64,000 nt of DNA, from assembly GCF_000021985.1 (NCBI RefSeq), contig NC_011901.1, positions 2,294,001-2,358,000 on the forward strand, given 5' to 3'. The notes under the pieces were generated by a model, which did no database searches, had not been told where the DNA came from, and saw only the letters and a list, made by a program, of their open reading frames with translations. The stretch's first letter is position 1; each line of letters starts with the position of its first letter. The position numbers were made by a program, and so were the translations under genes. Source of the DNA: Thioalkalivibrio sulfidiphilus HL-EbGr7 (GTDB lineage Bacteria; Pseudomonadota; Gammaproteobacteria; Ectothiorhodospirales; Ectothiorhodospiraceae). This document shows, one piece after another, positions 1 to 64,000 of the stretch.

Positions 1-1026
1 CAACAGGGCCTCGCCCTCGGGCGGGATGGCCTCGGGCAGTTCGCGCCCCGAGAGCAAGCCCCAGACACCGGCCCAGCAGCGGGCGAGCATCAGGGGGTGG
101 TAACCGCCGCCGCCCACCACCAGCAGCCGCGGCGTCCCATCGGAATGCCTGGGCGCGTCGTTGATGACCCGCTCCACCACCTCCAGGAACAGCTGGGTGG
201 AGATGTGGAACTTGCCCAGGGGATCCGGGCCGAGGATGTCGGTGCCCGCCTGGAGCACGATCACCTCCGGGCGGAAGGCCTCCAGCACCGCCGGCCAGAG
301 GCGCCCGAACACGTGGCGGTATTCGTCGTCGTTCATGCCCTTGGGCAGGGGCATGTTCACGGCGTTGTTGAGCGGCCCGGTGTCCTCGATGCCACCGCCC
401 TTGAAGGGATAGGCGTAGCTCGTGTCCATGTGCAGGGAGCAGGTCATCACCTGGTCATCGCTGCGAAAGGCCGCCTCCACCCCGTCGCCGTGGTGCGCAT
501 CGATGTCCAGGTACAGGACGCGCAGCCCTTCCCGACGCAGCCGCAGGATACCGAGCACCGGATCGTTGAAGAAGCAGAAACCCTGTGCCGCATCCGGCGC
601 CGCGTGGTGCATGCCGCCCGCCGGGTTGAAGGCCATGAAGCCCTCCAGCACCCGTTCGGCGCCCTGGATGCTGCCGTAGGTGGCGGTGGCGGGGGTGGCG
701 AAGAAACCGGGGAAGTACGGGTTCTCGAAGTTGCCGATGTTGTGCCGCTGGCGGTAGCGATCATAGACCTTGCCCAGCGCCTCGCAGCGCTGCATGGCCG
801 AGACGTATTCGCGGGTGTGAAACCACTCAAGTTCCGCCGGCGTGGCCTTGCGCGAGACCTGGAATTCCTCCTCCGTGAGCGCGCCATAGGCCCGGATCAG
901 GTCCAGGGTCAGGGACACGCGCGGGATGCCCAGGGGATGGTTGTCCCCGTAGCTATGCCGCCGGTAACGGGACGCGCCGATCAGCAGTGCCTTGCGGGTG
1001 GGTTCGGTACGAGACGGTGTGATCAT
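1..1026 (-). CDS. Histone deacetylase / AcuC-family amidohydrolase, 3' end cut off by window edge
   Basis: The frame is open from an ATG at 1024-1026 through to base 1 (342 codons) with no stop, so the C terminus lies outside the window. The translation carries the zinc-dependent class I/II deacetylase signatures in order: a GGMHHA box (active-site His pair), DIDAHHGDGV (metal-binding Asp/His), GTDILGPDPLG, and a late GGGGY loop. Family members remove acetyl groups from protein lysines, polyamines or small substrates in the cytosol; the substrate here cannot be told. It is the last gene of a minus-strand run headed by the CbbQ/CbbO-like pair but is separated from it by about 230 bp holding an inverted repeat, so co-transcription is uncertain. 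Family assignment is firm; substrate unknown. Confidence 0.88.
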   Translation of the reverse strand, partial: MITPSRTEPTRKALLIGASRYRRHSYGDNHPLGIPRVSLTLDLIRAYGALTEEEFQVSRKATPAELEWFHTREYVSAMQRCEALGKVYDRYRQRHNIGNFENPYFPGFFATPATATYGSIQGAERVLEGFMAFNPAGGMHHAAPDAAQGFCFFNDPVLGILRLRREGLRVLYLDIDAHHGDGVEAAFRSDDQVMTCSLHMDTSYAYPFKGGGIEDTGPLNNAVNMPLPKGMNDDEYRHVFGRLWPAVLEAFRPEVIVLQAGTDILGPDPLGKFHISTQLFLEVVERVINDAPRHSDGTPRLLVVGGGGYHPLMLARCWAGVWGLLSGRELPEAIPPEGEALL

Positions 1027-1052
1027 CTGTTCTTATCTGTCTATGGACTGTT

Positions 1053-1229
1053 AACGCAGAGGGCGCAGAGACGCAGAGGACGCGGAGTACATCCGAATTA
1101 AGAGCCACTTGTCATGCGCCAATCTCGAAACCATGCCTGCATCCATCCTCGCTAACCATGGACAATCGTGCGTGAGTGCTTTATCGGTCATCTCTCCGCG
1201 CCCTCTGCGTCTCTGCGTCCTCTGCGTTC
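1053..1229. repeat. Inverted repeat pair, gcagag-rich family, copy 1
   Basis: Two arms, 1053-1087 (aacgcagagggcgcagagac...) and 1193-1229, are near reverse complements built from cgcagag units. They sit in the gap between the stop of the CbbO-like gene and the start of the deacetylase. The same family recurs at 3815-3935, 6008-6135, 15206-15325 and 58467-58564. Confidence 0.75.
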
Positions 1230-1253
1230 CTTCGCCCTGATCAGAGTGGCAGA

Positions 1254-3782
1254 TCAGCGCCGCAACCGCAGGTAGATCTCCGGCAGCCGCCGCGGCAGGT
1301 CGTCCACGTTGTCCAGGACCAGGTAGTGACCCGGGCCGAAGATGGCCGGCAGGTATTCCGAGCCCGAGGTGTCCAGGGTGATGCAGAAGGGATGCACGCC
1401 CGCGTCCACCGCCTCCTTCATGGCCATACGCGTGTCCTCGTGCAGGTAGCGGGAGTCGCCGCCGTCGTCGTAGTCCGCAGGGCGTCCGTCGGAGAGGATC
1501 AGCAGCAGGCGGTGATGGGCATCGGCCTGCTCGAAGCGCCGGATACCGTGGCGGATGGCCGCACCCATGCGCGAGGCGAGACGACCGGAGACCGCGGCGA
1601 TGCTGGCACGCACCTCGGGGCCGGTGTGCTCGTGGAAGTCCTTGAGCACGTAGAAGTTCACGTTGTCGTGATGGCGCGAGGCGAAGCCGCAGATGGCGTA
1701 GGGGTCGCCCACGCTCTCGATGGCCTCGGCGAACATCATCAGCCCGGCGCGCAGCCGGTCCACCACCTTGCCCTGGCCGCTGGGATGCTTGGCCATGATG
1801 GAGGTGGACATATCGGCCAGCAGCAGCACGGCGGTGTCCCGGTGCTGCACGGTGCGGCGCCGATAGATGAAGGGTTTGGGCGAGAGACCCGCCTTCTTGT
1901 CGGCGATGAAGCCGGTGACCGCCTCCAGGTCCAGCTCGTCGCCGTCCAGCTGTTTGCGCAGCGGCGCCACCCGGCTGGGGCGCTGCAGTTCCAGGGCCCG
2001 GCGCAGGCGCTTGAGCATGGGCGCGTGTTCGGCCAGCAGCAGCTCGGCCCGATCCGGGTCGCTTTCCTCCAGGCGCTTCTCATGCACCCGCGCCCAGTCG
2101 CTGAGGTAGCGCTGCTCGCGATAGTCCCACTCGGGATAAGGCACGCCCTCCAGGGTCTGCCGGTGGGCGACGCCGCGCTTGTCCACCTGGGCGGGCATGG
2201 GGATGCCCACGCCGATGCGCCCGCCGCTGCCGGAAGTGTTCTCCTGGGGCACGTTGATGTCCGGATCCGGGTCGTTCTGGCGCTGTTCCGGGGCCTGGGG
2301 CGGCGGCAGCTCCGCCTGCTTCTCCTGCACCGCCTTCTGATCGGCGTGGGCGTCGGTGTCCTCGTTGTAGCCGCCCACCGGCTCGCCCCGCTTGCGGGGA
2401 TAAACGGCCCGGGCGGTGTTCATGGACAGGCCCGGCAGGTAGGCCTGCTCCCGGCCCTCCACGTCGATCTCGGGAAAGGCCGCGTCCTCGAACAGTGCGC
2501 GGGCGATGCGGAAGCTGTCCTGGATGGTCGCGCCTTCGGACAGCAGCGGTTGCAGGCGGGCATCCAGACCCTGCCCCGTGATCAATGACTCGTGCGCTCC
2601 CAGGGCGACCCGGTAGTACTCGCCTGCCGCGCCCTCGGGCGCAGGGTGGTTTCGCGCCAGGCGCAGCAGGCGGGACAGGAACCCGGGCACCCGTCCCTGA
2701 AGGCGATGGTTCACCCGCAGGTCTTCGCACAGGTCGAACAGGAGCTGGAAGCGGAACATGCGCTCGGCGTAGGCGGCGAACAGGGGCCGCCAGGTGATGC
2801 GCTGGTCTTCGTCCAGGGGTGGGTGCGCCATGCCCATCTCACGGAACAGGGCCTCGATGTCCTCGCCGCAGTAGGTGTCGAAGTGCAGATGCCCGGCGGC
2901 ATGCAGCACGGCGACCACCGCCTCGTCGCGGCTCTCCAGCACCGCCGGCAGGAACAGGCGCACACCGTCGGTCTCCACCATGGGCCGGCCGCGCCCCGGG
3001 CGCCAGTTACCGTCCTCCAGGGACACGTGGGCGCCGAACCAGGCCACCTGGATCAGGCGCAGGAAACGGCTGTGGGCCCGGGGCCGGTAGCCCGGCAGGG
3101 TGTCCAGCAGGTGCTTGAGGCTCTCCTCGCTCTCCAGCTTGAAGTAGGCCTCGCCCCGGGAACGCCCGGTCTGCAGGATGTCGGCGCCGCGCCGTGCCCA
3201 GGCCTCCAGGCCCCGGCTTCCCACCAGCGCTCTGGCGATGGTGGCACCGGCCAGGAACACGTCCAGGTTGAGCTTGCGCTCCAGGTAAAGGGTCTCGGCG
3301 GGTTGCATGAGGCGTCTCAAGCCCTCGATGCCCTCGCCCCCGGCCAGCTCGCGGAAGTCCGCCCCGAAGTAGGCGCGTCCCTCGGGGATGCCCCGTTCGC
3401 ACCAGCGGATGCCCATGTCGTACCAGGCCCGCTCGCCCTCGGCGCCCCAGGCCTGCCAGACGTCTCCCGCCTGGGTCAGGAAACCCTCCAGGGCCCTCCA
3501 GCCGTTGACCCATTTGCCGAAGGCCGCCGCCTGTTCCACCCAGGCGCGCACCGAGCCGGTCTGTTCCACCATGTGCGGGGTGTGGCGCAGGAAGCTCTTG
3601 CCCCCTTCCCGGTCGCGGAAGAACAGGTCCCGCGCGGTCTCGATCCACAGCAGGGTGTCGGCGGCGCCCTGGGGTTCCACCGACGGCATGGCCTCCTTCG
3701 TGTCCCGGTGGGCCACGAAGCTCACATGCTCCAGGTGCTGCAGCACCTCCTGGATCTGGACGAGTGTTTCTTGTTCGGTCAT
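1254..3782 (-). CDS. cbbO: CbbO/NorD-like von Willebrand factor A protein (MoxR-ATPase partner)
   Basis: 842 aa, typical of CbbO/NorD partners of MoxR AAA+ ATPases. A long helical N-terminal region precedes a low-complexity acidic linker (about residues 440-520) and a C-terminal VWA domain with an intact MIDAS motif, DMSTS at 657-661, followed by the LSDGRP strand about 100 residues later. In the CbbQO systems the VWA protein docks the ring ATPase onto RuBisCO and helps expel inhibitory sugar phosphates; in NorQD it acts on nitric oxide reductase. The CbbQ-like ATPase is the next gene upstream (158 bp gap filled by an inverted repeat). Neither RuBisCO nor norCB is in the window, so the target is inferred. 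CbbO is favoured because the organism appears to be an autotrophic sulfur oxidizer. Confidence 0.8.
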   Translation of the reverse strand: MTEQETLVQIQEVLQHLEHVSFVAHRDTKEAMPSVEPQGAADTLLWIETARDLFFRDREGGKSFLRHTPHMVEQTGSVRAWVEQAAAFGKWVNGWRALEGFLTQAGDVWQAWGAEGERAWYDMGIRWCERGIPEGRAYFGADFRELAGGEGIEGLRRLMQPAETLYLERKLNLDVFLAGATIARALVGSRGLEAWARRGADILQTGRSRGEAYFKLESEESLKHLLDTLPGYRPRAHSRFLRLIQVAWFGAHVSLEDGNWRPGRGRPMVETDGVRLFLPAVLESRDEAVVAVLHAAGHLHFDTYCGEDIEALFREMGMAHPPLDEDQRITWRPLFAAYAERMFRFQLLFDLCEDLRVNHRLQGRVPGFLSRLLRLARNHPAPEGAAGEYYRVALGAHESLITGQGLDARLQPLLSEGATIQDSFRIARALFEDAAFPEIDVEGREQAYLPGLSMNTARAVYPRKRGEPVGGYNEDTDAHADQKAVQEKQAELPPPQAPEQRQNDPDPDINVPQENTSGSGGRIGVGIPMPAQVDKRGVAHRQTLEGVPYPEWDYREQRYLSDWARVHEKRLEESDPDRAELLLAEHAPMLKRLRRALELQRPSRVAPLRKQLDGDELDLEAVTGFIADKKAGLSPKPFIYRRRTVQHRDTAVLLLADMSTSIMAKHPSGQGKVVDRLRAGLMMFAEAIESVGDPYAICGFASRHHDNVNFYVLKDFHEHTGPEVRASIAAVSGRLASRMGAAIRHGIRRFEQADAHHRLLLILSDGRPADYDDGGDSRYLHEDTRMAMKEAVDAGVHPFCITLDTSGSEYLPAIFGPGHYLVLDNVDDLPRRLPEIYLRLRR

Positions 3783-3814
3783 GTGCTGGGGTCTTGATTC
3801 GAGCCAGGCGCGTT

Positions 3815-3935
3815 AACGCAGAGGGCGCAGAGACGCAGAGGACGCAAGGGAAACCGTAACGTTAAAATCACGGTTTCCTGCATTGTGAGAACACTTGTTC
3901 TCTCTGCGCTCTCCGCGTCTCTGCGCCCTCTGCGT
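3815..3935. repeat. Inverted repeat pair, gcagag-rich family, copy 2
   Basis: Arms at 3815-3847 and 3901-3935 are imperfect reverse complements. The pair fills the gap between the CbbQ-like stop (3941) and the CbbO-like start (3782). It could act as a transcript-end or stabilising hairpin within the operon. Confidence 0.7.
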
Positions 3936-3940
3936 CACCA

Positions 3941-4801
3941 TCACTCACCTGACAGACGATCACCGAAGTGCGCCCGGAAGATCTCCTCCAGGGCCTCCAC
4001 CAGTTCCGGGTCGTCGGTGATGGGGTGGATGAGCGCGGCGCGGCAGGCGTCCATGGGGGAGAGGCCGGCGTTCATGAGTTCGGCGGCGTAGCACAGGGCG
4101 CGGGTGGAGGTGGCCTCTTCGAGACCGTGGTCCTTCAGCCCCCGGGCCTTGCGGCCGGCGGCCACCAGCTTGTCCACCAGGGCGTCATCCAGGCCGCCAG
4201 ACTCGGTCTTCACGATCTGGCGCTCGATATCCTCCTTCGGGTAATCGAACTGCAGGCCCACGAAGCGCTGCTTGGTGGAGGGCTTGAGGTCCTTCAAGAC
4301 CGTCTGGTAGCCGGGGTTGTAGGAGATCACCAGCATGAAGTCCTCGTGGGCGTCGATGATCTGCGACTTCTTGTCGATGGGCAGCTGGCGGCGGTGGTCG
4401 GTGAGCGGATGTATCACCACGGTGGTGTCGGTGCGCGCCTCGACGATCTCGTCCAGGTAACAGATGGCGCCCTCCTTCACCGCCCGGGTCAGCGGGCCGT
4501 CCTGCCACACGGTCTCCTCCCCTTCCAGCAGGAAACGGCCCACCAGGTCGGAGCTGGTCAGGTCCTCGTGGCAGGAAACGGTCACCAGGGGCCGATCCAG
4601 CACGTGGGCCATGTGCTCCAGGAAGCGGGTCTTGCCGCAGCCGGTGGGGCCCTTGAGCATCACCGGCAGGCGCTTGGCATAGGCGGCCTTGAATACCTCC
4701 ACCTCGTTGCCCTGGGGCAGGTAGAAGGGGGCCTCGCCCTCGACGGGCTTTTGCACGGCGTCCCGTTCCACGCCGCGCAGCTTGTTGAACAGGTTTTTCA
4801 T
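3941..4801 (-). CDS. cbbQ: CbbQ/NorQ-type MoxR AAA+ ATPase
   Basis: 286 aa, the usual CbbQ/NorQ size. Walker A is GPTGCGKT at 51-58, and a Walker B-like segment AICYLDEI lies about 60 residues later, with a C-terminal lid region typical of CbbQ. These ATPases form hexameric rings and, with a VWA partner, remodel a metabolic enzyme complex (RuBisCO for CbbQ, NO reductase for NorQ). The VWA partner is directly downstream. The start is the first ATG of the frame, followed by a positively charged N terminus. Assignment to the family is secure; choice of CbbQ over NorQ rests on the lifestyle inferred from the rest of the window. Confidence 0.85.
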
Positions 4802-4850
4802 CGGTCGGTGTTCCTTGGTCGGTCAGTCTGGGTCGGGCCGGTGCGTCTAG

Positions 4851-4897
4851 GAGCCTGTCGGACTTAGGTGCCCAGGGCATCTCGGTCCGACAGGCTC
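4851..4897. repeat. 13-bp perfect hairpin next to palindromic element A
   Basis: gagcctgtcggac (4851-4863) pairs exactly with its reverse complement at 4885-4897, with a 21-nt loop. It directly abuts the left terminus of the larger palindromic element at 4898. It may be a separate small repeat or part of a composite element. Confidence 0.7.
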
Positions 4898-5161
4898 AGT
4901 GTCCTGAGTCAGAGATTCGTTGCATTTCAGAGCCCCGCACAAGACCCAAGGCAAGGCGCGGGCCGCAGGCAATGGCAAGCCCTTGGCAAGGACCGCAACG
5001 CCGCATTGGGTCTTGTGCGGAGCTCCCTGCGGGCGGGCCTGTACGGGCGCTCGGCCGCGTTGCTCTCGCTCGAATGGGCCTGCCCGTCCTTCGCTCGTGC
5101 GCCTTGCCGTGCATCCCGTACAGGCCCGCTGAAATGTAACGAATCTCTGACTCAGGACACT
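4898..5161. repeat. Palindromic element A (about 264 bp, cruciform type)
   Basis: Outer arms 4898-4930 and 5129-5161 are reverse complements with one mismatch in 33. Two internal hairpins lie between them: one with arms starting ccgcacaagaccc (about 4934) and ending gggtcttgtgcgg (about 5020), and one with ggcctgtacggg pairing with cccgtacaggcc (about 5036-5128). The first hairpin encloses a core with caaggcaaggcgcg and ggcaagcccttggcaagg. A second copy (17143-17411) keeps the termini and core but has different arm sequences that are still complementary. There is no coding capacity of note. The right terminus supplies the stop codon of the neighbouring 133-aa gene. Confidence 0.85.
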
Positions 5162-5561
5162 AGAGGCGATGCTCCTGTTCGCAGCGCGAATGCAGGTACA
5201 GGTAAACGTGCCGCAGGGTGTGCACCGCCATGCGCTGGGGGTTTTGCGGCAGGGCGTCGGCCCGGTCCATGGCCAGGCAGTTGCCGTAGTAGACCAGTTC
5301 GCGCACGTTGTCCCGCACGGCATTGAGGCTCGGATCGCCCTTCACGAAGGCCTTGAACACCTCCAGCAGGTCGTCGGTGTCCGGGATGGCCTTGCCGGCG
5401 TGCTCGGCATAGGCCGTGAGCAACCCCTTCATGATTCCGCCGGCCTCCCCGAGCAGATCGGCCAGATCGGGTGCCCCGTCCCCGCGCACGGCGGCCTCCA
5501 GGGCGCCGATACGCCGATCCAGTTCATCGAAGGCGGCGACAAGCCGGGCGTTGGGATCCAT
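5160..5561 (-). CDS. Hypothetical protein, 133 aa
   Basis: ATG at 5559-5561 is preceded by a good AGAGGA ribosome-binding site at 6-nt spacing. The product is a soluble, helical, acidic protein with no signal peptide or membrane segment and no motif I recognise; its C terminus carries YLYLHSRCEQEHRL. Its stop codon TAG (5160-5162) is formed by the conserved terminus of palindromic element A, so the element may have truncated or re-ended the gene. It is divergent from the 105-aa gene at 5672 across an AT-rich promoter region of 110 bp. A real gene judging from its ribosome-binding site and codon usage; function unknown. Confidence 0.65.
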   Translation of the reverse strand: MDPNARLVAAFDELDRRIGALEAAVRGDGAPDLADLLGEAGGIMKGLLTAYAEHAGKAIPDTDDLLEVFKAFVKGDPSLNAVRDNVRELVYYGNCLAMDRADALPQNPQRMAVHTLRHVYLYLHSRCEQEHRL

Positions 5562-5671
5562 GAAAGTCCTCTGGGTACAGAATCGAATTTGCAGGCGGGA
5601 TAGTATATTATTAATCTCTTAATCAAATCCTAGCAGAATACTCAGGTATAACCCAAGTCCGGGGAGCGGAG
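5562..5671. promoter_or_regulatory. AT-rich divergent promoter region
   Basis: This 110-bp gap between two divergent small genes contains a distinctly AT-rich stretch (about 5600-5650, with tatattattaatc) in otherwise GC-rich DNA. It must hold promoters for both genes. No specific operator can be named. Confidence 0.4.
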
Positions 5672-5989
5672 ATGAAACTCGTGAAACTCATCAAACTGAA
5701 CAACCTGCAGTACAACCTCAACCGTGATCCCGAGGTGTACCGCCGTCCGGTCAATCAGGAATTCCGTCTGCAGGCCCTGCTCAACGGCAGCGGCAGCGCC
5801 AAGGCCCGCTTCGAGGCCGAGGGCAAGGTCCTGGGTGAGGCGACCGTGAATCTGCCCGGCACCTTCGAGTGCAAGTTCAGCTACGACACCGCCGGCACCC
5901 GCGTGGGCAAGCTGGTGATCGAAGGCAATGGCGAGACCTTCCGCCAGGACATCCGCATCGACGTCACCGAGCACGCCTGGATCGGCTGA
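5672..5989 (+). CDS. Hypothetical protein, 105 aa, beta-rich
   Basis: The ATG at 5672 follows a strong purine-rich site (ggggagcggag). The product begins MKLVKLIKLNNLQYNL and then alternates short hydrophobic and polar segments that look like beta strands, with FECKFSYDTAG and GKLVIEGNGE in the second half; it resembles a small Ig-like or beta-sandwich fold. There is no signal peptide and no catalytic motif. It is monocistronic, divergent from the 133-aa gene, and ends before a terminator hairpin at 6062-6092. Function unknown. Confidence 0.65.
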   Translation: MKLVKLIKLNNLQYNLNRDPEVYRRPVNQEFRLQALLNGSGSAKARFEAEGKVLGEATVNLPGTFECKFSYDTAGTRVGKLVIEGNGETFRQDIRIDVTEHAWIG

Positions 5990-6007
5990 TTTGTATGCAG
6001 CTGAACT

Positions 6008-6135
6008 AACGCAGAGGGCGCAGAGACGCGAAGAACGCGGAGATCGGCCCAGAATCTAATAGCAAAGAGCGGCCTTCAGGCCGCTCTTTTGCATATCGCA
6101 CATTGCGACCTCTGCGTCTCTGCGCCCTCTGCGTT
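6008..6135. repeat. Inverted repeat pair, gcagag-rich family, copy 3, around a terminator
   Basis: Arms at 6008-6042 and 6109-6135 flank the terminator hairpin 6062-6092. The pair sits between convergent genes (ends at 5989 and 6163), so it is nested repeat-terminator-repeat. Confidence 0.75.
6062..6092. terminator. Bidirectional rho-independent terminator
   Basis: gcaaagagcggcc pairs with ggccgctcttttgc around a ttca loop, with T-runs in both directions. It lies between two convergent genes and probably serves both. Confidence 0.8.
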
Positions 6136-6162
6136 CATGGCGAAGTACCGCAGGCCCCCCAG

Positions 6163-6552
6163 TCACTCCCCCCACCGATACTGCTCGAAGAAGCGCGGCA
6201 GCATCTCCAGCATCTCCTCCCGGCTGAAGAACCGGTCCGCCCGGGCCAGGCGCATCTCGTCCTGGATATCCTCGTCACCGCCGAAGCAGAACACCGGGAT
6301 GTTGATCTGGTGTTCCCGGCGCAGGATGCGGATCACGTCCAGGGGATCGAAGGCATCGAACTCGTCCAGGTCCATGACCAGGAAACGGTGCAGGAGCACC
6401 TCGTTCCAGGCGCCCAGGTCCTCCAGGTCCGTCACCACCACCGCCGTCCAGCCCTCCGGGGTCAGCGCCCGAAAACGGGCCAGCATGTCCTGATCCGTGG
6501 TCATGAGGATGTAGCGGCGCTGCATGCGCGCCTCGATGGTGGGTTCAGCCAT
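6163..6552 (-). CDS. Degenerate response-regulator receiver-like protein, 129 aa
   Basis: The ATG at 6550-6552 has an AGGAAG site upstream. The fold pattern is CheY-like: an N-terminal strand (RYILMTTDQD), a central strand ending in LVMDLDEFD where a phospho-accepting Asp could sit, a fourth strand NIPVFCFGG, and ADRFFSREEML in the place of the usual Lys-Pro strand. The conserved Lys is missing at that position and the early Asp pair is weak, so normal phosphorylation chemistry is doubtful. There is no output domain. It lies 38 bp downstream of the lipoate-ligase-fold gene and is probably co-transcribed. It could be a pseudo-receiver that binds a partner protein. Confidence 0.6.
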   Translation of the reverse strand: MAEPTIEARMQRRYILMTTDQDMLARFRALTPEGWTAVVVTDLEDLGAWNEVLLHRFLVMDLDEFDAFDPLDVIRILRREHQINIPVFCFGGDEDIQDEMRLARADRFFSREEMLEMLPRFFEQYRWGE

Positions 6553-6590
6553 GGCGGGACTTCCTGATCGTCAGATGATGCATCAATGGA

Positions 6591-7634
6591 TTACGAAGGA
6601 ATGGAGGCATGCAGGGCCTCCAGGCGGGAGGCCAGATCGCTCGCCCTGGCCGCAGGCAGGGCATCACCCAGGACGGCCCGCAGCCGCCCTGCATGAGCCG
6701 GTTCGCCCTGGCAGGCCCGCAGAGCGGCATGGCTGGCAGGATCGGCGCTGGCCACCCGGCGAATGATCCCGTCGTCCAGCAGCACCCGCAACCAGTCCCC
6801 GTCCCGATCCTGCTCCAGCAGGTAACGCAGGCCGTTGATCCGGATACCCTCGGGCACATGGCGCCGACCGGGCGACGGGTCCAGGGGTTCCGCGAGTTCT
6901 TCCCGGGCCTCGGCCATGGAGGCGCGGGTGCGCGGGTCCGGTTGCCAGTCCGTGAAGCGCCAGCCGGCCTGGCCTTCGCAGGTCTCGCGCAGTCCCGCCT
7001 GCAGCAGCCCGGTGTCGGGATCGATGCCCTGGCTGCGCCAGTCGGTCATGCCCTCGGCCAGGGCCTCGGCCAGCCAGTCCCGGAAACCGTCACTGGGTGC
7101 CCGGATGCACTCGGCGAAGGACCGGGCGGGAAAATGCCGCAGCACGCTGGCGCCGAACACCAGGGCCTCTCCCTGGCTGGCCGCGCCGCTACCCAGGATC
7201 TTGCGGGTACCCAGCCACAGGTCCTGGCCACCCACGCGCCGCACCCCGAGGCCCGTAGCTGCGAACCAGTGGGCCACCAGACCCAGACACCGATCGAACA
7301 GCCCGCGATGTCCGCCCGGCACCCGCTGGCGGGGCAGGATGAAGAAGAAGCACTCCTGGTCGCCGTCCACCCACACCGTGCCGCCCCCCAGGGGCCGCTG
7401 GATCACCGGGATGCCCAGGGCCTCGCAACGGGCCAGGTCCAGGTCCGCCGCCGCATATTGGCTGGCCCCAATGCTCAGATGGGGCCGGTCCGGCCTGGCC
7501 CAGAGCAGGACCGGCGCGTCCTCCGGCCCCATGGCCCGTGCCACGCCGGTATAGGCGGCATGCAGCTCGACGGGGGCCAGATCGCCCAGATCCAGCCAGC
7601 GCCAGTGGGTCGGGAGGGTGGTCAAGAAGCTCAA
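6591..7634 (-). CDS. Lipoate-protein ligase / octanoyltransferase-fold protein (diverged)
   Basis: 347 aa. The N-terminal half matches the BPL/LplA catalytic fold: WRWLDLGDLAP near the start, HLSIGASQ, the glycine-rich RPLGGGTVWV loop that binds the acyl-adenylate, and KILGSGAA carrying the catalytic Lys. The second half (from about residue 230) is poorly recognisable. The His that normally follows the GGG loop is replaced by Val-Asp, so it may be an octanoyl/lipoyl transferase or a ligase of altered specificity. It is distinct from the second Lpl at 42650-43732, which sits with the lip genes. The start is uncertain: the frame opens at TTG 7634 and the N-terminal WRWLD motif is needed, but no good ribosome-binding site is visible. 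Confidence 0.7.
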   Translation of the reverse strand: MSFLTTLPTHWRWLDLGDLAPVELHAAYTGVARAMGPEDAPVLLWARPDRPHLSIGASQYAAADLDLARCEALGIPVIQRPLGGGTVWVDGDQECFFFILPRQRVPGGHRGLFDRCLGLVAHWFAATGLGVRRVGGQDLWLGTRKILGSGAASQGEALVFGASVLRHFPARSFAECIRAPSDGFRDWLAEALAEGMTDWRSQGIDPDTGLLQAGLRETCEGQAGWRFTDWQPDPRTRASMAEAREELAEPLDPSPGRRHVPEGIRINGLRYLLEQDRDGDWLRVLLDDGIIRRVASADPASHAALRACQGEPAHAGRLRAVLGDALPAARASDLASRLEALHASIPS

Positions 7635-7639
7635 GTCTG

Positions 7640-7806
7640 AATGGACAGGATGAACAGGATTTCTGAGGATCTACAAGATCATAATGAAATCGGACAGGAT
7701 TAACATGATGTACATGATTTGAAGACGTTTTTTATCATGTGAATCATGTCAATCCTGTCCGATCCCTTGCCCTTGATGTTTTTTTATCCTGTTCATCCTG
7801 TCCATT
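7640..7806. repeat. Large double inverted repeat (ggacaggat family)
   Basis: Outer arms 7640-7660 (aatggacaggatgaacaggat) and 7786-7806 are perfect reverse complements. Inner arms 7686-7718 (with cggacaggattaacatgat) and 7734-7763 are near-perfect. The element fills the gap between two minus-strand genes, the unknown gene at 7819 and the lipoate-ligase-fold gene, which has no other obvious promoter space. Confidence 0.85.
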
Positions 7807-7818
7807 CCTTAAACAACA

Positions 7819-8229
7819 TCAACTACCCGACTCGCCCTCGGGGGCCTTGTCGGCGTCGGACTTGTAGAAGTGGCGGAAATAGAAATCACTGCGGGACAGG
7901 TCCTGGTACAGGCGGGCGCGTTCCTCGACGCCCATGCGCAGGATCTTGATCAGGGCCTCGCCCTGCTCGCCGTCGACGATGTGCATCTGCCCCACCAGGT
8001 CCTGGTCCAGGTCCAGAAAATGGGCGGCCAGTTCGTCCGGGTGGTCGCAGTAGACCAGGAAGGAACTGCATTCCTTGTCTTCCGGATCCAGGGGCTGCAT
8101 CACCAGCTTGCCCAGCCAGGCCAGACGCGCCACCTGGTTGAACTGGTTGATGTCGAACTTCTTGCCCTTCTTGTACTTGTTGAGCTCGTTGCGAATCTCG
8201 CCCAGATTGCTGATCTTGAGTGATTTCAT
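7819..8229 (-). CDS. Hypothetical protein, 136 aa
   Basis: The preferred start is the ATG at 8227-8229 (MKSLKISNLGEIRNELNKY...); an upstream GTG at 8274 would add an arginine/proline-rich leader that looks non-coding. The protein is soluble, with a basic N terminus (ELNKYKKGKKFD) and an acidic middle (VYCDHPDEL, DLDQDLVGQMH). No motif is recognised. It is divergent from the NarX-like kinase across about 250 bp and is followed by the large double inverted repeat. Function unknown. Confidence 0.65.
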   Translation of the reverse strand: MKSLKISNLGEIRNELNKYKKGKKFDINQFNQVARLAWLGKLVMQPLDPEDKECSSFLVYCDHPDELAAHFLDLDQDLVGQMHIVDGEQGEALIKILRMGVEERARLYQDLSRSDFYFRHFYKSDADKAPEGESGS

Positions 8230-8480
8230 AAGGTTCCGGATTGGGCTGGGGTCCGACGGACTGCCGGACCGCACAAAGTTGATTGGTTTAGTTGGTTATT
8301 ATCCACCAGACCGAACCAGGAAGCAAAGCCCGGCGGGCTCGCCCGGGCGCACGCCGGGGGAGACACGCCAGCGGCGCCGTAATATGCTTAGGAATTACTA
8401 AATATTATAAGGTCACCGGGAATGCCCGTGGCCACAGGTCGCTCACCCCGCAGCGGGGCATGGGCGCACAGGAGGTTGAG

Positions 8481-10133
8481 ATGAGGAAAGTTCACGCCAA
8501 GTCATCGCGTGGACCCGGTCTGGCCACGTGGATGATCCGCCCGGCCGATGGCTGGCGCCACAAGACCCGCGGTCTGGTCAAGAACCGCATGTTCCTGCTG
8601 CTCGGCCTGATCGGCATGGCCTTCGCCGCGTCCCTGGCCATCAATGCCTGGATCCTGCTGTTCTTCTGGCCCCATCCCCTGCTCGGCATCCAGTCGCTGT
8701 TCCTGGTGGCGGGCCTCGCCGTGACCCTGACGCTGCCGGTGCTCATCTACCACCACCTGATCACCCCCCTGTTCCACCTGCGCCACTGGGCCCAGCGCGC
8801 CCGGGGCGGCAACCTCGCCGCGCGCATCCCCATCCCCAGCACCGGTGAATTCGCCGAACTGGCCCAGGACGTGAACGCCCTCACGGAGCAACTGCAGCGA
8901 CTCACCCGGGAGATGCGCGACGAGGTCAGTGCCCAGACGGAACGCCTGGAGCAGAAGTCCCACACCCTGGAAGTGCTCTATGACGTGGCCGCCAGTATCA
9001 ACACCTCCCGGGACCTGGACGACCTGTTGACACGCTTCCTCACCAGCCTCAAACACGCTTTGGGTGCCCAGGCCGCCACGGCCCGCCTGGTGACCCCCGA
9101 CGGTCACATGCGCCTGGTGGCCAACCTGGGATTTGAACCCGACGATCAGCGCTGCCGCCAGGTCCTTCCCCTGGGCAAGTGCATGTGCGGGCGGGTGGCA
9201 GACGGCGGCGATCTCAGCTGGAAGGCGGACATCCGGCAATGCGGCCGGGTGACCTCGGACTGCGACACGCAGGAAGATGAGCCCGCCATGATCACCATCC
9301 CGCTGCAGCATCGCGGCAAGACACTGGGCGTCTACAGCCTGTTCCTGCACGAATGGCCGGAACATCTGAACGAGGACATGGACAACCTGCTCACCAGCAT
9401 CGGCCGACATCTGGGCATGGCCATCGAGAAGGCCCGGGTGGACGAGGAGGCCCAGCGCCTGGGCATCATCGAGGAGCGCACCCACCTGGCCCATGAACTT
9501 CACGACTCCCTGGCCCAGACGCTGGCCACGCTGCGTTTTCGCGTTCGCGCCCTGGACGAAACGGCGCAGGATGCCTCGGCGGAGACACGTCGCGAAATCG
9601 ATCAGATCAAGGATGTGCTCAACCGCGCCAACGTGGAACTTCGCGCCCTGATCAGCCACTTCCGCGCCCCCATGGAGCCTCAGGGCTTCGTCGCCGCGGT
9701 GGAGAAGATGGTCGAGACCCTGCGCAGAGAGACCGGCATCAGCGTCTACCTGCAAAAGGAATGGCGGCCCCGCAAACTGCCCGCGGAGATGGAAACCGAA
9801 GTGCTGCGTATCGTCCAGGAAGCCCTGTGCAATATCCGCAAGCACGCCCAGGCCCAGCACGTGCGCGTGCTGCTGCGCAACGATGCCGAAGGCGAATGCA
9901 TGGTCATGGTGGAGGACGACGGCCTGGGCCTGCAGCCTGCCGAACAGGGTGCGCCGGGCGAACATATCGGCCTGAGCGTGATGACAGAACGTGCTGCCCG
10001 TCTGGACGCCGATTTCCGCATCGAGAGTGAACCCGGCGAGGGCACCCGCATCAGCCTCGCCTTCCATTATCCCAAGCCGAGGGTGGTGGAATTCACGTCC
10101 CGCAACGACCCGCCCGCGCAGGTGGCCCGATGA
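8481..10133 (+). CDS. NarX-type sensor histidine kinase with a cysteine-bearing GAF-like region
   Basis: The start is the ATG at 8481 with GGAGG six bases upstream (550 aa); the frame is open further upstream but has no matching site. The order is two membrane segments (about 37-62 and 68-92) separated by a very short loop, a HAMP linker (about 93-145), a GAF-like domain (about 160-320), HisKA_3 with the phospho-His in HELHDSLAQ (H341), and a HATPase. The GAF region has Cys225, Cys234, Cys236, Cys254 and Cys261; the CMC...C...C pattern is shared with several NarX-like kinases and suggests Fe-S or thiol redox sensing. There is essentially no periplasmic domain, so the signal is probably cytoplasmic or membrane redox state. 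The response regulator gene overlaps its stop by 4 nt. Confidence 0.85.
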   Translation: MRKVHAKSSRGPGLATWMIRPADGWRHKTRGLVKNRMFLLLGLIGMAFAASLAINAWILLFFWPHPLLGIQSLFLVAGLAVTLTLPVLIYHHLITPLFHLRHWAQRARGGNLAARIPIPSTGEFAELAQDVNALTEQLQRLTREMRDEVSAQTERLEQKSHTLEVLYDVAASINTSRDLDDLLTRFLTSLKHALGAQAATARLVTPDGHMRLVANLGFEPDDQRCRQVLPLGKCMCGRVADGGDLSWKADIRQCGRVTSDCDTQEDEPAMITIPLQHRGKTLGVYSLFLHEWPEHLNEDMDNLLTSIGRHLGMAIEKARVDEEAQRLGIIEERTHLAHELHDSLAQTLATLRFRVRALDETAQDASAETRREIDQIKDVLNRANVELRALISHFRAPMEPQGFVAAVEKMVETLRRETGISVYLQKEWRPRKLPAEMETEVLRIVQEALCNIRKHAQAQHVRVLLRNDAEGECMVMVEDDGLGLQPAEQGAPGEHIGLSVMTERAARLDADFRIESEPGEGTRISLAFHYPKPRVVEFTSRNDPPAQVAR

Positions 10134-10813
10134 CGCGCCGGGTCCTGCTCATCGATGATCACACCCTGTTCCGCGAGGGCCTGCAGGAGCTGCTCAAGCG
10201 TCACGGCATCGACACCGTCGGCGCCGTGGGCGACGGTGAGACCGGCATCGACCTGGCCAGGGATCTGCTGCCCGATGTCATCCTGCTGGACATGCGCATG
10301 CCCGCCATGAACGGCCTGGAAGTGCTGCGCCGTCTGCGCCAGGCCGGGCTCAAGATGCCCATCGTGATGCTCACCACCAGCACCGAGGAGCAGGACCTGG
10401 TGGAATGCCTGCGCAATGGCGCTCAGGGCTATCTGCTCAAGGAGATGGAGCCCGGCGACCTGGTGGATGCCCTGGAGGAGATCCTGCAGGGCAAGACCGT
10501 GGTGGCCCCCGATCTGGCTCAACTGCTGGTGCGGGTGGTGCAGGGAAAGTCCAGCTCCGCCAACGAACCCAGCCCCTTCGACGAACTGACCCCGCGAGAG
10601 GGCGAGATCCTGGCCCTGCTGGCAGAAGGTCAGAGCAACAAGGTGATTGCCCGCAACCTGGGCATCTCCGACGGCACGGTCAAACTGCACGTGAAGGCGA
10701 TCCTGAGAAAGCTCGGGGTGCACTCCCGGGTGGAAGCGGCGGTGCTGGCGGTGCAGCAGGGACTGAGAAGCGGCGGCCTGCCTGGGGACACCGAGGCCTC
10801 GGGGGAGAGGTGA
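10130..10813 (+). CDS. NarL/FixJ-family response regulator
   Basis: 227 aa. The receiver domain has the acidic pair in LLIDDH, the phospho-Asp D54 in ILLDMRMP, and MLTTST for the fourth strand. A C-terminal LuxR-type helix-turn-helix (LTPREGEILALLAEG through SDGTVKLHVKAIL) follows. The ATGA overlap with the kinase gene indicates translational coupling. Targets are unknown. Its position beside siroheme synthase and 10 kb from dsr makes control of sulfur oxidation an attractive guess, and a candidate site lies upstream of dsrA (about 19961-19990), but this is inference. Confidence 0.9.
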   Translation: MTRRVLLIDDHTLFREGLQELLKRHGIDTVGAVGDGETGIDLARDLLPDVILLDMRMPAMNGLEVLRRLRQAGLKMPIVMLTTSTEEQDLVECLRNGAQGYLLKEMEPGDLVDALEEILQGKTVVAPDLAQLLVRVVQGKSSSANEPSPFDELTPREGEILALLAEGQSNKVIARNLGISDGTVKLHVKAILRKLGVHSRVEAAVLAVQQGLRSGGLPGDTEASGER

Positions 10814-10833
10814 GGTGGCGTGAGGCGCGGTAT

Positions 10834-10864
10834 GAAGTTCGAAGTGTGAATCGGGAAGTGGGAA
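10834..10864 (+). repeat. Single arm of the gaagtgtgaatt repeat family
   Basis: The segment gaagttcgaagtgtgaatc...gtgggaa resembles the arms at 61141-61220 and the half-copy at 33766-33795. No matching inverted arm is present here. Confidence 0.5.
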
Positions 10865-10916
10865 CAACAACACCCGTTTGACTGCCAGCTCTTGCTATCC
10901 CCTATCCTCTCACGCT

Positions 10917-11297
10917 CTACACATAATGCTTGCGCTGTGAGCGCCGCGTCCCGGCACGCTGGGTGACCACGCCGGCGATGGCATCCACGCCGCTGATCTC
11001 CAGCTTGCGGTGATCATCCTTGAGCGCCACCAGGTAGTAACGCCCCTCCTCGATCAACAGCTGGCGGAACAGGTATTCTTCCTCATGCCGGGCCACCACG
11101 TAGCTGCCCGACTCCACGTGCCCGGCCGGGTCGACGATGATGATCACGCCGTGCTCGAACTCCGGCGACATGCTGTCGCCCAGCACCCGCAGGGCGAAGG
11201 GCTCGCTGGTGGCACAGCCGCTGCCCACGCCGGGGTCCACGTCCGGCGTCTCCACCCTGATCCGCTTGGGATCGAAAATACTGTAAGCGTCACTCAT
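10917..11297 (-). CDS. S24/LexA-type peptidase-fold protein with the catalytic Lys replaced
   Basis: 126 aa from the ATG at 11295-11297, which overlaps the cysG stop (ATGA), so it is translationally coupled to cysG. It contains the S24 signature GDSMSPEFEHG (nucleophile Ser) and a VVARHEEEYLFRQL strand. In LexA and UmuD the Lys of the Ser-Lys dyad lies in VKRL at this position; here it reads FRQL, so the dyad looks incomplete. No DNA-binding domain is present. It may be an inactive S24 fold used for binding. The pairing with siroheme synthase is unusual. Confidence 0.7.
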   Translation of the reverse strand: MSDAYSIFDPKRIRVETPDVDPGVGSGCATSEPFALRVLGDSMSPEFEHGVIIIVDPAGHVESGSYVVARHEEEYLFRQLLIEEGRYYLVALKDDHRKLEISGVDAIAGVVTQRAGTRRSQRKHYV

Positions 11298-12763
11298 GCC
11301 TCGGCTCCCTCGGTAGAGGATCGGGCTTCCACCACCTGACCCTGGCTGCTGAACAGGCTCTTCACGGTGTGGTCGGTGCCCGGCTGGAACCACTTCAGCC
11401 GCTCGTGCAGCTTGACCACTTCGCCGACGATGATCAAGGTCGGCGGCTGCACGTCATAGTCCTTCACCAGGTCCGGCATGCTGGCCAGAGTGCCCACGAT
11501 GACCCGCTGATTCTGGGTGGTGCCCTGCTCCACCAGGGCCATGGGCATATCCGGCGACACGCCGTGGGCCATCAGCTCGCGGCAGATGATGGGCAGACCC
11601 AGCAGGCCCATGTAGAACACCACCGTCTGGCGCGGCTGGGCGAGCATCTTCCAGTTGAGATCGATGCTGCCGTCGCGCAGGTGACCGGTAGCGAACACCA
11701 CGGCCTGGGCGTAGTCGCGATGGGTCAGCGGGATGCCCGAGAAGGACGCGCAGCCGGCGGCGGCGGTGATGCCCGGCACCACCTGGAAGGGGATGCCCTC
11801 CTGCATCAGGGTGTCGATCTCCTCGCCGCCACGGCCGAAGATGAACGGATCGCCGCCCTTGAGCCGCAGCACCCGCTTGCCCTCCTTGGCGAGCCGCACC
11901 AGCAGCTGGTTGATCTCTTCCTGGGGCAGGGTGTGCAGGTTGCGCTTCTTGCCCGCGTAGATCATCTCCGCGTCGCGGCGCACCAGCTCGATGATGGCCG
12001 GCGAGACCAGGTTGTCGTAGACCACCACGTCCGCCAACTGCATGAGGCGCAGGGCGCGGAAGGTGAGCAGGTCCGGGTCGCCGGGGCCGGCACCCACCAG
12101 GAACACCTCGCCGCCGGCGTCGCGTGTATCGAGGCCCGTTTCGAGCGCCTTTTCCAGGGTCTCGCGGGCGGCATCCTCGCGCCCGGACATGAACAGTTCC
12201 GTGACCGGCCCTTCCAGCAGGCGCTCCCAGAAACGCCGGCGCAGCTCGGTGTCCGGGATGCGCGCCTTGACCTTGAGCCGGTAGCCCTCCACCAGCGCGG
12301 CCAGGCGCCCGTAGGCGGCGGGGATGAAGCTCTCGATGCGCGAGCGCAGCAGGCGCGCCAGCACCGGCGAGGAGCCGCCGGTGGAGACCGCCACCTGGAT
12401 GGGCGAACGGTCGATCATGGAGGGGGTAATGAAGCCGCACAGTTCCGGCTGGTCCACCACGTTCACCGGGATGCAGCGCTCGGTGCACAGCTCGGAGACG
12501 TGCCGGTTCAGGTCCTCGTCGTCGGTGGCGGCGATGACCAGCACGCGGGCGTCCACGTCGGCGTCCTCAAAGCCTCGGGGTAGATGCTCGATGGCATCAC
12601 GGGCCTTCAGCGCGGCCAGCTCCGGGCACAGCGCCGGGGAGACCACGGTGACACGGGCGTGGGCCTTGCGCAGCAGGGACACCTTGCGCAGGGCCACGGG
12701 GCCGCCACCCACCACCAGGCAGGCGCGGTCCTTGAGTCTCATGAATACGGGAAAGAAGTCCAC
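11294..12763 (-). CDS. cysG: Siroheme synthase (uroporphyrinogen-III C-methyltransferase / precorrin-2 dehydrogenase / ferrochelatase)
   Basis: 489 aa, the full fused CysG architecture. The N-terminal Rossmann domain begins MDFFPVFMRLKDRACLVVGGGPVA (precorrin-2 dehydrogenase and ferrochelatase, about 1-215). The C-terminal SAM-dependent methyltransferase (about 216-460) has VGAGPGDPDLLT, LRLKGGDPFIFGRGGEE and GITAAAGCAS. It makes siroheme from uroporphyrinogen III in the cytosol. DsrAB, encoded 8 kb away, needs siroheme, so this gene fits the sulfur-oxidation setting; it would serve assimilatory sulfite reductase too. It is followed by the coupled S24-like gene. Confidence 0.96.
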   Translation of the reverse strand: MDFFPVFMRLKDRACLVVGGGPVALRKVSLLRKAHARVTVVSPALCPELAALKARDAIEHLPRGFEDADVDARVLVIAATDDEDLNRHVSELCTERCIPVNVVDQPELCGFITPSMIDRSPIQVAVSTGGSSPVLARLLRSRIESFIPAAYGRLAALVEGYRLKVKARIPDTELRRRFWERLLEGPVTELFMSGREDAARETLEKALETGLDTRDAGGEVFLVGAGPGDPDLLTFRALRLMQLADVVVYDNLVSPAIIELVRRDAEMIYAGKKRNLHTLPQEEINQLLVRLAKEGKRVLRLKGGDPFIFGRGGEEIDTLMQEGIPFQVVPGITAAAGCASFSGIPLTHRDYAQAVVFATGHLRDGSIDLNWKMLAQPRQTVVFYMGLLGLPIICRELMAHGVSPDMPMALVEQGTTQNQRVIVGTLASMPDLVKDYDVQPPTLIIVGEVVKLHERLKWFQPGTDHTVKSLFSSQGQVVEARSSTEGAEA

Positions 12764-12817
12764 GGCAAGCCTTCCGTCATGTCTGCGGGCAGCGCTTGGG
12801 CAATACCCGGTGGTGGA

Positions 12818-13090
12818 TCAGGCCAGATTCAGGCCGGACAGCAGTTCGTCGAGTTCGCCTTCCATGTCCAGCTCCACCAGATCGTCGAAGCCGCCCACGT
12901 GGCGTTCGCCGATGAAGATCTGGGGAACGGTCCTGCGCCGGGTGCGCGTGATCATCTCGGTCATGGCCCCGTGGTCGTGGTCCACGCGGATCTTCTCGAT
13001 CTGATCACCGACGCCCTTGCGCACCAGCAGCCGCTCGGCGCGGTCACAATAGGGGCAGATCCCGGTGCAATACATGCGGATCAGGGACAT
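12818..13090 (-). CDS. grxC: Glutaredoxin 3 (GrxC type)
   Basis: 90 aa, classical dithiol glutaredoxin: active site CPYC at 12-15, TVPQIFIGERHVGG with the cis-Pro and glutathione-binding residues, and a C-terminal helix. It reduces disulfides and glutathione mixed disulfides in the cytosol. It lies between cysG (54 bp) and the Sel1 gene (26 bp) on the same strand and is probably part of one transcript. An additional Cys8 precedes the active site. Confidence 0.93.
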   Translation of the reverse strand: MSLIRMYCTGICPYCDRAERLLVRKGVGDQIEKIRVDHDHGAMTEMITRTRRRTVPQIFIGERHVGGFDDLVELDMEGELDELLSGLNLA

Positions 13091-13116
13091 GGGACTGGCA
13101 GACCCTCGCAGTGAGC

Positions 13117-13587
13117 TCAGTCGTTGCGGCTGAAGGCGTCCAGTTCCGAGACATCGAAACCGGCCTTCTGGTACCAGCGGCGCGCGGCCTCGGGATCACG
13201 CTCCACCCCGTTGCCTTCCTGGTACATCATGGCCAGGGTGGTCTGGGAGCCGGCCAGGCCCTGGTTGGCGGCCTTCTCGAACCACACAGCGGCCTGGCGC
13301 GGATCCTTCTCCAGGCACTCGCCTTCCAGGTACATGAAGCCCAGGCCGTGCTGGGCCATGGGATGACCCTGTTCGGCGGCCACCCGCATCCAGCGTGCGG
13401 CGGCATCGGGATTGGGGGCGCCGGCCAGTCCGTTCTGGCACATGATGGCCACGCGATACTGCGCCTCCGCGTTGCCGGCCTCGGCAAGGGGGCTGAGCAG
13501 CTGCATGGCCCGGGAGAAATGCTTGGCCTCGAAAGCGGAGATGCCGCTATGAAGATCCATGTGGTCATCGTCTTGCGAATGCATCAT
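13117..13587 (-). CDS. Sel1-repeat (TPR-like) protein
   Basis: About 156 aa with three to four Sel1 repeats of about 36 residues: AEAQYRVAIMCQNGLAG, AMAQHGLGFMYLEGE-like and AGSQTTLAMMYQEGNGV units, each followed by AARWMRVAAEQG-type helices. Sel1 proteins are protein-interaction scaffolds. There is no signal peptide, so it is cytosolic. The start is uncertain (ATG at 13585-13587, 13582-13584 or 13558-13560; none has a clear ribosome-binding site). It is the first gene of the Sel1-grxC-cysG-S24 run. Confidence 0.8.
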   Translation of the reverse strand: MMHSQDDDHMDLHSGISAFEAKHFSRAMQLLSPLAEAGNAEAQYRVAIMCQNGLAGAPNPDAAARWMRVAAEQGHPMAQHGLGFMYLEGECLEKDPRQAAVWFEKAANQGLAGSQTTLAMMYQEGNGVERDPEAARRWYQKAGFDVSELDAFSRND

Positions 13588-13813
13588 TGTTCTATGACAC
13601 CCATGGTCGAGCAGCGGAGACACGAAGCAATAAGAGGCCCCCAGCTGATTATGCTCATGGCATGGTGAAGCAAAGCCCCACCAGCCGGAACCCTCTCAAT
13701 GGGGATATACGCCGCCGCGAGGCCCCGTCGCTATAATCCGGCCGTTGCATGATGAATCGGTGCGCCCCCGGGGACGCCCGCAAGCCCGCAGAAAGATCCA
13801 CACAGGTTACCGA

Positions 13814-14935
13814 ATGTCCCTGAGCCAGAACGCCGCCATCGACGTCGCCAGCGTCATCCGCCCCTGCATCCAGAAGGTCGCCACCGGCCCGGAGCTGAGC
13901 GAGGACCTGAACCGGGAAGAGGCGCAGGCCGCGATGGAACTGATCATGCAGGGCAAGGTGGACCCGGTACAGTCCGCCGTGCTGCTCATCGCCCTGCGCA
14001 TGAAGCGCGAGGCCATGGACGAATACCGGGGCATACTGCAGGCCATTCGCGACAACACCGCCACCGCCACCGCCGACGTGGACGAACTCATGGACGTGGC
14101 CGACCCCTATGACGGCTATGCCCGCGGACTGCCAGCCACCCCCTTCCTGCCTGCCGTGCTGGCCGCCTGCGGCCTGCCCGCGGTCTCCCATGGCGTCGAG
14201 GCCATGGGCCCCAAGTATGGCGCGACCCACCGCATGATCCTGCGCGAGGCCGGCGCCCGGGTGGACCTCTCCCCCGCCGAGGCCGCCGAGCGCATCGCCG
14301 ACCCCGACATCGGCTGGGCCTACGTGGACATGGAGGCCTTCTGCCCCGGCCTGCACAATCTCACCGCGCTGCGCAGCCAGATCGTCAAGCGCACCTGCCT
14401 GACCACCGTCGAGAACATCGTCGGCCCGGTGCGGGCGCGCAACAGGACCCACCTGCTGATCGGCTACGTGCACAAGGCCTATCCGCCCATCTACTCGGAA
14501 CTGGCGCGCTTCTCCGGCTTCGATTCCGGCCTGGTGGTGCGCGGCGTGGAAGGCGGCGTGACGCCCTCCCTGCAGCAGACCGGGCGCCTGTTCCAGTACA
14601 AGGACAAAGGCCCTGAGCAGGAGGTGCTGATCGAGCCCGCTGACCTGGGCATCCAGGCCGACGGCCGCGCCGTGCCCCTGCCCGAGGACCTGACCCCGGG
14701 CAAGCTCAAGGGCAAGAACCAGGAAACCGTGGACAGCGCCGCCCTGGCCCGTGCCGCCGCCACCGCCGGGCTTGCCGCCCTGGAAGGCGCCGCAGGCCCG
14801 ACCCGGGAAAGCCTGGCCTATTCCGGCGCCCTGTGCCTCTGGCACCTGGGGCGCGAACCCGACCTCAAATCCGCCGCGGACCGGATTCGTCGTGCCCTGG
14901 ACGACGGTTCGGCCCGGGCCCGTTTTCTTGCGTGA
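13814..14935 (+). CDS. Anthranilate phosphoribosyltransferase-like protein (TrpD2/YbiB type)
   Basis: 373 aa from the ATG at 13814 (MSLSQNAAIDV). The helical N-terminal domain (LNREEAQAAMELIMQGKVDPVQSAVLLIALR) and the alpha/beta domain match the TrpD/thymidine phosphorylase superfamily, with GVEAMGPKYGATH, RTCLTTVENIVGP and VRGVEGGVTPSL. The GTGGD phosphate loop of true TrpD is replaced by LPATPFLPAVLAACG, so it is more like the YbiB group, for which DNA binding rather than catalysis has been reported. No trp genes are nearby. It stands alone between the Sel1 run and the small gene at 14988, 52 bp downstream. Confidence 0.75.
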   Translation: MSLSQNAAIDVASVIRPCIQKVATGPELSEDLNREEAQAAMELIMQGKVDPVQSAVLLIALRMKREAMDEYRGILQAIRDNTATATADVDELMDVADPYDGYARGLPATPFLPAVLAACGLPAVSHGVEAMGPKYGATHRMILREAGARVDLSPAEAAERIADPDIGWAYVDMEAFCPGLHNLTALRSQIVKRTCLTTVENIVGPVRARNRTHLLIGYVHKAYPPIYSELARFSGFDSGLVVRGVEGGVTPSLQQTGRLFQYKDKGPEQEVLIEPADLGIQADGRAVPLPEDLTPGKLKGKNQETVDSAALARAAATAGLAALEGAAGPTRESLAYSGALCLWHLGREPDLKSAADRIRRALDDGSARARFLA

Positions 14936-14987
14936 CCCCCAAACCCATCAGACGCGGTCAACCGCACGTGTACCAGAGGAGATAGAC

Positions 14988-15188
14988 ATGGACAAGAAGA
15001 CCTACTACGAAACCTCCAAGAAGATGGAAAGCGTGGGCGTCGACCCCGCCTACGTCATGGGATGGCAGACCGGCTTCATGCACAGCCCCAAGCTGGAAGA
15101 GCAGCGGGTCACCGATGCCTACGACGCCGGCTACAACGACGGCCTGCAAGGCAAGACCGACGGCTTCAGCAGCTGGACCAAGCAGTAA
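14988..15188 (+). CDS. Small hypothetical protein, 66 aa
   Basis: The ATG at 14988 has AGAGGAG upstream at about 8 nt. The product is MDKKTYYETSKKMESVG..., small and tyrosine-rich with a repeated Y-x-x-G-(W/Y)-x-x-G-(F/L) pattern (YVMGWQTGF, YDAGYNDGL). There is no membrane segment. It is probably co-transcribed with the TrpD-like gene and ends at a nested repeat-terminator. No family recognised. Confidence 0.7.
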   Translation: MDKKTYYETSKKMESVGVDPAYVMGWQTGFMHSPKLEEQRVTDAYDAGYNDGLQGKTDGFSSWTKQ

Positions 15189-15205
15189 GGCTTGTCTGAA
15201 AATCC

Positions 15206-15325
15206 AACGCAAAGACGCGAAGACGCAAAGGTCGCGAAAAGGCGTTGCATGAAAACGGGGGCCTCGGCCCCCGTTTTTCATACCCATGACCTTTTGCGTT
15301 CTTCGCGTCTTTGCGTCTTTGCGTT
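15206..15325. repeat. Inverted repeat pair, gcaaagacgc variant, around a terminator
   Basis: Arms 15206-15231 (aacgcaaagacgcgaagacg...) and 15290-15325 flank the terminator at 15249-15281 between convergent genes. This is the same nested design as at 6008-6135. Confidence 0.75.
15249..15281. terminator. Bidirectional rho-independent terminator
   Basis: atgaaaacgggggcc pairs with ggcccccgtttttcat around a 2-nt loop; T-runs on both strands. It lies between the 66-aa gene and the convergent 212-aa gene. Confidence 0.85.
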
Positions 15326-15357
15326 GAAGGCCTTTACCGCCTCGACTGGCTAAACCC

Positions 15358-15996
15358 TCAATCCTCCGCCATCGGCCGGACCGGCCCCTCCTTGCCCGGC
15401 CCGGCACGGTCGTCTGAACCCGCCAGCAGCGCGTCCAGGGACGCGGTGTACTTCTCCACCGCCTCGGGTCCCTCGATGGTCAGGATCTGATCGATGGCCC
15501 ATTCCCGGTTCTTCGGTCCCAGGGCATCACTGACCCAGTCGGCAAACGCGCGCATGAGCTTGAATCCGGGTCCCTCGATGGGGCTGTAACTGCATTCGGC
15601 ATAGACCGCGTTGCGGGCATTGAGCTTGTCGATGAAGATCCGCTTGAAGTCCGCCGGCGTCAGGTGCTGCAGGTCTTCCGGCGCCTTGTTGTCGGCCCGG
15701 TTCTCCTCCACGAAGCCGGCCAGGCGCAGGGCCATGGCAGTGATGAATTTTGCCCGCTCCTCCTCGTTGAACTTGCCGTAGACCTGGTGATCGGTGAGGT
15801 GCAGCAGGAAGACCACGAATTCCTCGATCACGTCCAGGCGCTGGTACTGGGTGCGGGTCTCGAATCCCTCGTTCTCCAGGCTGAGCACGCCATTGCAGGC
15901 CACCCGCCAGGCATTGGCGGCGCTCACCGTGGCCACATCCTCCAGGGTGCGGGCCCGCTCACCCTGTTTCCAGCGATTGCGCAGTCGCAGTGCCAT
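15358..15996 (-). CDS. Hypothetical protein, 212 aa
   Basis: The ATG at 15994-15996 overlaps the stop of the DUF3050 gene (TGATG), so the two are coupled. The protein is helical and cytosolic, with a run DVIEEFVVFLLHLTDHQVYGKF, LNARNAVYAECSYSP, and a polar, proline-rich tail. No motif is recognised. The coupling to a haem-oxygenase-like DUF3050 protein suggests a joint function, perhaps as a complex. Function unknown. Confidence 0.7.
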   Translation of the reverse strand: MALRLRNRWKQGERARTLEDVATVSAANAWRVACNGVLSLENEGFETRTQYQRLDVIEEFVVFLLHLTDHQVYGKFNEEERAKFITAMALRLAGFVEENRADNKAPEDLQHLTPADFKRIFIDKLNARNAVYAECSYSPIEGPGFKLMRAFADWVSDALGPKNREWAIDQILTIEGPEAVEKYTASLDALLAGSDDRAGPGKEGPVRPMAED

Positions 15997-16775
15997 CAGG
16001 AAATCTCCAGTCGCTTGGCCACATCGTCCCAGAAGCGGATGCGCGCCTCGATGGCCGCGCAGGCCGCCTGCTCCGCCTCGCGCCGCTTCTGCGCGTCACC
16101 GGCGCAGAGCATGTCCAGCATGCGCAGGGACAGGGGGCCGTGGAAGTCCTCATCCAGGTGGATGTGGCGTTTCAGGTAGAAGTGAAACATGGGGGCATCC
16201 TGCTCGGTGATGCCCATGCGGGCCAACAGGCTGCGGAACATGCCGGGGATCACGTGTTCGCGTCCCAGGGCCAGGGCCGCCGCGACCACATGGGGCTGGC
16301 CGCCGCTGATGAAGCCGAAGGTGCTCTCCATGAAGCGGCGTGACGGCTCGGGGGCGATGCCCGCGGCCAGCGCCGCGTCGATGCCCTCACGGGCGGCCAG
16401 GGCCACGAAGGCCTGGGGGCCGGAGGGATCCGCGCCCAGTTCACGCATGGCGCCGCAGTAGAGCTCGAAATGGCTCAGGCATATCTCCTCGCCGTCGGGC
16501 CCGGGGATCTTGTCGGACTCCTCTTCCAGCACCAGCTCGTTGATGAAGCGGCACACCGCCGCATCCGGACCCGGCGCCCAGGGATAGCGGGCCGGCGCGA
16601 TGTGGTGCTGGAGAAACTTGATCAGGGACATGAAATCCCACACCGAGTAGATGTGGCATTCCATGAAGCGACGCAGGTCGTCGAGGTCCCGCAGGCCGTA
16701 GACGGGATGCTGGTCGAGGCGCTCGCGCAGGGGCGCGATGATGCGGGGATCGAATGCGGGGGGCGGGTTGGACAT
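15996..16775 (-). CDS. DUF3050 family protein (haem-oxygenase-like fold)
   Basis: 259 aa from the ATG at 16773-16775. DUF3050 hallmarks are present: LDQHPVYGLRDLDDLRRFMECHIYSVWDFMSLIK near the N terminus, NELVLEEESDK, LSHFELYCGAM, and FYLKRHIHLDEDFHGP late in the sequence. The conserved His/Glu residues (HIYSVWDF, EEESD, HLDEDFH) suggest a diiron or haem-oxygenase-like helical bundle. The biochemical role of the family is not established. It is translationally coupled to the following 212-aa gene. Upstream lie two GC-rich hairpins (16818-16889). Confidence 0.8.
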   Translation of the reverse strand: MSNPPPAFDPRIIAPLRERLDQHPVYGLRDLDDLRRFMECHIYSVWDFMSLIKFLQHHIAPARYPWAPGPDAAVCRFINELVLEEESDKIPGPDGEEICLSHFELYCGAMRELGADPSGPQAFVALAAREGIDAALAAGIAPEPSRRFMESTFGFISGGQPHVVAAALALGREHVIPGMFRSLLARMGITEQDAPMFHFYLKRHIHLDEDFHGPLSLRMLDMLCAGDAQKRREAEQAACAAIEARIRFWDDVAKRLEIS

Positions 16776-16817
16776 GGATGATGTCTCTGGCTTGGGAACA
16801 CCCGGCATCATACAGAA

Positions 16818-16889
16818 CCGCGCCCATGCCCGGCAGTGCGGGCATGGGCGCGAGATCGGTCAGGCAGCGGAGACCCGGCGGGTCTCCCC
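16818..16889. terminator. Two tandem GC-rich hairpins
   Basis: cgcgcccatgccc/gggcatgggcgcg (about 16818-16853) and ggagaccc/gggtctcc (about 16870-16888) lie between the 67-aa gene and the DUF3050 gene. Neither has a long T-run, so they are more likely attenuators or RNA-stability elements than strong terminators. Confidence 0.5.
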
Positions 16890-16894
16890 CATCA

Positions 16895-17098
16895 TCAACG
16901 ATGGGAGCCCTTTTCCGCGTGGGCGATGTCCACCAGCTGCATGGCGATATCGCGGTACTTCTGGCGGTACTGATGCAGGGGATGGCCCTCGGGGGCCAGG
17001 TAGTACTCCTCGGGGGAGACGCCGTTGGCATGTTCATATTCCATGAACATCTTCTGCATCTCGAGCATTTCCTTGATCAGTTCCTGCTTGTTGCTCAT
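16895..17098 (-). CDS. Small hypothetical protein, 67 aa
   Basis: The ATG at 17096-17098 has a canonical GGAGG site about 10 nt upstream; the longer open frame would run into palindromic element B and is rejected. The product starts MSNKQELIKEMLEMQKMFMEY, an amphipathic helix rich in Met and Glu, followed by SPEEYYLAPEGHPLHQYRQKY. It is acidic and soluble. No family recognised. It lies just downstream of palindromic element B on the same strand as the RspA-Cas6-TauD cassette. Confidence 0.75.
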   Translation of the reverse strand: MSNKQELIKEMLEMQKMFMEYEHANGVSPEEYYLAPEGHPLHQYRQKYRDIAMQLVDIAHAEKGSHR

Positions 17099-17142
17099 TG
17101 CTTTCTGACCTCCGATGGATCGCTGTGGCGGGCCGCCTGATT

Positions 17143-17411
17143 CTAGTGTCCTGTCTGACAAATATCTTGCCATTCAGCGTGGCTGTGTGGGCGTGTGGCT
17201 AGGCACGCTTGCGCAGGAATGGCCACCCCCATTTCAAGCAAGCGTAACAACGCCACATGCCCACACAGCCGCGCCCGCAGGGAGCCTCGCAAAAGCGCCA
17301 ATGCGGCGTTGCGCACCTTGCCAAGGGCTTGCCATTGGCTGCGCTGCGCGCCTTGCCTTGGCGCTTTTGCGAGGCTCTGAATGACAAGATATTTGTCAGA
17401 CAGGACACTAG
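17143..17411. repeat. Palindromic element B (about 269 bp, cruciform type)
   Basis: Outer arms 17143-17177 and 17377-17411 begin ctagtgtcctg and are reverse complements with one mismatch in 35. Read on the minus strand it aligns with element A: both have the tagtgtcctg terminus, a first hairpin enclosing caaggcaaggcgcg and ggcaagcccttggcaagg, ctccctgcgggcg, and a second hairpin. The paired arms differ in sequence from A (ctcgcaaaagcgcc rather than ccgcacaagaccc; ggctgtgtgggc rather than ggcctgtacggg) but remain complementary. Confidence 0.85.
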
Positions 17412-17474
17412 GGACTCCCGGGACTATAGCACCGGCCATCCGGGCCCCTTAACCCCCCTTAGGGGATAGAAAGG

Positions 17475-17563
17475 CAGTGGCTAGTGGCAAGTCTCAAGTG
17501 GCAAGGAAAATCAGAAAAGCAGCCGTTTTCCTTGCCACTAACCACTAGCCACTTGCCACTGCC
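17475..17563. repeat. Inverted repeat (ggcagtggctagtggcaag family)
   Basis: Arms ggcagtggctagtggcaag... (about 17475) and the complement ending at 17563, with an inner agtggcaaggaaaa / ttttccttgccact stem. It lies immediately 3' of the RspA-like gene, and the TAA stop of that gene is at its edge. Confidence 0.75.
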
Positions 17564-17905
17564 TTAATAGCCGCCCTTGCGGCGGCTCTCCGGCAGGCCG
17601 GAGACGCGGCCGCCCTGCTTGCTGGGGTCCAGGGGGAACAGGTCGTAGAGGGTCTTGGCATCCACGCTCTTGTCGTCCCACTTGGCCGACATCGCCTTGA
17701 CGATGGTCCGGGTGTTGGGCTGATTCTCGTTGTTGTTGATGTATTCGTCACGCAGGTAGTTGATCAGGTCCCAGTGCCGATCGGTCAGCTCGATGCCTTC
17801 CTTCGCGGCAATGGCCTTGGCCACGTTCTCGCTCCAGTCGGATATGTTTTCCAGGTAGCCGTTGGCATTGGTTGCAATGGTGACGCCATCCACTTCCAGA
17901 CTCAT
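17564..17905 (-). CDS. rspA: DsrC/TusE-family protein lacking both C-terminal cysteines (RspA-like)
   Basis: 113 aa from the ATG at 17903-17905 with a GGAGG site. It aligns along its length with DsrC (compare 23901-24233): MSLEVDG..., ANGYLENISDWSENVAKAIAA, LTDRHWDLINYLRDEY, TLYDLFPLDPSKQGG. The two redox cysteines of DsrC's C-terminal arm are absent: the tail reads KQGGRVSGLPESRRKGGY. Members without these cysteines cannot carry a trisulfide and have been proposed to be regulatory (RspA). It is the last gene of a four-gene cassette divergent from dsrA. It could compete with DsrC for partners, or bind DNA or RNA. Confidence 0.85.
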   Translation of the reverse strand: MSLEVDGVTIATNANGYLENISDWSENVAKAIAAKEGIELTDRHWDLINYLRDEYINNNENQPNTRTIVKAMSAKWDDKSVDAKTLYDLFPLDPSKQGGRVSGLPESRRKGGY

Positions 17906-17949
17906 TGAGCCATCCTCCGTCTCGTTGCTGTTGATGATGTGGTGATGTT

Positions 17950-18639
17950 TCAACTCTCGCCCGGTACGCGTTGTACCGGCGCGACGTCCTTGTGACCGAT
18001 GAACAGGCCGCAGCCCATCAGCCGCATCGGTCCGAGACCCTGACGCTGCAGCTCCACCGAGCCGTGGGGATCCAGGTCCGCCACCATCAGGCTTCGGGTA
18101 TGCACCTCGCCATCGGGGGTGCGCAGCACGTGTTCACGGCCGCACAGGAGCTTGGTGACCGGCACACCCAGTTCCCGCAGTGCCCCGGCCGCCCGGGCCA
18201 GGAAATCCGCCTCCGCCTCGTCGGGGGTGGAGACCACATAGCGCGCCATGAGCGCCGGCAAGGGCTGCAGGGGCAGGACACCGGCCTCGCCGATGAGCAG
18301 TTCATGGCCCTCCAGTCGCAGGGCCTGACCCACCAGGGCCCGGGCGTCCTCCAGCCGGGTGCGGGGCACGCGCAGGCGGAAGCGGGCACGCCGGGACAGG
18401 TGCAGCAGGTCGTGCTCCGGGTCCTGGGGCCGGTACCAGCCGTTGCCGGATTCCGCCCCGTGGATCAGGTGCACGCCGGCGGCGGGTTCCTCGCTCATCC
18501 ACGGCAGGGCCGCAAGCACTGCGCTGGACAGGGCGTGGGCGTGGTCCAGGGGCAGGCAGCGACAGTCGATGCGGTAGGACACATCGATGATGTCATCGGG
18601 CAGATGGGGGTCGATCTCGGTGTCGTCGTCCCAGAACAT
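17950..18639 (-). CDS. Cas6/Cmx6-like RAMP-fold protein (no CRISPR array nearby)
   Basis: 229 aa from the ATG at 18637-18639 with a GAGGA site. The sequence follows the Cas6/Cmx6 (I-MYXAN) pattern: VSYRIDCRCLPLDHAHALSSAV, LPWMSEEP, GVHLIHGAESGNGWYRP, LHLSRRARFRLRVP, LEGHELLIGE, CGREHVL, and the glycine-rich end GLGPMRLMGCGLFIGHK, which is the RAMP G-loop. Cas6 proteins cut repeat RNA. No CRISPR repeat, spacer array or other cas gene is in the window. It is packed between the RspA-like gene (44 nt) and a 63-aa gene (13 nt), which argues for a sulfur-linked RNA-processing or RNA-binding role. His residues in DHAHAL might be catalytic; this is untested. Confidence 0.75.
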   Translation of the reverse strand: MFWDDDTEIDPHLPDDIIDVSYRIDCRCLPLDHAHALSSAVLAALPWMSEEPAAGVHLIHGAESGNGWYRPQDPEHDLLHLSRRARFRLRVPRTRLEDARALVGQALRLEGHELLIGEAGVLPLQPLPALMARYVVSTPDEAEADFLARAAGALRELGVPVTKLLCGREHVLRTPDGEVHTRSLMVADLDPHGSVELQRQGLGPMRLMGCGLFIGHKDVAPVQRVPGES

Positions 18640-18652
18640 GGCCTGGCGATCC

Positions 18653-18844
18653 TCAGGACATGGGCGAGGTGAAGGTGGCCTCGACCCGCTCCTCCCAGTC
18701 CGGCGGGGTATCCGGGAACGGGGGCTTGACGTCGGAGCTGAGGAACCGCTCCCCTGCCCTTGCGCGCTCGCGCACCAGTTCCAGCATCTCCTCGAAGGAC
18801 TGCAGGTCCTGGTTCTGCATCAGCAGCTCACTCAACCACAGCAT
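18653..18844 (-). CDS. Small hypothetical protein, 63 aa, in the RspA-Cas6-TauD cassette
   Basis: The ATG at 18842-18844 follows GAGGAG at 7 nt; the longer frame upstream overlaps the TauD gene and is rejected. The product starts MLWLSELLMQNQDLQSFEEM and ends in a proline-rich acidic tail (PPFPDTPPDWEERVEATF). It is likely an amphipathic helix plus an extended tail, an adapter-like layout. The gaps to its neighbours are 13 and 17 nt, so it belongs to the same operon. No family recognised. Confidence 0.75.
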   Translation of the reverse strand: MLWLSELLMQNQDLQSFEEMLELVRERARAGERFLSSDVKPPFPDTPPDWEERVEATFTSPMS

Positions 18845-18861
18845 GGGGACTCCTCGGGGTT

Positions 18862-19863
18862 TCAGGTCCCGGCCACCCGGTCCAGGTAGCGGGCACGGTA
18901 GATCAGTCTTGTCTGGCCGGCCTGCGGGTCGTCGCGAAAGCCGGTGCGGTTGTGCAACACGTTGTTGCACAGGATGCCCTCCCCGGGGGAGAGACGGTGG
19001 CGGATGATGCCCGGCATGTCGGAGGCGAGCAATTCCCGGATGCGGGCTGCCGCCTCGCGGGTCAGGGGGTCATCACGCCAGTGCACGTTGCGTTCCCGGG
19101 CGGTGTAGCGCAGGTGCAGCCGGCCGGTCTCCGGGTCCACACTGAACACCGGGCCGGACTGGGCCTCCCGCAGCACCACGCCGTTCTCCACGTTCTCCGG
19201 GATGGTCATGGCCTGCGGGTGCATCAGGGCCTCGATCCAGCCGGGATTCTCGTCGCGCAGGCGGATGTACAGCAGCTCATGATCCAGCAGGGCGTTCTCG
19301 CCACCCTCGGCCGCGTCCGTGACGCAGTGCAGCAACATGGCCCGGATGCGCCGCTCGGGGGGGTTGTAGTAGCCGTCGCAATGCCAGCTGAGCGGCCGGT
19401 TGGTGTAGGGGATGTAGTCTGCCTGGCGCCCGCCGGCGCTCACCTGCAGCTCGCTGACCCCGTCCTCCTCGCTGCACAGGTTGCTGTCCAGGCGCGACAG
19501 GCCCAGGGCCAGGCCGAAGGTCCGCACCGTGGCCCGGTCCACGCCGCCTGCTGCACTGCGGTAGAGGACCAGGTTGTGCTGCCGGAGATGGGCGGTCAGG
19601 GCCGCGCATTCCTCGGCGCTGGGCCGCGCCAGATCACCCACTTCCACGCGCAAGGCCTCGATGGATTCGGGCTGGCGGGCGAGTTTGCCCTCGCGCCAGG
19701 CCCGGTAGGCCGGCACAGCGCCCAGATCGAAGGCGCGGGCATCCCGGTGCCCGTGCGTCGCGGGACCGGAGTGGTCAATCACGCTGGATGACTGTCGTGC
19801 TGTCATGACTGGTGTTTTCAACGCCTGGCGAAGAATTGATGAAGCAGTGTAATGGTGCGACAC
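18862..19863 (-). CDS. TauD/TfdA-type Fe(II)/2-oxoglutarate dioxygenase
   Basis: 333 aa if started at the GTG 19861-19863 (GGAAGG site upstream); an ATG at 19804-19806 would give 314 aa. The catalytic facial triad is visible: HxD in SWHCDGYYNP, distal His in CNNVLHNRTGF, and the 2-oxoglutarate-binding Arg in RLIYRARYL. N-terminal substrate-side motifs such as LGLSRLDSNLCSE resemble the TauD/gamma-butyrobetaine hydroxylase group. Such enzymes hydroxylate or desulfonate small molecules or modify side chains. It heads the cassette that also encodes the Cas6-like and RspA-like proteins and shares a divergent promoter region with dsrA. Substrate unknown. Confidence 0.85.
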   Translation of the reverse strand: MSHHYTASSILRQALKTPVMTARQSSSVIDHSGPATHGHRDARAFDLGAVPAYRAWREGKLARQPESIEALRVEVGDLARPSAEECAALTAHLRQHNLVLYRSAAGGVDRATVRTFGLALGLSRLDSNLCSEEDGVSELQVSAGGRQADYIPYTNRPLSWHCDGYYNPPERRIRAMLLHCVTDAAEGGENALLDHELLYIRLRDENPGWIEALMHPQAMTIPENVENGVVLREAQSGPVFSVDPETGRLHLRYTARERNVHWRDDPLTREAAARIRELLASDMPGIIRHRLSPGEGILCNNVLHNRTGFRDDPQAGQTRLIYRARYLDRVAGT

Positions 19864-20165
19864 GGCAGCACAACCTTCCTTCCGGGATAGGCCGGGACAG
19901 GGGCCGCCGGGGCGCTGTTCGCGGCCCCGTTCCTGTCTCTATCCCCAGTGGGATATGCCCGGGTAGGGATCCCCCCCCATGAGTAGGGTGTTCTCCCCGG
20001 GCGGCCGGTCCTAGAGTCTACCGCAGCAAAAAGAACCATCTGGGTCCCGGCTTGCCGTCAGACCCCGACCAAAACCAGGACCGGGACGTAGCCGCGGCGC
20101 AGTTCCCAGGCACCCAAGGCAGACGCACACGGTCCCACGTCCCCAGACCCGAGAAGGAGACTGTC
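19864..20165 (+). promoter_or_regulatory. Divergent TauD-dsrA promoter region with candidate NarL-like motifs
   Basis: This 302-bp gap between divergent operons must contain the main dsr promoter. It holds the small palindrome tatccccagtgggata (19939-19954), direct repeats gggtaggg (19961-19968) and gagtaggg (19981-19988) spaced by about two helical turns, and atgagta (19979-19985), whose complement tactcat fits the NarL heptamer TACYYMT. The dsrA ribosome-binding site gaaggaga is at 20152-20160. The operator assignment is inference. Confidence 0.45.
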
Positions 20166-21431
20166 ATGGCGAACAATCAGCACCAGACCCCGATGCTCGA
20201 CGAGCTGGAAAACGGCCCCTGGCCGAGTTTCATCTCCGGGATCAAGCGTCTTCGTGACGAGCACCCCGATGCGCGCATCCGCGGCATGACCAACGACCTG
20301 CTCGGTCAGCTGGAGCACTCCTACGAGACCCGCAAGGGATACTGGAAGGGCGGCACCGTGTCCGTGTTCGGATACGGCTCCGGCATCATTCCGCGCTTCT
20401 CCGAAGTGGCCAAGGCCTTCCCGGAGTCCCGCGAGTTCCACACCGTGCGTGTGCAGCCCCCCGCCGGCAACTTCTACTCCACCGACATCCTGCGCCAGCT
20501 GGCCGATTCCTGGGAGAAGTACGGTTCCGGCCTGATCACCTTCCACGGCCAGACCGGTAACGCCATGTTCATCGGCGTGAGCACCGAGAACACCCAGGCC
20601 TTCTTCGACGAGATCAACGAGTACGGCTTCGACCTCGGCGGCGCCGGCCCCTGCGTGCGCACCGGCATGTCCTGCGTGGGCGCTGCCCGCTGCGAACAGT
20701 CCTGCGCCAACGAGCAGCGCATCCACCGCACCCTGCTCAACCGCTTCACCGACGACGTGCATCGTCCGTCCCTGCCCTACAAGTTCAAGTTCAAGGTCTC
20801 CGGCTGCCCCAACGACTGCGTGAACTCCATCGAGCGTTCCGACTTCGCGGTGATCGGCACCTGGCGCGACGACATGAAGGTGGACCAGGCCGAGGTGAAG
20901 GCCTTCATCGAGAAGAAGGGCCGTGACTACGTCATCGACAACGTCACCACCCGCTGCCCGACCCAGGCCATGACCCTGAACGCCGACGACACCCTGACCA
21001 TCGACAACAAGGGCTGCGTGCGCTGCATGCACTGCCTGAACGTCATGCCCAAGGCCCTGTCCCCCGGCGACGACAAGGGTGTCTCCATCCTGGTGGGCGG
21101 CAAGCGCACCCTGAAGATCGGCGACCTGATGGGCACCGTGATCATCCCGTTCATGAAGCTCGAGACCGAGGAAGACTACGAGAAGCTCACCGAGCTGGCC
21201 GAAAACATCATCGAGTTCTGGGCCGAGAACGGTCTGGAGCACGAGCGTTGCGGCGAGATGATCGAGCGTATCGGCCTGGTGAACTTCCTCAAGGGCATGG
21301 GCCTCGACGCCGATCCCAACATGGTCAACCACCCCCGTCAGAGCTCCTACATCCGTATGGACGAGTTCGACGAAGCGGCCGAGCAGTACCTGCGCCGCAA
21401 GATGGAACAGAAGCGGTCGGCGGCCAACTAA
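20166..21431 (+). CDS. dsrA: Reverse dissimilatory sulfite reductase, alpha subunit
   Basis: 421 aa from the ATG at 20166, after gaaggaga. Siroheme-[4Fe-4S] ligands are C170-x5-C176 and C214-x3-C218 (CVGAARC and CPNDC). An inserted ferredoxin domain (about 265-310) has CPTQ and CVRCMHCLNVMP. DsrA forms an alpha2beta2 cytosolic enzyme with DsrB; in sulfur oxidizers it runs in the oxidative direction, making sulfite from DsrC-bound sulfane sulfur. The length and the dsrEFH genes downstream mark it as the oxidative type. It is the first gene of the dsr operon, 69 bp from dsrB. Confidence 0.97.
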   Translation: MANNQHQTPMLDELENGPWPSFISGIKRLRDEHPDARIRGMTNDLLGQLEHSYETRKGYWKGGTVSVFGYGSGIIPRFSEVAKAFPESREFHTVRVQPPAGNFYSTDILRQLADSWEKYGSGLITFHGQTGNAMFIGVSTENTQAFFDEINEYGFDLGGAGPCVRTGMSCVGAARCEQSCANEQRIHRTLLNRFTDDVHRPSLPYKFKFKVSGCPNDCVNSIERSDFAVIGTWRDDMKVDQAEVKAFIEKKGRDYVIDNVTTRCPTQAMTLNADDTLTIDNKGCVRCMHCLNVMPKALSPGDDKGVSILVGGKRTLKIGDLMGTVIIPFMKLETEEDYEKLTELAENIIEFWAENGLEHERCGEMIERIGLVNFLKGMGLDADPNMVNHPRQSSYIRMDEFDEAAEQYLRRKMEQKRSAAN

Positions 21432-21500
21432 GGCCGCCCCAACCCAACAACCATCCGATTCCACCACGGTAGTGGATCTATAAAAGGCAGGAGTTGAGCA

Positions 21501-22580
21501 ATGTCACAGGCACAGGCCATGCGTCCTCCCATTGAATCCGGTTGCCCGGACGGCTTCCAGTACATGCACCCGGTGATGCGCCGGAACTTCGGCATGTGGA
21601 AGTACCACGAGCATCCCCGTCCCGGCGTGCTGCGTCACGTCGCCGAGTCCGGCGAAGACATCTGGACCGTCAAGGCGGGCACCCAGCGTATCCTCGACGT
21701 GTTCACCCTTCGCAAGCTGTGCGATATCGGTGACCAGTTCGCCGACGGCTACGTGCGTTTCACCATCCGTTCCAACATCGAGTACATGGTCGACAGCGAG
21801 GCCAAGGTCGAGCCCCTGATCAAGGCCCTGGAAGATGCCGGCTTCATCGTCGGCGGCACCGCCAACTCGGTGTCCATGATCTCCCACACCCAGGGCTGGC
21901 TGCACTGCGACATCCCCGGCACCGACGCCTCCGGCGTGGTGAAGGCGATGATGGACGAGCTCATCGACGAGTTCCGCAACTGCCGCATGCCCAACCGCGT
22001 GCACATCACCACTTCCTGCTGCCAGATCAACTGCGGCGGCCAGGGTGACATCGCCATCAACGTGCAGCACACCAAGCCGCCGAAGATCAACCACGACCTG
22101 GTGGCCAACGTCTGCGAACGCCCCTCCGTGGTGGCCCGTTGCCCGGTGGCGGCCATCCGCCCCGCCCTGGTGAACGGCAAGCCCTCCCTGGAAGTGGACG
22201 AGAAGAAGTGCATCTGCTGCGGCGCCTGCTACCCCCCCTGCCCGCCCATGCAGATCAACGATGCCGAGCACACCAAGCTGGCCATCTGGGTGGGTGGTAA
22301 CCACTCCAATGCCCGCGGCAAGCCCACCTTCCAGAAGCTGGTGGCCTCCGGTATCCCCAACAACCCGCCGCGCTGGCCCGAGGCCACTGCCATCGTCAAG
22401 AACATCCTCCAGGCTTACAAAGAGGGTGCCAAGGACTGGGAGCGCATCAACGACTGGATCGAGCGTATCGGCTGGCCCGAGTTCTTCGAGAAGACCGGCC
22501 TGCCCTTCACCCGATTCCACGTGGAGAACTGGAGAGGGGCGCGCAACAGCCTGAACGCCTCGACCCACATTCGCTTCTGA
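21501..22580 (+). CDS. dsrB: Reverse dissimilatory sulfite reductase, beta subunit
   Basis: 359 aa, with an aggag-type site upstream. It carries the catalytic-siroheme ligands CCQINC (about 173-178) and C205/C214 in CERPSVVARC, and a ferredoxin-like [4Fe-4S] motif CICCGACYPPC (237-247) followed by CPPM. It pairs with DsrA to make the active site. The C terminus ends RNSLNASTHIRF. The gene is followed by a perfect 12-bp hairpin (22615-22641) before dsrE, a likely RNA-stability or attenuation point that could separate dsrAB from downstream expression. Confidence 0.97.
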   Translation: MSQAQAMRPPIESGCPDGFQYMHPVMRRNFGMWKYHEHPRPGVLRHVAESGEDIWTVKAGTQRILDVFTLRKLCDIGDQFADGYVRFTIRSNIEYMVDSEAKVEPLIKALEDAGFIVGGTANSVSMISHTQGWLHCDIPGTDASGVVKAMMDELIDEFRNCRMPNRVHITTSCCQINCGGQGDIAINVQHTKPPKINHDLVANVCERPSVVARCPVAAIRPALVNGKPSLEVDEKKCICCGACYPPCPPMQINDAEHTKLAIWVGGNHSNARGKPTFQKLVASGIPNNPPRWPEATAIVKNILQAYKEGAKDWERINDWIERIGWPEFFEKTGLPFTRFHVENWRGARNSLNASTHIRF

Positions 22581-22614
22581 TCGGGAAGCGAGCCTAACTC
22601 CATGTGACCTGCCC

Positions 22615-22641
22615 GTCCGGGCGGCCTGTGGCCGCCCGGAC
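22615..22641 (+). terminator. 12-bp hairpin between dsrB and dsrE (attenuator or stabiliser)
   Basis: gtccgggcggcc pairs perfectly with ggccgcccggac around a tgt loop. There is no T-run after it, so partial termination or 3' protection of the dsrAB message is more likely than full stop. Confidence 0.6.
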
Positions 22642-22666
22642 CCGAACACCACAGGACAGTCGAGAC

Positions 22667-23059
22667 ATGAAATACGGCATTCTGGTCAACGAAGGACCCT
22701 ATCAGCATCAGGCCGCTGATACGGCTTACCAGTTCTGCAAGGCGGCCATTGACCGTGGCCACGAGGTCTTCCGGGTCTTCTTCTATCACGACGGCGTGAA
22801 CAACGGCACACGCTTCGCCGTGCCGCCCCAGGACGACCGCAACATCACCGCGCGCTGGACCGAACTGGCCCAGGCCAACAACATCGACCTGGTGATCTGC
22901 ATCGCCGCCGCCCAGCGCCGCGGCATCCTGGACGAGGGCGAGGCCAAGCGTCAGGGCAAGGACGGCAACAACATCGCCCCGGGCTTCCGCATCTCCGGTC
23001 TCGGTCAGCTGATCGAAGCCGGCATCCAGTGCGACCGCCTGCTGGTGTTCGGCGACTGA
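22667..23059 (+). CDS. dsrE: Sulfurtransferase subunit DsrE
   Basis: 130 aa from the ATG at 22667 (MKYGILVNEG); upstream codons in the frame belong to the hairpin region. The active-site Cys78 lies in DLVICIAAAQRRGIL, the position that carries sulfane sulfur in DsrE. DsrE assembles with DsrF and DsrH into an alpha2beta2gamma2 hexamer that receives sulfur from TusA and hands it to DsrC. The presence of dsrEFH is diagnostic for the oxidative Dsr pathway. Confidence 0.96.
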   Translation: MKYGILVNEGPYQHQAADTAYQFCKAAIDRGHEVFRVFFYHDGVNNGTRFAVPPQDDRNITARWTELAQANNIDLVICIAAAQRRGILDEGEAKRQGKDGNNIAPGFRISGLGQLIEAGIQCDRLLVFGD

Positions 23060-23129
23060 CCCAGACGCGCAACAGGCCGGCATCCCCACGGATGCCCTCC
23101 TCCCACAAGACACATGAAGGTGAATGAAG

Positions 23130-23522
23130 ATGTCCGAACCTTGGGAAGATGAAGGTCCCGGTGAAGTCAAGAAGTTCATGTACGTCAACCGCAAGGCCCC
23201 TTACGGAACCATCTACGCGCTGGAATCCCTGGAAGTGGTGCTGATCGCGGCGGCGTTTGAACAGGATGTGAGCATGGTGTTCGTCGATGACGGCGTCTAC
23301 CAGCTCAAGAAGGGTCAGGATACCCAGCAGATCGGCATGAAGAACTTCTCGCCCACCTATCGTGCCCTGGAGGGCTACGACGTGGAAAAGCTCTACGTGG
23401 AGGCCGAATCCCTGGCCGAGCGCGGGCTCACAGAAGAAGACATGCTGGTGCCGGTGGAGGTGATGTCCCGTGACGACCTCGCCCGGCTCATGGACGAACA
23501 AGACGTCATCCTGAGCTTTTGA
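23130..23522 (+). CDS. dsrF: DsrE-family subunit DsrF
   Basis: 130 aa from the ATG at 23130 (MSEPWEDEG), chosen because the AAGG at 23117-23120 is well spaced for it; the ATG at 23124 is only 3 nt away. It has the DsrE/F fold (KFMYVNRKAPYGTIYALESLEVVLIAAAF, MVFVDDGVYQL) and lacks the active-site cysteine, as is usual for DsrF. It is the structural beta subunit of DsrEFH. Confidence 0.94.
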   Translation: MSEPWEDEGPGEVKKFMYVNRKAPYGTIYALESLEVVLIAAAFEQDVSMVFVDDGVYQLKKGQDTQQIGMKNFSPTYRALEGYDVEKLYVEAESLAERGLTEEDMLVPVEVMSRDDLARLMDEQDVILSF

Positions 23523-23536
23523 GGGGGAGTCAATCA

Positions 23537-23845
23537 GTGAGCATGCTGCATACCGTCAACAAGTCGCCCTTCGAGCGCAACACCCTGCAATCCTGCATCG
23601 GTCATGCCCTGCCCGATTCCGCCATCCTGCTGATCGAGGATGGTGTGGTCGCGGCGGTGCGCGGCACGGCGCACGAGGGCACCCTGCGCGAAGCCATGAA
23701 CGGCCGCAAGGTTTACGTGCTCGGCCCGGACCTGATGGCCCGCGGCCTGAGTGCCGACCAGGTCATCGATGGCATCGAGGTGGTGAACTACGAGGGCTTT
23801 GTTGAACTGACCGAGAAACACGACAAGGTACAGGCCTGGGTCTAG
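23537..23845 (+). CDS. dsrH: Sulfurtransferase subunit DsrH
   Basis: 102 aa. The GTG at 23537 with GAGGGGGA 9 nt upstream gives the canonical N terminus MSMLHTVNKSPFERN. The conserved Cys20 in TLQSCIGHAL is the DsrH cysteine. It is the gamma subunit of DsrEFH. It lies 14 nt after dsrF and 55 nt before dsrC. Confidence 0.95.
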   Translation: MSMLHTVNKSPFERNTLQSCIGHALPDSAILLIEDGVVAAVRGTAHEGTLREAMNGRKVYVLGPDLMARGLSADQVIDGIEVVNYEGFVELTEKHDKVQAWV

Positions 23846-23900
23846 CCCACCGGCCCCCTTCATCCCACGAACCGGAAACAACAGCAGGAGGAATATCCCC

Positions 23901-24233
23901 ATGCCAATCGAAGTCAACGGCAAGAGCTACGAAACCGACGAAGAAGGCTACCTGGCCAACCTGAACGAGTGGAACCCCGACCTGGCCACCGCCATGGCCG
24001 CCGCCGACGGCACCACCCTGGACGAGAACCACTGGGAAGTGATCAATTTCCTGCGTGAATACTACGAGGAATACCAGATCGCCCCCGCCGTTCGCGTGCT
24101 GACCAAGGCCATCGGCAAGAAGCTCGGCCCGGACAAGGGCAACAGCAAGTACCTGTACGAGCTGTTCCCCTACGGTCCTGCCAAGCAGGCCTGTAAGTAC
24201 GCCGGGCTGCCCAAGCCGACCGGCTGCGTCTAA
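23901..24233 (+). CDS. dsrC: DsrC, sulfur-carrier protein
   Basis: 110 aa with an aggagga site. It has the DsrC fold (MPIEVNGKSYETDEEGYL, LDENHWEVINFLREYY, YLYELFPYGPAKQ) and both redox cysteines in the flexible C-terminal arm: C98 (QACKYAG) and the penultimate C109 (PTGCV). It accepts sulfur from DsrEFH, presents it to DsrAB, and is regenerated through DsrMKJOP. Compare the cysteine-free paralogue at 17564-17905. Confidence 0.97.
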   Translation: MPIEVNGKSYETDEEGYLANLNEWNPDLATAMAAADGTTLDENHWEVINFLREYYEEYQIAPAVRVLTKAIGKKLGPDKGNSKYLYELFPYGPAKQACKYAGLPKPTGCV

Positions 24234-24250
24234 ATCACGCAAAGCTGTTT

Positions 24251-24280
24251 CCGGGTGTGGCCCGCGAGGGCCGCACCCGG
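24251..24280 (+). terminator. Hairpin between dsrC and dsrM (attenuator)
   Basis: ccgggtgtggccc pairs with gggccgcacccgg (one mismatch) around a gcga loop. No T-run follows. It may protect the abundant dsrC message and lower expression of the membrane genes that follow. Confidence 0.55.
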
Positions 24281-24303
24281 ATCTCTGACCTGGAGGATGC
24301 CCC

Positions 24304-25053
24304 GTGTCGTTCGCGACCGTGTTCTATGCCCTGCTGTTCTATGCCGCCACCGCCATCTTCCTGATCGGCGTGGGCCTGCGCATTGCCCGGTACGCGCGTA
24401 CCCCGGCACCTCTCAAGATTCCCACCACCCCGGCCCCCACCACCCGCAGCGGCGTGTTCCTGCGCATGGGTACCGAAGTGGTCTTCTTCCACAGCCTTTT
24501 CAAGGCCAACAAGTGGATCTGGATTCTCGGCTGGGCGTTCCATCTCGCCCTGCTGCTGGTGGTCCTGCGCCACCTGCGCTATTTCATCGAAAACGTGCCC
24601 ACCTGGGTGGCCCTGATCCAGCCCTTCGGCATCTATGCCGGGTTTGCCATGGTGGCCGCCCTGTTCGGCCTGTGGGCCCGCCGGCTGTTCGTGGAGCGCA
24701 TCCGCTACATCTCCTCGCCCTCCGATCACCTGATGCTGGTGCTGCTGATCCTGATCGGCGCCAGCGGCCTGGCGATGAAGTACATCTGGCACACGGACAT
24801 CACCGCCGTGAAGCTGTTCTTCCTGGGCCTGATGCGCTTTGACATCCAGCCGCTGCCCACGGACGCCATGCTGCTGATCCACCTCACCCTGGTGGCGGCG
24901 CTGATGATCATCTTCCCGTTCAGCAAGCTGCTGCACGCCCCCGGCGTGTTCTTCAGCCCGACCCGCAACCAGGTGGACAATCCCCGTGAGCGGCGTCATG
25001 TGAGCTGGATCGCCAACAGCGAAAAACCCGCCGCCAGCGGCAGCGAACAGTAA
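24304..25053 (+). CDS. dsrM: DsrM, membrane cytochrome b subunit of DsrMKJOP
   Basis: 249 aa with a GTG start at 24304 after ctggagga. Five or six hydrophobic helices (FATVFYALLFYAATAIFLIG, IWILGWAFHLALLLVVL, LVLLILIGASGLAMK, LIHLTLVAALMIIFPF) have His residues placed for haem b ligation, like the NarI family. It is an inner-membrane quinone-interacting subunit, partner of the DsrK CCG protein. Its C terminus is cytosolic and polar. Confidence 0.95.
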   Translation: MSFATVFYALLFYAATAIFLIGVGLRIARYARTPAPLKIPTTPAPTTRSGVFLRMGTEVVFFHSLFKANKWIWILGWAFHLALLLVVLRHLRYFIENVPTWVALIQPFGIYAGFAMVAALFGLWARRLFVERIRYISSPSDHLMLVLLILIGASGLAMKYIWHTDITAVKLFFLGLMRFDIQPLPTDAMLLIHLTLVAALMIIFPFSKLLHAPGVFFSPTRNQVDNPRERRHVSWIANSEKPAASGSEQ

Positions 25054-25095
25054 AACAACGGACCGCGCCCCAGCCGATCCCGAGGACACGAGACC

Positions 25096-26586
25096 ATGGC
25101 CGATTTCAAAACCCCAGAGGTGAAGGAATACCTGGAGATACCCGCCCTGGAAGCCGGGGTCATGTCCCACAGCAAGCCATTCGTCTCCAAGGAGCAGTTC
25201 CAGGCACCCCTGGGCTTCCCGGGCGAACTGGCGGACAACTGGAAAGAGGTGGCCATCAACAAGCTGGGCGAACTGCTGGAGACCAACCGAGGTCTGCAGG
25301 TGTTCATGGACTCCTGCGTGAAGTGCGGCGCCTGCACCGACAAGTGCCACTATTTCCTGGGCACCTCCGACCCGCGCAACATGCCCGTGGCCCGACAGGA
25401 TCTGCTGCGCGGCGTCTACCGCCGTTATTACACCCTGCCCGGCAAGCTGTTTCCCAAGCTGGTCGGTGCCATGGACCTGACCGAGGAGGTGCTGGACCAG
25501 TGGTACAGCTACTTCCACCAGTGCTCCGAGTGCCGCCGCTGCTCCGTGTTCTGCCCCTACGGCATCGACACCGCCGAGATCACCATGGCCACCCGCGAGA
25601 TCATGAACGCGGTGGGCAAGGGCCAGAAGTACAGCAACGAGATCATCGGCAAGGTCTTCAAGATCGGCAACAACCTGGGCCTGCCCGAACCGGCCCTGCG
25701 CGACACACTGGAAGGCCTCGAGGAAGAGGTCAAGATGGACACCGGCGTGGACGTGCGCTACCCGCTGGACGAGAAGGGTGCCGAGGTACTGCTGGTGACC
25801 CCTTCCGCCGACTTCTTCGCCGAACCCCACGTGGACGGCCTGATCGGTTATGGCAAGGTGTTTCACCAGGCAGGCATCTCCTGGACCCTGTCCTCCCACG
25901 CCTCCGAGGCGGCGAATTTCGGCCTGTTCATCGGCTCGCCCGAGAACATGAAGCGCATCGCCATGCGCATCCGCGAGGCGGCCCTGGAACTGGGCGTGAA
26001 GCGCATCGTGTTCGGCGAGTGCGGCCATGCCTGGCGCGTAGCCTACAGCTTCCTCAACACCCTGGCGGGCCCCTTCGACTTCCTGGACCCCCGCTACCCG
26101 GTGCCGCAGCACATCTGCGAGGTCACCTATGACCTGATCCAGCGCGGCGCCCTGACCCTGGACAAGAGCGCCAACGACCACCGCCGGGTCACCTTCCACG
26201 ATTCCTGCAACGTGGCCCGCGCCTCGCGCATGGGCGACATGCCCGGCGGTCAGTTCGTGATCCCCCGCGAGATCCTCAAGGCGGTGTGCAATCACTACTA
26301 CGACATGGCCCCCGACACCATTGGTGAATCCACCTTCTGCTGCGGCGGCGGTGGTGGCCTGTTGACCGACGACCTCATGGAACTGCGCGTCAAGGGCGCC
26401 TTGCCGCGCATGCAGGCCCTCAAGCACGTGGTGGAAGAACACGGCGTCAACCAGCTGGTGGCGATCTGCGCCATCTGCAAGAGCCAGTTCTCCAAGGTAC
26501 TGCCCTATTACGGATTTGAAATGGACCAGATCGTGAGCCTGCATCAGCTGGTCAGCGATGCACTCGTGATGGATTCCAAGCAGTAA
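25096..26586 (+). CDS. dsrK: DsrK, HdrD-like iron-sulfur subunit of DsrMKJOP
   Basis: 496 aa. Two [4Fe-4S] motifs, CVKCGACTDKC and CSECRRCSVFC, are followed by CCG domains with DSCN and the FCCGGGGG motif that hold the noncubane cluster typical of heterodisulfide reductases. It acts at the cytosolic face and is thought to oxidize or reduce the DsrC disulfide/trisulfide in exchange with DsrM. The gene follows dsrM by 42 bp. Confidence 0.96.
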   Translation: MADFKTPEVKEYLEIPALEAGVMSHSKPFVSKEQFQAPLGFPGELADNWKEVAINKLGELLETNRGLQVFMDSCVKCGACTDKCHYFLGTSDPRNMPVARQDLLRGVYRRYYTLPGKLFPKLVGAMDLTEEVLDQWYSYFHQCSECRRCSVFCPYGIDTAEITMATREIMNAVGKGQKYSNEIIGKVFKIGNNLGLPEPALRDTLEGLEEEVKMDTGVDVRYPLDEKGAEVLLVTPSADFFAEPHVDGLIGYGKVFHQAGISWTLSSHASEAANFGLFIGSPENMKRIAMRIREAALELGVKRIVFGECGHAWRVAYSFLNTLAGPFDFLDPRYPVPQHICEVTYDLIQRGALTLDKSANDHRRVTFHDSCNVARASRMGDMPGGQFVIPREILKAVCNHYYDMAPDTIGESTFCCGGGGGLLTDDLMELRVKGALPRMQALKHVVEEHGVNQLVAICAICKSQFSKVLPYYGFEMDQIVSLHQLVSDALVMDSKQ

Positions 26587-26643
26587 TAAAACAATACAGA
26601 TCGCAATCAGGCCACTGGCCCGACATCAATCAGGAGAAGACCC

Positions 26644-28590
26644 ATGGCGACTTCCAGCGATGACATGAAACTGACGTTCCGCAAATTCAAGGACGGTGAC
26701 CACGAACGCCGCAGCTGGAAGGACGCCATCTTCGAGGGCGATCACTCCCACAAGTGCCCGGTCTACGTGCATCGCACCCCGCCCTGTCAGGGTTCCTGCC
26801 CCTCCGGTGAGGACATTCGCGGCTGGCTGCAGATCGTGCGCGGCATCGAGAAGCCCCCGGCCGACATGAGCATGCAGGAGTACGCCTTCCGCCGCTCCAC
26901 CAGCGCCAACCCCTTCCCCTCGGTGATGGGCCGCGTGTGCCCGGCGCCCTGCGAATCCGGCTGCAACCGCAACGAGGTGGAAGACTTCGTCGGCATCAAC
27001 TCCGTGGAACAGTTCATCGGTGACTCCGCCTTCAACCAGGGCTACAAGTTTGACGCCGCCCCGGCCCTGTCCGGCAAGCGCGTGGCCATCATCGGCGGCG
27101 GCCCCGGCGGCATGTCGGCGGCCTATCACCTGCGCAAGCGCGGCCATGCCTCCACCATCTTCGACGACCACGAGGAACTGGGCGGCATGATGATGTACGG
27201 CATCCCCGAGTACCGGGTGCCCCGCAACATCCTGCGCCACGAGATCCAGCGCATCCTGGACCTGGGCGGCATCGACGTGCGCCTAAAAACCCGTGTGGGC
27301 AAGGACGTCAGCATGGAGGACGTGGAGAAGGAATTCGACGCCGTGGTCTGGGCCGTGGGCTGTCAGACCGGCCGCAAACTGCCGGTGCCCGGTGGCGACG
27401 CCCCCAACTGCATCACCGGTGTGGACTTCCTGGAGGCCTTCAACACCGGCCGCATCAAGGTCCTGAGCACCGACAACATCGTCTGCGTGGGCGGTGGTGA
27501 CACCTCCATCGACGTGGTCTCCGTGGCCCGCCGTCTGGGCCGCATCGAGGCCGAGAACATCACCGACAACCCGGAAGACATGATCCACGGCTACGTGGCC
27601 CACGACAGCGCCATGAGTGCCATGCGCACCGGTGCCAACGTGACCCTGACCTCCCTGTTCCCCAAGGAGAAGATGACGGCCGCCGAGCACGAGGTGCACG
27701 ACGCCCTGCACGAGGGTGTGACCATCCTCGACGGTGTGATGCCCGTTGAAGTGGTGCTCAACGACAAGGGCCGCGCCGTGGGCCTGAAGATGGCCAAGTG
27801 CCAGTTCGAGGGCAACAAGCCCGTGCCCGTTGAAGGCACCGAGTTCGTGCTGGAGGCCAACCTGATCGTCTCCGCCATCGGTCAGGGCGGTGACCTCAGC
27901 GGTCTGGAGTCCCTGGACAACGGCCGCGGCTTCATCGACACCGACAAGTTCTACCAGGTACCCGGCAAGCAGGGTCACTTCGTGATCGGCGACATCATCC
28001 GCCCCCACCTGCTGACCACCGCCATCGGCCACGGCGCCATCGCCGCCGACAGCATCGATCATTACCTGTCGCACGAGGAGCCTATCAAGCGCCCGCGCGT
28101 CGATGTGCATCACTTCAAGCTGCTCAACAAGCTGCAGGAGGTGGGCCTGAACCCCGAGGCCTACTCCGGTGAGCAGGTGCGTGGTACCTCCGAGAGCAAG
28201 TTCGCGGTGCACAACTTCGAGGACCGTTCCGCCCAGGAGATCATCTCCCACGAGAAGCTGTTCAAGGGCCACTTCCCGTTCACCCCGCGCAACAAGCGCA
28301 GCGAGCACGGCCCAAGCGCCGACGAGGTGATCGGCCACTTCCAGGAGCGCATGGACTGCCTCACCGAGGAACAGGCCGTGGCCGAGGCCAAGCGTTGCAT
28401 GAGCTGCGGCATGTGCTTCGAGTGCGACAACTGCGTGATCTACTGCCCGCAGACGGCCGTGTATCGCGTGCCCAAGAAAGAGGCCGCCACCGGCCGCTAC
28501 GTGGCCACCGACTACGCCAAGTGCGTGGGCTGCCACATCTGCGCCGAGGTCTGCCCCACCGGCTACATCGACATGGCCATGGGTGACTGA
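26644..28590 (+). CDS. dsrL: DsrL, NAD(P)H:acceptor oxidoreductase
   Basis: 648 aa. The N-terminal Fe-S domain has CQGSCPSGEDIRGW and CPAPCESGCNR. The FAD-binding motif is IIGGGPGGMSAAYHLRKRG, the pyridine nucleotide-binding motif is VGGGDTSIDVVSVARRLG, and the C-terminal ferredoxin domain has CMSCGMCFECDNC and CVGCHICAEVC. It resembles the GltB-small-subunit family. DsrL takes electrons from DsrAB in the oxidative direction and is a marker of sulfur oxidizers when found with dsrEFH. Confidence 0.96.
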   Translation: MATSSDDMKLTFRKFKDGDHERRSWKDAIFEGDHSHKCPVYVHRTPPCQGSCPSGEDIRGWLQIVRGIEKPPADMSMQEYAFRRSTSANPFPSVMGRVCPAPCESGCNRNEVEDFVGINSVEQFIGDSAFNQGYKFDAAPALSGKRVAIIGGGPGGMSAAYHLRKRGHASTIFDDHEELGGMMMYGIPEYRVPRNILRHEIQRILDLGGIDVRLKTRVGKDVSMEDVEKEFDAVVWAVGCQTGRKLPVPGGDAPNCITGVDFLEAFNTGRIKVLSTDNIVCVGGGDTSIDVVSVARRLGRIEAENITDNPEDMIHGYVAHDSAMSAMRTGANVTLTSLFPKEKMTAAEHEVHDALHEGVTILDGVMPVEVVLNDKGRAVGLKMAKCQFEGNKPVPVEGTEFVLEANLIVSAIGQGGDLSGLESLDNGRGFIDTDKFYQVPGKQGHFVIGDIIRPHLLTTAIGHGAIAADSIDHYLSHEEPIKRPRVDVHHFKLLNKLQEVGLNPEAYSGEQVRGTSESKFAVHNFEDRSAQEIISHEKLFKGHFPFTPRNKRSEHGPSADEVIGHFQERMDCLTEEQAVAEAKRCMSCGMCFECDNCVIYCPQTAVYRVPKKEAATGRYVATDYAKCVGCHICAEVCPTGYIDMAMGD

Positions 28591-28593
28591 ACC

Positions 28594-29082
28594 ATGGGGC
28601 GAGGCATCTCACTTGTCCGTATGATCCTCGCAGGTCTGCTGCTGGCGGGCGCAGTCTTCGCGCTCGCCGGCTGCAGCCCGGTGGAAGGTCCGCAGATGAT
28701 GCAGGCCCGGGGTGACCAGTGCGTGGAACCGGTGGAGGTCATCCGCCGGGATCACATGAAGCTGCTCAGCCACGAGAAGGATCAGGCGGTGCTGTTCGGC
28801 GTGCGCAACCCCAACCACAGCATCCGGGGTTGCGTGGAGTGTCACGTCTCGCCCACCGCCAGCCGGGATGACCCCAGCAGCCATTTCTGCCTGAACTGCC
28901 ACAGCTTCAACGCGGTGCGCATGGACTGCTTCCAGTGTCATGCGGACAAGCCCGCCAATGACTACCACTTCCATGCCCTCAACCCCCACGGGCCGGGCTT
29001 TGGTTTCGATTCCGCGGCGAATTCCGCCAGCCTGGCCCGGGACCTGGAGTCCATCATCGCCCTGGAGACGCAGAAACCATGA
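28594..29082 (+). CDS. dsrJ: DsrJ, periplasmic triheme cytochrome c
   Basis: 162 aa. Three CxxCH haem motifs: CVECH, CLNCH and CFQCH. Cys43 in GDQCVEP is in the place of the unusual Cys haem ligand known for DsrJ. The N terminus is a hydrophobic signal (MILAGLLLAGAVFALAGC) ending in LAGC, which fits a lipobox, so the protein may be a lipid-anchored cytochrome. It is the start of the dsrJOP module and overlaps dsrO by 4 nt. Confidence 0.95.
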   Translation: MGRGISLVRMILAGLLLAGAVFALAGCSPVEGPQMMQARGDQCVEPVEVIRRDHMKLLSHEKDQAVLFGVRNPNHSIRGCVECHVSPTASRDDPSSHFCLNCHSFNAVRMDCFQCHADKPANDYHFHALNPHGPGFGFDSAANSASLARDLESIIALETQKP

Positions 29083-29813
29083 GCCATGACTCCACGCCTG
29101 ATCTCTCCCGCCGCCGCTTCATCACCGGCGCGGTCGGCGCCGTGGCCAGCCTCACGGTGGCACCGGGCATCTTCCTGATGCAGACCAACGCCCAGGCCGG
29201 CACCAAGCCTGGTGCCCGCTGGGGCCTGCTGATCAACACCAATGTGTGCGGCGACTGCAACGCCTGCGTGACCGCCTGTCACAAGGAAAACGGCGTGGGC
29301 AGCATGAACCGGCCCACCACCGACGCCCAGTGGATCCGCAAGGTGAACATCACCGACCGGACCACCGGCCACAGCCGCTCCCTGCCGGTGATGTGCCAGC
29401 ACTGCGAACATCCGCCCTGCGTCGACGTGTGCCCCACCGGCGCCTCCTTCCGGCGCGCGGACGGCATCGTGCTGGTCAACAAGCACACCTGCATCGGTTG
29501 CCGCTACTGCATGATGGCCTGCCCCTACAAGGCACGCTCCTTCGTGCATGAACATCTCACCGACCAGGTACCCCATGCCCCCCGCGGCAAGGGCACCGTG
29601 GAGAGCTGCACCCTGTGCGTGCACCGCATCGACAAGGGCGAGCGGACCACCGCGTGCGTGGAGGCCTGCCACACCGAGGGCAACGGCGCCATGGTGTTCG
29701 GTGATCTCAACGATCCCAATTCCGAGATCTCCCGCCGCCTGGCCGAGTACGGCGGGGCCGCCATCCGGGCCGACCTGGGTCTGAACCCGGGCGTGCGCTA
29801 CCAGGGACTCTGA
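29079..29813 (+). CDS. dsrO: DsrO, periplasmic four-cluster ferredoxin-like subunit
   Basis: 244 aa. An N-terminal twin-arginine signal (SRRRFITG with a hydrophobic stretch to about residue 35) is followed by four cysteine clusters: CGDCNACVTAC, CEHPPCVDVC, CIGCRYCMMAC and CTLCVHR with CVEAC. This is the NrfC/HybA layout. Tat export places it in the periplasm, where it links DsrJ to DsrP. It overlaps dsrJ by 4 nt. Confidence 0.96.
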   Translation: MSHDSTPDLSRRRFITGAVGAVASLTVAPGIFLMQTNAQAGTKPGARWGLLINTNVCGDCNACVTACHKENGVGSMNRPTTDAQWIRKVNITDRTTGHSRSLPVMCQHCEHPPCVDVCPTGASFRRADGIVLVNKHTCIGCRYCMMACPYKARSFVHEHLTDQVPHAPRGKGTVESCTLCVHRIDKGERTTACVEACHTEGNGAMVFGDLNDPNSEISRRLAEYGGAAIRADLGLNPGVRYQGL

Positions 29814-29822
29814 TCCGAGGCT

Positions 29823-31076
29823 ATGACAAGCATGAAAGCGATGACCCACTTCCGGGAGATCGAGGGCAGGAGCAAGGGCTACTACGGACTGCTCGTGCTG
29901 CTGTTGTTCGGCATCGGCCTGGGCCTGGTGGCCGCCGCCCTGAAGGGCACCTACGGCCACCATATCACCGGCATGAACAACCACGTGGTCTGGGGCCTGC
30001 CCCACGTGTTCGCCATCTTCCTGATCGTCGCCGCCTCCGGGGCCCTGAACGTGGCCTCCATCGCCTCGGTGTTCGGCCGCAAGGCCTACAAGCCCCTGGC
30101 GCCCCTGTCGGGCCTGCTGGCCATCACCCTGCTCGCCGGCGGCCTGGCCGTGCTGGTACTGGACCTGGGTCGTCCCGACCGGCTGATCGTCGCCATGACT
30201 CACTACAACTTCAAGTCCATCTTCGCCTGGAACATCTTCCTGTACACCGGCTTCATCGCCATCGTGGCGGTGTACCTGTGGTTCATGATGGAACGGCGCA
30301 TGAACCCCCACAGCACCAAGGTGGGCTACGTGGCCTTCATCTGGCGCCTGATCCTGACCACCGGTACCGGCTCCATCTTCGGCTTCCTGGTGGCCCGCGA
30401 GGCCTACGACGCCGCCATCCTGGCCCCCCTGTTCATCGCCCTGTCCTTCTCCCTGGGCCTGGCGGTGTTCCTGCTGGTGCTGATGGCCGCCTACAACTGG
30501 ACCGGACGCCCCCTGGGTGACGCCATCCTCAGGCGCCTGAAGAACCTGCTGGGCATCTTCGTGGCCGGCGTCCTGTACTTCGTGGCCGTCTACCACCTCA
30601 CCAACCTGTATGCCACCCGCCTGCACGGCGTGGAGGCCTTCCTGCTGGTGCACGGCGGCATCTATCCCTTCCTGTTCTGGTTCGTCCAGATCGCCCTGGG
30701 CAGCGTGCTGCCCCTGGTGCTGCTGTTCCACCCGGTGTGGAGCCGTTGCCGGGCGGTGATCGCAGCGGCCTGCGGCCTGGTCATCCTGGGTGGCCTGGCC
30801 CAGCTCTATGTGACCATCATCGGCGGTCAGGCCTACCCGCTCGACCTGTTCCCCGGCCATGACGTGAGCAGCAGCTTCTTCGACGGCGTGGTGGTCCCCT
30901 ACACCCCCTCCGCCGTGGAGTGGATGCTGGGCATCGGCGGTGTGGCCCTGGCCCTGTTCATGGTGACCGTGGCCATCAAGTTCCTGCGCTTCCTGCCCGA
31001 GAGCCTCGCCGACGACAAGGTGGATCCGCACCACGCCGCGCAGGCCGCCGCCGGGGCCGAACCCGCCAAGGCATGA
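29823..31076 (+). CDS. dsrP: DsrP, NrfD-like membrane subunit of DsrMKJOP
   Basis: 417 aa with about ten membrane helices, starting GLLVLLLFGIGLGLVAAALKG and continuing through IFLIVAASGALNVASI, LLAITLLAGGLAVLVL and VFLLVLMAAY. NrfD/PsrC proteins are quinone-reacting membrane anchors without their own cofactor. It pairs with DsrO and DsrJ. It is preceded by a CGAGG site and is followed by dsrN after 31 bp. Confidence 0.95.
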   Translation: MTSMKAMTHFREIEGRSKGYYGLLVLLLFGIGLGLVAAALKGTYGHHITGMNNHVVWGLPHVFAIFLIVAASGALNVASIASVFGRKAYKPLAPLSGLLAITLLAGGLAVLVLDLGRPDRLIVAMTHYNFKSIFAWNIFLYTGFIAIVAVYLWFMMERRMNPHSTKVGYVAFIWRLILTTGTGSIFGFLVAREAYDAAILAPLFIALSFSLGLAVFLLVLMAAYNWTGRPLGDAILRRLKNLLGIFVAGVLYFVAVYHLTNLYATRLHGVEAFLLVHGGIYPFLFWFVQIALGSVLPLVLLFHPVWSRCRAVIAAACGLVILGGLAQLYVTIIGGQAYPLDLFPGHDVSSSFFDGVVVPYTPSAVEWMLGIGGVALALFMVTVAIKFLRFLPESLADDKVDPHHAAQAAAGAEPAKA

Positions 31077-31107
31077 GGCCTGTGACACTGCCCCGCGGCG
31101 CCTGATC

Positions 31108-32526
31108 ATGACGCGCCTGCTCGTCTCGGCCGCCCACAAGTCCTCCGGCAAGACCACCGTAGCCACAGGCCTGTGCGCCGCCCTCGCGGCGCGCGGCCTG
31201 CGGGTCCAGCCCTTCAAGAAAGGCCCCGACTACATCGACCCCCTGTGGCTCGGCCATGCCGCCGGCCGTCCCTGCGTGAACCTGGACTTCCATACCCAGG
31301 ATCACGACGAGATCCTGGCCATGGCCGCCCGTTACGAACGGGACACCGATGTCACCCTGGTGGAAGGCAACAAGGGCCTCTACGACGGCGTGGACCTGGA
31401 GGGCAGCAACAGCAACGCCGCCCTGGCCAAGCTGCTCGAGACCCCGGTGGTGCTGGTGGTGGACTGCCGCGGCATGACCCGGGGCATCGCACCCCTGCTG
31501 CTCGGTTACCAGGCCTTTGATGCCGGCGTCCGCATCGGCGGCGTGATCCTCAACCGGGTCGGCGGCGCCCGCCACGAATCCAAGCTGCGCGCGGTCATCG
31601 AACACTACACGGACGTCCCCGTGCTGGGCGCCGTGCACGAGGATCCGGCGCTGCAGATCATCGAACGCCACCTGGGGCTGGTCCCCAGCAACGAACACCA
31701 GAAGGCGGACAGCCAGATCCGCCGCCTGGGCGAGGCCATCGCTGCACAGGTGGACCTGGAGGCCGTGCTCAGGATCGGCGCAGACACCCGCACGCCCCTG
31801 CCGGCTACGCCCTCGCCCGTTGCCGAGGCCACTGCCGGTCCGAAGGTGCGTATCGCGGTCGCCCGGGACGCCGCCTTCGGTTTCTACTACCACACGGACC
31901 TGGAGGCCCTGGAGCAGGCCGGTGCGCAGCTGTGCTTTTTCGATGCCCTGCATGATGCAGAGCTTCCCGAAGCGGATGCCCTGTTCATCGGCGGCGGATT
32001 CCCCGAGACCCACCTGGCGGCCCTGGAGGCCAACGCCCCCCTGCGCGGCGCGATCCTCGATGCCATCGAGGCAGGCCTGCCCGCCTACGCCGAGTGCGGC
32101 GGCCTCATGTACCTCTCGCGCAGCATCCGCTGGAAGGATCAGTGCCACACCATGGTGGGCGTGATCCCGGGCGACGTGGTCATGCATGAACGTCCCCAGG
32201 GCCGGGGCTATGTGCGCCTCGAGGAGACCGGCGCGGGACTCTGGCCGCTTCGGGATGGGGAAGGCAAGGCAGCCACCTTCCCTGCCCATGAATTCCATTA
32301 CTCGGCCCTGGAACCCATGGGCGCTGAGACCGTGTACGCCTACCGGGTCCTGCGCGGTCACGGCGTGGACGGGCGTCACGACGGCATCGTCCGCCACAAT
32401 CTGCTGGCCAGCTACAGCCACCAGCGGCACACCCGCCGCAATCCCTGGGCCTCGCGCTTCGTGGCCTTCATCCGTCATCAGCTACAATCCCGTTCAGCGA
32501 CACAGGCCCGCAGCACAGCCCCCTGA
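31108..32526 (+). CDS. dsrN: DsrN, siroheme-amidating CbiA-like glutamine amidotransferase
   Basis: 472 aa. An N-terminal P-loop (AAHKSSGKTTVATGL), PFKKGPDYIDPLW and VEGNKGLYDG belong to the CobB/CbiA dethiobiotin-synthase-like ATPase; a C-terminal class I glutaminase domain has AECGGLMYLSR (nucleophile Cys). DsrN is thought to amidate siroheme for DsrAB, consistent with cysG nearby. It is the penultimate gene of the operon. Confidence 0.95.
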   Translation: MTRLLVSAAHKSSGKTTVATGLCAALAARGLRVQPFKKGPDYIDPLWLGHAAGRPCVNLDFHTQDHDEILAMAARYERDTDVTLVEGNKGLYDGVDLEGSNSNAALAKLLETPVVLVVDCRGMTRGIAPLLLGYQAFDAGVRIGGVILNRVGGARHESKLRAVIEHYTDVPVLGAVHEDPALQIIERHLGLVPSNEHQKADSQIRRLGEAIAAQVDLEAVLRIGADTRTPLPATPSPVAEATAGPKVRIAVARDAAFGFYYHTDLEALEQAGAQLCFFDALHDAELPEADALFIGGGFPETHLAALEANAPLRGAILDAIEAGLPAYAECGGLMYLSRSIRWKDQCHTMVGVIPGDVVMHERPQGRGYVRLEETGAGLWPLRDGEGKAATFPAHEFHYSALEPMGAETVYAYRVLRGHGVDGRHDGIVRHNLLASYSHQRHTRRNPWASRFVAFIRHQLQSRSATQARSTAP

Positions 32527-32561
32527 ATGCGTCGCGTCTCCATGCACACCAGGAGTTATTC

Positions 32562-32930
32562 ATGATCACCATCACCCCCAACGCCGCAAAGCAGATCATC
32601 GAATCGGCCAGGCAGAGCGGCCTCGAGAACACCCCCCTGCGCATCGCCGCACGCCGCCATTCCGACGGCGCCATCGAATATGGCATGGGCTTCGACGACA
32701 CCGGCCGGGACGAGGATCTGACCTTCAAGAGCGAGGGTGTGAGCCTGGTCATCGACCCCATCTGCGTCGACCTGGTGAAGGATGCGGTGCTGGACTACGT
32801 GGAGATGAACCCGGGCGAATTCCGCTTCATCTTCATGAACCCCAACGATCCCCACTACCGCCCGCCCAATTCCGCCGCCGGCGCCCCGCCCGCCAGCGTG
32901 AGCGGCACCTGGTCGCCGGACAAATCATAG
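32562..32930 (+). CDS. dsrR: DsrR, A-type (IscA-fold) protein without the cluster cysteines
   Basis: 122 aa with an aggag site. The IscA fold is clear (MITITPNAAKQIIES, LRIAARRHSDG, GVSLVIDP) but the three Fe-S-binding cysteines are missing: the end reads FRFIFMNPNDPHYRPP where IscA has C-G-C. The one Cys, in PICVDLVKD, is not a cluster position. DsrR has been implicated in post-transcriptional control of dsr genes. It ends the collinear dsr run. Confidence 0.92.
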   Translation: MITITPNAAKQIIESARQSGLENTPLRIAARRHSDGAIEYGMGFDDTGRDEDLTFKSEGVSLVIDPICVDLVKDAVLDYVEMNPGEFRFIFMNPNDPHYRPPNSAAGAPPASVSGTWSPDKS

Positions 32931-33075
32931 GATTAAGCGGACTGCAAAGGGCGCCAAGGTCGGCGCGAAGGACGCGAAGCCTATCATGATGAAAACACCT
33001 CGCGGCCTTAGCGCATACCTTCGCACCCCTCGCGGTTCGCTTTTCCCTCGCCCCCCAACAGGGTCTTAACCAGAC

Positions 33076-33750
33076 ATGCTTCTGACCATTCCTGAGCTGC
33101 TGGATGCCGCGCAGCTGGCAGAGATCCGCCGGCTGCTGGCGGATGCACCGTTCACCGACGGCCGCTACAGCGCCGGTGCGGACGCCCGGCGCGTGAAGCA
33201 CAACGAGGAGGTGGATCCGTCGGATACCCGAGTCAGGGCGCTCAACCAGCTGGTGCTCATGCCCCTCTACCGGCACGAGACCTTCCAGGCCGCCGCCCTG
33301 CCCCGCAAGCTCTCCGGCGCATTCTTCGCCCGCTACCTGCCCGGCATGCAGTACGGTGCCCACGTGGACGACCCGGTCATGGGCCCGGAGGGCGGCCGCT
33401 ACCGAACGGATGTCTCCGTGACCGTGTTCATCGGCGAACCGCAAAGCTATGAGGGTGGCGAACTGGTTGTGGAAACGGACTTCGGAGAGCAGCAGGTGAA
33501 ACTCCCTGCGGGACATGCCGTGATCTATCCCTCCTCCAGCCTGCACCGGGTTTCCCCGGTGACAGGGGGAGAACGCCTGGTCGCCGTTGCCTGGGCGGAA
33601 TCCATGGTGCGCGACCCGGCCCGGAGGCAGATGCTCTACGAGCTCTACCAGGTCCATGAGGCCTTGCGCAGGGACAATCCCGATGCCGAGGTGACCCGGC
33701 GAGCCGGGCATGTGCGCGCCAACCTGATGCGCATGTGGGCGGACGTTTAG
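33076..33750 (+). CDS. PiuC/YbiX-type Fe(II)/2-oxoglutarate PKHD hydroxylase
   Basis: 224 aa. It has the PKHD-type hydroxylase pattern: LSGAFFARYLPGMQYGAHVDDPVMG with the HxD pair, YEGGELVVET, and SLHRVSPVTGGERLVAVAW with the distal His and the Arg for 2-oxoglutarate. The YbiX/PiuC group is often linked with iron uptake. Here it lies 145 bp after dsrR and may be transcribed as an extension of the dsr operon. Its target is not known. Confidence 0.88.
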   Translation: MLLTIPELLDAAQLAEIRRLLADAPFTDGRYSAGADARRVKHNEEVDPSDTRVRALNQLVLMPLYRHETFQAAALPRKLSGAFFARYLPGMQYGAHVDDPVMGPEGGRYRTDVSVTVFIGEPQSYEGGELVVETDFGEQQVKLPAGHAVIYPSSSLHRVSPVTGGERLVAVAWAESMVRDPARRQMLYELYQVHEALRRDNPDAEVTRRAGHVRANLMRMWADV

Positions 33751-33765
33751 TCCGAAGTGCCAAAG

Positions 33766-34002
33766 GAAGAAGTGTGAATTGGGAAGTGGGAAGTTAAACC
33801 CAATGCCGTAGGTTGGACTGAGCGCAGCGAAGTCCAACGGCTCGGACAGGAGAAAACCTGTCCTCTCGCAAAGAGAAAGAAAAACATGTTCCTCTCACGG
33901 GGACACGGAGGCACGGGGAAACCCTATTTGATCAGGTTTCCTCCGTGTCCCCGTGCCTCCGTGAGAGGATTGGTTCTGATTTGGACTACCCCAACCTACG
34001 CC
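33766..34002. repeat. Cluster of intergenic repeats between convergent genes
   Basis: It holds a half-copy of the gaagtgtgaattgggaagt repeat (33766-33795), gtaggttggactgagcgc with a matching ccaacctacg at 33991-34000, and a clear inverted pair: ctctcacggggacacgg... (33890-33922) with its complement (33935-33969). The last arm encodes the final residues and stop of the DsrS-like gene. Confidence 0.7.
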
Positions 34003-35074
34003 CGGAGAAGTCCGGACACAGGGAAGGCAAGGCCTCGTCGCTGACCGGCCAGGTCTCGGGGGGCTCGCGCAGCAGACGCTCTGCCACCGTCAGCCAGTGC
34101 TCACGGGCCGGGGCGATCAGACGCTTGAGTTCCTCCAGCGTACCGCCCTTCACCCATCCCTCGTACGCCTCACGCAACTGGGGAAACAGCAGCGCACGCA
34201 TGCCGCCCAGGTTGGCGAAATAGAAATGCAGCGCACCCTCGGGTGCGTCATCCAGGAGTGCGGGCAAGGTGGCCAAACAATCGGCCAGGTGATCCCGCAC
34301 GGCACGCATCACCCGCTCGGCCCGGCTGCCGGCCACCGTCATCATCCGCTCCTGCCACTCGGGGCCCAGCAGGCGTCCGGCCAGCACCTCGCCCACCTCG
34401 TGCCACACCGCGGACTCCACCTCGGCGTCCACCATGCGCTCCAGGCTTTCGTCATTGCCCGGATCATGACCATAGGCCCGCAAGGCCCGTCCCAGAGAAT
34501 CCACGGCAGGCGCGCCGCGCATCTGCCAGGCCTCGATCATCTCGAACACCATGCGACGTATGGACTCCCGGCGCACGAAGATGCGCTCGCCCCGGGACAT
34601 GGCCGGCGGTGAAGAAAGATCCCGCGCCATCTCCTGGCCCACCACATAGATGCGGTAGCCCTCGTAATCCTCGAGTTTGATCAGACTGCCAAGGAAGAAC
34701 AGCGGGCGCGCGCCGCGACCATAGCCAGCGCCATAGACCAGTCCGTGGGGACTGAGATGCTGATTGACCGCCTCGTGATCGAAGGGATCAAAGCGCCGCT
34801 CACCCAGGGTCAGGGCGTCCAGGTCCTGTGCCTCCAGCCCTTCCCAGTGCTGTTCCCGCGCCACCACCCAGTCGCCCACCTCGCGGCGGTCCAGGGCCAT
34901 GGAATACGGCAGGCCCCGCTCCCAGCGGTAGAACTCGCGCATCTTGAGCAGATAGGTGCAGAGGGTATCGTTGCCCGCATAGCGCGCATCGGCGATGTCG
35001 CAGTTGCGCTGCACGGTCTCGCGCAGATCGCGCCATTGCGGCGCTGATGCCCGGGTGGTGTTCACATCACTCAT
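33986..35074 (-). CDS. dsrS: DsrS-like cytosolic protein
   Basis: 362 aa, about 41 kDa, with no signal peptide or membrane segment; size and position next to dsrR suggest the soluble DsrS protein of Allochromatium vinosum, but that match is by context and size only. The protein is helical with RNCDIADARYAGNDTLCTYLLKMREFYRWE near the start, LVYGAGYGRGARPLFFLGSL, ESIRRMVFEMIEAW and AVWHEVGEVLAGRLLG. It is on the opposite strand to the dsr operon, unlike the arrangement in A. vinosum. The last residues GRRLG and the TAG are encoded by the intergenic repeat. Confidence 0.6.
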   Translation of the reverse strand: MSDVNTTRASAPQWRDLRETVQRNCDIADARYAGNDTLCTYLLKMREFYRWERGLPYSMALDRREVGDWVVAREQHWEGLEAQDLDALTLGERRFDPFDHEAVNQHLSPHGLVYGAGYGRGARPLFFLGSLIKLEDYEGYRIYVVGQEMARDLSSPPAMSRGERIFVRRESIRRMVFEMIEAWQMRGAPAVDSLGRALRAYGHDPGNDESLERMVDAEVESAVWHEVGEVLAGRLLGPEWQERMMTVAGSRAERVMRAVRDHLADCLATLPALLDDAPEGALHFYFANLGGMRALLFPQLREAYEGWVKGGTLEELKRLIAPAREHWLTVAERLLREPPETWPVSDEALPSLCPDFSGRRLG

Positions 35075-35405
35075 GGCTGATCACACCCTGATGATGGCTC
35101 GATGACAGGACCATTGTCCCCCAGAAAGACACCGAAGAAAACGTTATCCGTAGCAGGGTCAAGTCCCAGTCCGTAGGAGCGACGACCCCGTCGCGAACCC
35201 GCGTGAGTCAGGATGCAAACCATCGCTCTCACGGAGACACGGAGCCACTGGGGACAATCGGGGATTGATTCTCCCTGCCCCCGTGTCACCTTGAGAGAAC
35301 GGTTCTTCAGCGCTCAGCAACACAACCCAGACCCCGCCCTTCAACAGGCAAAAAAAACCCCGGCCAGCGCCGGGGTCCAATGGGCTGGTATGCGCCCGAT
35401 CAATC
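35075..35405. other. Intergenic region with repeats and a terminator
   Basis: It contains the repeat ccgtaggagcgacgaccccgtc (from 35172; related copy at 38293-38320), an imperfect relative of the ctctcacgg...ggacacgg repeat (35222-35297), and the terminator at 35349-35378. The promoter of the DsrS-like gene must lie near 35080-35170. No gene seen. Confidence 0.6.
35349..35378 (-). terminator. Strong rho-independent terminator of the DUF302-like gene
   Basis: On the minus strand ggaccccggcgctggccggggttttttttg: an 8-bp GC stem followed by eight T residues, 28 nt after the stop codon. Confidence 0.9.
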
Positions 35406-36344
35406 TTATCGCTGCACCTCGCCGCCCGCCGCCTTGGTAAGTGCTTCACCAATGGCATTGGGAGAGCGGCGCAGACGCATGAAGCTGTTGGCACCCATCA
35501 TCTTCAGGTCCGGGAAATGCACCGCCATGCGGAAACGCATGTGCAGGGCCTCCACCTCGCCGCCGATCACCAGGATTTCATAGGGCAGGTAGGCGGTCGA
35601 CTTCATGCCCTGGAAATCCACGATGGACATCTGGTGGGCATCATCCATGTGCGCGCTGGCGCCGCCCCTTGCCTGGCTCATGGAGACACCGAACACCGTC
35701 ATCTGGGTGCCGGGGATATCCAGCCGGTAGACCTTGGACACACCACCGGCATTGGCCGCCAGACCGCGCTCCACGGCGGCCACCGCATCGGCGTGACTGC
35801 GATAGCTGGCCAGGCGGTAGGGATCGGTGAAGTACTCCATGCCGAAGGTGTAGTTGTAGCGCTGCAGCTGATCCGGCGGCAGGCCTGCCTCGGAGCCGAA
35901 GAACTCACGCTGACCCAGGGCGCCCGCCAGACGGGCAGACACAGAGAAAAGTTCGCCGTTCAGCCGGTAGGCGTGACGCAGGTAGATTGGATTCACATAG
36001 GCGATCTGGGTGTTGCCACTCACTTCCGTCAGCGACACCCGCAGCGGCGCGATGTAGCCGCCCCGCTCGCTGGCCGCGGCCACCTGCAGCAGCTCATCGC
36101 TGGTGACGATCAGGATATGGGCGCCATCGTAGGGCTGGTATTCGCCCACGACACGGAAACCCTGCCCTTCCAGGGCGGTGCGGGTATTGTCCAGATGCGC
36201 CGAGATGGGTCCCTCATAGACCGCGCCCAGCACGAAAGGCTTGAGGTTCTCGCCATCCTGGGCATGAACAAGGGAGAAGGACAGCAACATCCAGACACAG
36301 GCGGCCCGGACGAGCCAGGAAAACGCAGAACGGGAATGCTTCAT
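35406..36344 (-). CDS. Secreted DUF302-like protein
   Basis: 312 aa. A Sec signal peptide (MKHSRSAFSWLVRAACVWMLL..., cleavage near AHA/HAQ about residue 28) points to the periplasm. The first half resembles DUF302: TRTALEGQGFRVVGEYQP, ILIVTSDELLQVAAAS and APLRVSLTEVSGNTQIAYVNP. The second half (from about residue 150), with RYNYTFGMEYFTDPYRLA and GVSMSQARGG, is not recognised. It is transcribed after the FadL1 gene, with a terminator between, and has its own strong terminator. A periplasmic partner of the FadL channels is possible; function unknown. Confidence 0.72.
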   Translation of the reverse strand: MKHSRSAFSWLVRAACVWMLLSFSLVHAQDGENLKPFVLGAVYEGPISAHLDNTRTALEGQGFRVVGEYQPYDGAHILIVTSDELLQVAAASERGGYIAPLRVSLTEVSGNTQIAYVNPIYLRHAYRLNGELFSVSARLAGALGQREFFGSEAGLPPDQLQRYNYTFGMEYFTDPYRLASYRSHADAVAAVERGLAANAGGVSKVYRLDIPGTQMTVFGVSMSQARGGASAHMDDAHQMSIVDFQGMKSTAYLPYEILVIGGEVEALHMRFRMAVHFPDLKMMGANSFMRLRRSPNAIGEALTKAAGGEVQR

Positions 36345-36423
36345 GATTCAGACACCTCGCGGATCAAGCGGTCGGGAAACCGGCAGTCGCCCCCTCTGAA
36401 GTTGTACCTGCCGGACCAAACGA

Positions 36424-36458
36424 AACAACGGGGCCTCGCGGGCCCCGTTGTTGCGACG
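36424..36458 (-). terminator. Terminator after FadL-type gene 1
   Basis: A stem of caacggggcc paired with ggccccgttg around gcga, with T-rich sequence on the minus-strand side. It lies directly after the FadL1 stop at 36462. Confidence 0.85.
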
Positions 36459-36461
36459 TGC

Positions 36462-37754
36462 CTAGAACTTCCAGGCGTAGCTCAGTTCCAGATCGAACTG
36501 ATACATCTTCAGCTCGATATCCTGCATGGGGAACAACGGGTTCTCACCGCTGACCTTCTTGGTCGGAGCATACATGGCTGCGAAATTCAACTCGTTGCGC
36601 GGCCCCATCTGACGGGTAAACCCAGCCGTAAGGTGATGTTCGATGATGCCCGGAGCAAGAATATTCAACAGAACCTCGGAATCACGGATAGGCTGCTTGC
36701 CGTAGCTGTAGCCCACGCGCCAGGTCATGTCGGGGCTGGTCTGCCACTGGTAACCCAGCTTGTAGATGGTCATGTCCTTCCATCCGAAGCCAGGTCCATT
36801 ATCGTCCCCAAGACACTGATTGCCAGTATTCAAGCAGATGCCGAGAGCTGGCAACATCGGATTTCCGATGGACTTCACATCGCTGTACCAGATGTGCTGG
36901 ATATCAAAGAACAGGGTCGAGGAGGGAGAGACATCCCAGGCGAGACCCACGGTCACGTTGGCAGGGATATCGAAGTCACCCTGTTCTGCGAACAGGTTGT
37001 CATACTTACTGAATTCCTCGGCGAAGATCTTGGACTGATAGGACGCACCCAGACGTACACCAGGAGCGACTTCACCTTGGACTCCAAGGCGAACACCATA
37101 ACCCCAGGAGCTGTCGTAACCATCTTCGACTACGCCGAAGCCACCAAGCCCCGTGGCTTTGAAACGCTGGTATGCAATGATCGGCGTGACACCCCAGGAG
37201 GCCGTATCATTGATCTTTCGTGAATAGGTGGGCGCGATAAAGAGCTGCATCAGGTCCACGCCTGCAGCACCACCGTAGAACGTGCCGCCAAACATGTCAT
37301 TCGGATAGTCTGTATTCATGCCGCCATTGCCATACACGGAAATACCGATGCTGCTCTGGTCATCCAGCATACGGTTCCACCCGAAATGTGGCACGAGGAA
37401 GTAATCTGAGCGGCTGTCCACGCTGCCAGTCGCCAGCGGGAAGCCGGAGGCGGCGAGATCATCGGGATCAGGGAAAAAGTCGGGGGCGCCCATACCGGAT
37501 ACTGAATAACTCCGACGCGGCGAGAACAGTGCAGCACCCAGGTCAATACGGTCACCCAGAGTCACCATACCCGCAGGGTTGGTGGCAGCCGCCAGGGAAT
37601 CCTGGGAGAGGGCCACACCCGCACCCGCCAGACCCTTGCTGGTGGTGCCGTAGCCATGAGAGAAGTAACCGTTGGTGGCGTTGGCCACCCCTGCAACGCC
37701 CAGCCCGGCGGCAACGGCAAACAAGACAGTCGACTGTCTGACAACCTTATGCAT
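36462..37754 (-). CDS. OmpP1/FadL-family outer-membrane channel 1
   Basis: 430 aa with an excellent GGAGGAGG site. Signal peptide ends VANA and the mature protein starts TNGYFSHGYG, the FadL hallmark (N-terminal hatch, then GAGVALSQD and ATNPAGM). Alternating beta strands run to a terminal aromatic (SYAWKF). FadL channels take up hydrophobic molecules across the outer membrane. A sulfur oxidizer lacking obvious fatty-acid genes here could use it for elemental sulfur, polysulfanes, organosulfur compounds or hydrocarbons. A second copy lies 825 bp upstream. Confidence 0.9.
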   Translation of the reverse strand: MHKVVRQSTVLFAVAAGLGVAGVANATNGYFSHGYGTTSKGLAGAGVALSQDSLAAATNPAGMVTLGDRIDLGAALFSPRRSYSVSGMGAPDFFPDPDDLAASGFPLATGSVDSRSDYFLVPHFGWNRMLDDQSSIGISVYGNGGMNTDYPNDMFGGTFYGGAAGVDLMQLFIAPTYSRKINDTASWGVTPIIAYQRFKATGLGGFGVVEDGYDSSWGYGVRLGVQGEVAPGVRLGASYQSKIFAEEFSKYDNLFAEQGDFDIPANVTVGLAWDVSPSSTLFFDIQHIWYSDVKSIGNPMLPALGICLNTGNQCLGDDNGPGFGWKDMTIYKLGYQWQTSPDMTWRVGYSYGKQPIRDSEVLLNILAPGIIEHHLTAGFTRQMGPRNELNFAAMYAPTKKVSGENPLFPMQDIELKMYQFDLELSYAWKF

Positions 37755-38578
37755 GAAATCCTCCTCCGATCACACGCTCAATGCGTGTCTTATTGATAAG
37801 TGAGACAGGTGCACAACCCGGCCTTTGTTGTTGTTTTTATGGCCGAGACTGAGCATCGGAGAATTCGTTCTCAGGGTCCAAACATAAAAATTAATATGCA
37901 ATCAGTATTATGTATGTTAGCTATACTGATTATTAATATTTTCTAATCTCCGAATTTTCAGGATCTCTCACTGATCGTTGACGAAGCGCGAAGTCTGGCG
38001 AGACTGCCCCAAGTTCACGTCCTTGAATCGCAGAATCACGGTTTGCTTGCCTCCATTTCTCAACATTAAATGCGCTGACGCATTGGCATTCTCTGGGCTT
38101 TTCCTGTGTTACCGGGCCAGGACGCAACAACGCGAATCTCCACGCCAGCCCCCTGGGGATTGGCGTTCAGGCCCCCTTGAACACCCGATGATGCAATCTT
38201 TTCTGACTGTTTCAGTCAACGGGAGCCTGATTTGCACTAACCGATGCGGCCGCCTCCCTGCCTCACATCAGATAACCGAAGCGGCAAAGTCACCGTAGGA
38301 GCGGCGACCCCGCCGCGAACATGCCTCAGCGTGGATTTCATACGCTGCCCCAGTGTCGAACGGCGCTGCCTTTACCTGATTGACGCCGGCGCGATAAGCG
38401 CAGTGACAACGGCGCATGCAACCCATTGCAGGCTCTGGATTCCTTTCTGGCGCTGCCGATATATCCAGAATCAAGGCTGTTCGGCCCGAGGTCGAGCCTC
38501 CTACAGGCCCCAAAAGAAAGCCCCGCCGAGGGGCGGGGCTTGAGTGGCCATCCCTGGCCGCAAGACATGCTAAAGGGA
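37755..38578. promoter_or_regulatory. Large AT-rich intergenic region between the two FadL genes
   Basis: 824 bp with no supportable gene. 37860-37950 is strikingly AT-rich and holds a perfect 9-bp inverted repeat, aatcagtat (37900-37908) and atactgatt (37923-37931), a candidate operator for FadL1. 38293-38320 is a copy of the ccgtaggagcggcgac repeat. 38490-38545 holds a repeat related to tgtaggaggctcgacctcggg and the FadL2 terminator. Confidence 0.55.
38514..38545 (-). terminator. Terminator after FadL-type gene 2
   Basis: aagccccgcc pairs with ggcggggctt, followed on the minus strand by tttctttt. It lies about 35 nt after the FadL2 stop. Confidence 0.85.
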
Positions 38579-39847
38579 TCAGAAGCGATAGCCCAGGTTC
38601 ACGCCGAAGGACTGCTCGGACAGGGAGATCTTGCTGCCAGGCAGCATGGGATCCGTGGCCGGCGCCTGGAAGGTCTTCTCGGGCACGTACATGTAGTGGA
38701 AGGCCAGTTCCCAGTTGCCGTCCATGTTATAGCCGGCACCCAGTGTGTAGTGGGTCTCCACCACGGCCGGCAGGATCAGGTTGCGGCTGACGTCCTCGTT
38801 GCCGATGGGTGACTTGCCGTAGTTGAAACCGGCCCGCAGGTTGAGGCGGTTGTTCACGGCCCAGTCCACGCCCAGGGCGTAGACGGTCTGGTCGTCCCAG
38901 CCCGGATCCATGGGCACGGAGATTCCGCCGGGACCGGTCACAGCCAGCTTGTCCATGGTGTCGGACCAGTTGATCCACTTCACGTCAGCGGAGACAGTCA
39001 CGGCCGGTATGGCGCGGTAGGCAAGACCCAGAGCCAGCTGCTGGGGAAAATCCAGGCCCAGCTTGTAGGTGCCGGCGGGCAACGGTCCACCGCCCATCAT
39101 GCTCATGTCGATGTCGCCCTGGGCCAGGTTGTACGCATGATCCCCGAACACCTGCTTGCTCTTGTAGGCAGCGCCCAGAGTGAGACGGTCGTTCACATCG
39201 AACAGCAGACCGAAGGACGCCCCAATGCCAAAGGCACTGGAAGAGCGTGACAGGTCAAAATTGTTCTCCACATCACCCAGTGCATTGATGAAGCGCTGCT
39301 TGAACGCCACGGACTGGTAATTGATGTTGAGCGAGGCGCCGAGGGTGAGGCGATCATCCACCTGCCAGGCCAGGGTCGGTGCCATCTGCCAAAGCATGAC
39401 GTTGCTGTAACCATCGAATGACAGACCGGGCATGACCTCGGTTTGCGCATAGTCCACACCCATGCCCGATGTGCCGTACATGCCGCCGCCGAACCACAGG
39501 TCATCCCGCCCGTTGACCGGTGCGGTCCAGCCGATGGCCGGGATCCCGTACAGGTCCACGGAACTCTTGCCGGTCTCGCCGCCCGTGGCGGTGAAATCCA
39601 CAGAGCGCTCTGGCATGAAGGCCTCCATGGAGAAGTCCGCGCGCTTGCCGATGCGGGCCATGCCGGCGGGGTTGGTGATGGCGGTCATGGCAGAGCCGGG
39701 GTTGGCGGTCACCGCGCCACCGAGGCTCTTCTGGTAGGCACCGATGCCGATGAGCTGGTAGCCGTTGGTGGCCTGGGCAACGCCCGTGGCGGCGAGGCCG
39801 GAGGCCAGGCAGATGAAGACGCCGGAGCGCCGGATGGACTGATACAT
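38579..39847 (-). CDS. OmpP1/FadL-family outer-membrane channel 2
   Basis: 422 aa from the ATG at 39845-39847 with GGAGG; the longer frame adds nine residues without a site. The signal peptide ends AQA and the mature N terminus is TNGYQLIGIGAYQKSLGGAV, then AITNPAGMARIG, as in FadL. The C-terminal strand ends SLSEQSFGVNLGYRF with the terminal Phe of outer-membrane barrels. It is related to but clearly diverged from channel 1. Likely role: uptake of hydrophobic substrates. It is the last gene before the lip/hdr block on the same strand, separated by a terminator. Confidence 0.9.
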   Translation of the reverse strand: MYQSIRRSGVFICLASGLAATGVAQATNGYQLIGIGAYQKSLGGAVTANPGSAMTAITNPAGMARIGKRADFSMEAFMPERSVDFTATGGETGKSSVDLYGIPAIGWTAPVNGRDDLWFGGGMYGTSGMGVDYAQTEVMPGLSFDGYSNVMLWQMAPTLAWQVDDRLTLGASLNINYQSVAFKQRFINALGDVENNFDLSRSSSAFGIGASFGLLFDVNDRLTLGAAYKSKQVFGDHAYNLAQGDIDMSMMGGGPLPAGTYKLGLDFPQQLALGLAYRAIPAVTVSADVKWINWSDTMDKLAVTGPGGISVPMDPGWDDQTVYALGVDWAVNNRLNLRAGFNYGKSPIGNEDVSRNLILPAVVETHYTLGAGYNMDGNWELAFHYMYVPEKTFQAPATDPMLPGSKISLSEQSFGVNLGYRF

Positions 39848-40043
39848 TGCATTCCTCCACTGAGATTGGGGCATGGCCCCGGTTGATCATCTTGTGTTGA
39901 TCGGGTTGTTGTTATGGTTATCCTGGTGCTTCAAACGAGTGTCCGAAGGAACACGCGCGGGCCTGCACCTGGCCTTAAGGAGACCAGGCAGTCGAATTCA
40001 TAGAGAGAACGGCTGTGCAGGCCTGACTACAGCCACCCGACAC

Positions 40044-40071
40044 AGAAAACCCCGCTCACGCGGGGTTTTCT
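40044..40071 (-). terminator. Terminator after the radical-SAM lipoate gene
   Basis: agaaaaccccgc pairs perfectly with gcggggttttct around a tcac loop. It lies about 25 nt after the stop of the radical SAM gene at 40097 and has T-runs in both directions. Confidence 0.9.
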
Positions 40072-40096
40072 GTTTGGGAACAGATCAAAGACCGAC

Positions 40097-41248
40097 TCAG
40101 TTGTCGGCGTCGTGATCGAAGGTGCCTACCTTCTCCCCGGCCATCTGGCGGCGCACGAACTCCACGTCCTTGCCGTTGAGCGCGAACGGGAAGCTCAGGA
40201 TGTCCGTGGGGCTGGAATCGCCGTAGGGACGGTTGCAGGCGGAGACCTCCTCGTCGGACTTGCCGGGGCAGCCGGAGGTCTGGAAGGGCTTGCCGGAGCT
40301 GATCAGGTCGTTCAGCTCCTTCTCGTCCAGACCGAAGTCCACCACCTGGCCCTGCTCGTTGAACTTCATGTCGTCGATGCGGCCACCGGCGTAGTCGATG
40401 ATGAAGCGGGCCAGCTGCACGCGGCGCCACTGGTCACGGGGCACGGGGTTCCAGTCTTCCATAAGCGAACCCTGCTCCGGGAAGAAGGCGAACATGTGGT
40501 TGTGGCCGCCCATGTCGCGGATCTTCTGGCAGACGGCCAGGATCTCCTGCTCGGTCTCACCCATGCCGCAGATCAGGTGCGCGCCGAACTTCTCGGGGCC
40601 GAAGATCTCGGCGGCCCACTCGATGGCCTGCCAGTACTTGTCCCAGCGGTGCGGGCTGTCCACGGTCTTGCCACGGGTGCGCTCGAAGATCTCGGGGGTG
40701 ACTGCATCCAGGGCCACGGTGAAGATGTCCGCGCCCTTGTCGCGCAGGTTCTTCAGGTCCTCGTAGCTCATGGTGGTGGGGTTGGAGAGGATGGACACGG
40801 GGATGTGCGGGACTTCCTTAACCCACTTCTCCAGCAGCACCACGGTGTCGTGGTCGGAGTTGGGGTGGGTGATCATGGAGATGCACATGCGCTCGAACTG
40901 GCCCTTGTCGGCGTTGTTCTTCACGCGCTCGATGACGTCGTCGTAGCGGGCAGTGGGCCAGTCCACGCGAATGAAATTGCGGTCCGCGTAGTCGCGGGCC
41001 TCTTCACGGTGACGGGCGAGGCCGCAGTAGCTGCAGTTGGCACGGCAGCCTTCAGGATAGGTCACCAGCAGGTTCAGACAGTGGGTGCAGGCGGTGCGGT
41101 GCATGGTGCCGGGCACCAGGCCCAGGGTGATGGCCGCGGCAGTGGACATCTGCACGTAGTCCGGGGAACGCATCTCCGGGGTCTTGATGTGATAGTCGGG
41201 CCGGTAGAACGTCACCGGGGAGACCATGGACTCGGCACTAGCACTCAT
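40097..41248 (-). CDS. lipS2: Radical SAM lipoyl synthase component (LipS2 type)
   Basis: 383 aa. The radical SAM motif CRANCSYC (C68, C72, C75) is followed by GLARHREEARDY; other conserved Cys are in ACTHCLNL (C54, C57) and SGCPG near the C terminus, suitable for an auxiliary cluster. In sHdr organisms two radical SAM proteins, LipS1 and LipS2, together insert sulfur at C6 and C8 of octanoyl groups in place of LipA. This gene is 308 bp from lipT, with repeats between, so it may have its own promoter. Which of the two is S1 or S2 is assigned by gene order and is not certain. Confidence 0.82.
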   Translation of the reverse strand: MSASAESMVSPVTFYRPDYHIKTPEMRSPDYVQMSTAAAITLGLVPGTMHRTACTHCLNLLVTYPEGCRANCSYCGLARHREEARDYADRNFIRVDWPTARYDDVIERVKNNADKGQFERMCISMITHPNSDHDTVVLLEKWVKEVPHIPVSILSNPTTMSYEDLKNLRDKGADIFTVALDAVTPEIFERTRGKTVDSPHRWDKYWQAIEWAAEIFGPEKFGAHLICGMGETEQEILAVCQKIRDMGGHNHMFAFFPEQGSLMEDWNPVPRDQWRRVQLARFIIDYAGGRIDDMKFNEQGQVVDFGLDEKELNDLISSGKPFQTSGCPGKSDEEVSACNRPYGDSSPTDILSFPFALNGKDVEFVRRQMAGEKVGTFDHDADN

Positions 41249-41263
41249 TGTGACCTCCAGTAA

Positions 41264-41556
41264 TCAGAAACCTAGTTCAATATTTCTCGCGAAGACGCGA
41301 GGCACGCAAAGCACATGAATCATCCACGGAATCTGCCTGCGTGCCCTGTGTCCTGTCGAGCTCACCCTTCAAGCGCTCAAGGCCATCTCAAGCGCCCTTG
41401 TTGCTGTTCATCACGAAGACTCGCGTAACGATTCCTCGCAGGTCGGGCTTCAGCCCGACGCCGGAGCCAGCCGGAGCCGCCGCTGTCGGCCTGAAGGCCG
41501 ACCTACGGGATCAGGCGGTCACGGGAAGTGACGACATCTGCCGTCAAACCCAGGCA
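41264..41556. other. Intergenic region with repeat arms
   Basis: It holds a degenerate copy of the cgaagacgcgaggcacgcaaag repeat (about 41287-41312) and an inverted pair aggtcgggcttcagcccgacg (41440-41460) with gtcggcctgaaggccgacctacgg (from 41485). No gene seen. The radical SAM gene's promoter could be here. Confidence 0.6.
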
Positions 41557-42648
41557 TCACACCACGGCATTCTCAAAATACTCATTAAACGCAATCCAGC
41601 CCTTGCGCTGGGTGGCATCCTCGTTGGCTGCCCGGGTGCGCCAGTGCTGCGCCAGCTCATGGCGGCGCTCCACGGCGCGGCTCACGGCGGTCTCGAACTG
41701 GTCGCGCACGTCTTCCTCGTAGTCCTCGAAGGCGTCCTCGTCGCCTTCGAGCCAGGCCGCGGCGGCCTTGCCGGCCAGCTCGCCGGAGACCACGCCGGCG
41801 GCGATGCCGGCGCCGGTGATGGGATGGGTCAGGCCCGCCGCATCACCCACGAACAGCACGTCGCCCACCACCAGGTGTTCTCGCAGACCACCGACCGGGA
41901 TGGCCCCGCCGGTGCGATAGAGGATCTCCTCGCCCAGCAGGCCCGCCTCCACCAGCTGACGGTGCAGACGATCCAGGGGCTCCTTCAGGTTGTCCTCCCA
42001 GCGCCGGTCGGCACCCAGGCCCAGGTTGGCCAGCTCGCCCTTGGGGAACAGCCAGGCGTATCCGCCCGGGTACTCGTCGGACAGCCAGATGTCGGTATCC
42101 GCGTAGGGCTTGAGCAGGGGCACGGTGTACTGGCGGGTCTGCACCACTACCAGGGGTTCCAGGCCCAGCTGCGCGGCCACCGGGGAATGGGGGCCGTCGG
42201 CGGCGATCAGCACCTTGTAGCGCAGCTTCACCTCGGCGTCCTCGCGGCGCACGGTGGCGATGCGGGCGTCGGCATCCAGGGCCACCAGGGGCGAACGGGT
42301 CCAGAGTTCGGCGCCCAGGCGCTCGGCCTCCCGGGCGATGGCCCGGTCGAACTCGGCCCGGTTGATCATGAGCCCGGGAAACTCGGATTCATGCACCGTG
42401 CCCGAAGGCAGGATGCTCTTCATGCCGGTGATGCGCTGCAGCAGCACCTTCTCGGCCTTGGCATAGCCGCCCATGGGGGTGGGTATGAACTCGGCGCACT
42501 GCACCGGCTCGCCCAGCACCTTGTTGCGCTCCACGGCCAGCACGCTCAGTCCGGCCTCGGCGGCGGTGCGGGCGGCGCTGGCGCCACCGGGGCCCAGGCC
42601 CACTACCAGCACGTCCACGGACCTGATGCTGTCCACCCCGGCGTTCAT
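41557..42648 (-). CDS. lipT: LipT, FAD-dependent geranylgeranyl-reductase-like oxidoreductase
   Basis: 363 aa from the ATG at 42646-42648. The FAD-binding motif VLVVGLGPGGASAARTAAEAG is near the N terminus, and FVGDAAGLTHPITGAGI contains the second FAD contact. It belongs to the geranylgeranyl reductase family. In sHdr gene sets lipT sits with lipS1/lipS2 and is thought to help lipoate assembly on LbpA. The gap to lpl is 1 nt, so it is translationally coupled. Confidence 0.85.
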   Translation of the reverse strand: MNAGVDSIRSVDVLVVGLGPGGASAARTAAEAGLSVLAVERNKVLGEPVQCAEFIPTPMGGYAKAEKVLLQRITGMKSILPSGTVHESEFPGLMINRAEFDRAIAREAERLGAELWTRSPLVALDADARIATVRREDAEVKLRYKVLIAADGPHSPVAAQLGLEPLVVVQTRQYTVPLLKPYADTDIWLSDEYPGGYAWLFPKGELANLGLGADRRWEDNLKEPLDRLHRQLVEAGLLGEEILYRTGGAIPVGGLREHLVVGDVLFVGDAAGLTHPITGAGIAAGVVSGELAGKAAAAWLEGDEDAFEDYEEDVRDQFETAVSRAVERRHELAQHWRTRAANEDATQRKGWIAFNEYFENAVV

Positions 42649-42649
42649 C

Positions 42650-43732
42650 TCAGGCCCTGGCCTCGCCAGCGTCAAGCGCGGCGCGGATCGCGGTGATGAA
42701 GTCCTCGGGGGTGAGCATCAGCATCTCGGCGGGATGGGCCTCGAAGAAGGCCTTCACGTTGGCCTCAAGCGCCTCGATGGGGGTGTTGCGCAACGCACCC
42801 TCCAGGTCCACCACCAGGCGCTGGGGCTTGACGAAGAAATCACCGGTGATCCACAGCTGCTTGAGCTGGTTGCGGGCCGGGTCCACGGCCACGCCCACGC
42901 GCATGGTCCCACCCTGGGAACGGGTGATGGCCTCGCGCATCGTGGCGTCAGTGGCGGGACGGTTGTGCTGGTTGATCCACTCGGGGGTGTCGATCTCGGC
43001 CAGGGCCTCCTGGAAGGCGCCCTCCTCCGCCCCGTTCATGGCATCGGCGAACTCCAGGCTCACGTCGAAGGCCCTGGCGAAGGATTCGGCCAGGCGCTTC
43101 TGCACTTCATCAAAGCTGGGCATGTTGCCGCCCAGCAGGTCCTTCAGATTCGCCACCCGATCACGGGCCGATTCGATGGCCTTGTCGGAGAGCTTCTCCG
43201 CAGGGATGCGCAGCACCCGCAGCATGCGCTCCACGTCGAAATCGATGAGCAGCGTGCCCTGGTACATGATGGAATCGCCGTCGAAGGCGCCGCCGGTGCC
43301 GGAGATCTTGCGCCCGTCCACCTCGATGTCGTTGCGCGGGCGGTAGCGGGCGTCCACGCCCAGGGCGCTGATGCCCTCGGCGGCGGCCTCGCAGATCTTG
43401 CGGGCGATGGCGCCCATGTCGGCGGTGCCCAGGAAGGCCTTGTCGAGATACAGCTCCCAGCCGATCTGGGTCTCATCGAAATAGATGGCCCCGCCGCCGG
43501 TGATGCGGCGCTGGATATCGATGCCGTGCTCGGCGCAGTAGTCGGTGCGCAGTTCCTGCTCCACGTCCTGGTGGAAGCCCAGCAGGGCGCTGGGGGTGAA
43601 GCGCAGGAAGCGCAGGGTGTGGGGCGAGGTGCCGGCCTGGTGGGATTCCAGCAGGGCGCGGTTGAGCGCCATGTTCTCGGCGGCGCGGCGCAGGCCGGTA
43701 TCCAGTACCCGGAGTGTCTTGGCCTCTCTCAT
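42650..43732 (-). CDS. Lipoate-protein ligase of the sHdr type (sLpl)
   Basis: 360 aa from the ATG at 43730-43732. The LplA fold is clear: LRVLDTGLRRAAENMALNRALLES, the RRITGGGAIYFDE loop, and the Lys of GRKISGTGGAF, plus NDIEVDGRKISG. A C-terminal accessory domain follows (from about residue 245). sLpl proteins attach lipoate or octanoate to LbpA. The gap to lipS1 is 4 nt and to lipT 1 nt. It is a better match to true ligases than the diverged copy at 6591-7634. Confidence 0.88.
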   Translation of the reverse strand: MREAKTLRVLDTGLRRAAENMALNRALLESHQAGTSPHTLRFLRFTPSALLGFHQDVEQELRTDYCAEHGIDIQRRITGGGAIYFDETQIGWELYLDKAFLGTADMGAIARKICEAAAEGISALGVDARYRPRNDIEVDGRKISGTGGAFDGDSIMYQGTLLIDFDVERMLRVLRIPAEKLSDKAIESARDRVANLKDLLGGNMPSFDEVQKRLAESFARAFDVSLEFADAMNGAEEGAFQEALAEIDTPEWINQHNRPATDATMREAITRSQGGTMRVGVAVDPARNQLKQLWITGDFFVKPQRLVVDLEGALRNTPIEALEANVKAFFEAHPAEMLMLTPEDFITAIRAALDAGEARA

Positions 43733-43736
43733 GGCG

Positions 43737-44927
43737 TCAGGTCCCGCAGCAACCGCCGGAGGCGGCCATGCCCGCACCCGCCTGGCTCACCACGCGAATG
43801 CCGCCCAGGCCCGAGGCGGACACCCGGGCCAGTTCACGGCGTTTCTTCTCTTCCGCCAGGATGGTGTTGAGGTCCAGTTCGATGCCGGAGTTGGCGCCCT
43901 CCACGGCCATCACTTCATCGCCCACGGCGATGGAGCAGCAGGCCGGCGTGACGCGGATGCGGCGCTCCAGACGCGCGGCCAGTTCCACCACGCCGTCGGA
44001 GGGATGGGCGATGCCGTTAAGACCCGCCATCACCGCGTAGGCGTCGATCTGCAGCTTGGCCTGGCCCGGCGGGCGCGCACAGCCGAGCAGCAGGGGCGTC
44101 TCCGGCAGGGCCTTGCGGGCGTCCATGAAGAAGCGGCCCACGGCCTCGGTGTCCGGGGTCACGAAGGGCCGGCTTTCCGGCGCGTAGAAGGGCATCACCA
44201 CCACCAGCACCACCGCGTCGGGCAGGTGACGCTGGATCATCTCCAGCGCGTTCCACTCGCCCAGCAGGCGGCCGTAGTGCAGGCCGATGACGATGTGGGG
44301 GACCACCTTCATGTTGGTCTTGACCAGGCTTTCCAGGGTCGCCTCGAAGTCATCCACGCTGCGGCGCAGGTGGTAGACCTGGGTGATGGTGTCCTGGGAG
44401 CCGATCACATCCATCATGGCGGCGTCGATGCCCGCCTGTTCCATGGACTGGGCGATGTTGTCGTCCACCAGCGCCGTGTGCATGGCAATGCGGAAATCCG
44501 GGAACTCATCCTTGATGCGCCGGATGGTGGAATAGTAGTTGTCGTACTCCACCTCGTTGCGGTGGTTGGAGCCACCGGTGAGCAGCATGCCCTGGGCACC
44601 GTCCTCGATGATGCCGTTGACCACGCGCCACAGATCCTCGGGCGTGCGCGCCGGGATCATCGGCTCCAGGATCTTGGCCTTGCAGTGGTCGCACTGCAGT
44701 TTGCAGTCGCCGCCGGTGATGGACACGGCGGGCCAGGCGCTCTTGCCGCAGTCCTTCAGCTCGGAAGTCTGATAGGACTTGAAGGTGGGTGTGTAGAAAT
44801 GCACGGGCGGGATGTCGCGCCCAGCCAGGCTCGCCCAATCGGACTCAAGGGACTGCACCAGGTCTCGATCCAGAGGCAGATCCTCCAGAGGTTCCACGTG
44901 CTGGACCAGGTCGTACCAGTTGGACAT
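43737..44927 (-). CDS. lipS1: Radical SAM lipoyl synthase component (LipS1 type)
   Basis: 396 aa from the ATG at 44925-44927 with GGGGTG upstream; the longer ATG at 44960 would lie inside a terminator hairpin and is rejected. The radical SAM motif is C75-x3-C79-x2-C82 (CKLQCDHC). A C-terminal ending of GGCCGT and a cluster-like TPACCSIAVG add further cysteines, consistent with a sulfur-donating auxiliary cluster. It works with the partner at 40097-41248. S1/S2 naming follows gene order only. Confidence 0.82.
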   Translation of the reverse strand: MSNWYDLVQHVEPLEDLPLDRDLVQSLESDWASLAGRDIPPVHFYTPTFKSYQTSELKDCGKSAWPAVSITGGDCKLQCDHCKAKILEPMIPARTPEDLWRVVNGIIEDGAQGMLLTGGSNHRNEVEYDNYYSTIRRIKDEFPDFRIAMHTALVDDNIAQSMEQAGIDAAMMDVIGSQDTITQVYHLRRSVDDFEATLESLVKTNMKVVPHIVIGLHYGRLLGEWNALEMIQRHLPDAVVLVVVMPFYAPESRPFVTPDTEAVGRFFMDARKALPETPLLLGCARPPGQAKLQIDAYAVMAGLNGIAHPSDGVVELAARLERRIRVTPACCSIAVGDEVMAVEGANSGIELDLNTILAEEKKRRELARVSASGLGGIRVVSQAGAGMAASGGCCGT

Positions 44928-44964
44928 TACCGACACCCCACAACAGAATTCTTCGGTCATTCGA

Positions 44965-44998
44965 AAAGGCCGTCTCCACCCGGGGCGGAGACGGCCTT
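44965..44998 (-). terminator. Terminator hairpin between lbpA copy 2 and lipS1
   Basis: aaggccgtctcc pairs with ggagacggcctt around an acccggggc loop, followed on the minus strand by ttttcg. It would separate lbpA expression from the lip genes. Confidence 0.75.
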
Positions 44999-45018
44999 GA
45001 ACATCACATCAAGGCCGA

Positions 45019-45456
45019 TCAGCAGCCGCCGAAACCGTCGGCATCCATCTTGGCTTCGAAGGCGGCCAGCGCGTCAGCGCCGGTCTTCAGATCGCCGGAC
45101 TCGCCGTCCCAGTCTGCGGGCTTGATCTTCACCAGCCAGCCTTCGCCGTAGGGATCTTCGTTGATCAGGCCAGGCTTGGCGGCAACGGCATCGTTGATGG
45201 CGGTGATTTCGCCGGTCACGGGGGTCTTGGCAGGACCCACCCACTTGCCGGATTCCACGGTGGCGCAGGACTTGTCCTTCTTCACTTCCTTGCCCACCTT
45301 CTTGGGGGTGTAGGACACGATCTGGCCCGCCAGGGAGCCGGCGTAGGAGGTCAGGCCCACGGTCGCGGAACCATCGCTCTCCTTACGCACCCACACGTTG
45401 TTGTCGATGCTGTACATCAGGTCTTCAGGAATATTACAACCCCGTACTGCGCCCAT
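45019..45456 (-). CDS. lbpA: Lipoate-binding protein LbpA, copy 2
   Basis: 145 aa, GcvH-like. The lipoylated Lys is K71 in ATVESGKWVGP. The N terminus MGAVRGCNIPEDLMYSIDNN and the VWVRKESDG strand are typical of LbpA, which differs from glycine-cleavage H protein and acts only in sulfur oxidation. It ends in GFGGC with an extra C-terminal Cys. LbpA is the lipoamide-type carrier handling sulfur with sHdr. A second copy lies 470 bp upstream on the same strand. Confidence 0.92.
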   Translation of the reverse strand: MGAVRGCNIPEDLMYSIDNNVWVRKESDGSATVGLTSYAGSLAGQIVSYTPKKVGKEVKKDKSCATVESGKWVGPAKTPVTGEITAINDAVAAKPGLINEDPYGEGWLVKIKPADWDGESGDLKTGADALAAFEAKMDADGFGGC

Positions 45457-45519
45457 GCTTTCCTCCAGTACTCTTATGGATGAAACAAAAAAGAGCCGGC
45501 TCGTGATGAACCCGCCCGG

Positions 45520-45921
45520 TTAAAAGGTAATCAGCTTATCGCACCTCAGGATGAGGTCGGCCAGCACGCTGGCCCTCGAGACGTGATCAGCCTCCTCGAT
45601 GATGTCGGCCGACTCGTCGATTTTATACCCCGGCAAAGCGGGCTGGCAAACGTGCAGGATGACCCCTGCCCGCTTGGCATCCCGAATGAAATCAATGATC
45701 TTCTTGCCCCCTTCCATGGCCACCATGTTCTCGGCCACACCCTTCTCCATGAGCTTGACGCCCTCCATGGTGAAGAAGATGTGCACCTCCACGTCCATGG
45801 AGGCCAGGATGGAACCCAGATAGAACGGTGTCGCGCAGCGATGCGGCGTGCTGGGACCGCTGGTCATGAGGAAGACCACGGTCTTTTCGTCGTTATCCAG
45901 ATAATAGTCGTCTTGGGACAT
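45520..45921 (-). CDS. DsrE-family sulfurtransferase (DsrE3-like)
   Basis: 133 aa. The DsrE/F-like fold shows in TVVFLMTSGPSTPHRCATPFYL, VEVHIFFTMEGV and GVILHVCQPALPG, with candidate sulfur-carrying Cys92 in LHVCQP; Cys29 and Cys127 are also present. DsrE3 proteins move sulfur between TusA and the sHdr system. The gene sits between the two lbpA copies, 6 nt after copy 1, and is therefore translationally linked to it. Distinct from DsrE of DsrEFH. Confidence 0.85.
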   Translation of the reverse strand: MSQDDYYLDNDEKTVVFLMTSGPSTPHRCATPFYLGSILASMDVEVHIFFTMEGVKLMEKGVAENMVAMEGGKKIIDFIRDAKRAGVILHVCQPALPGYKIDESADIIEEADHVSRASVLADLILRCDKLITF

Positions 45922-45927
45922 GTCTGC

Positions 45928-46374
45928 TTAGCGAAGCGTGCGCTGGCAATGGATGTCATCGCGCTGGGCGCGGGCGCAGTAGCCCTTGTGGGCCTCGTCA
46001 CCGGTGACGAAACTCTCCAGGGCCTTGTCGGCGCCGTCGCTGGCCTCCACCCGCGCCACCCAGGCGTTGTACGGGTCGGAATTGAGCAGCACCGGGTTCT
46101 CCAGCACCTCGGGGTTGCCCTCGATGATCACGCAATCGATGAAATTGGGGATCGGACCGGCCCACTTGCCGCTCTCGATGGTGGCCACCGGCTTGCCGGG
46201 GGGACGACGGGTACCGGGCCGGCGCACGCGCACGTGCAGAATCTTGCCGGCGATGGTCTGGGACAGGTCAGTCATGCCCACGGTCAGGGTGCCGTCGTCC
46301 TCGCGCCGGACCCAGATCTGGTATTCGTCGTCGTAGAACAGTTCGGGATGGAATTCGCAGCCGTTGCAGTCCAT
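45928..46374 (-). CDS. lbpA: Lipoate-binding protein LbpA, copy 1
   Basis: 148 aa, GcvH-like. The lipoylated Lys is K70 in ATIESGKWAGP. The N terminus MDCNGCEFHPELFYDDEYQIWV has two Cys that copy 2 lacks at those positions, and the loop before the lipoyl site is Arg-rich (VRRPGTRRPPGKP). It lies between hdrB2 (122 bp, with a hairpin at 46458-46485) and the DsrE-like gene. Two different LbpA proteins in one cluster may serve different partners. Confidence 0.92.
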   Translation of the reverse strand: MDCNGCEFHPELFYDDEYQIWVRREDDGTLTVGMTDLSQTIAGKILHVRVRRPGTRRPPGKPVATIESGKWAGPIPNFIDCVIIEGNPEVLENPVLLNSDPYNAWVARVEASDGADKALESFVTGDEAHKGYCARAQRDDIHCQRTLR

Positions 46375-46457
46375 GGAACTCGCTTCGGTCAGTGTCAGGG
46401 ACTCACCCGCCAGCCCATCGGCGAATGCCTGTCGATTCTTATAGTCTCTACAAACAG

Positions 46458-46485
46458 CAACGGGGGCGGTTGCCCGCCCCCGTTG
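46458..46485 (-). terminator. Perfect 12-bp hairpin between hdrB2 and lbpA copy 1
   Basis: caacgggggcgg pairs with ccgcccccgttg around ttgc. The T-run on the minus side is short, so partial termination or message protection is likely. Confidence 0.7.
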
Positions 46486-46496
46486 TGCGCCAGGCG

Positions 46497-47408
46497 TCAG
46501 ATGACGCCCTTCTCCTTCAGGAAGCCAATGGAATCACTGACGTTGTCCTGAATGCCCAGCTTGCGCGGGGACAGGCCCATAGCCAGGCCCAGCAGCTGGG
46601 TGAAGTACAGCACCTTCACGCCGGTCTTGATGCCGAACTCCACCTCGGCGCGCACCTGGTGCATCTCCAGGCCGGAGTGGCAGGTGGGGCATTCGGTGGC
46701 GATCACCTCGGCGCCGGAATCCTCGGCGGCCTGCAGGATGTTCAGCACCAGCTGGGTGGAGGTGTCGGAGTCGGACAGGGTGTGGGCACCACCGCAGCAG
46801 GCGGTCTTCAGCGGGAAGTCCACGTTCACGGCACCGGCGGCACCCAGCAGGTCGTCCATGAAGTGCGGCTTGTAGCTGGACTCGGAACCGGGACCCTGGT
46901 CCTTCTCGGGGAAGATCTGGCGCGGACGGGTGTACATGCAGCCGTAGTAGTTGGCCACCTTGATACCGTTGAGGCTCTTGGTGATCTTCTGCTTGATGCC
47001 CTCGGGGCCCAGCTCTTCCATCAGCCACTCGAGCAGGTGCAGGGTACGCACGTCGCCGTTGTAGACCGGGTCATCGGCCTTCTTCGCCAGGTCCTGCACG
47101 GTCTGCATGGCCTTGGCGGAGGTGGCGGTCTCGTACTCGGCCTTCTTCAGGTTGTGGTAGCAACCGTTGCAGGGGGCCATCACCGCGTCCAGACCCATCT
47201 GCTCGCTGGCGATGGCCAGATTGCGGGCAGACAGGTAGGTCTGCAGCATGGGGTGGATGTTCTTCACCTCCATGGCGCCACAGCAGTTGTAGTCGCGCAG
47301 GTTTTCCATTTCCAGGCCCAGCGCCTTGACCAGCACGCGGGTGGACTTGTCGTAGGGGCCGCCGGAGCCTTCCAGCGCGCACCCGGGATAGTAAGCAACC
47401 TTAGCCAT
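46497..47408 (-). CDS. hdrB2: sHdrB2, CCG-domain subunit of the sulfur-oxidizing Hdr-like complex
   Basis: 303 aa from the ATG at 47406-47408, overlapping hdrC2 by 8 nt. HdrB fold with cysteine-rich domains: YYPGC, NCCGAMEVKN, TACCGGAHTL and ECPTCHSG. These hold noncubane or related [4Fe-4S] clusters. It belongs to the C2-B2 half of the sHdrC1B1AhypC2B2 complex, which oxidizes protein- or LbpA-bound sulfur in the cytoplasm. The end is a hairpin-marked transcript boundary. Confidence 0.94.
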   Translation of the reverse strand: MAKVAYYPGCALEGSGGPYDKSTRVLVKALGLEMENLRDYNCCGAMEVKNIHPMLQTYLSARNLAIASEQMGLDAVMAPCNGCYHNLKKAEYETATSAKAMQTVQDLAKKADDPVYNGDVRTLHLLEWLMEELGPEGIKQKITKSLNGIKVANYYGCMYTRPRQIFPEKDQGPGSESSYKPHFMDDLLGAAGAVNVDFPLKTACCGGAHTLSDSDTSTQLVLNILQAAEDSGAEVIATECPTCHSGLEMHQVRAEVEFGIKTGVKVLYFTQLLGLAMGLSPRKLGIQDNVSDSIGFLKEKGVI

Positions 47409-48117
47409 GAGCGGCCTCCTTCTGTTCCTGCACGTAGGCCTTGAGCACTTCACCGGTCTTGCCCCAGGACTTGGTGCGCGGGGTATGCACGGTGTTCCAG
47501 CCCATCTTGATCAGGTGGGAGATCGGCAGACCCTTCATCATGCGCAGCACGAACACCTTGAGCCAGTCCTGGATCAGGGGCTGACCGGTCTTCTTGAAGA
47601 AGTTCTGCATCACGCGGCTGTCCTCGATGCGGCCGGTCTTGTAGATCTGATCGGCGAACTCTTCATCGAAGATGGAAGACGGGGTCTTCTCGGTGATGCC
47701 TTCCTCTTCCATCCAGTGGGCCAGGGCCTTCATCACGCCTTCGGGACGCACGTCCTTGGGGCAGATGTTGGTGCACTTGTTGCACGAGACGCACTGCCAG
47801 ACGATGTCCTTGTCCTTGATGATCTCTTCCTTCAGACCCAGACGGGTCAGGTAGATCCAGTAACGCGGGTTGAACTGCACGTTCTGCGCATACATGGTGC
47901 AGGAGTTGGTGCAGGAACCGCACTGCCAGCAGCGGTGCACGTTCTCGCCGCCACCCAGCTTCTGGATCTTTGCCTCGAAATCGTCGTCGTAATCCCTGAT
48001 CGTGCGCGGCGCGATCATCGTGTTCCAGTGACCCGAAACGTCGACGCCGTCCACCACGAGGGACTCGTGGTTGAGAAGGCGTTCCGGCTCGATCAGCGAT
48101 TTTTCATGAATAGCCAT
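47401..48117 (-). CDS. hdrC2: sHdrC2, two-cluster ferredoxin-like subunit
   Basis: 238 aa. Two [4Fe-4S] motifs, CWQCGSCTNSC and CVSCNKCTNIC, are separated by about 45 residues, the usual HdrC arrangement. It transfers electrons from HdrB2 to HdrA. The stop overlaps the hdrB2 start by 8 nt. It follows the hyp gene after 36 nt. Confidence 0.94.
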   Translation of the reverse strand: MAIHEKSLIEPERLLNHESLVVDGVDVSGHWNTMIAPRTIRDYDDDFEAKIQKLGGGENVHRCWQCGSCTNSCTMYAQNVQFNPRYWIYLTRLGLKEEIIKDKDIVWQCVSCNKCTNICPKDVRPEGVMKALAHWMEEEGITEKTPSSIFDEEFADQIYKTGRIEDSRVMQNFFKKTGQPLIQDWLKVFVLRMMKGLPISHLIKMGWNTVHTPRTKSWGKTGEVLKAYVQEQKEAAHG

Positions 48118-48153
48118 GGTTCTCTCCGAAACTCTACCTACCGGCCCTCAGGC

Positions 48154-48999
48154 CTAGTGAAGTGTTTTCTCGTCTGCTCCGGCCTTCCTGGCAGGCCTTT
48201 CCTCGATACCCAACAACTTGACCAGAAACTCGAGCGGGTCCTGCTTGGCACCCAGTTCTGCGTTCACCATGCCCACGCCCATGGACACCGCCTTGACGTA
48301 ATCCGCATAGGCCTGTCCCTGCAACAGATCCACCAGGTACGGCAGATCCCGGTACAGGCCATCCTCGGACAGGCGCTCGGCGAACCACGCGCGTACCCCC
48401 TGGAAATCCTCGGGACGTGTCCCGATGGGGATCTCCCTCAGGGTGTCGTTGCCGCGAATGAATTCGCGCACGGCACCGGTCATGGTGCGCGTGTCCCAGA
48501 CCCAGCGAGTCATCAGGGGCACGCGTTCCGGATCCCTGAAGTGCAGCAACTCCGCAGCCAGATCCCAGATGGCACGACGGGCCTTCTTGTCCGTCTCTGG
48601 AATCAGCTCGCAGAACGCATTCATGCGATCATCAAGTGGGCCTTCGCCATAGACCAGTGCCAGCACGGCATCGGACAGGGCGGCATCATCCAGGGACGCC
48701 AGGTGGGATTCCAGCTTGCGGCGGGCGGGGAAGATCACCGCCAGCAACAGCATCACGTCATCCCGGCTCAGGAACTGCGGCTTTTCCGCCGGCAGCATCC
48801 TGGCGAACAACTCGTGTTTCGAACGCAGCGCCTCCAAGAAGAACTCTATGGTGGTGCCGCGCTCCTCGATCTGTTCCAGCAACGTGCGGAACTTGCTCGA
48901 GGCAATCTCCTTGTCGAGCGTGATCTCGAGATCGGCGGCGGCGATCTCATCGCCGCCGCCGGTCTTCTGACCCTTAGCCTGCTTTCCGAACCAGAGCAT
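48154..48999 (-). CDS. sHdr-associated Hyp protein
   Basis: 281 aa from the ATG at 48997-48999 (MLWFGKQAKGQ), overlapping hdrA by 26 nt; the longer open frame is a hdrA shadow. The protein is almost entirely helical, acidic, and without cysteine clusters or membrane segments (SKFRTLLEQIEERG, AALSDAVLALVYGEG, RAIWDLAAELLHF). The position between hdrA and hdrC2 is characteristic of sHdr clusters and absent from methanogen Hdr, so it is probably a structural or regulatory subunit of the complex. Confidence 0.88.
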   Translation of the reverse strand: MLWFGKQAKGQKTGGGDEIAAADLEITLDKEIASSKFRTLLEQIEERGTTIEFFLEALRSKHELFARMLPAEKPQFLSRDDVMLLLAVIFPARRKLESHLASLDDAALSDAVLALVYGEGPLDDRMNAFCELIPETDKKARRAIWDLAAELLHFRDPERVPLMTRWVWDTRTMTGAVREFIRGNDTLREIPIGTRPEDFQGVRAWFAERLSEDGLYRDLPYLVDLLQGQAYADYVKAVSMGVGMVNAELGAKQDPLEFLVKLLGIEERPARKAGADEKTLH

Positions 49000-50023
49000 G
49001 CAGGTCCGCGACGGCACGCGCACCGGCGGCGGCACCCTGGGAGATGGAGTCGTCGATCGTCTCCGGCCCATAGGTGGCACCGCAGGAGTAGATGCCCTTG
49101 CGGGTGGTGCCGCAGGTGTTGGTGTAGTGCTCGGCGCGCTCGATGAAGCCGTGCTTCTCCAGACCCACACCGAAGACACGGGAGATCTCCGGATTGTCCT
49201 CATTCGGGTCCATGCCGATGGCGTGCACCACGATGTCGAACGGGATGATGATCGGGCGCTTGACCAGGGTGTCCTCACCCTTCACCAGCAGGCGACCGTC
49301 ACCGGAGGCGGTCACTTCGGCGATACGGGCCTTGACGAACTTGGTCTTGAACTCTTCCTGGGACTTCCAATAGAACTTGTCCTCGTAGAGACCGAAGGTA
49401 CGGATGTCCATGTAGTAGATGAACACGTCGGTCTCGGGAGAGATTTCCTTGATCTCCATGGCCAGGTTCGCGGACACGGTGCAGCAGATCTTGGAGCACC
49501 ACTCGCGGCCGATCTGACGGTCACGGGAACCCACGCAAAGCAGGATCGCCACACGCTCGGGCACACGGCCGTCGGAGGGGCAGGCGATCTTGCCGGAGGC
49601 GACCATCTGCTCCATCTGGGTGGTGGTCAGCACGTCTTCATAGGTGCCGAAGCCCCACTCGGGCTTGTTGATGGAGTCGAAGTGGGTGAAGCCGGTGGCC
49701 AGCACCACGGCACCGGCGCTGACCTTCTCGCCGTTGCTCAGGGTGGCGGTGAAGTTGCCCGCCTCGCCGTCCAGCTGGGTTACTTTGGTGCTCTTGTGCA
49801 CGGTGACGTTGCCGTCCTGCTCAACGCGGCTCACCATGCGACCGATGGCATCCTTGGCCCATTCACCGGAGGGGACCAGCTTGGCGTAGCCGGAGAGGAT
49901 GGGCGCGCCGCCCAGCACTTCTTCCTTCTCGACGACCACGGCCTTGTAGCCGGCAGCGGTAACGTTAGCGGCAGCGGAAAGCCCGGCAGGGCCCGCGCCG
50001 ACGACCAGTACTGTGTCCTGCAT
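48974..50023 (-). CDS. hdrA: sHdrA, FAD- and [4Fe-4S]-containing subunit
   Basis: 349 aa. The FAD motif is VLVVGAGPAGLSAAANV; the HdrA cluster region is EWCSKICCTVSANLAMEIKE; and CGTTRKGIYSCGATYGPETIDDSISQG closes the FAD site. sHdrA is shorter than methanogenic HdrA because it lacks the C-terminal ferredoxin inserts. It is the central electron-bifurcation-like subunit. Its ATG overlaps the hdrB1 stop by one base (TAATG). Confidence 0.95.
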   Translation of the reverse strand: MQDTVLVVGAGPAGLSAAANVTAAGYKAVVVEKEEVLGGAPILSGYAKLVPSGEWAKDAIGRMVSRVEQDGNVTVHKSTKVTQLDGEAGNFTATLSNGEKVSAGAVVLATGFTHFDSINKPEWGFGTYEDVLTTTQMEQMVASGKIACPSDGRVPERVAILLCVGSRDRQIGREWCSKICCTVSANLAMEIKEISPETDVFIYYMDIRTFGLYEDKFYWKSQEEFKTKFVKARIAEVTASGDGRLLVKGEDTLVKRPIIIPFDIVVHAIGMDPNEDNPEISRVFGVGLEKHGFIERAEHYTNTCGTTRKGIYSCGATYGPETIDDSISQGAAAGARAVADLHALVRKAG

Positions 50024-51435
50024 TACGCCTTACCCCCATATGCAAGTTCGGGATTGTAGAGATACTCGATGTTGCCGGCCTCGACTTCCTTCAGGTATTC
50101 CTGGAAGGTCTTCTTGGCCTGATCCCAGGAGATGCCCATCTTCTCGACCAGGTCCTCGCAGGGCGAGGCATGCCACTGAAGCTGGACGATCTTGAACGGA
50201 TCAGCGCCGCAGGCGAGTGCCGCGAACTGAACCTCGGCCATGATCGGAATCTGGAAGTTCTGATCGTGGGCCTTACCGATCCACTGGTTCTTGTCCATGG
50301 TGGTGACGCAGCCGGTGTCGTTGGCCAGCATCACGTCCGCATTGGCCTCTTCACGGGCCACGCGGATCTTGCGATCCATGGTGAAGGAGCGGGTGAACTC
50401 ACGCTCGGAGATGATGTGACGGAAGCCGAAGCCGCAGCAGTCGTACCAGGTGGAGTAATCGATCACCTGGGCGCCCAGGGCCTGGGCGGTGGAGGTGATG
50501 ATCGCGGTGCGGTTGCCGCCCAGCACGGACGGGTCGTACACCGCGTCCTCGTGCACCATCTTGTAGTAGTGGCAGGCCACGTGGGCGGTGGCACGGATGT
50601 GGGAGACGTCGATGGTCTGCAGCTCGGAGGCGATGCGGTTGCGCATCACGTGCACCCACTCGGAGTAGTGGATCAGCTCTTCCGGGATGACCAGCTTGCC
50701 GTCCACCAGGCGACCCAGCTTGCCCAGGATCTTGGTGACCTTCTCGCGCAGTTCGGCGGACTCAACCAAGTACTTGCGGATCTCCTTGTAGTTGCCGAAG
50801 GAGGTGCCACAGTGGATCAGCGGGTAGAAGTGACCCAGTTCGAAACCGTGCTGCTTGCCGGACACGTAGGCCTGGTGGAAGTTACGCAGGAACACCGCGG
50901 CCAGGGACTCCACGTTGCCGATACCGGAACCGTGGTAGTTCCAGGCGGTGCAGGAGGTCTGGTCGGTCTCGTCCAGGTAGTCCTTGCCGGGCACGAAGCC
51001 GAACTTGTTCATGAACCACAGCAGGGAGGTGGGGTAACCGGGGATGTTGCCGCACTGGCCGCAGGACTTGTGGTGCCACAACTGCTTGGTGGGGACCTTC
51101 TTGTCCCAGCCGAACAGGGTCTTCACCGACTGCGGCTCATGCTGATCGCCGATGCGGTGGATGATGATCTGGCCATCCTTCTCGAGCTCGTACATGTGCT
51201 CGCGGATGTCGTCCATGCGGTCACCCAGGTCGACGGTGCGGCGGTCGACGTGCTTGCGCACCCAGTCGGTGGCGCGCACGGCGTCTTCCTTGGACAGGTC
51301 GGTGGCCTGGAAGAAGGACCCGTGACCGGCGATGCCCTGACCGTCGGTGTTGTGGAAGCCGGGCTTCATGGCGCCGGCGCCGGCACCCTCACCGGAGGTG
51401 TTGTGGTTGCCAGGGGTCTGGTCTGTCGGTTTCAT
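50023..51435 (-). CDS. hdrB1: sHdrB1, CCG-domain subunit
   Basis: 470 aa. HdrB-type motifs are HKSCGQCGNIPG, HVACHYYKM, YDCCGFGFRHI and NDTGCVTTMD. About 70 residues at the N terminus (GNHNTSGEGAGAGAMKPGF...) are extra compared with HdrB2 and look disordered; this extension is not cluster-bearing. It forms the C1-B1 half of sHdr. It is one base from hdrA and 62 bp after hdrC1. Confidence 0.93.
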   Translation of the reverse strand: MKPTDQTPGNHNTSGEGAGAGAMKPGFHNTDGQGIAGHGSFFQATDLSKEDAVRATDWVRKHVDRRTVDLGDRMDDIREHMYELEKDGQIIIHRIGDQHEPQSVKTLFGWDKKVPTKQLWHHKSCGQCGNIPGYPTSLLWFMNKFGFVPGKDYLDETDQTSCTAWNYHGSGIGNVESLAAVFLRNFHQAYVSGKQHGFELGHFYPLIHCGTSFGNYKEIRKYLVESAELREKVTKILGKLGRLVDGKLVIPEELIHYSEWVHVMRNRIASELQTIDVSHIRATAHVACHYYKMVHEDAVYDPSVLGGNRTAIITSTAQALGAQVIDYSTWYDCCGFGFRHIISEREFTRSFTMDRKIRVAREEANADVMLANDTGCVTTMDKNQWIGKAHDQNFQIPIMAEVQFAALACGADPFKIVQLQWHASPCEDLVEKMGISWDQAKKTFQEYLKEVEAGNIEYLYNPELAYGGKA

Positions 51436-51497
51436 ATTCGGTTCTCCTCGTACGCTCGGATGTTTCAGCCGAACAAAGTGTCAGGTCAGGCAACGGC

Positions 51498-52190
51498 TCA
51501 ATCGTCGTCGTCTTCTTCCTGCTCTTCGAGCCAGTCCTCGTAGTCTTCACGCTTCTCGTCGATGAAGTCCTCGATCACGTCGAAGAGGTTCTCGTCCATC
51601 AGCTCCAGGGACTTCAGCACACCGGTCATCTCCCAGATGGTGTACATCTCCACGGAGGTCTTGAGGGACACTTCCCAGGCCGTTTCCACGGTCTGCAGGG
51701 TCTTCACGGGGATGGCCTTGCGCAGGATGCGCAGATCGCCTTCCACCTTCTGGATGTTCGGACCCCAGTCCGGGAAGTGGTCCGGCTGGATCATGTCGGG
51801 GGAGAGCTGGTTGCCGGTGGTGATCAGCTTGAGCATCACGCGGCCGAAGGGGCGCAGCACGTCCTTGGCGGACTGCATCTCGTGCTTGATGGCCACCTCG
51901 CGCATGATGGCCACCAGGCCACCGGGGGAGTTCTTGAAGGGGCAACGGGCCGCACAGGTCATGCACTGGGCACAGGCCCAGATCTTTTCCTGCATGGCGT
52001 CATAGATCTGCTCGACGTTCTCGGTCCACAGCAGCTGCACGATCTCACGGGGGGAGTAGTCGTAGAACTGAGCTGAGGGGCACGTTGCGGTGCAGATCCC
52101 ACAGTTCAGGCAGCCGTTCAATTCGTGGTCGTAACGGAAGTCGCCACGAATGTCATCATAGATCTGCTGCATCTCGGCATAAGTTGCCAT
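51498..52190 (-). CDS. hdrC1: sHdrC1, two-cluster ferredoxin-like subunit
   Basis: 230 aa from the ATG at 52188-52190, with AGGTG upstream. The [4Fe-4S] motifs are CLNCGICTATC and CAQCMTCAARC, about 45 residues apart. A long acidic tail ends in a run of Asp and Glu. First gene of the hdrC1-B1-A-hyp-C2-B2 operon; the 267-bp region between it and tusA holds the promoter. Confidence 0.94.
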   Translation of the reverse strand: MATYAEMQQIYDDIRGDFRYDHELNGCLNCGICTATCPSAQFYDYSPREIVQLLWTENVEQIYDAMQEKIWACAQCMTCAARCPFKNSPGGLVAIMREVAIKHEMQSAKDVLRPFGRVMLKLITTGNQLSPDMIQPDHFPDWGPNIQKVEGDLRILRKAIPVKTLQTVETAWEVSLKTSVEMYTIWEMTGVLKSLELMDENLFDVIEDFIDEKREDYEDWLEEQEEDDDD

Positions 52191-52456
52191 TTTCACACCT
52201 CGCTGGCAGAAATCAGTGCTCGATTAAAACCCTAGCGTTTAAGTCAACTTTTGGGTTTCGACGAGTATAGATCAGGAATTCGGACCCGGACTATTGCCCA
52301 CAGTCGCGCCGTCGTTATTAAGTTCGATCGGGTATCTTCAAGCCACTCCGGGGACCCGGAGAAGCACACTTGCCTGGTGCCTGAAAGGTCCATCCGGTCG
52401 GCCCTCTTGCGGGTCGAGGGCCAGACCGGACGACCCTGAAGAAGAATCCTTGCGGA
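52191..52456 (-). promoter_or_regulatory. Promoter region of the sHdr operon
   Basis: 266 bp between tusA and hdrC1. Near the start codon, aaaccc (52226-52231) and gggttt (52253-52258) form an inverted repeat around the ttgact-like element agtcaa (52242-52247, minus strand). The region is more AT-rich than its surroundings for about 60 bp. No confident -35/-10 pair was found. Confidence 0.4.
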
Positions 52457-52687
52457 TCAGCCCTTCTTCATCAGGAAGTAGAACTTGCCGCCTTCCTCAC
52501 GGTGCTCCATCAGCTCGTTGCCGGTCTGCTTGGCGAAGGCCTCGAAGTCCTTCACAGCGCCCGGGTCGGTGGCGATGATGTGCAGCACCTGGCCGCTGCT
52601 CAGGGAGGCCAGGGCCTTCTTGGCGCGCAGGATCGGCAGGGGGCAGTTCAGGCCGGAGGCATCGAGTTCCTGATCGAAATTAGCCAT
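52457..52687 (-). CDS. tusA: TusA sulfur-carrier protein
   Basis: 76 aa with an aaggaga site. The conserved Cys15-Pro-x-Pro motif is in GLNCPLPILRAKKAL. TusA takes sulfane sulfur from rhodanese or DsrE2-type donors and gives it to DsrEFH or the sHdr system. It lies 150 bp after the rhodanese gene and 267 bp before hdrC1 on the same strand, so it could serve both pathways. Confidence 0.96.
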   Translation of the reverse strand: MANFDQELDASGLNCPLPILRAKKALASLSSGQVLHIIATDPGAVKDFEAFAKQTGNELMEHREEGGKFYFLMKKG

Positions 52688-52837
52688 GTTTCCAATCTCC
52701 TTAGTTTTTAAGGTTAATTATTGGGACTTCTTCACTCGGCACACAAGGCAAAGCTTATATTCTTATATTCAGGGGTCATCAAACTACAGGCCTATGACGC
52801 CCCCAAACCACTCAAAAATTTTTATGGACGTACCAGC

Positions 52838-53194
52838 TTAGCTTATTCCGGCGGCCATTGCAGGGGATTCATCCAGGTTTGCCACGGGCAGTCCGGACCC
52901 GGCCCACCCCATGATGCCGCCACGCAGATTGTAGACCTCGTCCAGACCGTGCTGGGCCAGGAATGCGCAGGCCTGGGCCGAGCGTGCGCCGCTCTGGCAA
53001 TAGATGACCAAAGGCGTATCGCCACCCAGTTCCTGTACCCTCAGGGGCAGCAGATGCAGGGGCAAGGCCTCGGCGCCGGGGATCACGCCCCGGGCAGTCT
53101 CCGCCGGGGTGCGCACGTCCAGCAAGCGGAAGCCGTGGCCGGTGTCCTGCCACTGGCGCAGCGTGGCGGTATCGATTTCCTTGAAGCCGTACAT
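52838..53194 (-). CDS. Single-domain rhodanese (thiosulfate:sulfur transferase family)
   Basis: 118 aa. The active loop CQSGARS has Cys66, and LLDVRTPAETARGVIPGA is the CDC25-type signature. It is cytosolic, with no signal peptide. Rhodanese-TusA-DsrE sets are the standard entry for sulfane sulfur in these bacteria. Its upstream region contains a 14-bp tandem duplication (53246-53273) and an A/T palindrome (53295-53308). Confidence 0.94.
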   Translation of the reverse strand: MYGFKEIDTATLRQWQDTGHGFRLLDVRTPAETARGVIPGAEALPLHLLPLRVQELGGDTPLVIYCQSGARSAQACAFLAQHGLDEVYNLRGGIMGWAGSGLPVANLDESPAMAAGIS

Positions 53195-53467
53195 GTGACC
53201 TCCTCAGATATCACGGGTCCCGGCACGGTCCGGCCGGGGGGCTTGCCCATAAAATCTGGCCCATAAAATCTGGCGTTGGGCGCAGCACCATAATAATATT
53301 TAAATATTCTACTTGGCCCTGGGCCTCCGAGTCTAGGCATCAGGTATTACAGGACCCCGACCGTGGAACGGATTGTCCGCGCCACGGTCTTATCTGTCGG
53401 TGTCTGGCGTGGTAAGGTTCCGGCGCTTTCGCGCACCGACTTCAACTGCTTTATGGAGAGTGAAGCC
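53195..53467. promoter_or_regulatory. Divergent promoter region between rhodanese and the 103-aa gene
   Basis: It contains an exact 14-bp tandem repeat, cccataaaatctgg, at 53246-53259 and 53260-53273, and the palindrome aatatttaaatatt at 53295-53308. Such A/T palindromes are typical of winged-helix (for example ArsR-type) operators. No regulator gene is adjacent. Confidence 0.45.
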
Positions 53468-53779
53468 TTGGATAAGAGTAATTTTTCCGTCGACACCCAG
53501 TACGCGATCACCCTGAAGGATGAGAGCGGCAAGCTGCGTCCGGCCAACATCTATGTGTACCGCCTGTACGACGACTTCATGATCGCCCGGCGTACCAGCG
53601 GCAACCAGACCGGTATGCTGTTCAAGATCGCCTACGAGAACATCACCAAGGTCGTCAAGACCATCCCCGTGCAGGACAAGAAGCGCTTCATGCTGCCCGA
53701 GGCCGTGCTCAACCAGAAGGTCTGGGCCACCCGTGACACCATGATGGCCTACTCCTCCGCCCCGGGCCTGGGCAAGTAA
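53468..53779 (+). CDS. Hypothetical protein, 103 aa
   Basis: The best start is TTG 53468, which has GGAGAG eight bases upstream; the ATG at 53453 has no such site. The protein (DKSNFSVDTQYAITLKDESG) looks like a small beta-barrel with LRPANIYVYRLYDDFMIARR and FKIAYENITKVVKTIPV. It ends PGLGK. No family recognised. Position between the rhodanese and bepA genes does not reveal a role. Confidence 0.7.
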   Translation: MDKSNFSVDTQYAITLKDESGKLRPANIYVYRLYDDFMIARRTSGNQTGMLFKIAYENITKVVKTIPVQDKKRFMLPEAVLNQKVWATRDTMMAYSSAPGLGK

Positions 53780-53828
53780 TTCACTTGCCGGACGAACCGG
53801 CTGGCCAGGGATCGGCCTTCCCGTCTCG

Positions 53829-55253
53829 ATGCTAATCACCCGACGCCCGCCCGCCCTCCTCACGCTGCTGATCCTGGCGCTGGTCTGGCTGTCATGGCCC
53901 GCACGGGCCGAACTGAACCTGCCGGAGATGGGCGACCCCTCCTCCGCACTGATTTCACCCGGCCAGGAGCAGCAACTGGGCCGCACCCTGTTGCGCGAGG
54001 TGCGCCGCACCCTGCCCCTGGACCATGACCCGCTGATCAACAGCTACGTGCAGTCCCTGGGCCAGAGACTGGTCTCCAGCACCCCCGACGCACATCCCTA
54101 TTTCAGCTTCCTGGTGGTGGACGATCCACGCATCAACGCCTTCGCCATGCCCGGGGGCATCATCGGCCTGAATACCGGCATGATCAGCGCCGCGCGCAAC
54201 GAGGCAGAGGTGGCCGCGGTCATCGCCCATGAAATCGCCCACGTAACCCAGCGCCACCTGGCGCGCATGTACGCGGGCAGCTCGCGCATCGACCTGGCCA
54301 CGGGGCTGGCGGTGCTGGCGGGCATCATCGCCTCCGCCTACGACCCCAACGTGGGACAGGCGGCCATCATCGGTGGCCTGGCCGCCGGCACCCAGGCGCG
54401 CATCAACCACACCCGGGCCAACGAACAGGAGGCCGACCGCATCGGCATCGCCATCCTGGCCGCGGCGGAGTACGACCCCCGCGCCATGCCCGGCTTCTTC
54501 GAACGCATGATGATGCTGAGCCGCGCCAACCCGGACAGCGTGCCCGAATTCCTGCGTACCCACCCGGTGACCGCCAACCGCCTGAGTGACAGCCAGTCCC
54601 GCGCCGAGCAATACCCCAGGGACGGCTACCGGGAAGACTCTCTGGAATTCCGCGTCATCCAGGCCCGGATCAACGCCCGCCAGGATCCCGGCCAGACGAT
54701 CGCCGAACACACCCGCGGGCGCGACCAGGACGACCCGGTGAGCCGCTACGGCTACGCCACCGCCCTGCTCGCCCGTGGCGACACCCAGGGCGCTGCCCGG
54801 GCCCTGGATGGCCTGAATGACGAACAGATCCCCCGGGTGGCCCTCAACCTGCTGCAGGCGGAGATCGCCCAGCGGGACAACCGCCCAGAAGAAGCCGTGA
54901 GGATCCTCGCCCGGCTCAACGAGCTCTATCCGCGCCACCTGCCCGTGGTGCATCACTACGCCGATGCCCTGCTGCTGACCGGCGAGCCCCTCATGGCCAT
55001 GACGGTGATCGACAGCCTGCTCAACGAGGGCCGCGAGGAACCCGGCCTGCTGCACCTCAGGGCCCGAGCGGCAGACCAGGCCGGGCAGCGGGCCGTCAGC
55101 CAGGAGACCATGGCCGAGTACTACTTCTATCTGGGCCAGTACGGTGAATCCCTGCACCAGCTGGAGCTGGCCCTTCAGGCCCCGGACCTGACCCCCTTCG
55201 TGGAAGAGCGGATCCGCAGCAAGCGCGACATCGTGCGCACCTGGATCCGCTGA
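53829..55253 (+). CDS. bepA: BepA-like M48 metallopeptidase / outer-membrane assembly chaperone
   Basis: 474 aa. Signal peptide (LLTLLILALVWLSWPARA), then an M48 zinc peptidase domain with HEIAH (134-138) and the downstream Glu in NEQEADRIG, followed by TPR repeats (about 300-460). This matches BepA (YfgC), a periplasmic protease-chaperone that assists LptD and Bam substrates. There is no good ribosome-binding site near the ATG, but it matches the family start. Confidence 0.92.
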   Translation: MLITRRPPALLTLLILALVWLSWPARAELNLPEMGDPSSALISPGQEQQLGRTLLREVRRTLPLDHDPLINSYVQSLGQRLVSSTPDAHPYFSFLVVDDPRINAFAMPGGIIGLNTGMISAARNEAEVAAVIAHEIAHVTQRHLARMYAGSSRIDLATGLAVLAGIIASAYDPNVGQAAIIGGLAAGTQARINHTRANEQEADRIGIAILAAAEYDPRAMPGFFERMMMLSRANPDSVPEFLRTHPVTANRLSDSQSRAEQYPRDGYREDSLEFRVIQARINARQDPGQTIAEHTRGRDQDDPVSRYGYATALLARGDTQGAARALDGLNDEQIPRVALNLLQAEIAQRDNRPEEAVRILARLNELYPRHLPVVHHYADALLLTGEPLMAMTVIDSLLNEGREEPGLLHLRARAADQAGQRAVSQETMAEYYFYLGQYGESLHQLELALQAPDLTPFVEERIRSKRDIVRTWIR

Positions 55254-55531
55254 CAGTCCCTCCCGTCCCTCGCCCCATAAAACACAAGAAATTCAGCAAT
55301 ATCTAATATATTCGCCAGGTCTTGCCATGCCCGGCGAAATGGGTACCCTTAACCGTCGTCTTGCATCGACCCGCCCGCGCGGCACCGCTCAGCAAGGCGT
55401 TGAAACCCCAGGCAGACAGGCCGAGCGTCAGCAGTCCATCGCCCGCACCTCCTCGCAGTCCGGTCGTCCCACCGGTTTCAGACCATCCGGAAGGTCATTA
55501 CTCAAAATCCATTTCAGTCTGGAGTCCAAAC
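55254..55531. other. Intergenic region upstream of soxY
   Basis: 278 bp. An AT-rich stretch near 55280-55315 (acacaagaaattcagcaatatctaat) is the likely soxYZ promoter area. No gene or defined operator is seen. Confidence 0.4.
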
Positions 55532-55999
55532 ATGAACAGCAAGCGTCGTGTATTTCTGAAGGGCACCCTGGCCGCCAGCGCCGTGGGCGTCGCCGTGGGC
55601 GCGGGCATGCTCGCCCCCCGTACCGTCCTGGCCGCATGGCCCGAATCCGCCTTCGGTCCCCGTTCCGTCTCTGACGCCATCAAGAACGCCATGGGCTCCG
55701 ACTCCATGTCCGCCGGCGACATCAGCATCCAGGCCCCCGACATCGCCGAGAACGGCGCCGTGGTGCCCATCACCGTGGAAACCGGCATGAGCGGCGTCAC
55801 CGACATCGCCATCCTGGCCGCCACCGCCAACGCCCCCCTGACCTCCAGCTACAAGCTCGGCGAGGGCGCCAAGCCCTTCGTCTCCACCCGTATCAAGATG
55901 GGTGAGACCTCCGACATCATCGCTGTGGTCAAGGCCAACGGCCGGCTCTACAACGCCTCCAAGGAAGTCAAGGTCACCATCGGCGGCTGCGGCGGCTAA
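55532..55999 (+). CDS. soxY: SoxY, thiosulfate carrier protein
   Basis: 155 aa from the ATG at 55532 with GGAG. Tat signal KRRVFLKGTLAASAVGVAVG (twin Arg at 4-5), then the SoxY fold, ending in VTIGGCGG with the carrier Cys153 on a Gly-rich swinging arm. Sox sulfur intermediates are attached to this Cys in the periplasm. It is 51 nt before soxZ. The longer upstream frame is non-coding. Confidence 0.95.
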   Translation: MNSKRRVFLKGTLAASAVGVAVGAGMLAPRTVLAAWPESAFGPRSVSDAIKNAMGSDSMSAGDISIQAPDIAENGAVVPITVETGMSGVTDIAILAATANAPLTSSYKLGEGAKPFVSTRIKMGETSDIIAVVKANGRLYNASKEVKVTIGGCGG

Positions 56000-56050
56000 G
56001 CCCCCCACCGACACCTTGATTGCCTAACGACTATTTGAAGGAGACATACC

Positions 56051-56359
56051 ATGTCCAGCATTCGTGTACGTGCTCAGCTCGCCGGCGACACCACCACCGT
56101 GCGTGCCCTGATGAGCCACCCCATGGAGACCGGCCAGCGCAAGAACAAGGCCGGTGAGCCTATCCCCGCCCACTACATCAAGGAAGTGGTCGCCGAGGTC
56201 AAGGGCAAGAACGTGCTGACCGCCTACTGGGGTCCGGCCATCTCCCGCAACCCCTACCTGTCGTTCCAGTTCACCGGCGCCGCCGCCGGCGACACCCTGA
56301 AGATCTCCTGGGTCGACAACAAGGGCGAGGCCGATTCCACCGAAGTCCAGGTGGGCTAA
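56051..56359 (+). CDS. soxZ: SoxZ, partner of SoxY
   Basis: 102 aa, with a gaaggaga site. The SoxZ fold (VRAQLAGDTTTVRALMSHPMETGQRK, VLTAYWGPAISRNPYLSFQF) has no signal peptide of its own and is exported with SoxY as a heterodimer. It is followed by a strong terminator. Confidence 0.95.
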   Translation: MSSIRVRAQLAGDTTTVRALMSHPMETGQRKNKAGEPIPAHYIKEVVAEVKGKNVLTAYWGPAISRNPYLSFQFTGAAAGDTLKISWVDNKGEADSTEVQVG

Positions 56360-56371
56360 GTCTCAAACCCC

Positions 56372-56404
56372 AAAGCCGGGTCCCGAAAGGGGCCCGGCTT
56401 TTTG
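56372..56404 (+). terminator. Terminator after soxZ
   Basis: aaagccgggtccc pairs with gggcccggcttttt around a gaaag loop. Strong stem with a T-run, 12 nt after the soxZ stop. Confidence 0.9.
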
Positions 56405-56569
56405 TTTAAGCCGCAGGCGCGCCCGATGGAATAGCCCGCGGGCTTCGAACGTCCTTACGTGGATGAGCGCAGAGGCCGTATTCCCCGGTATACTCACGCT
56501 CCGCCAGATAAAACAGATTTCACTACACAATTCATTCGCCCGATCAAACGCAAGCCTGGAGGACAATCC

Positions 56570-58360
56570 ATGAACCTTTCCCGCCGAGAATTCCTGCAGG
56601 TGCTGGCCGCTGCCAGTGCCGCCGGCTTCAGCCTCACCGGCTGCGGCAACGGCTCAGAGCAGGCCGCCAATGGCGTGCGCACGGCGACGGGGCCGAGCAA
56701 CCCCTACGAGCTGGCCCCCTTCGGCAATGTCAGCATCCTGCACTACACCGACTGCCACGGTCAGCTGCTGCCCATCTACTTCCGCGAACCCAACATCAAC
56801 CTGGGCGTGGGCGAGATGAACGGCCGTCCTCCGCATATCGTGGGCACGCGCTTCCTCGAGTACTACAACATTGACCACCCCAGCCTCTGGTCCCACGCCT
56901 ACACCTTCCTGGACTTCGTGGAACTGGCCGAGAAATACGGCAAGGTGGGCGGCTTTGCCCATTTCGCCACCCTGCTCAAGAACGTGCGTGCCCAGCGTCC
57001 AGGCGCCCTGCTGCTTGACGGCGGCGACACCTGGGGCGGCGGCTCCGGCACCGGCCTGTGGACCAACGCCCAGGACATGGTAGACATCCAGAAGATGATC
57101 GGCGTGGATGTCATGACCGGTCACTGGGAGTACACCTTCGGCGCCCAGCGCGTGCAGGAGATCGTGGAGAACGACTTCGCCGGCCACATCGACTTCGTGG
57201 CCCAGAACGTGGTCGACGCCGACTGGGGCGAGCGCATCTTCAAGCCCTACGTGATCAAGAACCAGAACGGCGTGAACGTGGCCGTGATCGGTCAGTCCTT
57301 CCCCTACACCCCCATCGCCAACCCCCGTCACATGGTGGAAGGCTGGTCCTTCGGCATCCGCCACAACCAGATGCAGGAAGTCGTCAATGAGGCCCGCGCC
57401 GAGGGCGCCGAGGTGGTGGTGGTGCTGTCCCACAACGGCATGGACGTGGACATCAAGATGGCCAGCCTGGTGGACGGCATCGACGCCATCATGGGCGGCC
57501 ACACCCACGACGCCGTGCCCAGGCCGCTGGAGGTCAAGAGCCCCAATGGCCACACCTGCCTGGTCACCAACGCCGGCTCCAACACCAAGTTCCTGGGCGT
57601 GCTGGATCTGGACGTGCGCGGCGGCAAGATCCAGGGCTACAAGTACAAGCTGCTGCCCGTGTTCGCCAACCTGATCGAGCCGGACCGCGAAGTGGCCGAC
57701 TACATCAGCAACATGCGCAACCAGACGGTCACCTACGACGGCGAGACCTTCAACATGCAGGAAAAGCTGTCCGAGGAACTGGCCGAAGCCGAAGACCTGC
57801 TGTACCGCCGCGGCAACTTCAACGGCACCTTCGACCAGGTGATCTGCGATGCGCTGATCGAGCAGGTGGACGCCGAGATCGCCTTCTCCCCGGGCTTCCG
57901 CTGGGGCACCACCGTGCTGCCGGGCCAGAAGATCACCTTCGAGCACGTCATGGACCAGACCGGCCTGACCTACCCCGCCGTGACCCGCAATGCCATGTCC
58001 GGCGAGATGCTCAAGACCATCCTCGAGGACGTGGCCGACAACCTGTTCAACGAAGACCCCTTCCTGCAGCAGGGCGGCGACATGGTGCGCGTGGGCGGCC
58101 TGAAGTACGCCATCGACCCCACCAAGCGCATCGGCGAGCGCATCACCGACATGGAGCTCAACGGCAAGCCCATCGACCCCAGCAAGTCCTACGTGGTGGC
58201 CGGCTGGGCCAGCGTCTCCGAGGAACCCCCGGGCGACACCGGCCGCAAGATCTGGGACGTGACCGCCGAATACCTGCGTGATCACAAGAGCATCCGCGTG
58301 AGCGAGCTCAACACCCCCGTGATCCGCGGCATGGACGGCAACCTGGGTCTGGAAAAGTAA
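56570..58360 (+). CDS. soxB: SoxB, thiosulfohydrolase
   Basis: 596 aa from the ATG at 56570 with tggagga. Tat-type N terminus SRREFLQVLAAASAAG, with a lipobox-like LTGC just after it. The metallophosphatase-like fold gives manganese ligands: D61 and H63 in YTDCHGQ, D153 in GGDTWGG, and GGHTHD. SoxB releases sulfate from SoxY-bound S-sulfonate. No soxAX or soxCD is in the window; the set is probably completed elsewhere. It has its own terminator. Confidence 0.96.
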   Translation: MNLSRREFLQVLAAASAAGFSLTGCGNGSEQAANGVRTATGPSNPYELAPFGNVSILHYTDCHGQLLPIYFREPNINLGVGEMNGRPPHIVGTRFLEYYNIDHPSLWSHAYTFLDFVELAEKYGKVGGFAHFATLLKNVRAQRPGALLLDGGDTWGGGSGTGLWTNAQDMVDIQKMIGVDVMTGHWEYTFGAQRVQEIVENDFAGHIDFVAQNVVDADWGERIFKPYVIKNQNGVNVAVIGQSFPYTPIANPRHMVEGWSFGIRHNQMQEVVNEARAEGAEVVVVLSHNGMDVDIKMASLVDGIDAIMGGHTHDAVPRPLEVKSPNGHTCLVTNAGSNTKFLGVLDLDVRGGKIQGYKYKLLPVFANLIEPDREVADYISNMRNQTVTYDGETFNMQEKLSEELAEAEDLLYRRGNFNGTFDQVICDALIEQVDAEIAFSPGFRWGTTVLPGQKITFEHVMDQTGLTYPAVTRNAMSGEMLKTILEDVADNLFNEDPFLQQGGDMVRVGGLKYAIDPTKRIGERITDMELNGKPIDPSKSYVVAGWASVSEEPPGDTGRKIWDVTAEYLRDHKSIRVSELNTPVIRGMDGNLGLEK

Positions 58361-58384
58361 TCAGGCCTTCCCCGCAAGGGGATC

Positions 58385-58420
58385 AAAAAAGCCCCGCCGG
58401 TTCGCCGGCGGGGCTTTTTT
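58385..58420 (+). terminator. Terminator after soxB
   Basis: aaaaaagccccgccgg pairs with ccggcggggctttttt around ttcg. Strong in both directions. Confidence 0.92.
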
Positions 58421-58466
58421 GTGGATGCATGTCCAGACGCGCTAGAACTGACAACCAAAATCAGGA

Positions 58467-58564
58467 CTCTCTCGCAGAGACGCAGAGACGCAGAGACGCA
58501 GAGACGCAGAGACGCGGAGACTACATCAGAAAGCTTTTCTCCGCGCCTCCGCGTCTCTGCGAGA
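58467..58564. repeat. gcagagac tandem array with an inverted partner
   Basis: Left arm 58467-58520 is about six tandem copies of the 8-mer gcagagac; the right arm 58538-58564 is its complement. It sits between soxB and the Lys tRNA. It is the longest member of the gcagag family in this window. Confidence 0.8.
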
Positions 58565-58712
58565 ACATCTGCTCTTGACTGGCTGTGAATCAGTCCACTC
58601 CCCATTGCACTCAGTCAACGGCCGGAAGCGGCTCAAGCGGTCGATGGCGTGGAGGGCAGTTACAACAGAGTGTCCCGGAAATGTCCCAAAACCAGGAGCA
58701 ACCGGAAAAAGA

Positions 58713-58788
58713 TGGTGGGTCGTGTAGGATTCGAACCTACGACCAAGAGATTAAAAGTCTCCTGCTCTACCAACTGAGCTAACGACCC
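58713..58788 (-). tRNA. tRNA-Lys (UUU)
   Basis: On the minus strand the sequence begins GGGTCGTTAGCTCAGTTGG with a standard D arm, an anticodon loop around CTTTTAA (anticodon TTT), a T arm with GGTTCGAATCC, an acceptor stem pairing GGGTCGT with ACGACCC, and an encoded CCA (tgg at 58713-58715). Confidence 0.97.
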
Positions 58789-58863
58789 GTATCACTTGAA
58801 GGCTGGAAACGGACGGGGCCGTCTCCGAAAGGCGGTTATCTTACTATGCTCGTCCCAAATGAC

Positions 58864-58885
58864 AAGCCCGCGCGAACGCGGGCTT
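58864..58885 (-). terminator. Hairpin after the YeeE/YedE gene
   Basis: aagcccgcg pairs with cgcgggctt around cgaa. A second hairpin, gggaccgctcggaggcggtccc, follows to about 58926. Together they probably end the transcript. Confidence 0.6.
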
Positions 58886-58930
58886 GTGCAGGAGACCGAC
58901 AGGGACCGCTCGGAGGCGGTCCCCACGGGA

Positions 58931-60196
58931 TCAGATGGCTTCCAGCTTGCGCATGCTCGAGGGCAGCAGCTTGAGGTCCACCAGGCCGGTGATCAGGGCC
59001 TTGAAGAAGGTGGCCTCGTCTTCATAGACCATCTTGTAGTACTGCACCTTCATGGTGAGCGCGGAACCCAGGACGATGGAGGCAAAGGTCAGGAAGCCGC
59101 CCAGGGCGAGGGTGGAGATGCCGGTGATGCCCTGGCCGATGGTGCAGCCCATGGCCAGCACGCCGCCGAAGCCCATCAGGATGGCGCCGATGAAGTGGTT
59201 CACGAAGTCCCGGAAGGAGGCGAACCACTCGATGCGGAAGCTCTTGCTCACCAGGGCCCAGAACAGGGAGCCCACGATCACCCCAAACAGGGCGATCACG
59301 CCGAAGTAGAGCACCGCGTTATCGAAGCCGGAGGCCACGTAGCGCAGGGACTGGCCCATAGGGTTGATGAAAGTGAAGGACTGGCTGGACCAGGGCATGG
59401 CCTCGGCGGGACGACCCTCGGGGTCATCGGCCAGGAAGTCCCACTCCTGCACGTAGGCGCGTAGTTCGTACGCGTCCATGTCATCGCCCACCTGCACGTT
59501 GCTGGTGATGTACCAGGCACTCACCACCACGGCACCGATCACCAGGCCGCCGATGATGTTATCGCGGGTGCTGCGGAAATCCGCGGACTTGAATACCCAG
59601 AACAGCAGGACCAGGCCGAGGATGCCACCGATGATCAGGCGGGCGGTGACGGCACCTTCGCCGCTGGCCACCAGGGAACCCAGATCCTGACCGCTGCCCA
59701 GATTGACGGCGAGCGGGTTGGTCCAGCCGTAGAACAGCAGGGAGTACAGGGTGTTGGAAGAACCCGGCAGGGGGTTAATCATGAAGTAGGCGATCACGGC
59801 GATGATCAGCAGCACCATGAGCGACTTGATGTTGCCGCCACCCACACGCACCAGGGTCTTGTTGCCGCAGCCACTGGCGTAGGTCATGCCGATGCCGAAC
59901 AGCAGGCCGCCCAGCAGGTGCTCAACCCAGGCAAACTGGCCGGCACGGTAGGGAGGGAAGGCGCCGTCGGCGTTGACCAGGCCCATGGACTCGAACACCA
60001 CCACGCCCAGCATGGCCACGGCGATGGCCAGGACCCAGGAACGCATGCGGCCCAGGTCGCCCATGTTGACCCAGTCGGAGACCGCGCCCATGGTGCAGAA
60101 GTTGGTCTTGTTGGCCACGGCGCCCATGATGAACGCCAGGACGAAGGTGACACCCAGCACGACCGCGGCTGCGGTCGAGAAGCTTTCGAAAACCAT
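58931..60196 (-). CDS. YeeE/YedE-family sulfur-compound transporter (SoxT/PmpAB-like)
   Basis: 421 aa with about ten membrane helices and two repeats of the YeeE/YedE unit. Conserved cysteines fall in NKTNFCTMGA, YASGCGNKTLVR and AMGCTIGQGITG, the positions used by thiosulfate transporters to relay the substrate. A soluble loop (about 235-285, ELRAYVQEWDFLADDPEG) faces one side. Adjacent to sox genes, so transport of thiosulfate or sulfane sulfur into the cytoplasm is likely; similar SoxT genes are common beside sHdr loci. Confidence 0.9.
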   Translation of the reverse strand: MVFESFSTAAAVVLGVTFVLAFIMGAVANKTNFCTMGAVSDWVNMGDLGRMRSWVLAIAVAMLGVVVFESMGLVNADGAFPPYRAGQFAWVEHLLGGLLFGIGMTYASGCGNKTLVRVGGGNIKSLMVLLIIAVIAYFMINPLPGSSNTLYSLLFYGWTNPLAVNLGSGQDLGSLVASGEGAVTARLIIGGILGLVLLFWVFKSADFRSTRDNIIGGLVIGAVVVSAWYITSNVQVGDDMDAYELRAYVQEWDFLADDPEGRPAEAMPWSSQSFTFINPMGQSLRYVASGFDNAVLYFGVIALFGVIVGSLFWALVSKSFRIEWFASFRDFVNHFIGAILMGFGGVLAMGCTIGQGITGISTLALGGFLTFASIVLGSALTMKVQYYKMVYEDEATFFKALITGLVDLKLLPSSMRKLEAI

Positions 60197-60416
60197 GATT
60201 ATCCTCCAGCGACTCGCGCATGATCTGGGGCATTGTGGCCCCGATATCCATCACACCCGGAATCGCAAAACCTTGTATTTATTGTGGATCGGAAGGGATT
60301 CCAGAGCATACCGGCGCGAAAGTATAACCGGAGTCTGGTCAGGTGTCATGAGTCGTGGCAAGTGAATACTTGCTACTGTCTGATAGACAGACACGCCTTA
60401 CCTGTCCTCTATGCCT

Positions 60417-61106
60417 TTACACCTTGCGCCGATAGCGCGTCACATCGGGCAGGCCCGCGTCAGCGAATCCCTGGGCCCGCAACCGGCAGGCATCACAGAC
60501 CCCGCAGGCCAGACCCTTGGCATCTGCGCCGTAGCAGGTCACCGTTTCGGCGAAATCCACCCCCAGCTCGGTGCCGCGCCGGATGATGTCGGCCTTGCTC
60601 AGGTACTGCAGCGGCGCGTGGATACTGAGCTGCCGTCCTTCCACCCCGGCCCGGGTGGCCAGGTTGGCCAGGCGTTCGAAGGCCTCGATGAAGGCCGGCC
60701 GGCAGTCCGGGTAGCCGGAATAGTCCACCGCATTCACACCGATGAAGATGTCCCGGGCCGGCAGCACCTCCGCCCAGGCGAGCGCCACGGACAGGAACAC
60801 CGTGTTGCGGGCAGGCACGTAGGTGACGGGGATGCCCTCACTGGGTGTCTCGGGCAGGTCGATGCGGCTGTCAGTGAGTGCAGAACCGCCGAACAGGGAG
60901 AGATCCAGGTCCACCACCTGGTGGCGCACTGCACCCTGGGATTTGGCCACCCGGGCCGCGGCGTCCAGTTCCGCCCGGTGACGCTGCCCGTAGCGAAAAC
61001 TCAAGGCATGACAGACATAGCCCTGCTCCCGGGCGATGGCGAGCACCGTGGCGGAATCCATGCCGCCGGAAAGGAGGACGACAGCGTTTCTTTGGGCTGA
61101 AGACAT
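60417..61106 (-). CDS. queC: 7-cyano-7-deazaguanine synthase QueC
   Basis: 229 aa. PP-loop ATP pyrophosphatase motif [15 protein letters not shown] at the N terminus and a zinc-binding [10 protein letters not shown] near the C terminus. It converts 7-carboxy-7-deazaguanine to preQ0 in queuosine biosynthesis. QueE, which makes its substrate, is the next gene upstream; queD is not in the window. Confidence 0.96.
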
Positions 61107-61140
61107 GGCGTTGAAGTGCGATGGCTAAATTGGGAAACGG

Positions 61141-61220
61141 GGTAGGAAGTACGAAGTGTGAATTGGGAAGTGCGAATTGAAAGTCCTTTACTTCGCACTT
61201 CCCAATTCACACTTCCTACC
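61141..61220. repeat. Inverted repeat (gaagtgtgaattgggaagt family)
   Basis: Arms 61141-61176 and 61192-61220 are near-perfect complements. It sits between queC and queE; the queE stop codon lies within the right arm. Confidence 0.85.
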
Positions 61221-61899
61221 TTCCCTGCTCTTCCCCCCACAGGATCTTGTGCAACTGCAGCTGGAAACGCACCGGCAGCCGATCGGCGACGATCCAGTCG
61301 GCCAGGTCTCTCGGCGCCAGCTGGCCGTAGCTGGGGGAGAACAGCACCTCGCAGCGAGCAGTCAGGTCATGGGTCGCCACAGTCTGCCTGGCCCACTCGT
61401 AGTCGGCCCGGTCGCAGATCACGAATTTGACCTGATCCTTGAGGGAAAGATAACCCAGGTTCTCGTAGCGGTTGCGCCCCGCCTCACCGGACGCCGGGGT
61501 CTTGAGGTCCATGACCTTCACCACCCGGGGGTCCACGGCGGCCACATCCAGGGCACCGCTGGTCTCCAGGGAGACCTCGTAGCCGGCATCGCACAGCCGG
61601 GTCAGCAGTTCCAGGCAGGCGCGCTGGGCCAGGGGCTCACCGCCGGTGACGGTCACGTGATGCACACCGTGGGACGCCACCTGCGCCAGCACCGCCTCCA
61701 GACTCATCCACTCACCGCCGGTGAAGGCGTATTCGGTGTCGCAGTAGCCGCAGCGCAGCGGGCAGCCGGTCAGGCGCACGAACACCGTGGGCCAGCCCAC
61801 GCTGCGGGACTCCCCCTGCAGGGAGAGGAAGATCTCGGTGATGCGCAGGCGCTCTGCCTGGGGCGTGACGGGCGCGGGGCTGGGGGCGTGGATGGACAT
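61216..61899 (-). CDS. queE: 7-carboxy-7-deazaguanine synthase QueE
   Basis: 227 aa. Radical SAM motif CPLRCGYC (Cx3Cx2C), LQGESRSVGWPTVFVRLTG near the start, and VTGGEPL. QueE makes the 7-deazaguanine core from 6-carboxytetrahydropterin. The TAG stop (61216-61218) lies inside an inverted repeat. The partner queC follows. Confidence 0.95.
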   Translation of the reverse strand: MSIHAPSPAPVTPQAERLRITEIFLSLQGESRSVGWPTVFVRLTGCPLRCGYCDTEYAFTGGEWMSLEAVLAQVASHGVHHVTVTGGEPLAQRACLELLTRLCDAGYEVSLETSGALDVAAVDPRVVKVMDLKTPASGEAGRNRYENLGYLSLKDQVKFVICDRADYEWARQTVATHDLTARCEVLFSPSYGQLAPRDLADWIVADRLPVRFQLQLHKILWGEEQGR

Positions 61900-61935
61900 G
61901 AGGCATGCAGGGACGATGAGTAGATCACTATTCTA

Positions 61936-62007
61936 CCGTAGGTCGGGCTTCAGCCCGACAGCGATGCGTGCTTGGACTCCGCTGTCGGGCTGAAGCCCGA
62001 CCTACGG
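61936..62007. repeat. Perfect 28-bp inverted repeat
   Basis: ccgtaggtcgggcttcagcc... (61936-61963) and its exact complement (61980-62007) are separated by 16 bp. It lies between queE and cpoB. A related, weaker pair is at 41440-41508. Confidence 0.9.
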
Positions 62008-62013
62008 GTTGAT

Positions 62014-62811
62014 TCACCTTCCTTCGTCACGCATGCGCTGCAGGCGCTGTTCCGCCAACCGCGCCACGGCACTGCCGGCATGGTCGCGTCGCACCTGCTC
62101 CAGGGTCTCCCGGGCCTTGTCCCACTGGCCCAGCTCGTAGTGGGTGAAGCCCAGCTTGAGCTGGGCGTCGGCCACCTTGTTGCTGTCGGGATACTGCCTG
62201 AGCACCTTCTCGAACTCGGTGAGTGCCGAGGGGAAATCCCGGCTCACGTACTTGGCCTCGCCCAGCCAGTACTGGGCATTGGAGGCAAGACCGCTCTCGG
62301 GATAGGCCTCGAGGAAGCGACGGAACGCGCTCACCGACTGCTCGTAGCGACCCTCCCGGAGCAGATCGAAGGCCGCACGATAGGACTGCTGTTCCTCGGC
62401 CGAATTGCCGCTGCTCGCCGCAGCCGGTGCCACCGGCTGTGCGGGCGTCTCGGGACCCGGCACTGCGGCCGAGGGCGCAGCGGAGGCGGCCGGTACGCCG
62501 CCCTCCTCGAGTGTCTGGAGCCTGCGGTCCACGTCCAGGTAAAGCTCACGCTGGCGGGCGCGCAGCGTGTCGATCTCGTGGGCATTGGCCTCGGTGTCGC
62601 CGCGCAGGGCACGCACGTCCTGCTCCAGGGCCTCGAGTCGACGCATCATGTCCATGAGCGTCTGGTTGTCCATGAGGCGTTCCAGGCGCTCGATACGGGC
62701 ATCGAGCACGCGCGGGTCAGGCATGGCCCCCTGCTGCTGTGCGGGCGCAAGCCCGGGCACCAGCAGGCTGGCGCCCAGGCACAGGCCCGCGGCGATGCGC
62801 GCCCGGCTCAC
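62014..62811 (-). CDS. cpoB: CpoB/YbgF, Tol-Pal-associated periplasmic coordinator
   Basis: 265 aa. Signal peptide (ARIAAGLCLGASLLVPGLAPA), an N-terminal coiled coil (RIERLERLMDNQTLMDMMRR and LRARQRELYLDVDRRL), a proline/alanine-rich linker and C-terminal TPR repeats (AAFDLLREGRYEQSVSAF, LGFTHYELGQWDKARETL). CpoB links outer-membrane constriction with peptidoglycan synthesis. It overlaps pal by 4 nt. Confidence 0.94.
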   Translation of the reverse strand: MSRARIAAGLCLGASLLVPGLAPAQQQGAMPDPRVLDARIERLERLMDNQTLMDMMRRLEALEQDVRALRGDTEANAHEIDTLRARQRELYLDVDRRLQTLEEGGVPAASAAPSAAVPGPETPAQPVAPAAASSGNSAEEQQSYRAAFDLLREGRYEQSVSAFRRFLEAYPESGLASNAQYWLGEAKYVSRDFPSALTEFEKVLRQYPDSNKVADAQLKLGFTHYELGQWDKARETLEQVRRDHAGSAVARLAEQRLQRMRDEGR

Positions 62812-63353
62812 ATGCCCGCCCGGTCATAGACCAGTTCCACGCGGCGGTTCTGGGCCCAGGATTCCTCGTCCCGGCCAAAGGCCACGGGCATCTCCTCGCC
62901 GTAGCTCACCACCTGGATCTGGTCGGCGCGGGCACCCTGCAGCATGAGCATGCGCTGTACCGCCTGGGCACGGCGCTCGCCCAGGCCCAGGTTGTATTCG
63001 CGGGTACCGCGTTCGTCGGTATGACCCTCGGCACGCACCTGCATGTTGGGATTCTGGGCCAGGAAGCGGCCGTGGGCGATGATCACTTCCTCGAACTCCG
63101 GCTTGATGTCACTGCGGTCGAATTCGAAGTAGATGATGCGGTTGGCCAGCGGACTGGCGGGATCGCTCAGGGCATCCATGCCGAGCATTCCGTCGCGGTC
63201 CAGGGGCAGGGCCTCGATGCCCGAATCAGGCACCGGGCGCATGGAAGGATCGGTGCCCGGGGCCGGCTCCTCGCCGGGTTTGGTGGCGCGGGCGCAGGCG
63301 CCCAGGACCAGGGCCAGCATCAGGATCACGGCAAGGCGAAGCATGGCAATCAT
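62808..63353 (-). CDS. pal: Peptidoglycan-associated lipoprotein Pal
   Basis: 181 aa from the ATG at 63351-63353, with GGAG at 8 nt. The lipobox LGAC follows a hydrophobic signal. The OmpA-like domain has IIYFEFDRSDIKPEF, AEGHTDERGTREYN and LGLGERRAQAV, and NRRVELVY ends it. Pal anchors the outer membrane to peptidoglycan with TolB. It is flanked by cpoB and tolB in the standard order. Confidence 0.96.
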   Translation of the reverse strand: MIAMLRLAVILMLALVLGACARATKPGEEPAPGTDPSMRPVPDSGIEALPLDRDGMLGMDALSDPASPLANRIIYFEFDRSDIKPEFEEVIIAHGRFLAQNPNMQVRAEGHTDERGTREYNLGLGERRAQAVQRMLMLQGARADQIQVVSYGEEMPVAFGRDEESWAQNRRVELVYDRAGM

Positions 63354-63422
63354 GGCAAGACTCCTTCAAAGAATCGGTTCGGTTGTGAATGAGGGTTTGT
63401 GGACTATCAGTTCGTATGCACG

Positions 63423-64000
63423 TCAATCGAGAAACGGTGACCAGGCCGGCTCGCGCACCTCGCCCTCCTGCAGAACCAGGCTCTGGCGCACGCGGCCATC
63501 GGCGCTGACCGCGGCCAGTTCGCCCTGGCCGCCCCGGCCTGCGGTGGCGTAGATGATCATGCTGCCGTTGGGTGCGAAGCTCGGTGCCTCGTCCAGGCGG
63601 CCGTCGGTGAGCAGGCGGAACTGGCGGGTCTGGCGATCCAGCACCGCGATGCGGAAACGCCCGCCATCACCGTTGACCATGGCCACTAGGCGGCCGTCCG
63701 GGGAGAGGGTCGGGTTGCCGTTGTAACGGCCGTCAAACGTTAACCGCCGGGGCTGACCGCCGCTGAGACTCTGTTCGTAGATCTGCGGATTCCCGGCCCG
63801 GTCCGAGGTGAACAGCAGGTTGCGGCCGTCGGGCGTCCACTCCGGCTCGGTGTCGATGGAGCGGCTGTTGGTCACGCGCAGAAGACTGCGGTCGGCAAGG
63901 TTCATGACGTAGATATCGGGCTGGCCGTCCCGGGACAGGGTCAGGGCCATGCGCCGGCCGTCCGGCGACCAGGCCGGGGCGCTGTTGATGCCCTGGAAAC
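63423..64000 (-). CDS. tolB: TolB, 3' part (5' end beyond the window)
   Basis: The frame is open from the window edge to the TGA at 63423-63425 (about 192 codons). It has the TolB beta-propeller repeats [61 protein letters not shown] and [17 protein letters not shown]. An internal ATG at 63948-63950 is not the start. TolB is the periplasmic partner of Pal. Confidence 0.95.

Follow-up and report, generated by a model that had tools for sequence, protein, structure and literature searches.

The window, a stretch of 64,000 nt from the forward strand of Thioalkalivibrio sulfidiphilus HL-EbGr7 (GCF_000021985.1, NC_011901.1, 2,294,001-2,358,000), carries four tightly packed genes divergent from dsrA, encoding a TauD-type dioxygenase, a 63-residue protein, a Cas6-like RAMP protein and a DsrC-family protein without redox cysteines (DsrC'). 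Their ORFs, strands and intergenic gaps (17, 13 and 44 nt) agree with a preliminary description of this DNA, and the families it named (Cas6, DsrC and TauD) are each backed by Pfam and NCBIfam in scans covering eight proteins around the site. The unit extends past these four genes, the recurring set also including y67 and Y:

14988-15188, plus strand: 66-aa small protein of the V68 family, accompanying the cluster at its far end (V68 homologues)
15358-15996, minus strand: Y, a 212-aa all-helical protein, also in the distant branch (recurrence; model)
15996-16811, minus strand: DUF3050 protein, in the Thioalkalivibrio form of the cluster (PF11251, 1.4e-83, scanned as 15996-16805)
16895-17098, minus strand: y67, a conserved 67-aa protein, next gene of the unit (recurrence across loci)
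17564-17905 (ATG start), minus strand: DsrC', 113 aa, ending in RKGGY (PF04358; scans and searches used 17564-17911, two codons beyond the ATG)
17950-18639, minus strand: Cas6-like (Cmx6-type) RAMP protein, 229 aa, the core of the finding (PF09559; TIGR02807)
18541-18543, minus strand: codon of His33, a putative catalytic histidine in an LPxDH motif before helix 1 (place in the fold)
18653-18844, minus strand: 63-aa protein (sml), no family above cut-off
18862-19806 (ATG; the ORF opens at 19863 with GTG), minus strand: TauD-type Fe(II)/2-oxoglutarate (2OG) dioxygenase (PF02668, 7.1e-23)
19864-20165: divergent intergenic region between cassette and dsrA (recurring dyads in homologous regions)
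19940-19955: palindrome TATCCCNNNNGGGATA, a probable regulator site (dyad counts)
20166 (ATG)-21431, plus strand: dsrA, the divergent neighbour (TIGR02064, 624.6 bits; cut-off 392.85)

The RAMP protein is a genuine homologue of Cas6. It matches PF09559 with 214.3 bits (cut-off 26.7; E = 2e-63) and TIGR02807 (cas6_cmx6) with 125.4 bits (cut-off 98.85), and all 59 members of our alignment of the family match the latter at E <= 0.001. The proposed Cas6/Cmx6 pattern with a terminal G-rich loop is borne out by glycines 201, 203, 209 and 211, which never vary across the 59 rows, and modelling revealed the structural match to Cas6 on which the assignment also depended: the AF2 model (pLDDT 89.2) superimposes on the Cas6 of a type I-B CAST (8fcu_B) with a VIA Z of 24.1 and an rmsd of 2.2 over 196 residues, followed by 5yi6 (Z 16.4) and further Cas6 chains with Z of about 8 to 16. 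His33 is present in 103 of 104 Cas6-like sequences from fetched loci (it is lost in L142); the corresponding residue is also His in three aligned CRISPR-linked Cmx6 proteins, which have the LPxDH motif in common with the window protein, and Asn in the solved I-B CAST Cas6. From its place in the fold we infer that His33 would act as general base. The main branch of these proteins bears a strongly conserved insertion, HGAESGNGWxRP, which is absent from the aligned CRISPR-linked Cmx6, the I-B CAST Cas6 and a distant branch, and whose centre is modelled with some of the lowest certainty in the structure. This dsr-linked branch is thereby distinguished from CRISPR Cas6/Cmx6 and is also separate in the tree, where (midpoint root) four cyanobacterial plasmid forms part from all dsr-linked proteins at 99/96. 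Searches of viral_contigs gave no confirmed relative of either the Cas6-like protein or DsrC', and tblastn with the former gave no match in phages.

DsrC' belongs to the same fold family as DsrC and TusE (PF04358, 115.6 bits, cut-off 24.9, E = 1.8e-33; it also matches TIGR03342), its best solved relative being 1yx3, named DsrC. As the preliminary description had stated, both redox cysteines are missing; the window protein contains no cysteine at all, as do 83 of 85 complete homologues, and none of the 85 has two cysteines within its last 25 residues. All 85 end in GGY (81 in RKGGY), whereas each of 58 true DsrC proteins ends in PTGCV or PTGCI and has both redox cysteines. Cysteine-free DsrC paralogues go by the name RspA, under which we found nothing relevant in the literature. 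According to PMC11267869, the A. vinosum paralogue Alvin_1508 is approximately 7-8-fold down with dsrAB on pyrite; we do not count this as evidence on DsrC'.

The cassette TauD resembles TauD/TmpA-type Fe(II)/2OG dioxygenases in its PF02668 domain, and the predicted iron triad (HxD...H) and 2OG arginine motifs are found in it; among 84 complete homologues, WHxDG occurs in 78 and the distal His and Arg motifs in 82 each. TmpA (6npb, 5e-8) is the sole solved relative found, and the protein falls below every NCBIfam equivalog cut-off that it touches. The 63-aa protein, for which the only Pfam hint is Arc (E = 0.065; no Pfam or NCBIfam family above cut-off), was recovered at 74 of the 76 named loci that leave room for it, y67 at 50 of 67 and Y at 39 of 49. 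Y, which in the distant branch (L139-L142) adjoins the genes for the Cas6-like protein, DsrC' and TauD, is modelled as six helices (pLDDT 88.6); it has no family in Pfam, NCBIfam or PADLOC, and Foldseek returned nothing under 0.08 for its fold. A PDB profile search gave a hint to PAP12 (0.037) for this protein. The DUF3050 gene occurs in the cluster at nine loci, the window included, and V68 homologues at 28 of 97; they lie near the cassette in three genomes of 1.0-1.1 Mb.

A survey of genomes and neighbourhoods revealed that this Cas6-family protein, outside CRISPR, almost constantly accompanies dsrAB in the class (Gammaproteobacteria in the broad sense). Its gene usually lies divergent from dsrA, together with that of a DsrC paralogue free of cysteine. 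Among 369 genomes of the class, 111 have both the Cas6-like gene and dsrA, seven only the former, eight only the latter and 243 neither (Fisher p = 7e-75, partly due to shared species history). In a second sample, drawn at the level of the phylum, exactly five genomes have the Cas6-like gene, and these are also the five dsrA genomes belonging to the class. Outside the class the gene is absent from 48 of 48 dsrA genomes, so that it represents a lineage-specific addition, and Dsr as such can do without it. Of the seven contigs with the Cas6-like gene alone, all of which were retrieved, five end inside the cassette or at most about 0.4 kb beyond TauD, one carries a piece of dsrA, and one (L119) shows no dsrA in its 2.3 kb upstream. 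From the eight genomes with dsrA alone, four were retrieved; in three the contig breaks in the cassette or directly beside dsrA, and at one locus (L146, genome G355) the 1.7 kb upstream of dsrA contains no cassette.

Linkage to DsrC' and TauD, on which the preliminary description relied, proved to be conserved. The recurring cassette comprises TauD, the 63-aa protein, the Cas6-like protein, DsrC' and the 67-aa protein, with dsrA lying divergently beside it at 57 of the 63 named loci that leave room for it (six show no dsrA); dsrA is also opposite in the three 1.0-1.1 Mb genomes and in the distant branch, which retains the Cas6-like protein, DsrC', TauD and the helical protein. Four genomes (G109, G325, G226 and G097) have the Cas6-like gene away from dsr and still contain TauD and a DsrC' match to the last residue, and one (G061) keeps it with no TauD and no DsrC-family match bearing the GGY tail. 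Distance matrices of the Cas6-like protein and DsrA correlate with r = 0.78 (n = 62; none of 500 permutations as high), a value to which shared species history likewise contributes. TauD and the 63-aa protein are also linked to dsr in loci without the Cas6-like gene, and the four genes are therefore not one indivisible machine.

The setting is not that of a CRISPR system. As initially reported, a repeat scan of the window found no array, and the Cas6-like protein is the only Cas protein among the eight scanned around the site, where the neighbours typical of type I-MYXAN (cas3, cas8, cas7, cas5 and cas1) are absent, in contrast to loci L136-L138. A search of 108 related loci for arrays gave two repeat signals, both plain tandem repeats; homologues adjoin dsr rather than arrays. 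In the class sample, no link between the Cas6-like gene and cas1 was detectable (both 51, Cas6-like only 67, cas1 only 85, neither 166; p = 0.084).

Within the divergent region, a TATC-N8-GATA dyad recurs in 34 of 67 homologous regions (the top dyad in one mononucleotide shuffle reached 7), and the exact palindromic site occurs as a single copy in the whole genome. On the basis of these counts, the palindrome at 19940-19955 is probably a regulator site common to dsrA and the cassette. The gap between cas6 and dsrC' yielded only AT-rich words, in at most eight of 69 gaps, and positions 13000-36000 of the window contained no known RNA family at gathering score.

The roles first envisaged for the cassette (control of dsr mRNA, cleavage of RNA, or modification of a target related to sulfur) are putative. 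The reading we favour, at somewhat short of even probability, is that an exapted Cas6 acts on one specific cellular RNA to tune reverse-Dsr sulfur oxidation, with DsrC' as partner. The protein would bind this RNA, probably cutting it in the metal-independent manner of Cas6, and so adjust synthesis of the sulfur oxidation machinery. DsrC' would be a sensing or docking partner, resembling DsrC to the binding partners of DsrC while unable to carry sulfur, and its invariant GGY tail could provide a fixed contact. The Cas6-DsrC' pair would be a later addition to TauD and the 63-aa protein, a pair of older linkage to dsr that may supply the same control with information on oxygen or 2-oxoglutarate status. 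That exapted Cas6 endoribonuclease and sulfur-dead DsrC mimic together form a dedicated device for RNA-level control or RNA maturation, serving reverse Dsr, is a possibility we hold more tentatively still.

Two alternatives, both unlikely, deserve consideration. The Cas6-like protein might hold tRNA or rRNA, with DsrC' as a sulfur-free, TusE-like dock and the oxygenase modifying the RNA or a ribosomal protein. TusE is described in PMC3397948 as the tRNA-thiolation branch of the DsrC family, DsrC' matches TIGR03342, and a Cas6 fold, an oxygenase and a TusE-like protein would fit RNA modification; the phyletic pattern, however, tracks dsrA, and DsrC' lacks the cysteine pair that carries sulfur. 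No more probable is a Cas6 fold that no longer handles RNA and instead serves, with DsrC', TauD and Y, as scaffold or chaperone for maturation of Dsr proteins. The conserved insertion peculiar to the main branch would suit this role, its centre being poorly modelled as expected of a partner-binding loop, and the best VIA row for Y is a homologue of Cbp3 (6rwt, Z 8.4, within the chance range of helical models). Yet conservation of the Cas6-type glycine-rich loop, several arginines and His33 is hard to explain without RNA, and the distant branch does without the insertion.

Far less probable is that the protein cuts hairpins between dsrA and dsrB and between dsrC and dsrM, setting transcript ratios and giving an excess of dsrC. 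Stems of -15 kcal/mol or stronger occur in 50 of 58 dsrC-dsrM gaps and 41 of 68 dsrA-dsrB gaps, and dsrEFH and dsrC transcripts exceed that of dsrA in A. vinosum on sulfide, according to PMC3397948. Loci without the Cas6-like gene nevertheless have hairpins in four of five dsrC-dsrM and seven of 20 dsrA-dsrB gaps, carriers L125-L127 and L142 have none after dsrC, the two stems of one genome are unlike where compared by eye, and in A. vinosum dsrC is served by a promoter of its own (PMC3368242). Because hairpins occur without the gene and are missing in some carriers, their standing as Cas6 substrate is weakened and this simplest mRNA version is not favoured; what holds up well of the original interpretation is that a RAMP protein of the Cas6/Cmx6 type lies in a dsr-linked cassette not described before. 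That a stray Cas6 matures crRNA in trans for arrays elsewhere is extremely improbable: two cas1 loci accompanied by repeat arrays exist in the genome (the nearer cas1 match 266 kb from the site), but both bring their own Cas6, a Cas5-Cas6 fusion in the type I-G locus and, beside type III-B genes in the other, a domain fused to Cas1 (borderline, 25.5 bits against a cut-off of 25 in one scan and 23.3 in another), and in 67 of 118 carriers the search turned up no cas1.

The window protein has its family, fold and glycine-rich C-terminal loop in common with the Cas6/Cmx6 of type I-MYXAN and the I-B CAST Cas6 (8fcj, 8fcu), from which it differs in its linkage to dsrA, the locus having yielded neither cas genes nor an array. 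The cassette would join DsrR and DsrS as accessory factors of reverse Dsr, although its proteins are of different families and are encoded in a divergent operon outside dsrABEFHCMKLJOPNRS. DsrR is reportedly a relative of a metal protein in which the binding function is absent, a situation comparable to that of DsrC' without the cysteines of DsrC. Judged from titles and openings of abstracts, in a search that left subscription papers mostly outside, no published work on Cmx6/Cas6 linked to dsr was found; for DsrR, PMC11406059 reports participation in regulation of sulfur oxidation.

Travelling with sulfur-oxidation genes beside a cysteine-free DsrC look-alike, the Cas6-like protein points to an undescribed RNA-linked accessory of an energy pathway. 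The NCBI model name, "type I-MYXAN CRISPR-associated protein Cas6/Cmx6", hides a dsr-linked gene nearly as constant as dsrA in the sampled genomes and kept even in those of 1 Mb, and Cas6 calls in sulfur oxidisers are alone no evidence of CRISPR. The cassette offers a concrete and testable entry point to control of reverse Dsr, and exemplifies how a family of CRISPR ribonucleases can be recruited beside core metabolism. If an exapted Cas6 does tune reverse-Dsr sulfur oxidation, a CRISPR RNA-processing enzyme would be a standing part of an energy-metabolism pathway.

The 229-residue protein first described as a RAMP protein of the Cas6/Cmx6 pattern is a member of the Cas6 family: it matches Pfam Cas6 at 2e-63, passes the NCBIfam cas6_cmx6 cut-off, and yields a structural model (pLDDT 89.2; Foldseek 4e-16) that aligns over 196 residues with the type I-B CAST Cas6 (8fcu_B; Z 24.1, rmsd 2.2), further Cas6 proteins following from Z 16.4 downwards. 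All 59 members of the family alignment match cas6_cmx6 at E ≤1e-3 (0.001). ORF coordinates and strands bear out the existence and placement of four minus-strand genes, from which dsrA (20166-21431, plus strand) diverges:

18862-19806 or 19863, minus strand: TauD, an Fe(II)/2-oxoglutarate dioxygenase (ORF reading)
18653-18844, minus strand: 63-aa protein (ORF reading)
17950-18639, minus strand: Cas6-like protein, 229 aa (ORF reading, Pfam, NCBIfam)
17564-17905, minus strand: cysteine-free DsrC-like protein, DsrC' (ORF reading)

The surrounding genome is a single contig of 3.46 Mb, and strain ALJ17 of the same species has a Cas6-like protein 97% identical to that of the window. A 269-bp MITE-like element (17143-17411; 35-nt terminal inverted repeats, 97%) lies between the DsrC' gene and a gene for a 67-aa protein; its family numbers 12 near-full-length copies genome-wide, this one included (73-100% identity), with a second window copy near 4898-5163.

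The Cas6-like protein shares with three CRISPR-linked cyanobacterial Cmx6 proteins an LPxDH motif before helix 1, whose histidine (His33), present in 103 of 104 sequences from fetched loci, would be the catalytic residue judging from where it sits in the fold; at the matching position of the CAST Cas6 there is an asparagine. An insertion, HGAESGNGWxRP, distinguishes the main branch from the aligned CRISPR-linked Cmx6 and CAST Cas6 proteins, and is also missing from a distant dsr-linked branch. The model drops to pLDDT <50 in two stretches, one of them the centre of this insertion (residues 64-67), as would be expected for a loop that becomes ordered upon binding. In a midpoint-rooted tree of 49 rows with several long branches, four cyanobacterial plasmid forms split from all dsr-linked forms at 99/96. 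Plasmid pGMOR1 of Gloeobacter morelensis has a Cmx6-named gene, perhaps another non-CRISPR Cas6, whose neighbours encode a cupin, a protein of the PAPS reductase family and hypothetical proteins; within 6 kb no further cas gene is annotated.

The protein does not belong to a CRISPR system. Repeat signals occurred in two of 108 related loci and were plain tandem repeats, so that homologues, like the gene in the window as originally noted, do not sit beside CRISPR arrays. The genome has two cas1 loci with arrays, at least 266 kb from the cassette. The type I-G locus has its own Cas5-Cas6 fusion, and the type III-B locus encodes the following:

L006:17251-19326 (C1:1917250-1919325): Cas6-Cas1 fusion protein, 691 aa, with a Cas6 domain of borderline score

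With a Cas6 of its own, neither locus appears to need that of the dsr cassette.

The Cas6-like gene goes with dsr rather than with CRISPR. Among 369 sampled genomes of the class (Gammaproteobacteria in the broad sense), 118 carry the family, with one match each save for G264, which has two adjacent matches on one contig. With dsrA scored at E ≤1e-30, both genes occurred in 111 genomes, the Cas6-like gene alone in seven, dsrA alone in eight and neither in 243 (Fisher p 7e-75, a value blind to kinship that overstates certainty); the corresponding counts for cas1 were 51, 67, 85 and 166 (p 0.084). Many of the non-matching genomes reflect assembly edges. Of the seven Cas6-only contigs, all fetched, five stop within the cassette or no more than about 0.4 kb past TauD, one (L123) contains a piece of dsrA, and one (L119) lacks dsrA over 2.3 kb of upstream sequence. 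Four of the eight dsrA-only genomes were fetched (G079, G110, G211 and G238 being left out): L143, L144 and L145 break within the cassette or right next to dsrA, L144 still having TauD and the small protein, and L146 shows 1.7 kb upstream of dsrA without the cassette. Because the Fisher test ignores kinship, more weight falls on a second sample of 398 genomes of the phylum, in which exactly five in-class genomes have dsrA and the same five the Cas6-like gene (the window's genome belongs to both samples), and on cases within families: where a family was seen to vary, the two genes varied together, as in f33 (both in G032 and G177, neither in G284) and f134 (both in G247 and G343, neither in G134).

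The anatomy of the cassette was assessed in 80 named loci, the best of 439 relatives and, as the closest, giving shares that lean high. dsrA lies on the opposite strand in 57 of 63 loci with enough upstream sequence and on the same strand in none; L041, L089, L111, L115, L116 and L117 have no dsrA upstream despite room, L041 having dsrEFH there instead. In loci with room, the small protein was present in 74/76, TauD in 60/67, DsrC' in 62/70, the 67-aa protein in 50/67 and helical protein Y (15358-15996 in the window) in 39/49; the linkage of the Cas6-like gene to DsrC' and TauD, on which the preliminary description's sulfur cassette depended, is therefore conserved. In L139-L142, a distant branch with 28-39% identity to the window, dsrA diverges from Cas6-like, DsrC', Y and TauD, in this order, and the cassette is retained beside dsrA in three genomes of 1.0-1.1 Mb. 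Where the Cas6-like gene lies away from dsr (G109, G325, G226, G097), the genome has TauD and a DsrC' match reaching the last residue; G061, an exception, has neither TauD nor a DsrC-family match bearing that tail. Past the cassette, PKHD-type and second PF13640-type Fe(II)/2-oxoglutarate oxygenases recur near dsr in L038-L117, as do GNAT and DUF6866 proteins, with DUF3050 in Thioalkalivibrio loci. Also in the window, 14988-15188 encodes a 66-aa protein (V68 family; GWQxGF...EEQR...AYxAGYxDG) that is reminiscent of ribosome modulation factor; a homologue gave nothing above cut-off in Pfam.

All 85 complete DsrC' sequences end in GGY (RKGGY in 81), whereas true DsrC of the fetched loci ends in PTGCV or PTGCI in 58 of 58; 83 of the 85 are cysteine-free, and none has two cysteines in its last 25 residues. 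So invariant a tail argues for a specific contact rather than for decay. The TauD iron and 2-oxoglutarate motifs are kept in 78, 82 and 82 of 84 homologues; TauD scores under the NCBIfam equivalog cut-offs, and TmpA is the only solved relative found.

Outside the class, all 48 genomes with dsrA, counted irrespective of oxidative type, lack the Cas6-like gene. Twenty dsrA loci from 19 of them included five with a linked dsrABEFHCM operon, and in four of these (L153, L155-L157) TauD and the small protein diverge from dsrA. By ORF reading, the next gene in L153, L155 and L156 encodes another protein, some 70 aa long, followed in the latter two by an ORF that, by eye, resembles siroheme synthase; this arrangement amounts to a second version of the cassette. 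Standing at dsrA there without the Cas6-like gene, TauD and the small protein therefore look like older dsr companions, to which the Cas6-like protein and DsrC' were added in the class.

Stems between dsr genes were considered as the RNA substrate but are not favoured. Stems of ≤-15 kcal/mol within 46 nt occur in 50 of 58 dsrC-dsrM and 41 of 68 dsrA-dsrB gaps, but also in loci lacking the Cas6-like gene (4/5 and 7/20), and L125-L127 and L142 have the gene and no stem after dsrC; where both gaps of a genome were compared, their stems did not look alike. As only 12 of the 50 dsrC-dsrM gaps with stems have a run of five T (38 do not), most are not classical terminators. The dsr-operon stems (L038-L152) are possible transcript-stability elements independent of the Cas6-like gene. 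An Rfam scan near the cassette returned no family at threshold.

Among 67 divergent regions, whose relatedness makes the counts non-independent, TATC-N8-GATA dyads occur in 34 and CCCA-N4-TAGG in 35, the commonest dyad in one mononucleotide shuffle reaching 7; TATCCCNNNNGGGATA occurs as an exact palindromic site once in the genome, in the divergent region of the window. Together these suggest one regulator common to dsrA and the cassette.

We found no description of a dsr-linked Cas6/Cmx6 in the open-access full-text literature. Membership of the Cas6 family, absence of CRISPR context and linkage to dsr are far more certain than the mechanism, for which we offer a tentative reading that falls just short of probable: an exapted Cas6 would act on a cellular RNA to the benefit of reverse Dsr, and DsrC' would be its docking or sensing partner.
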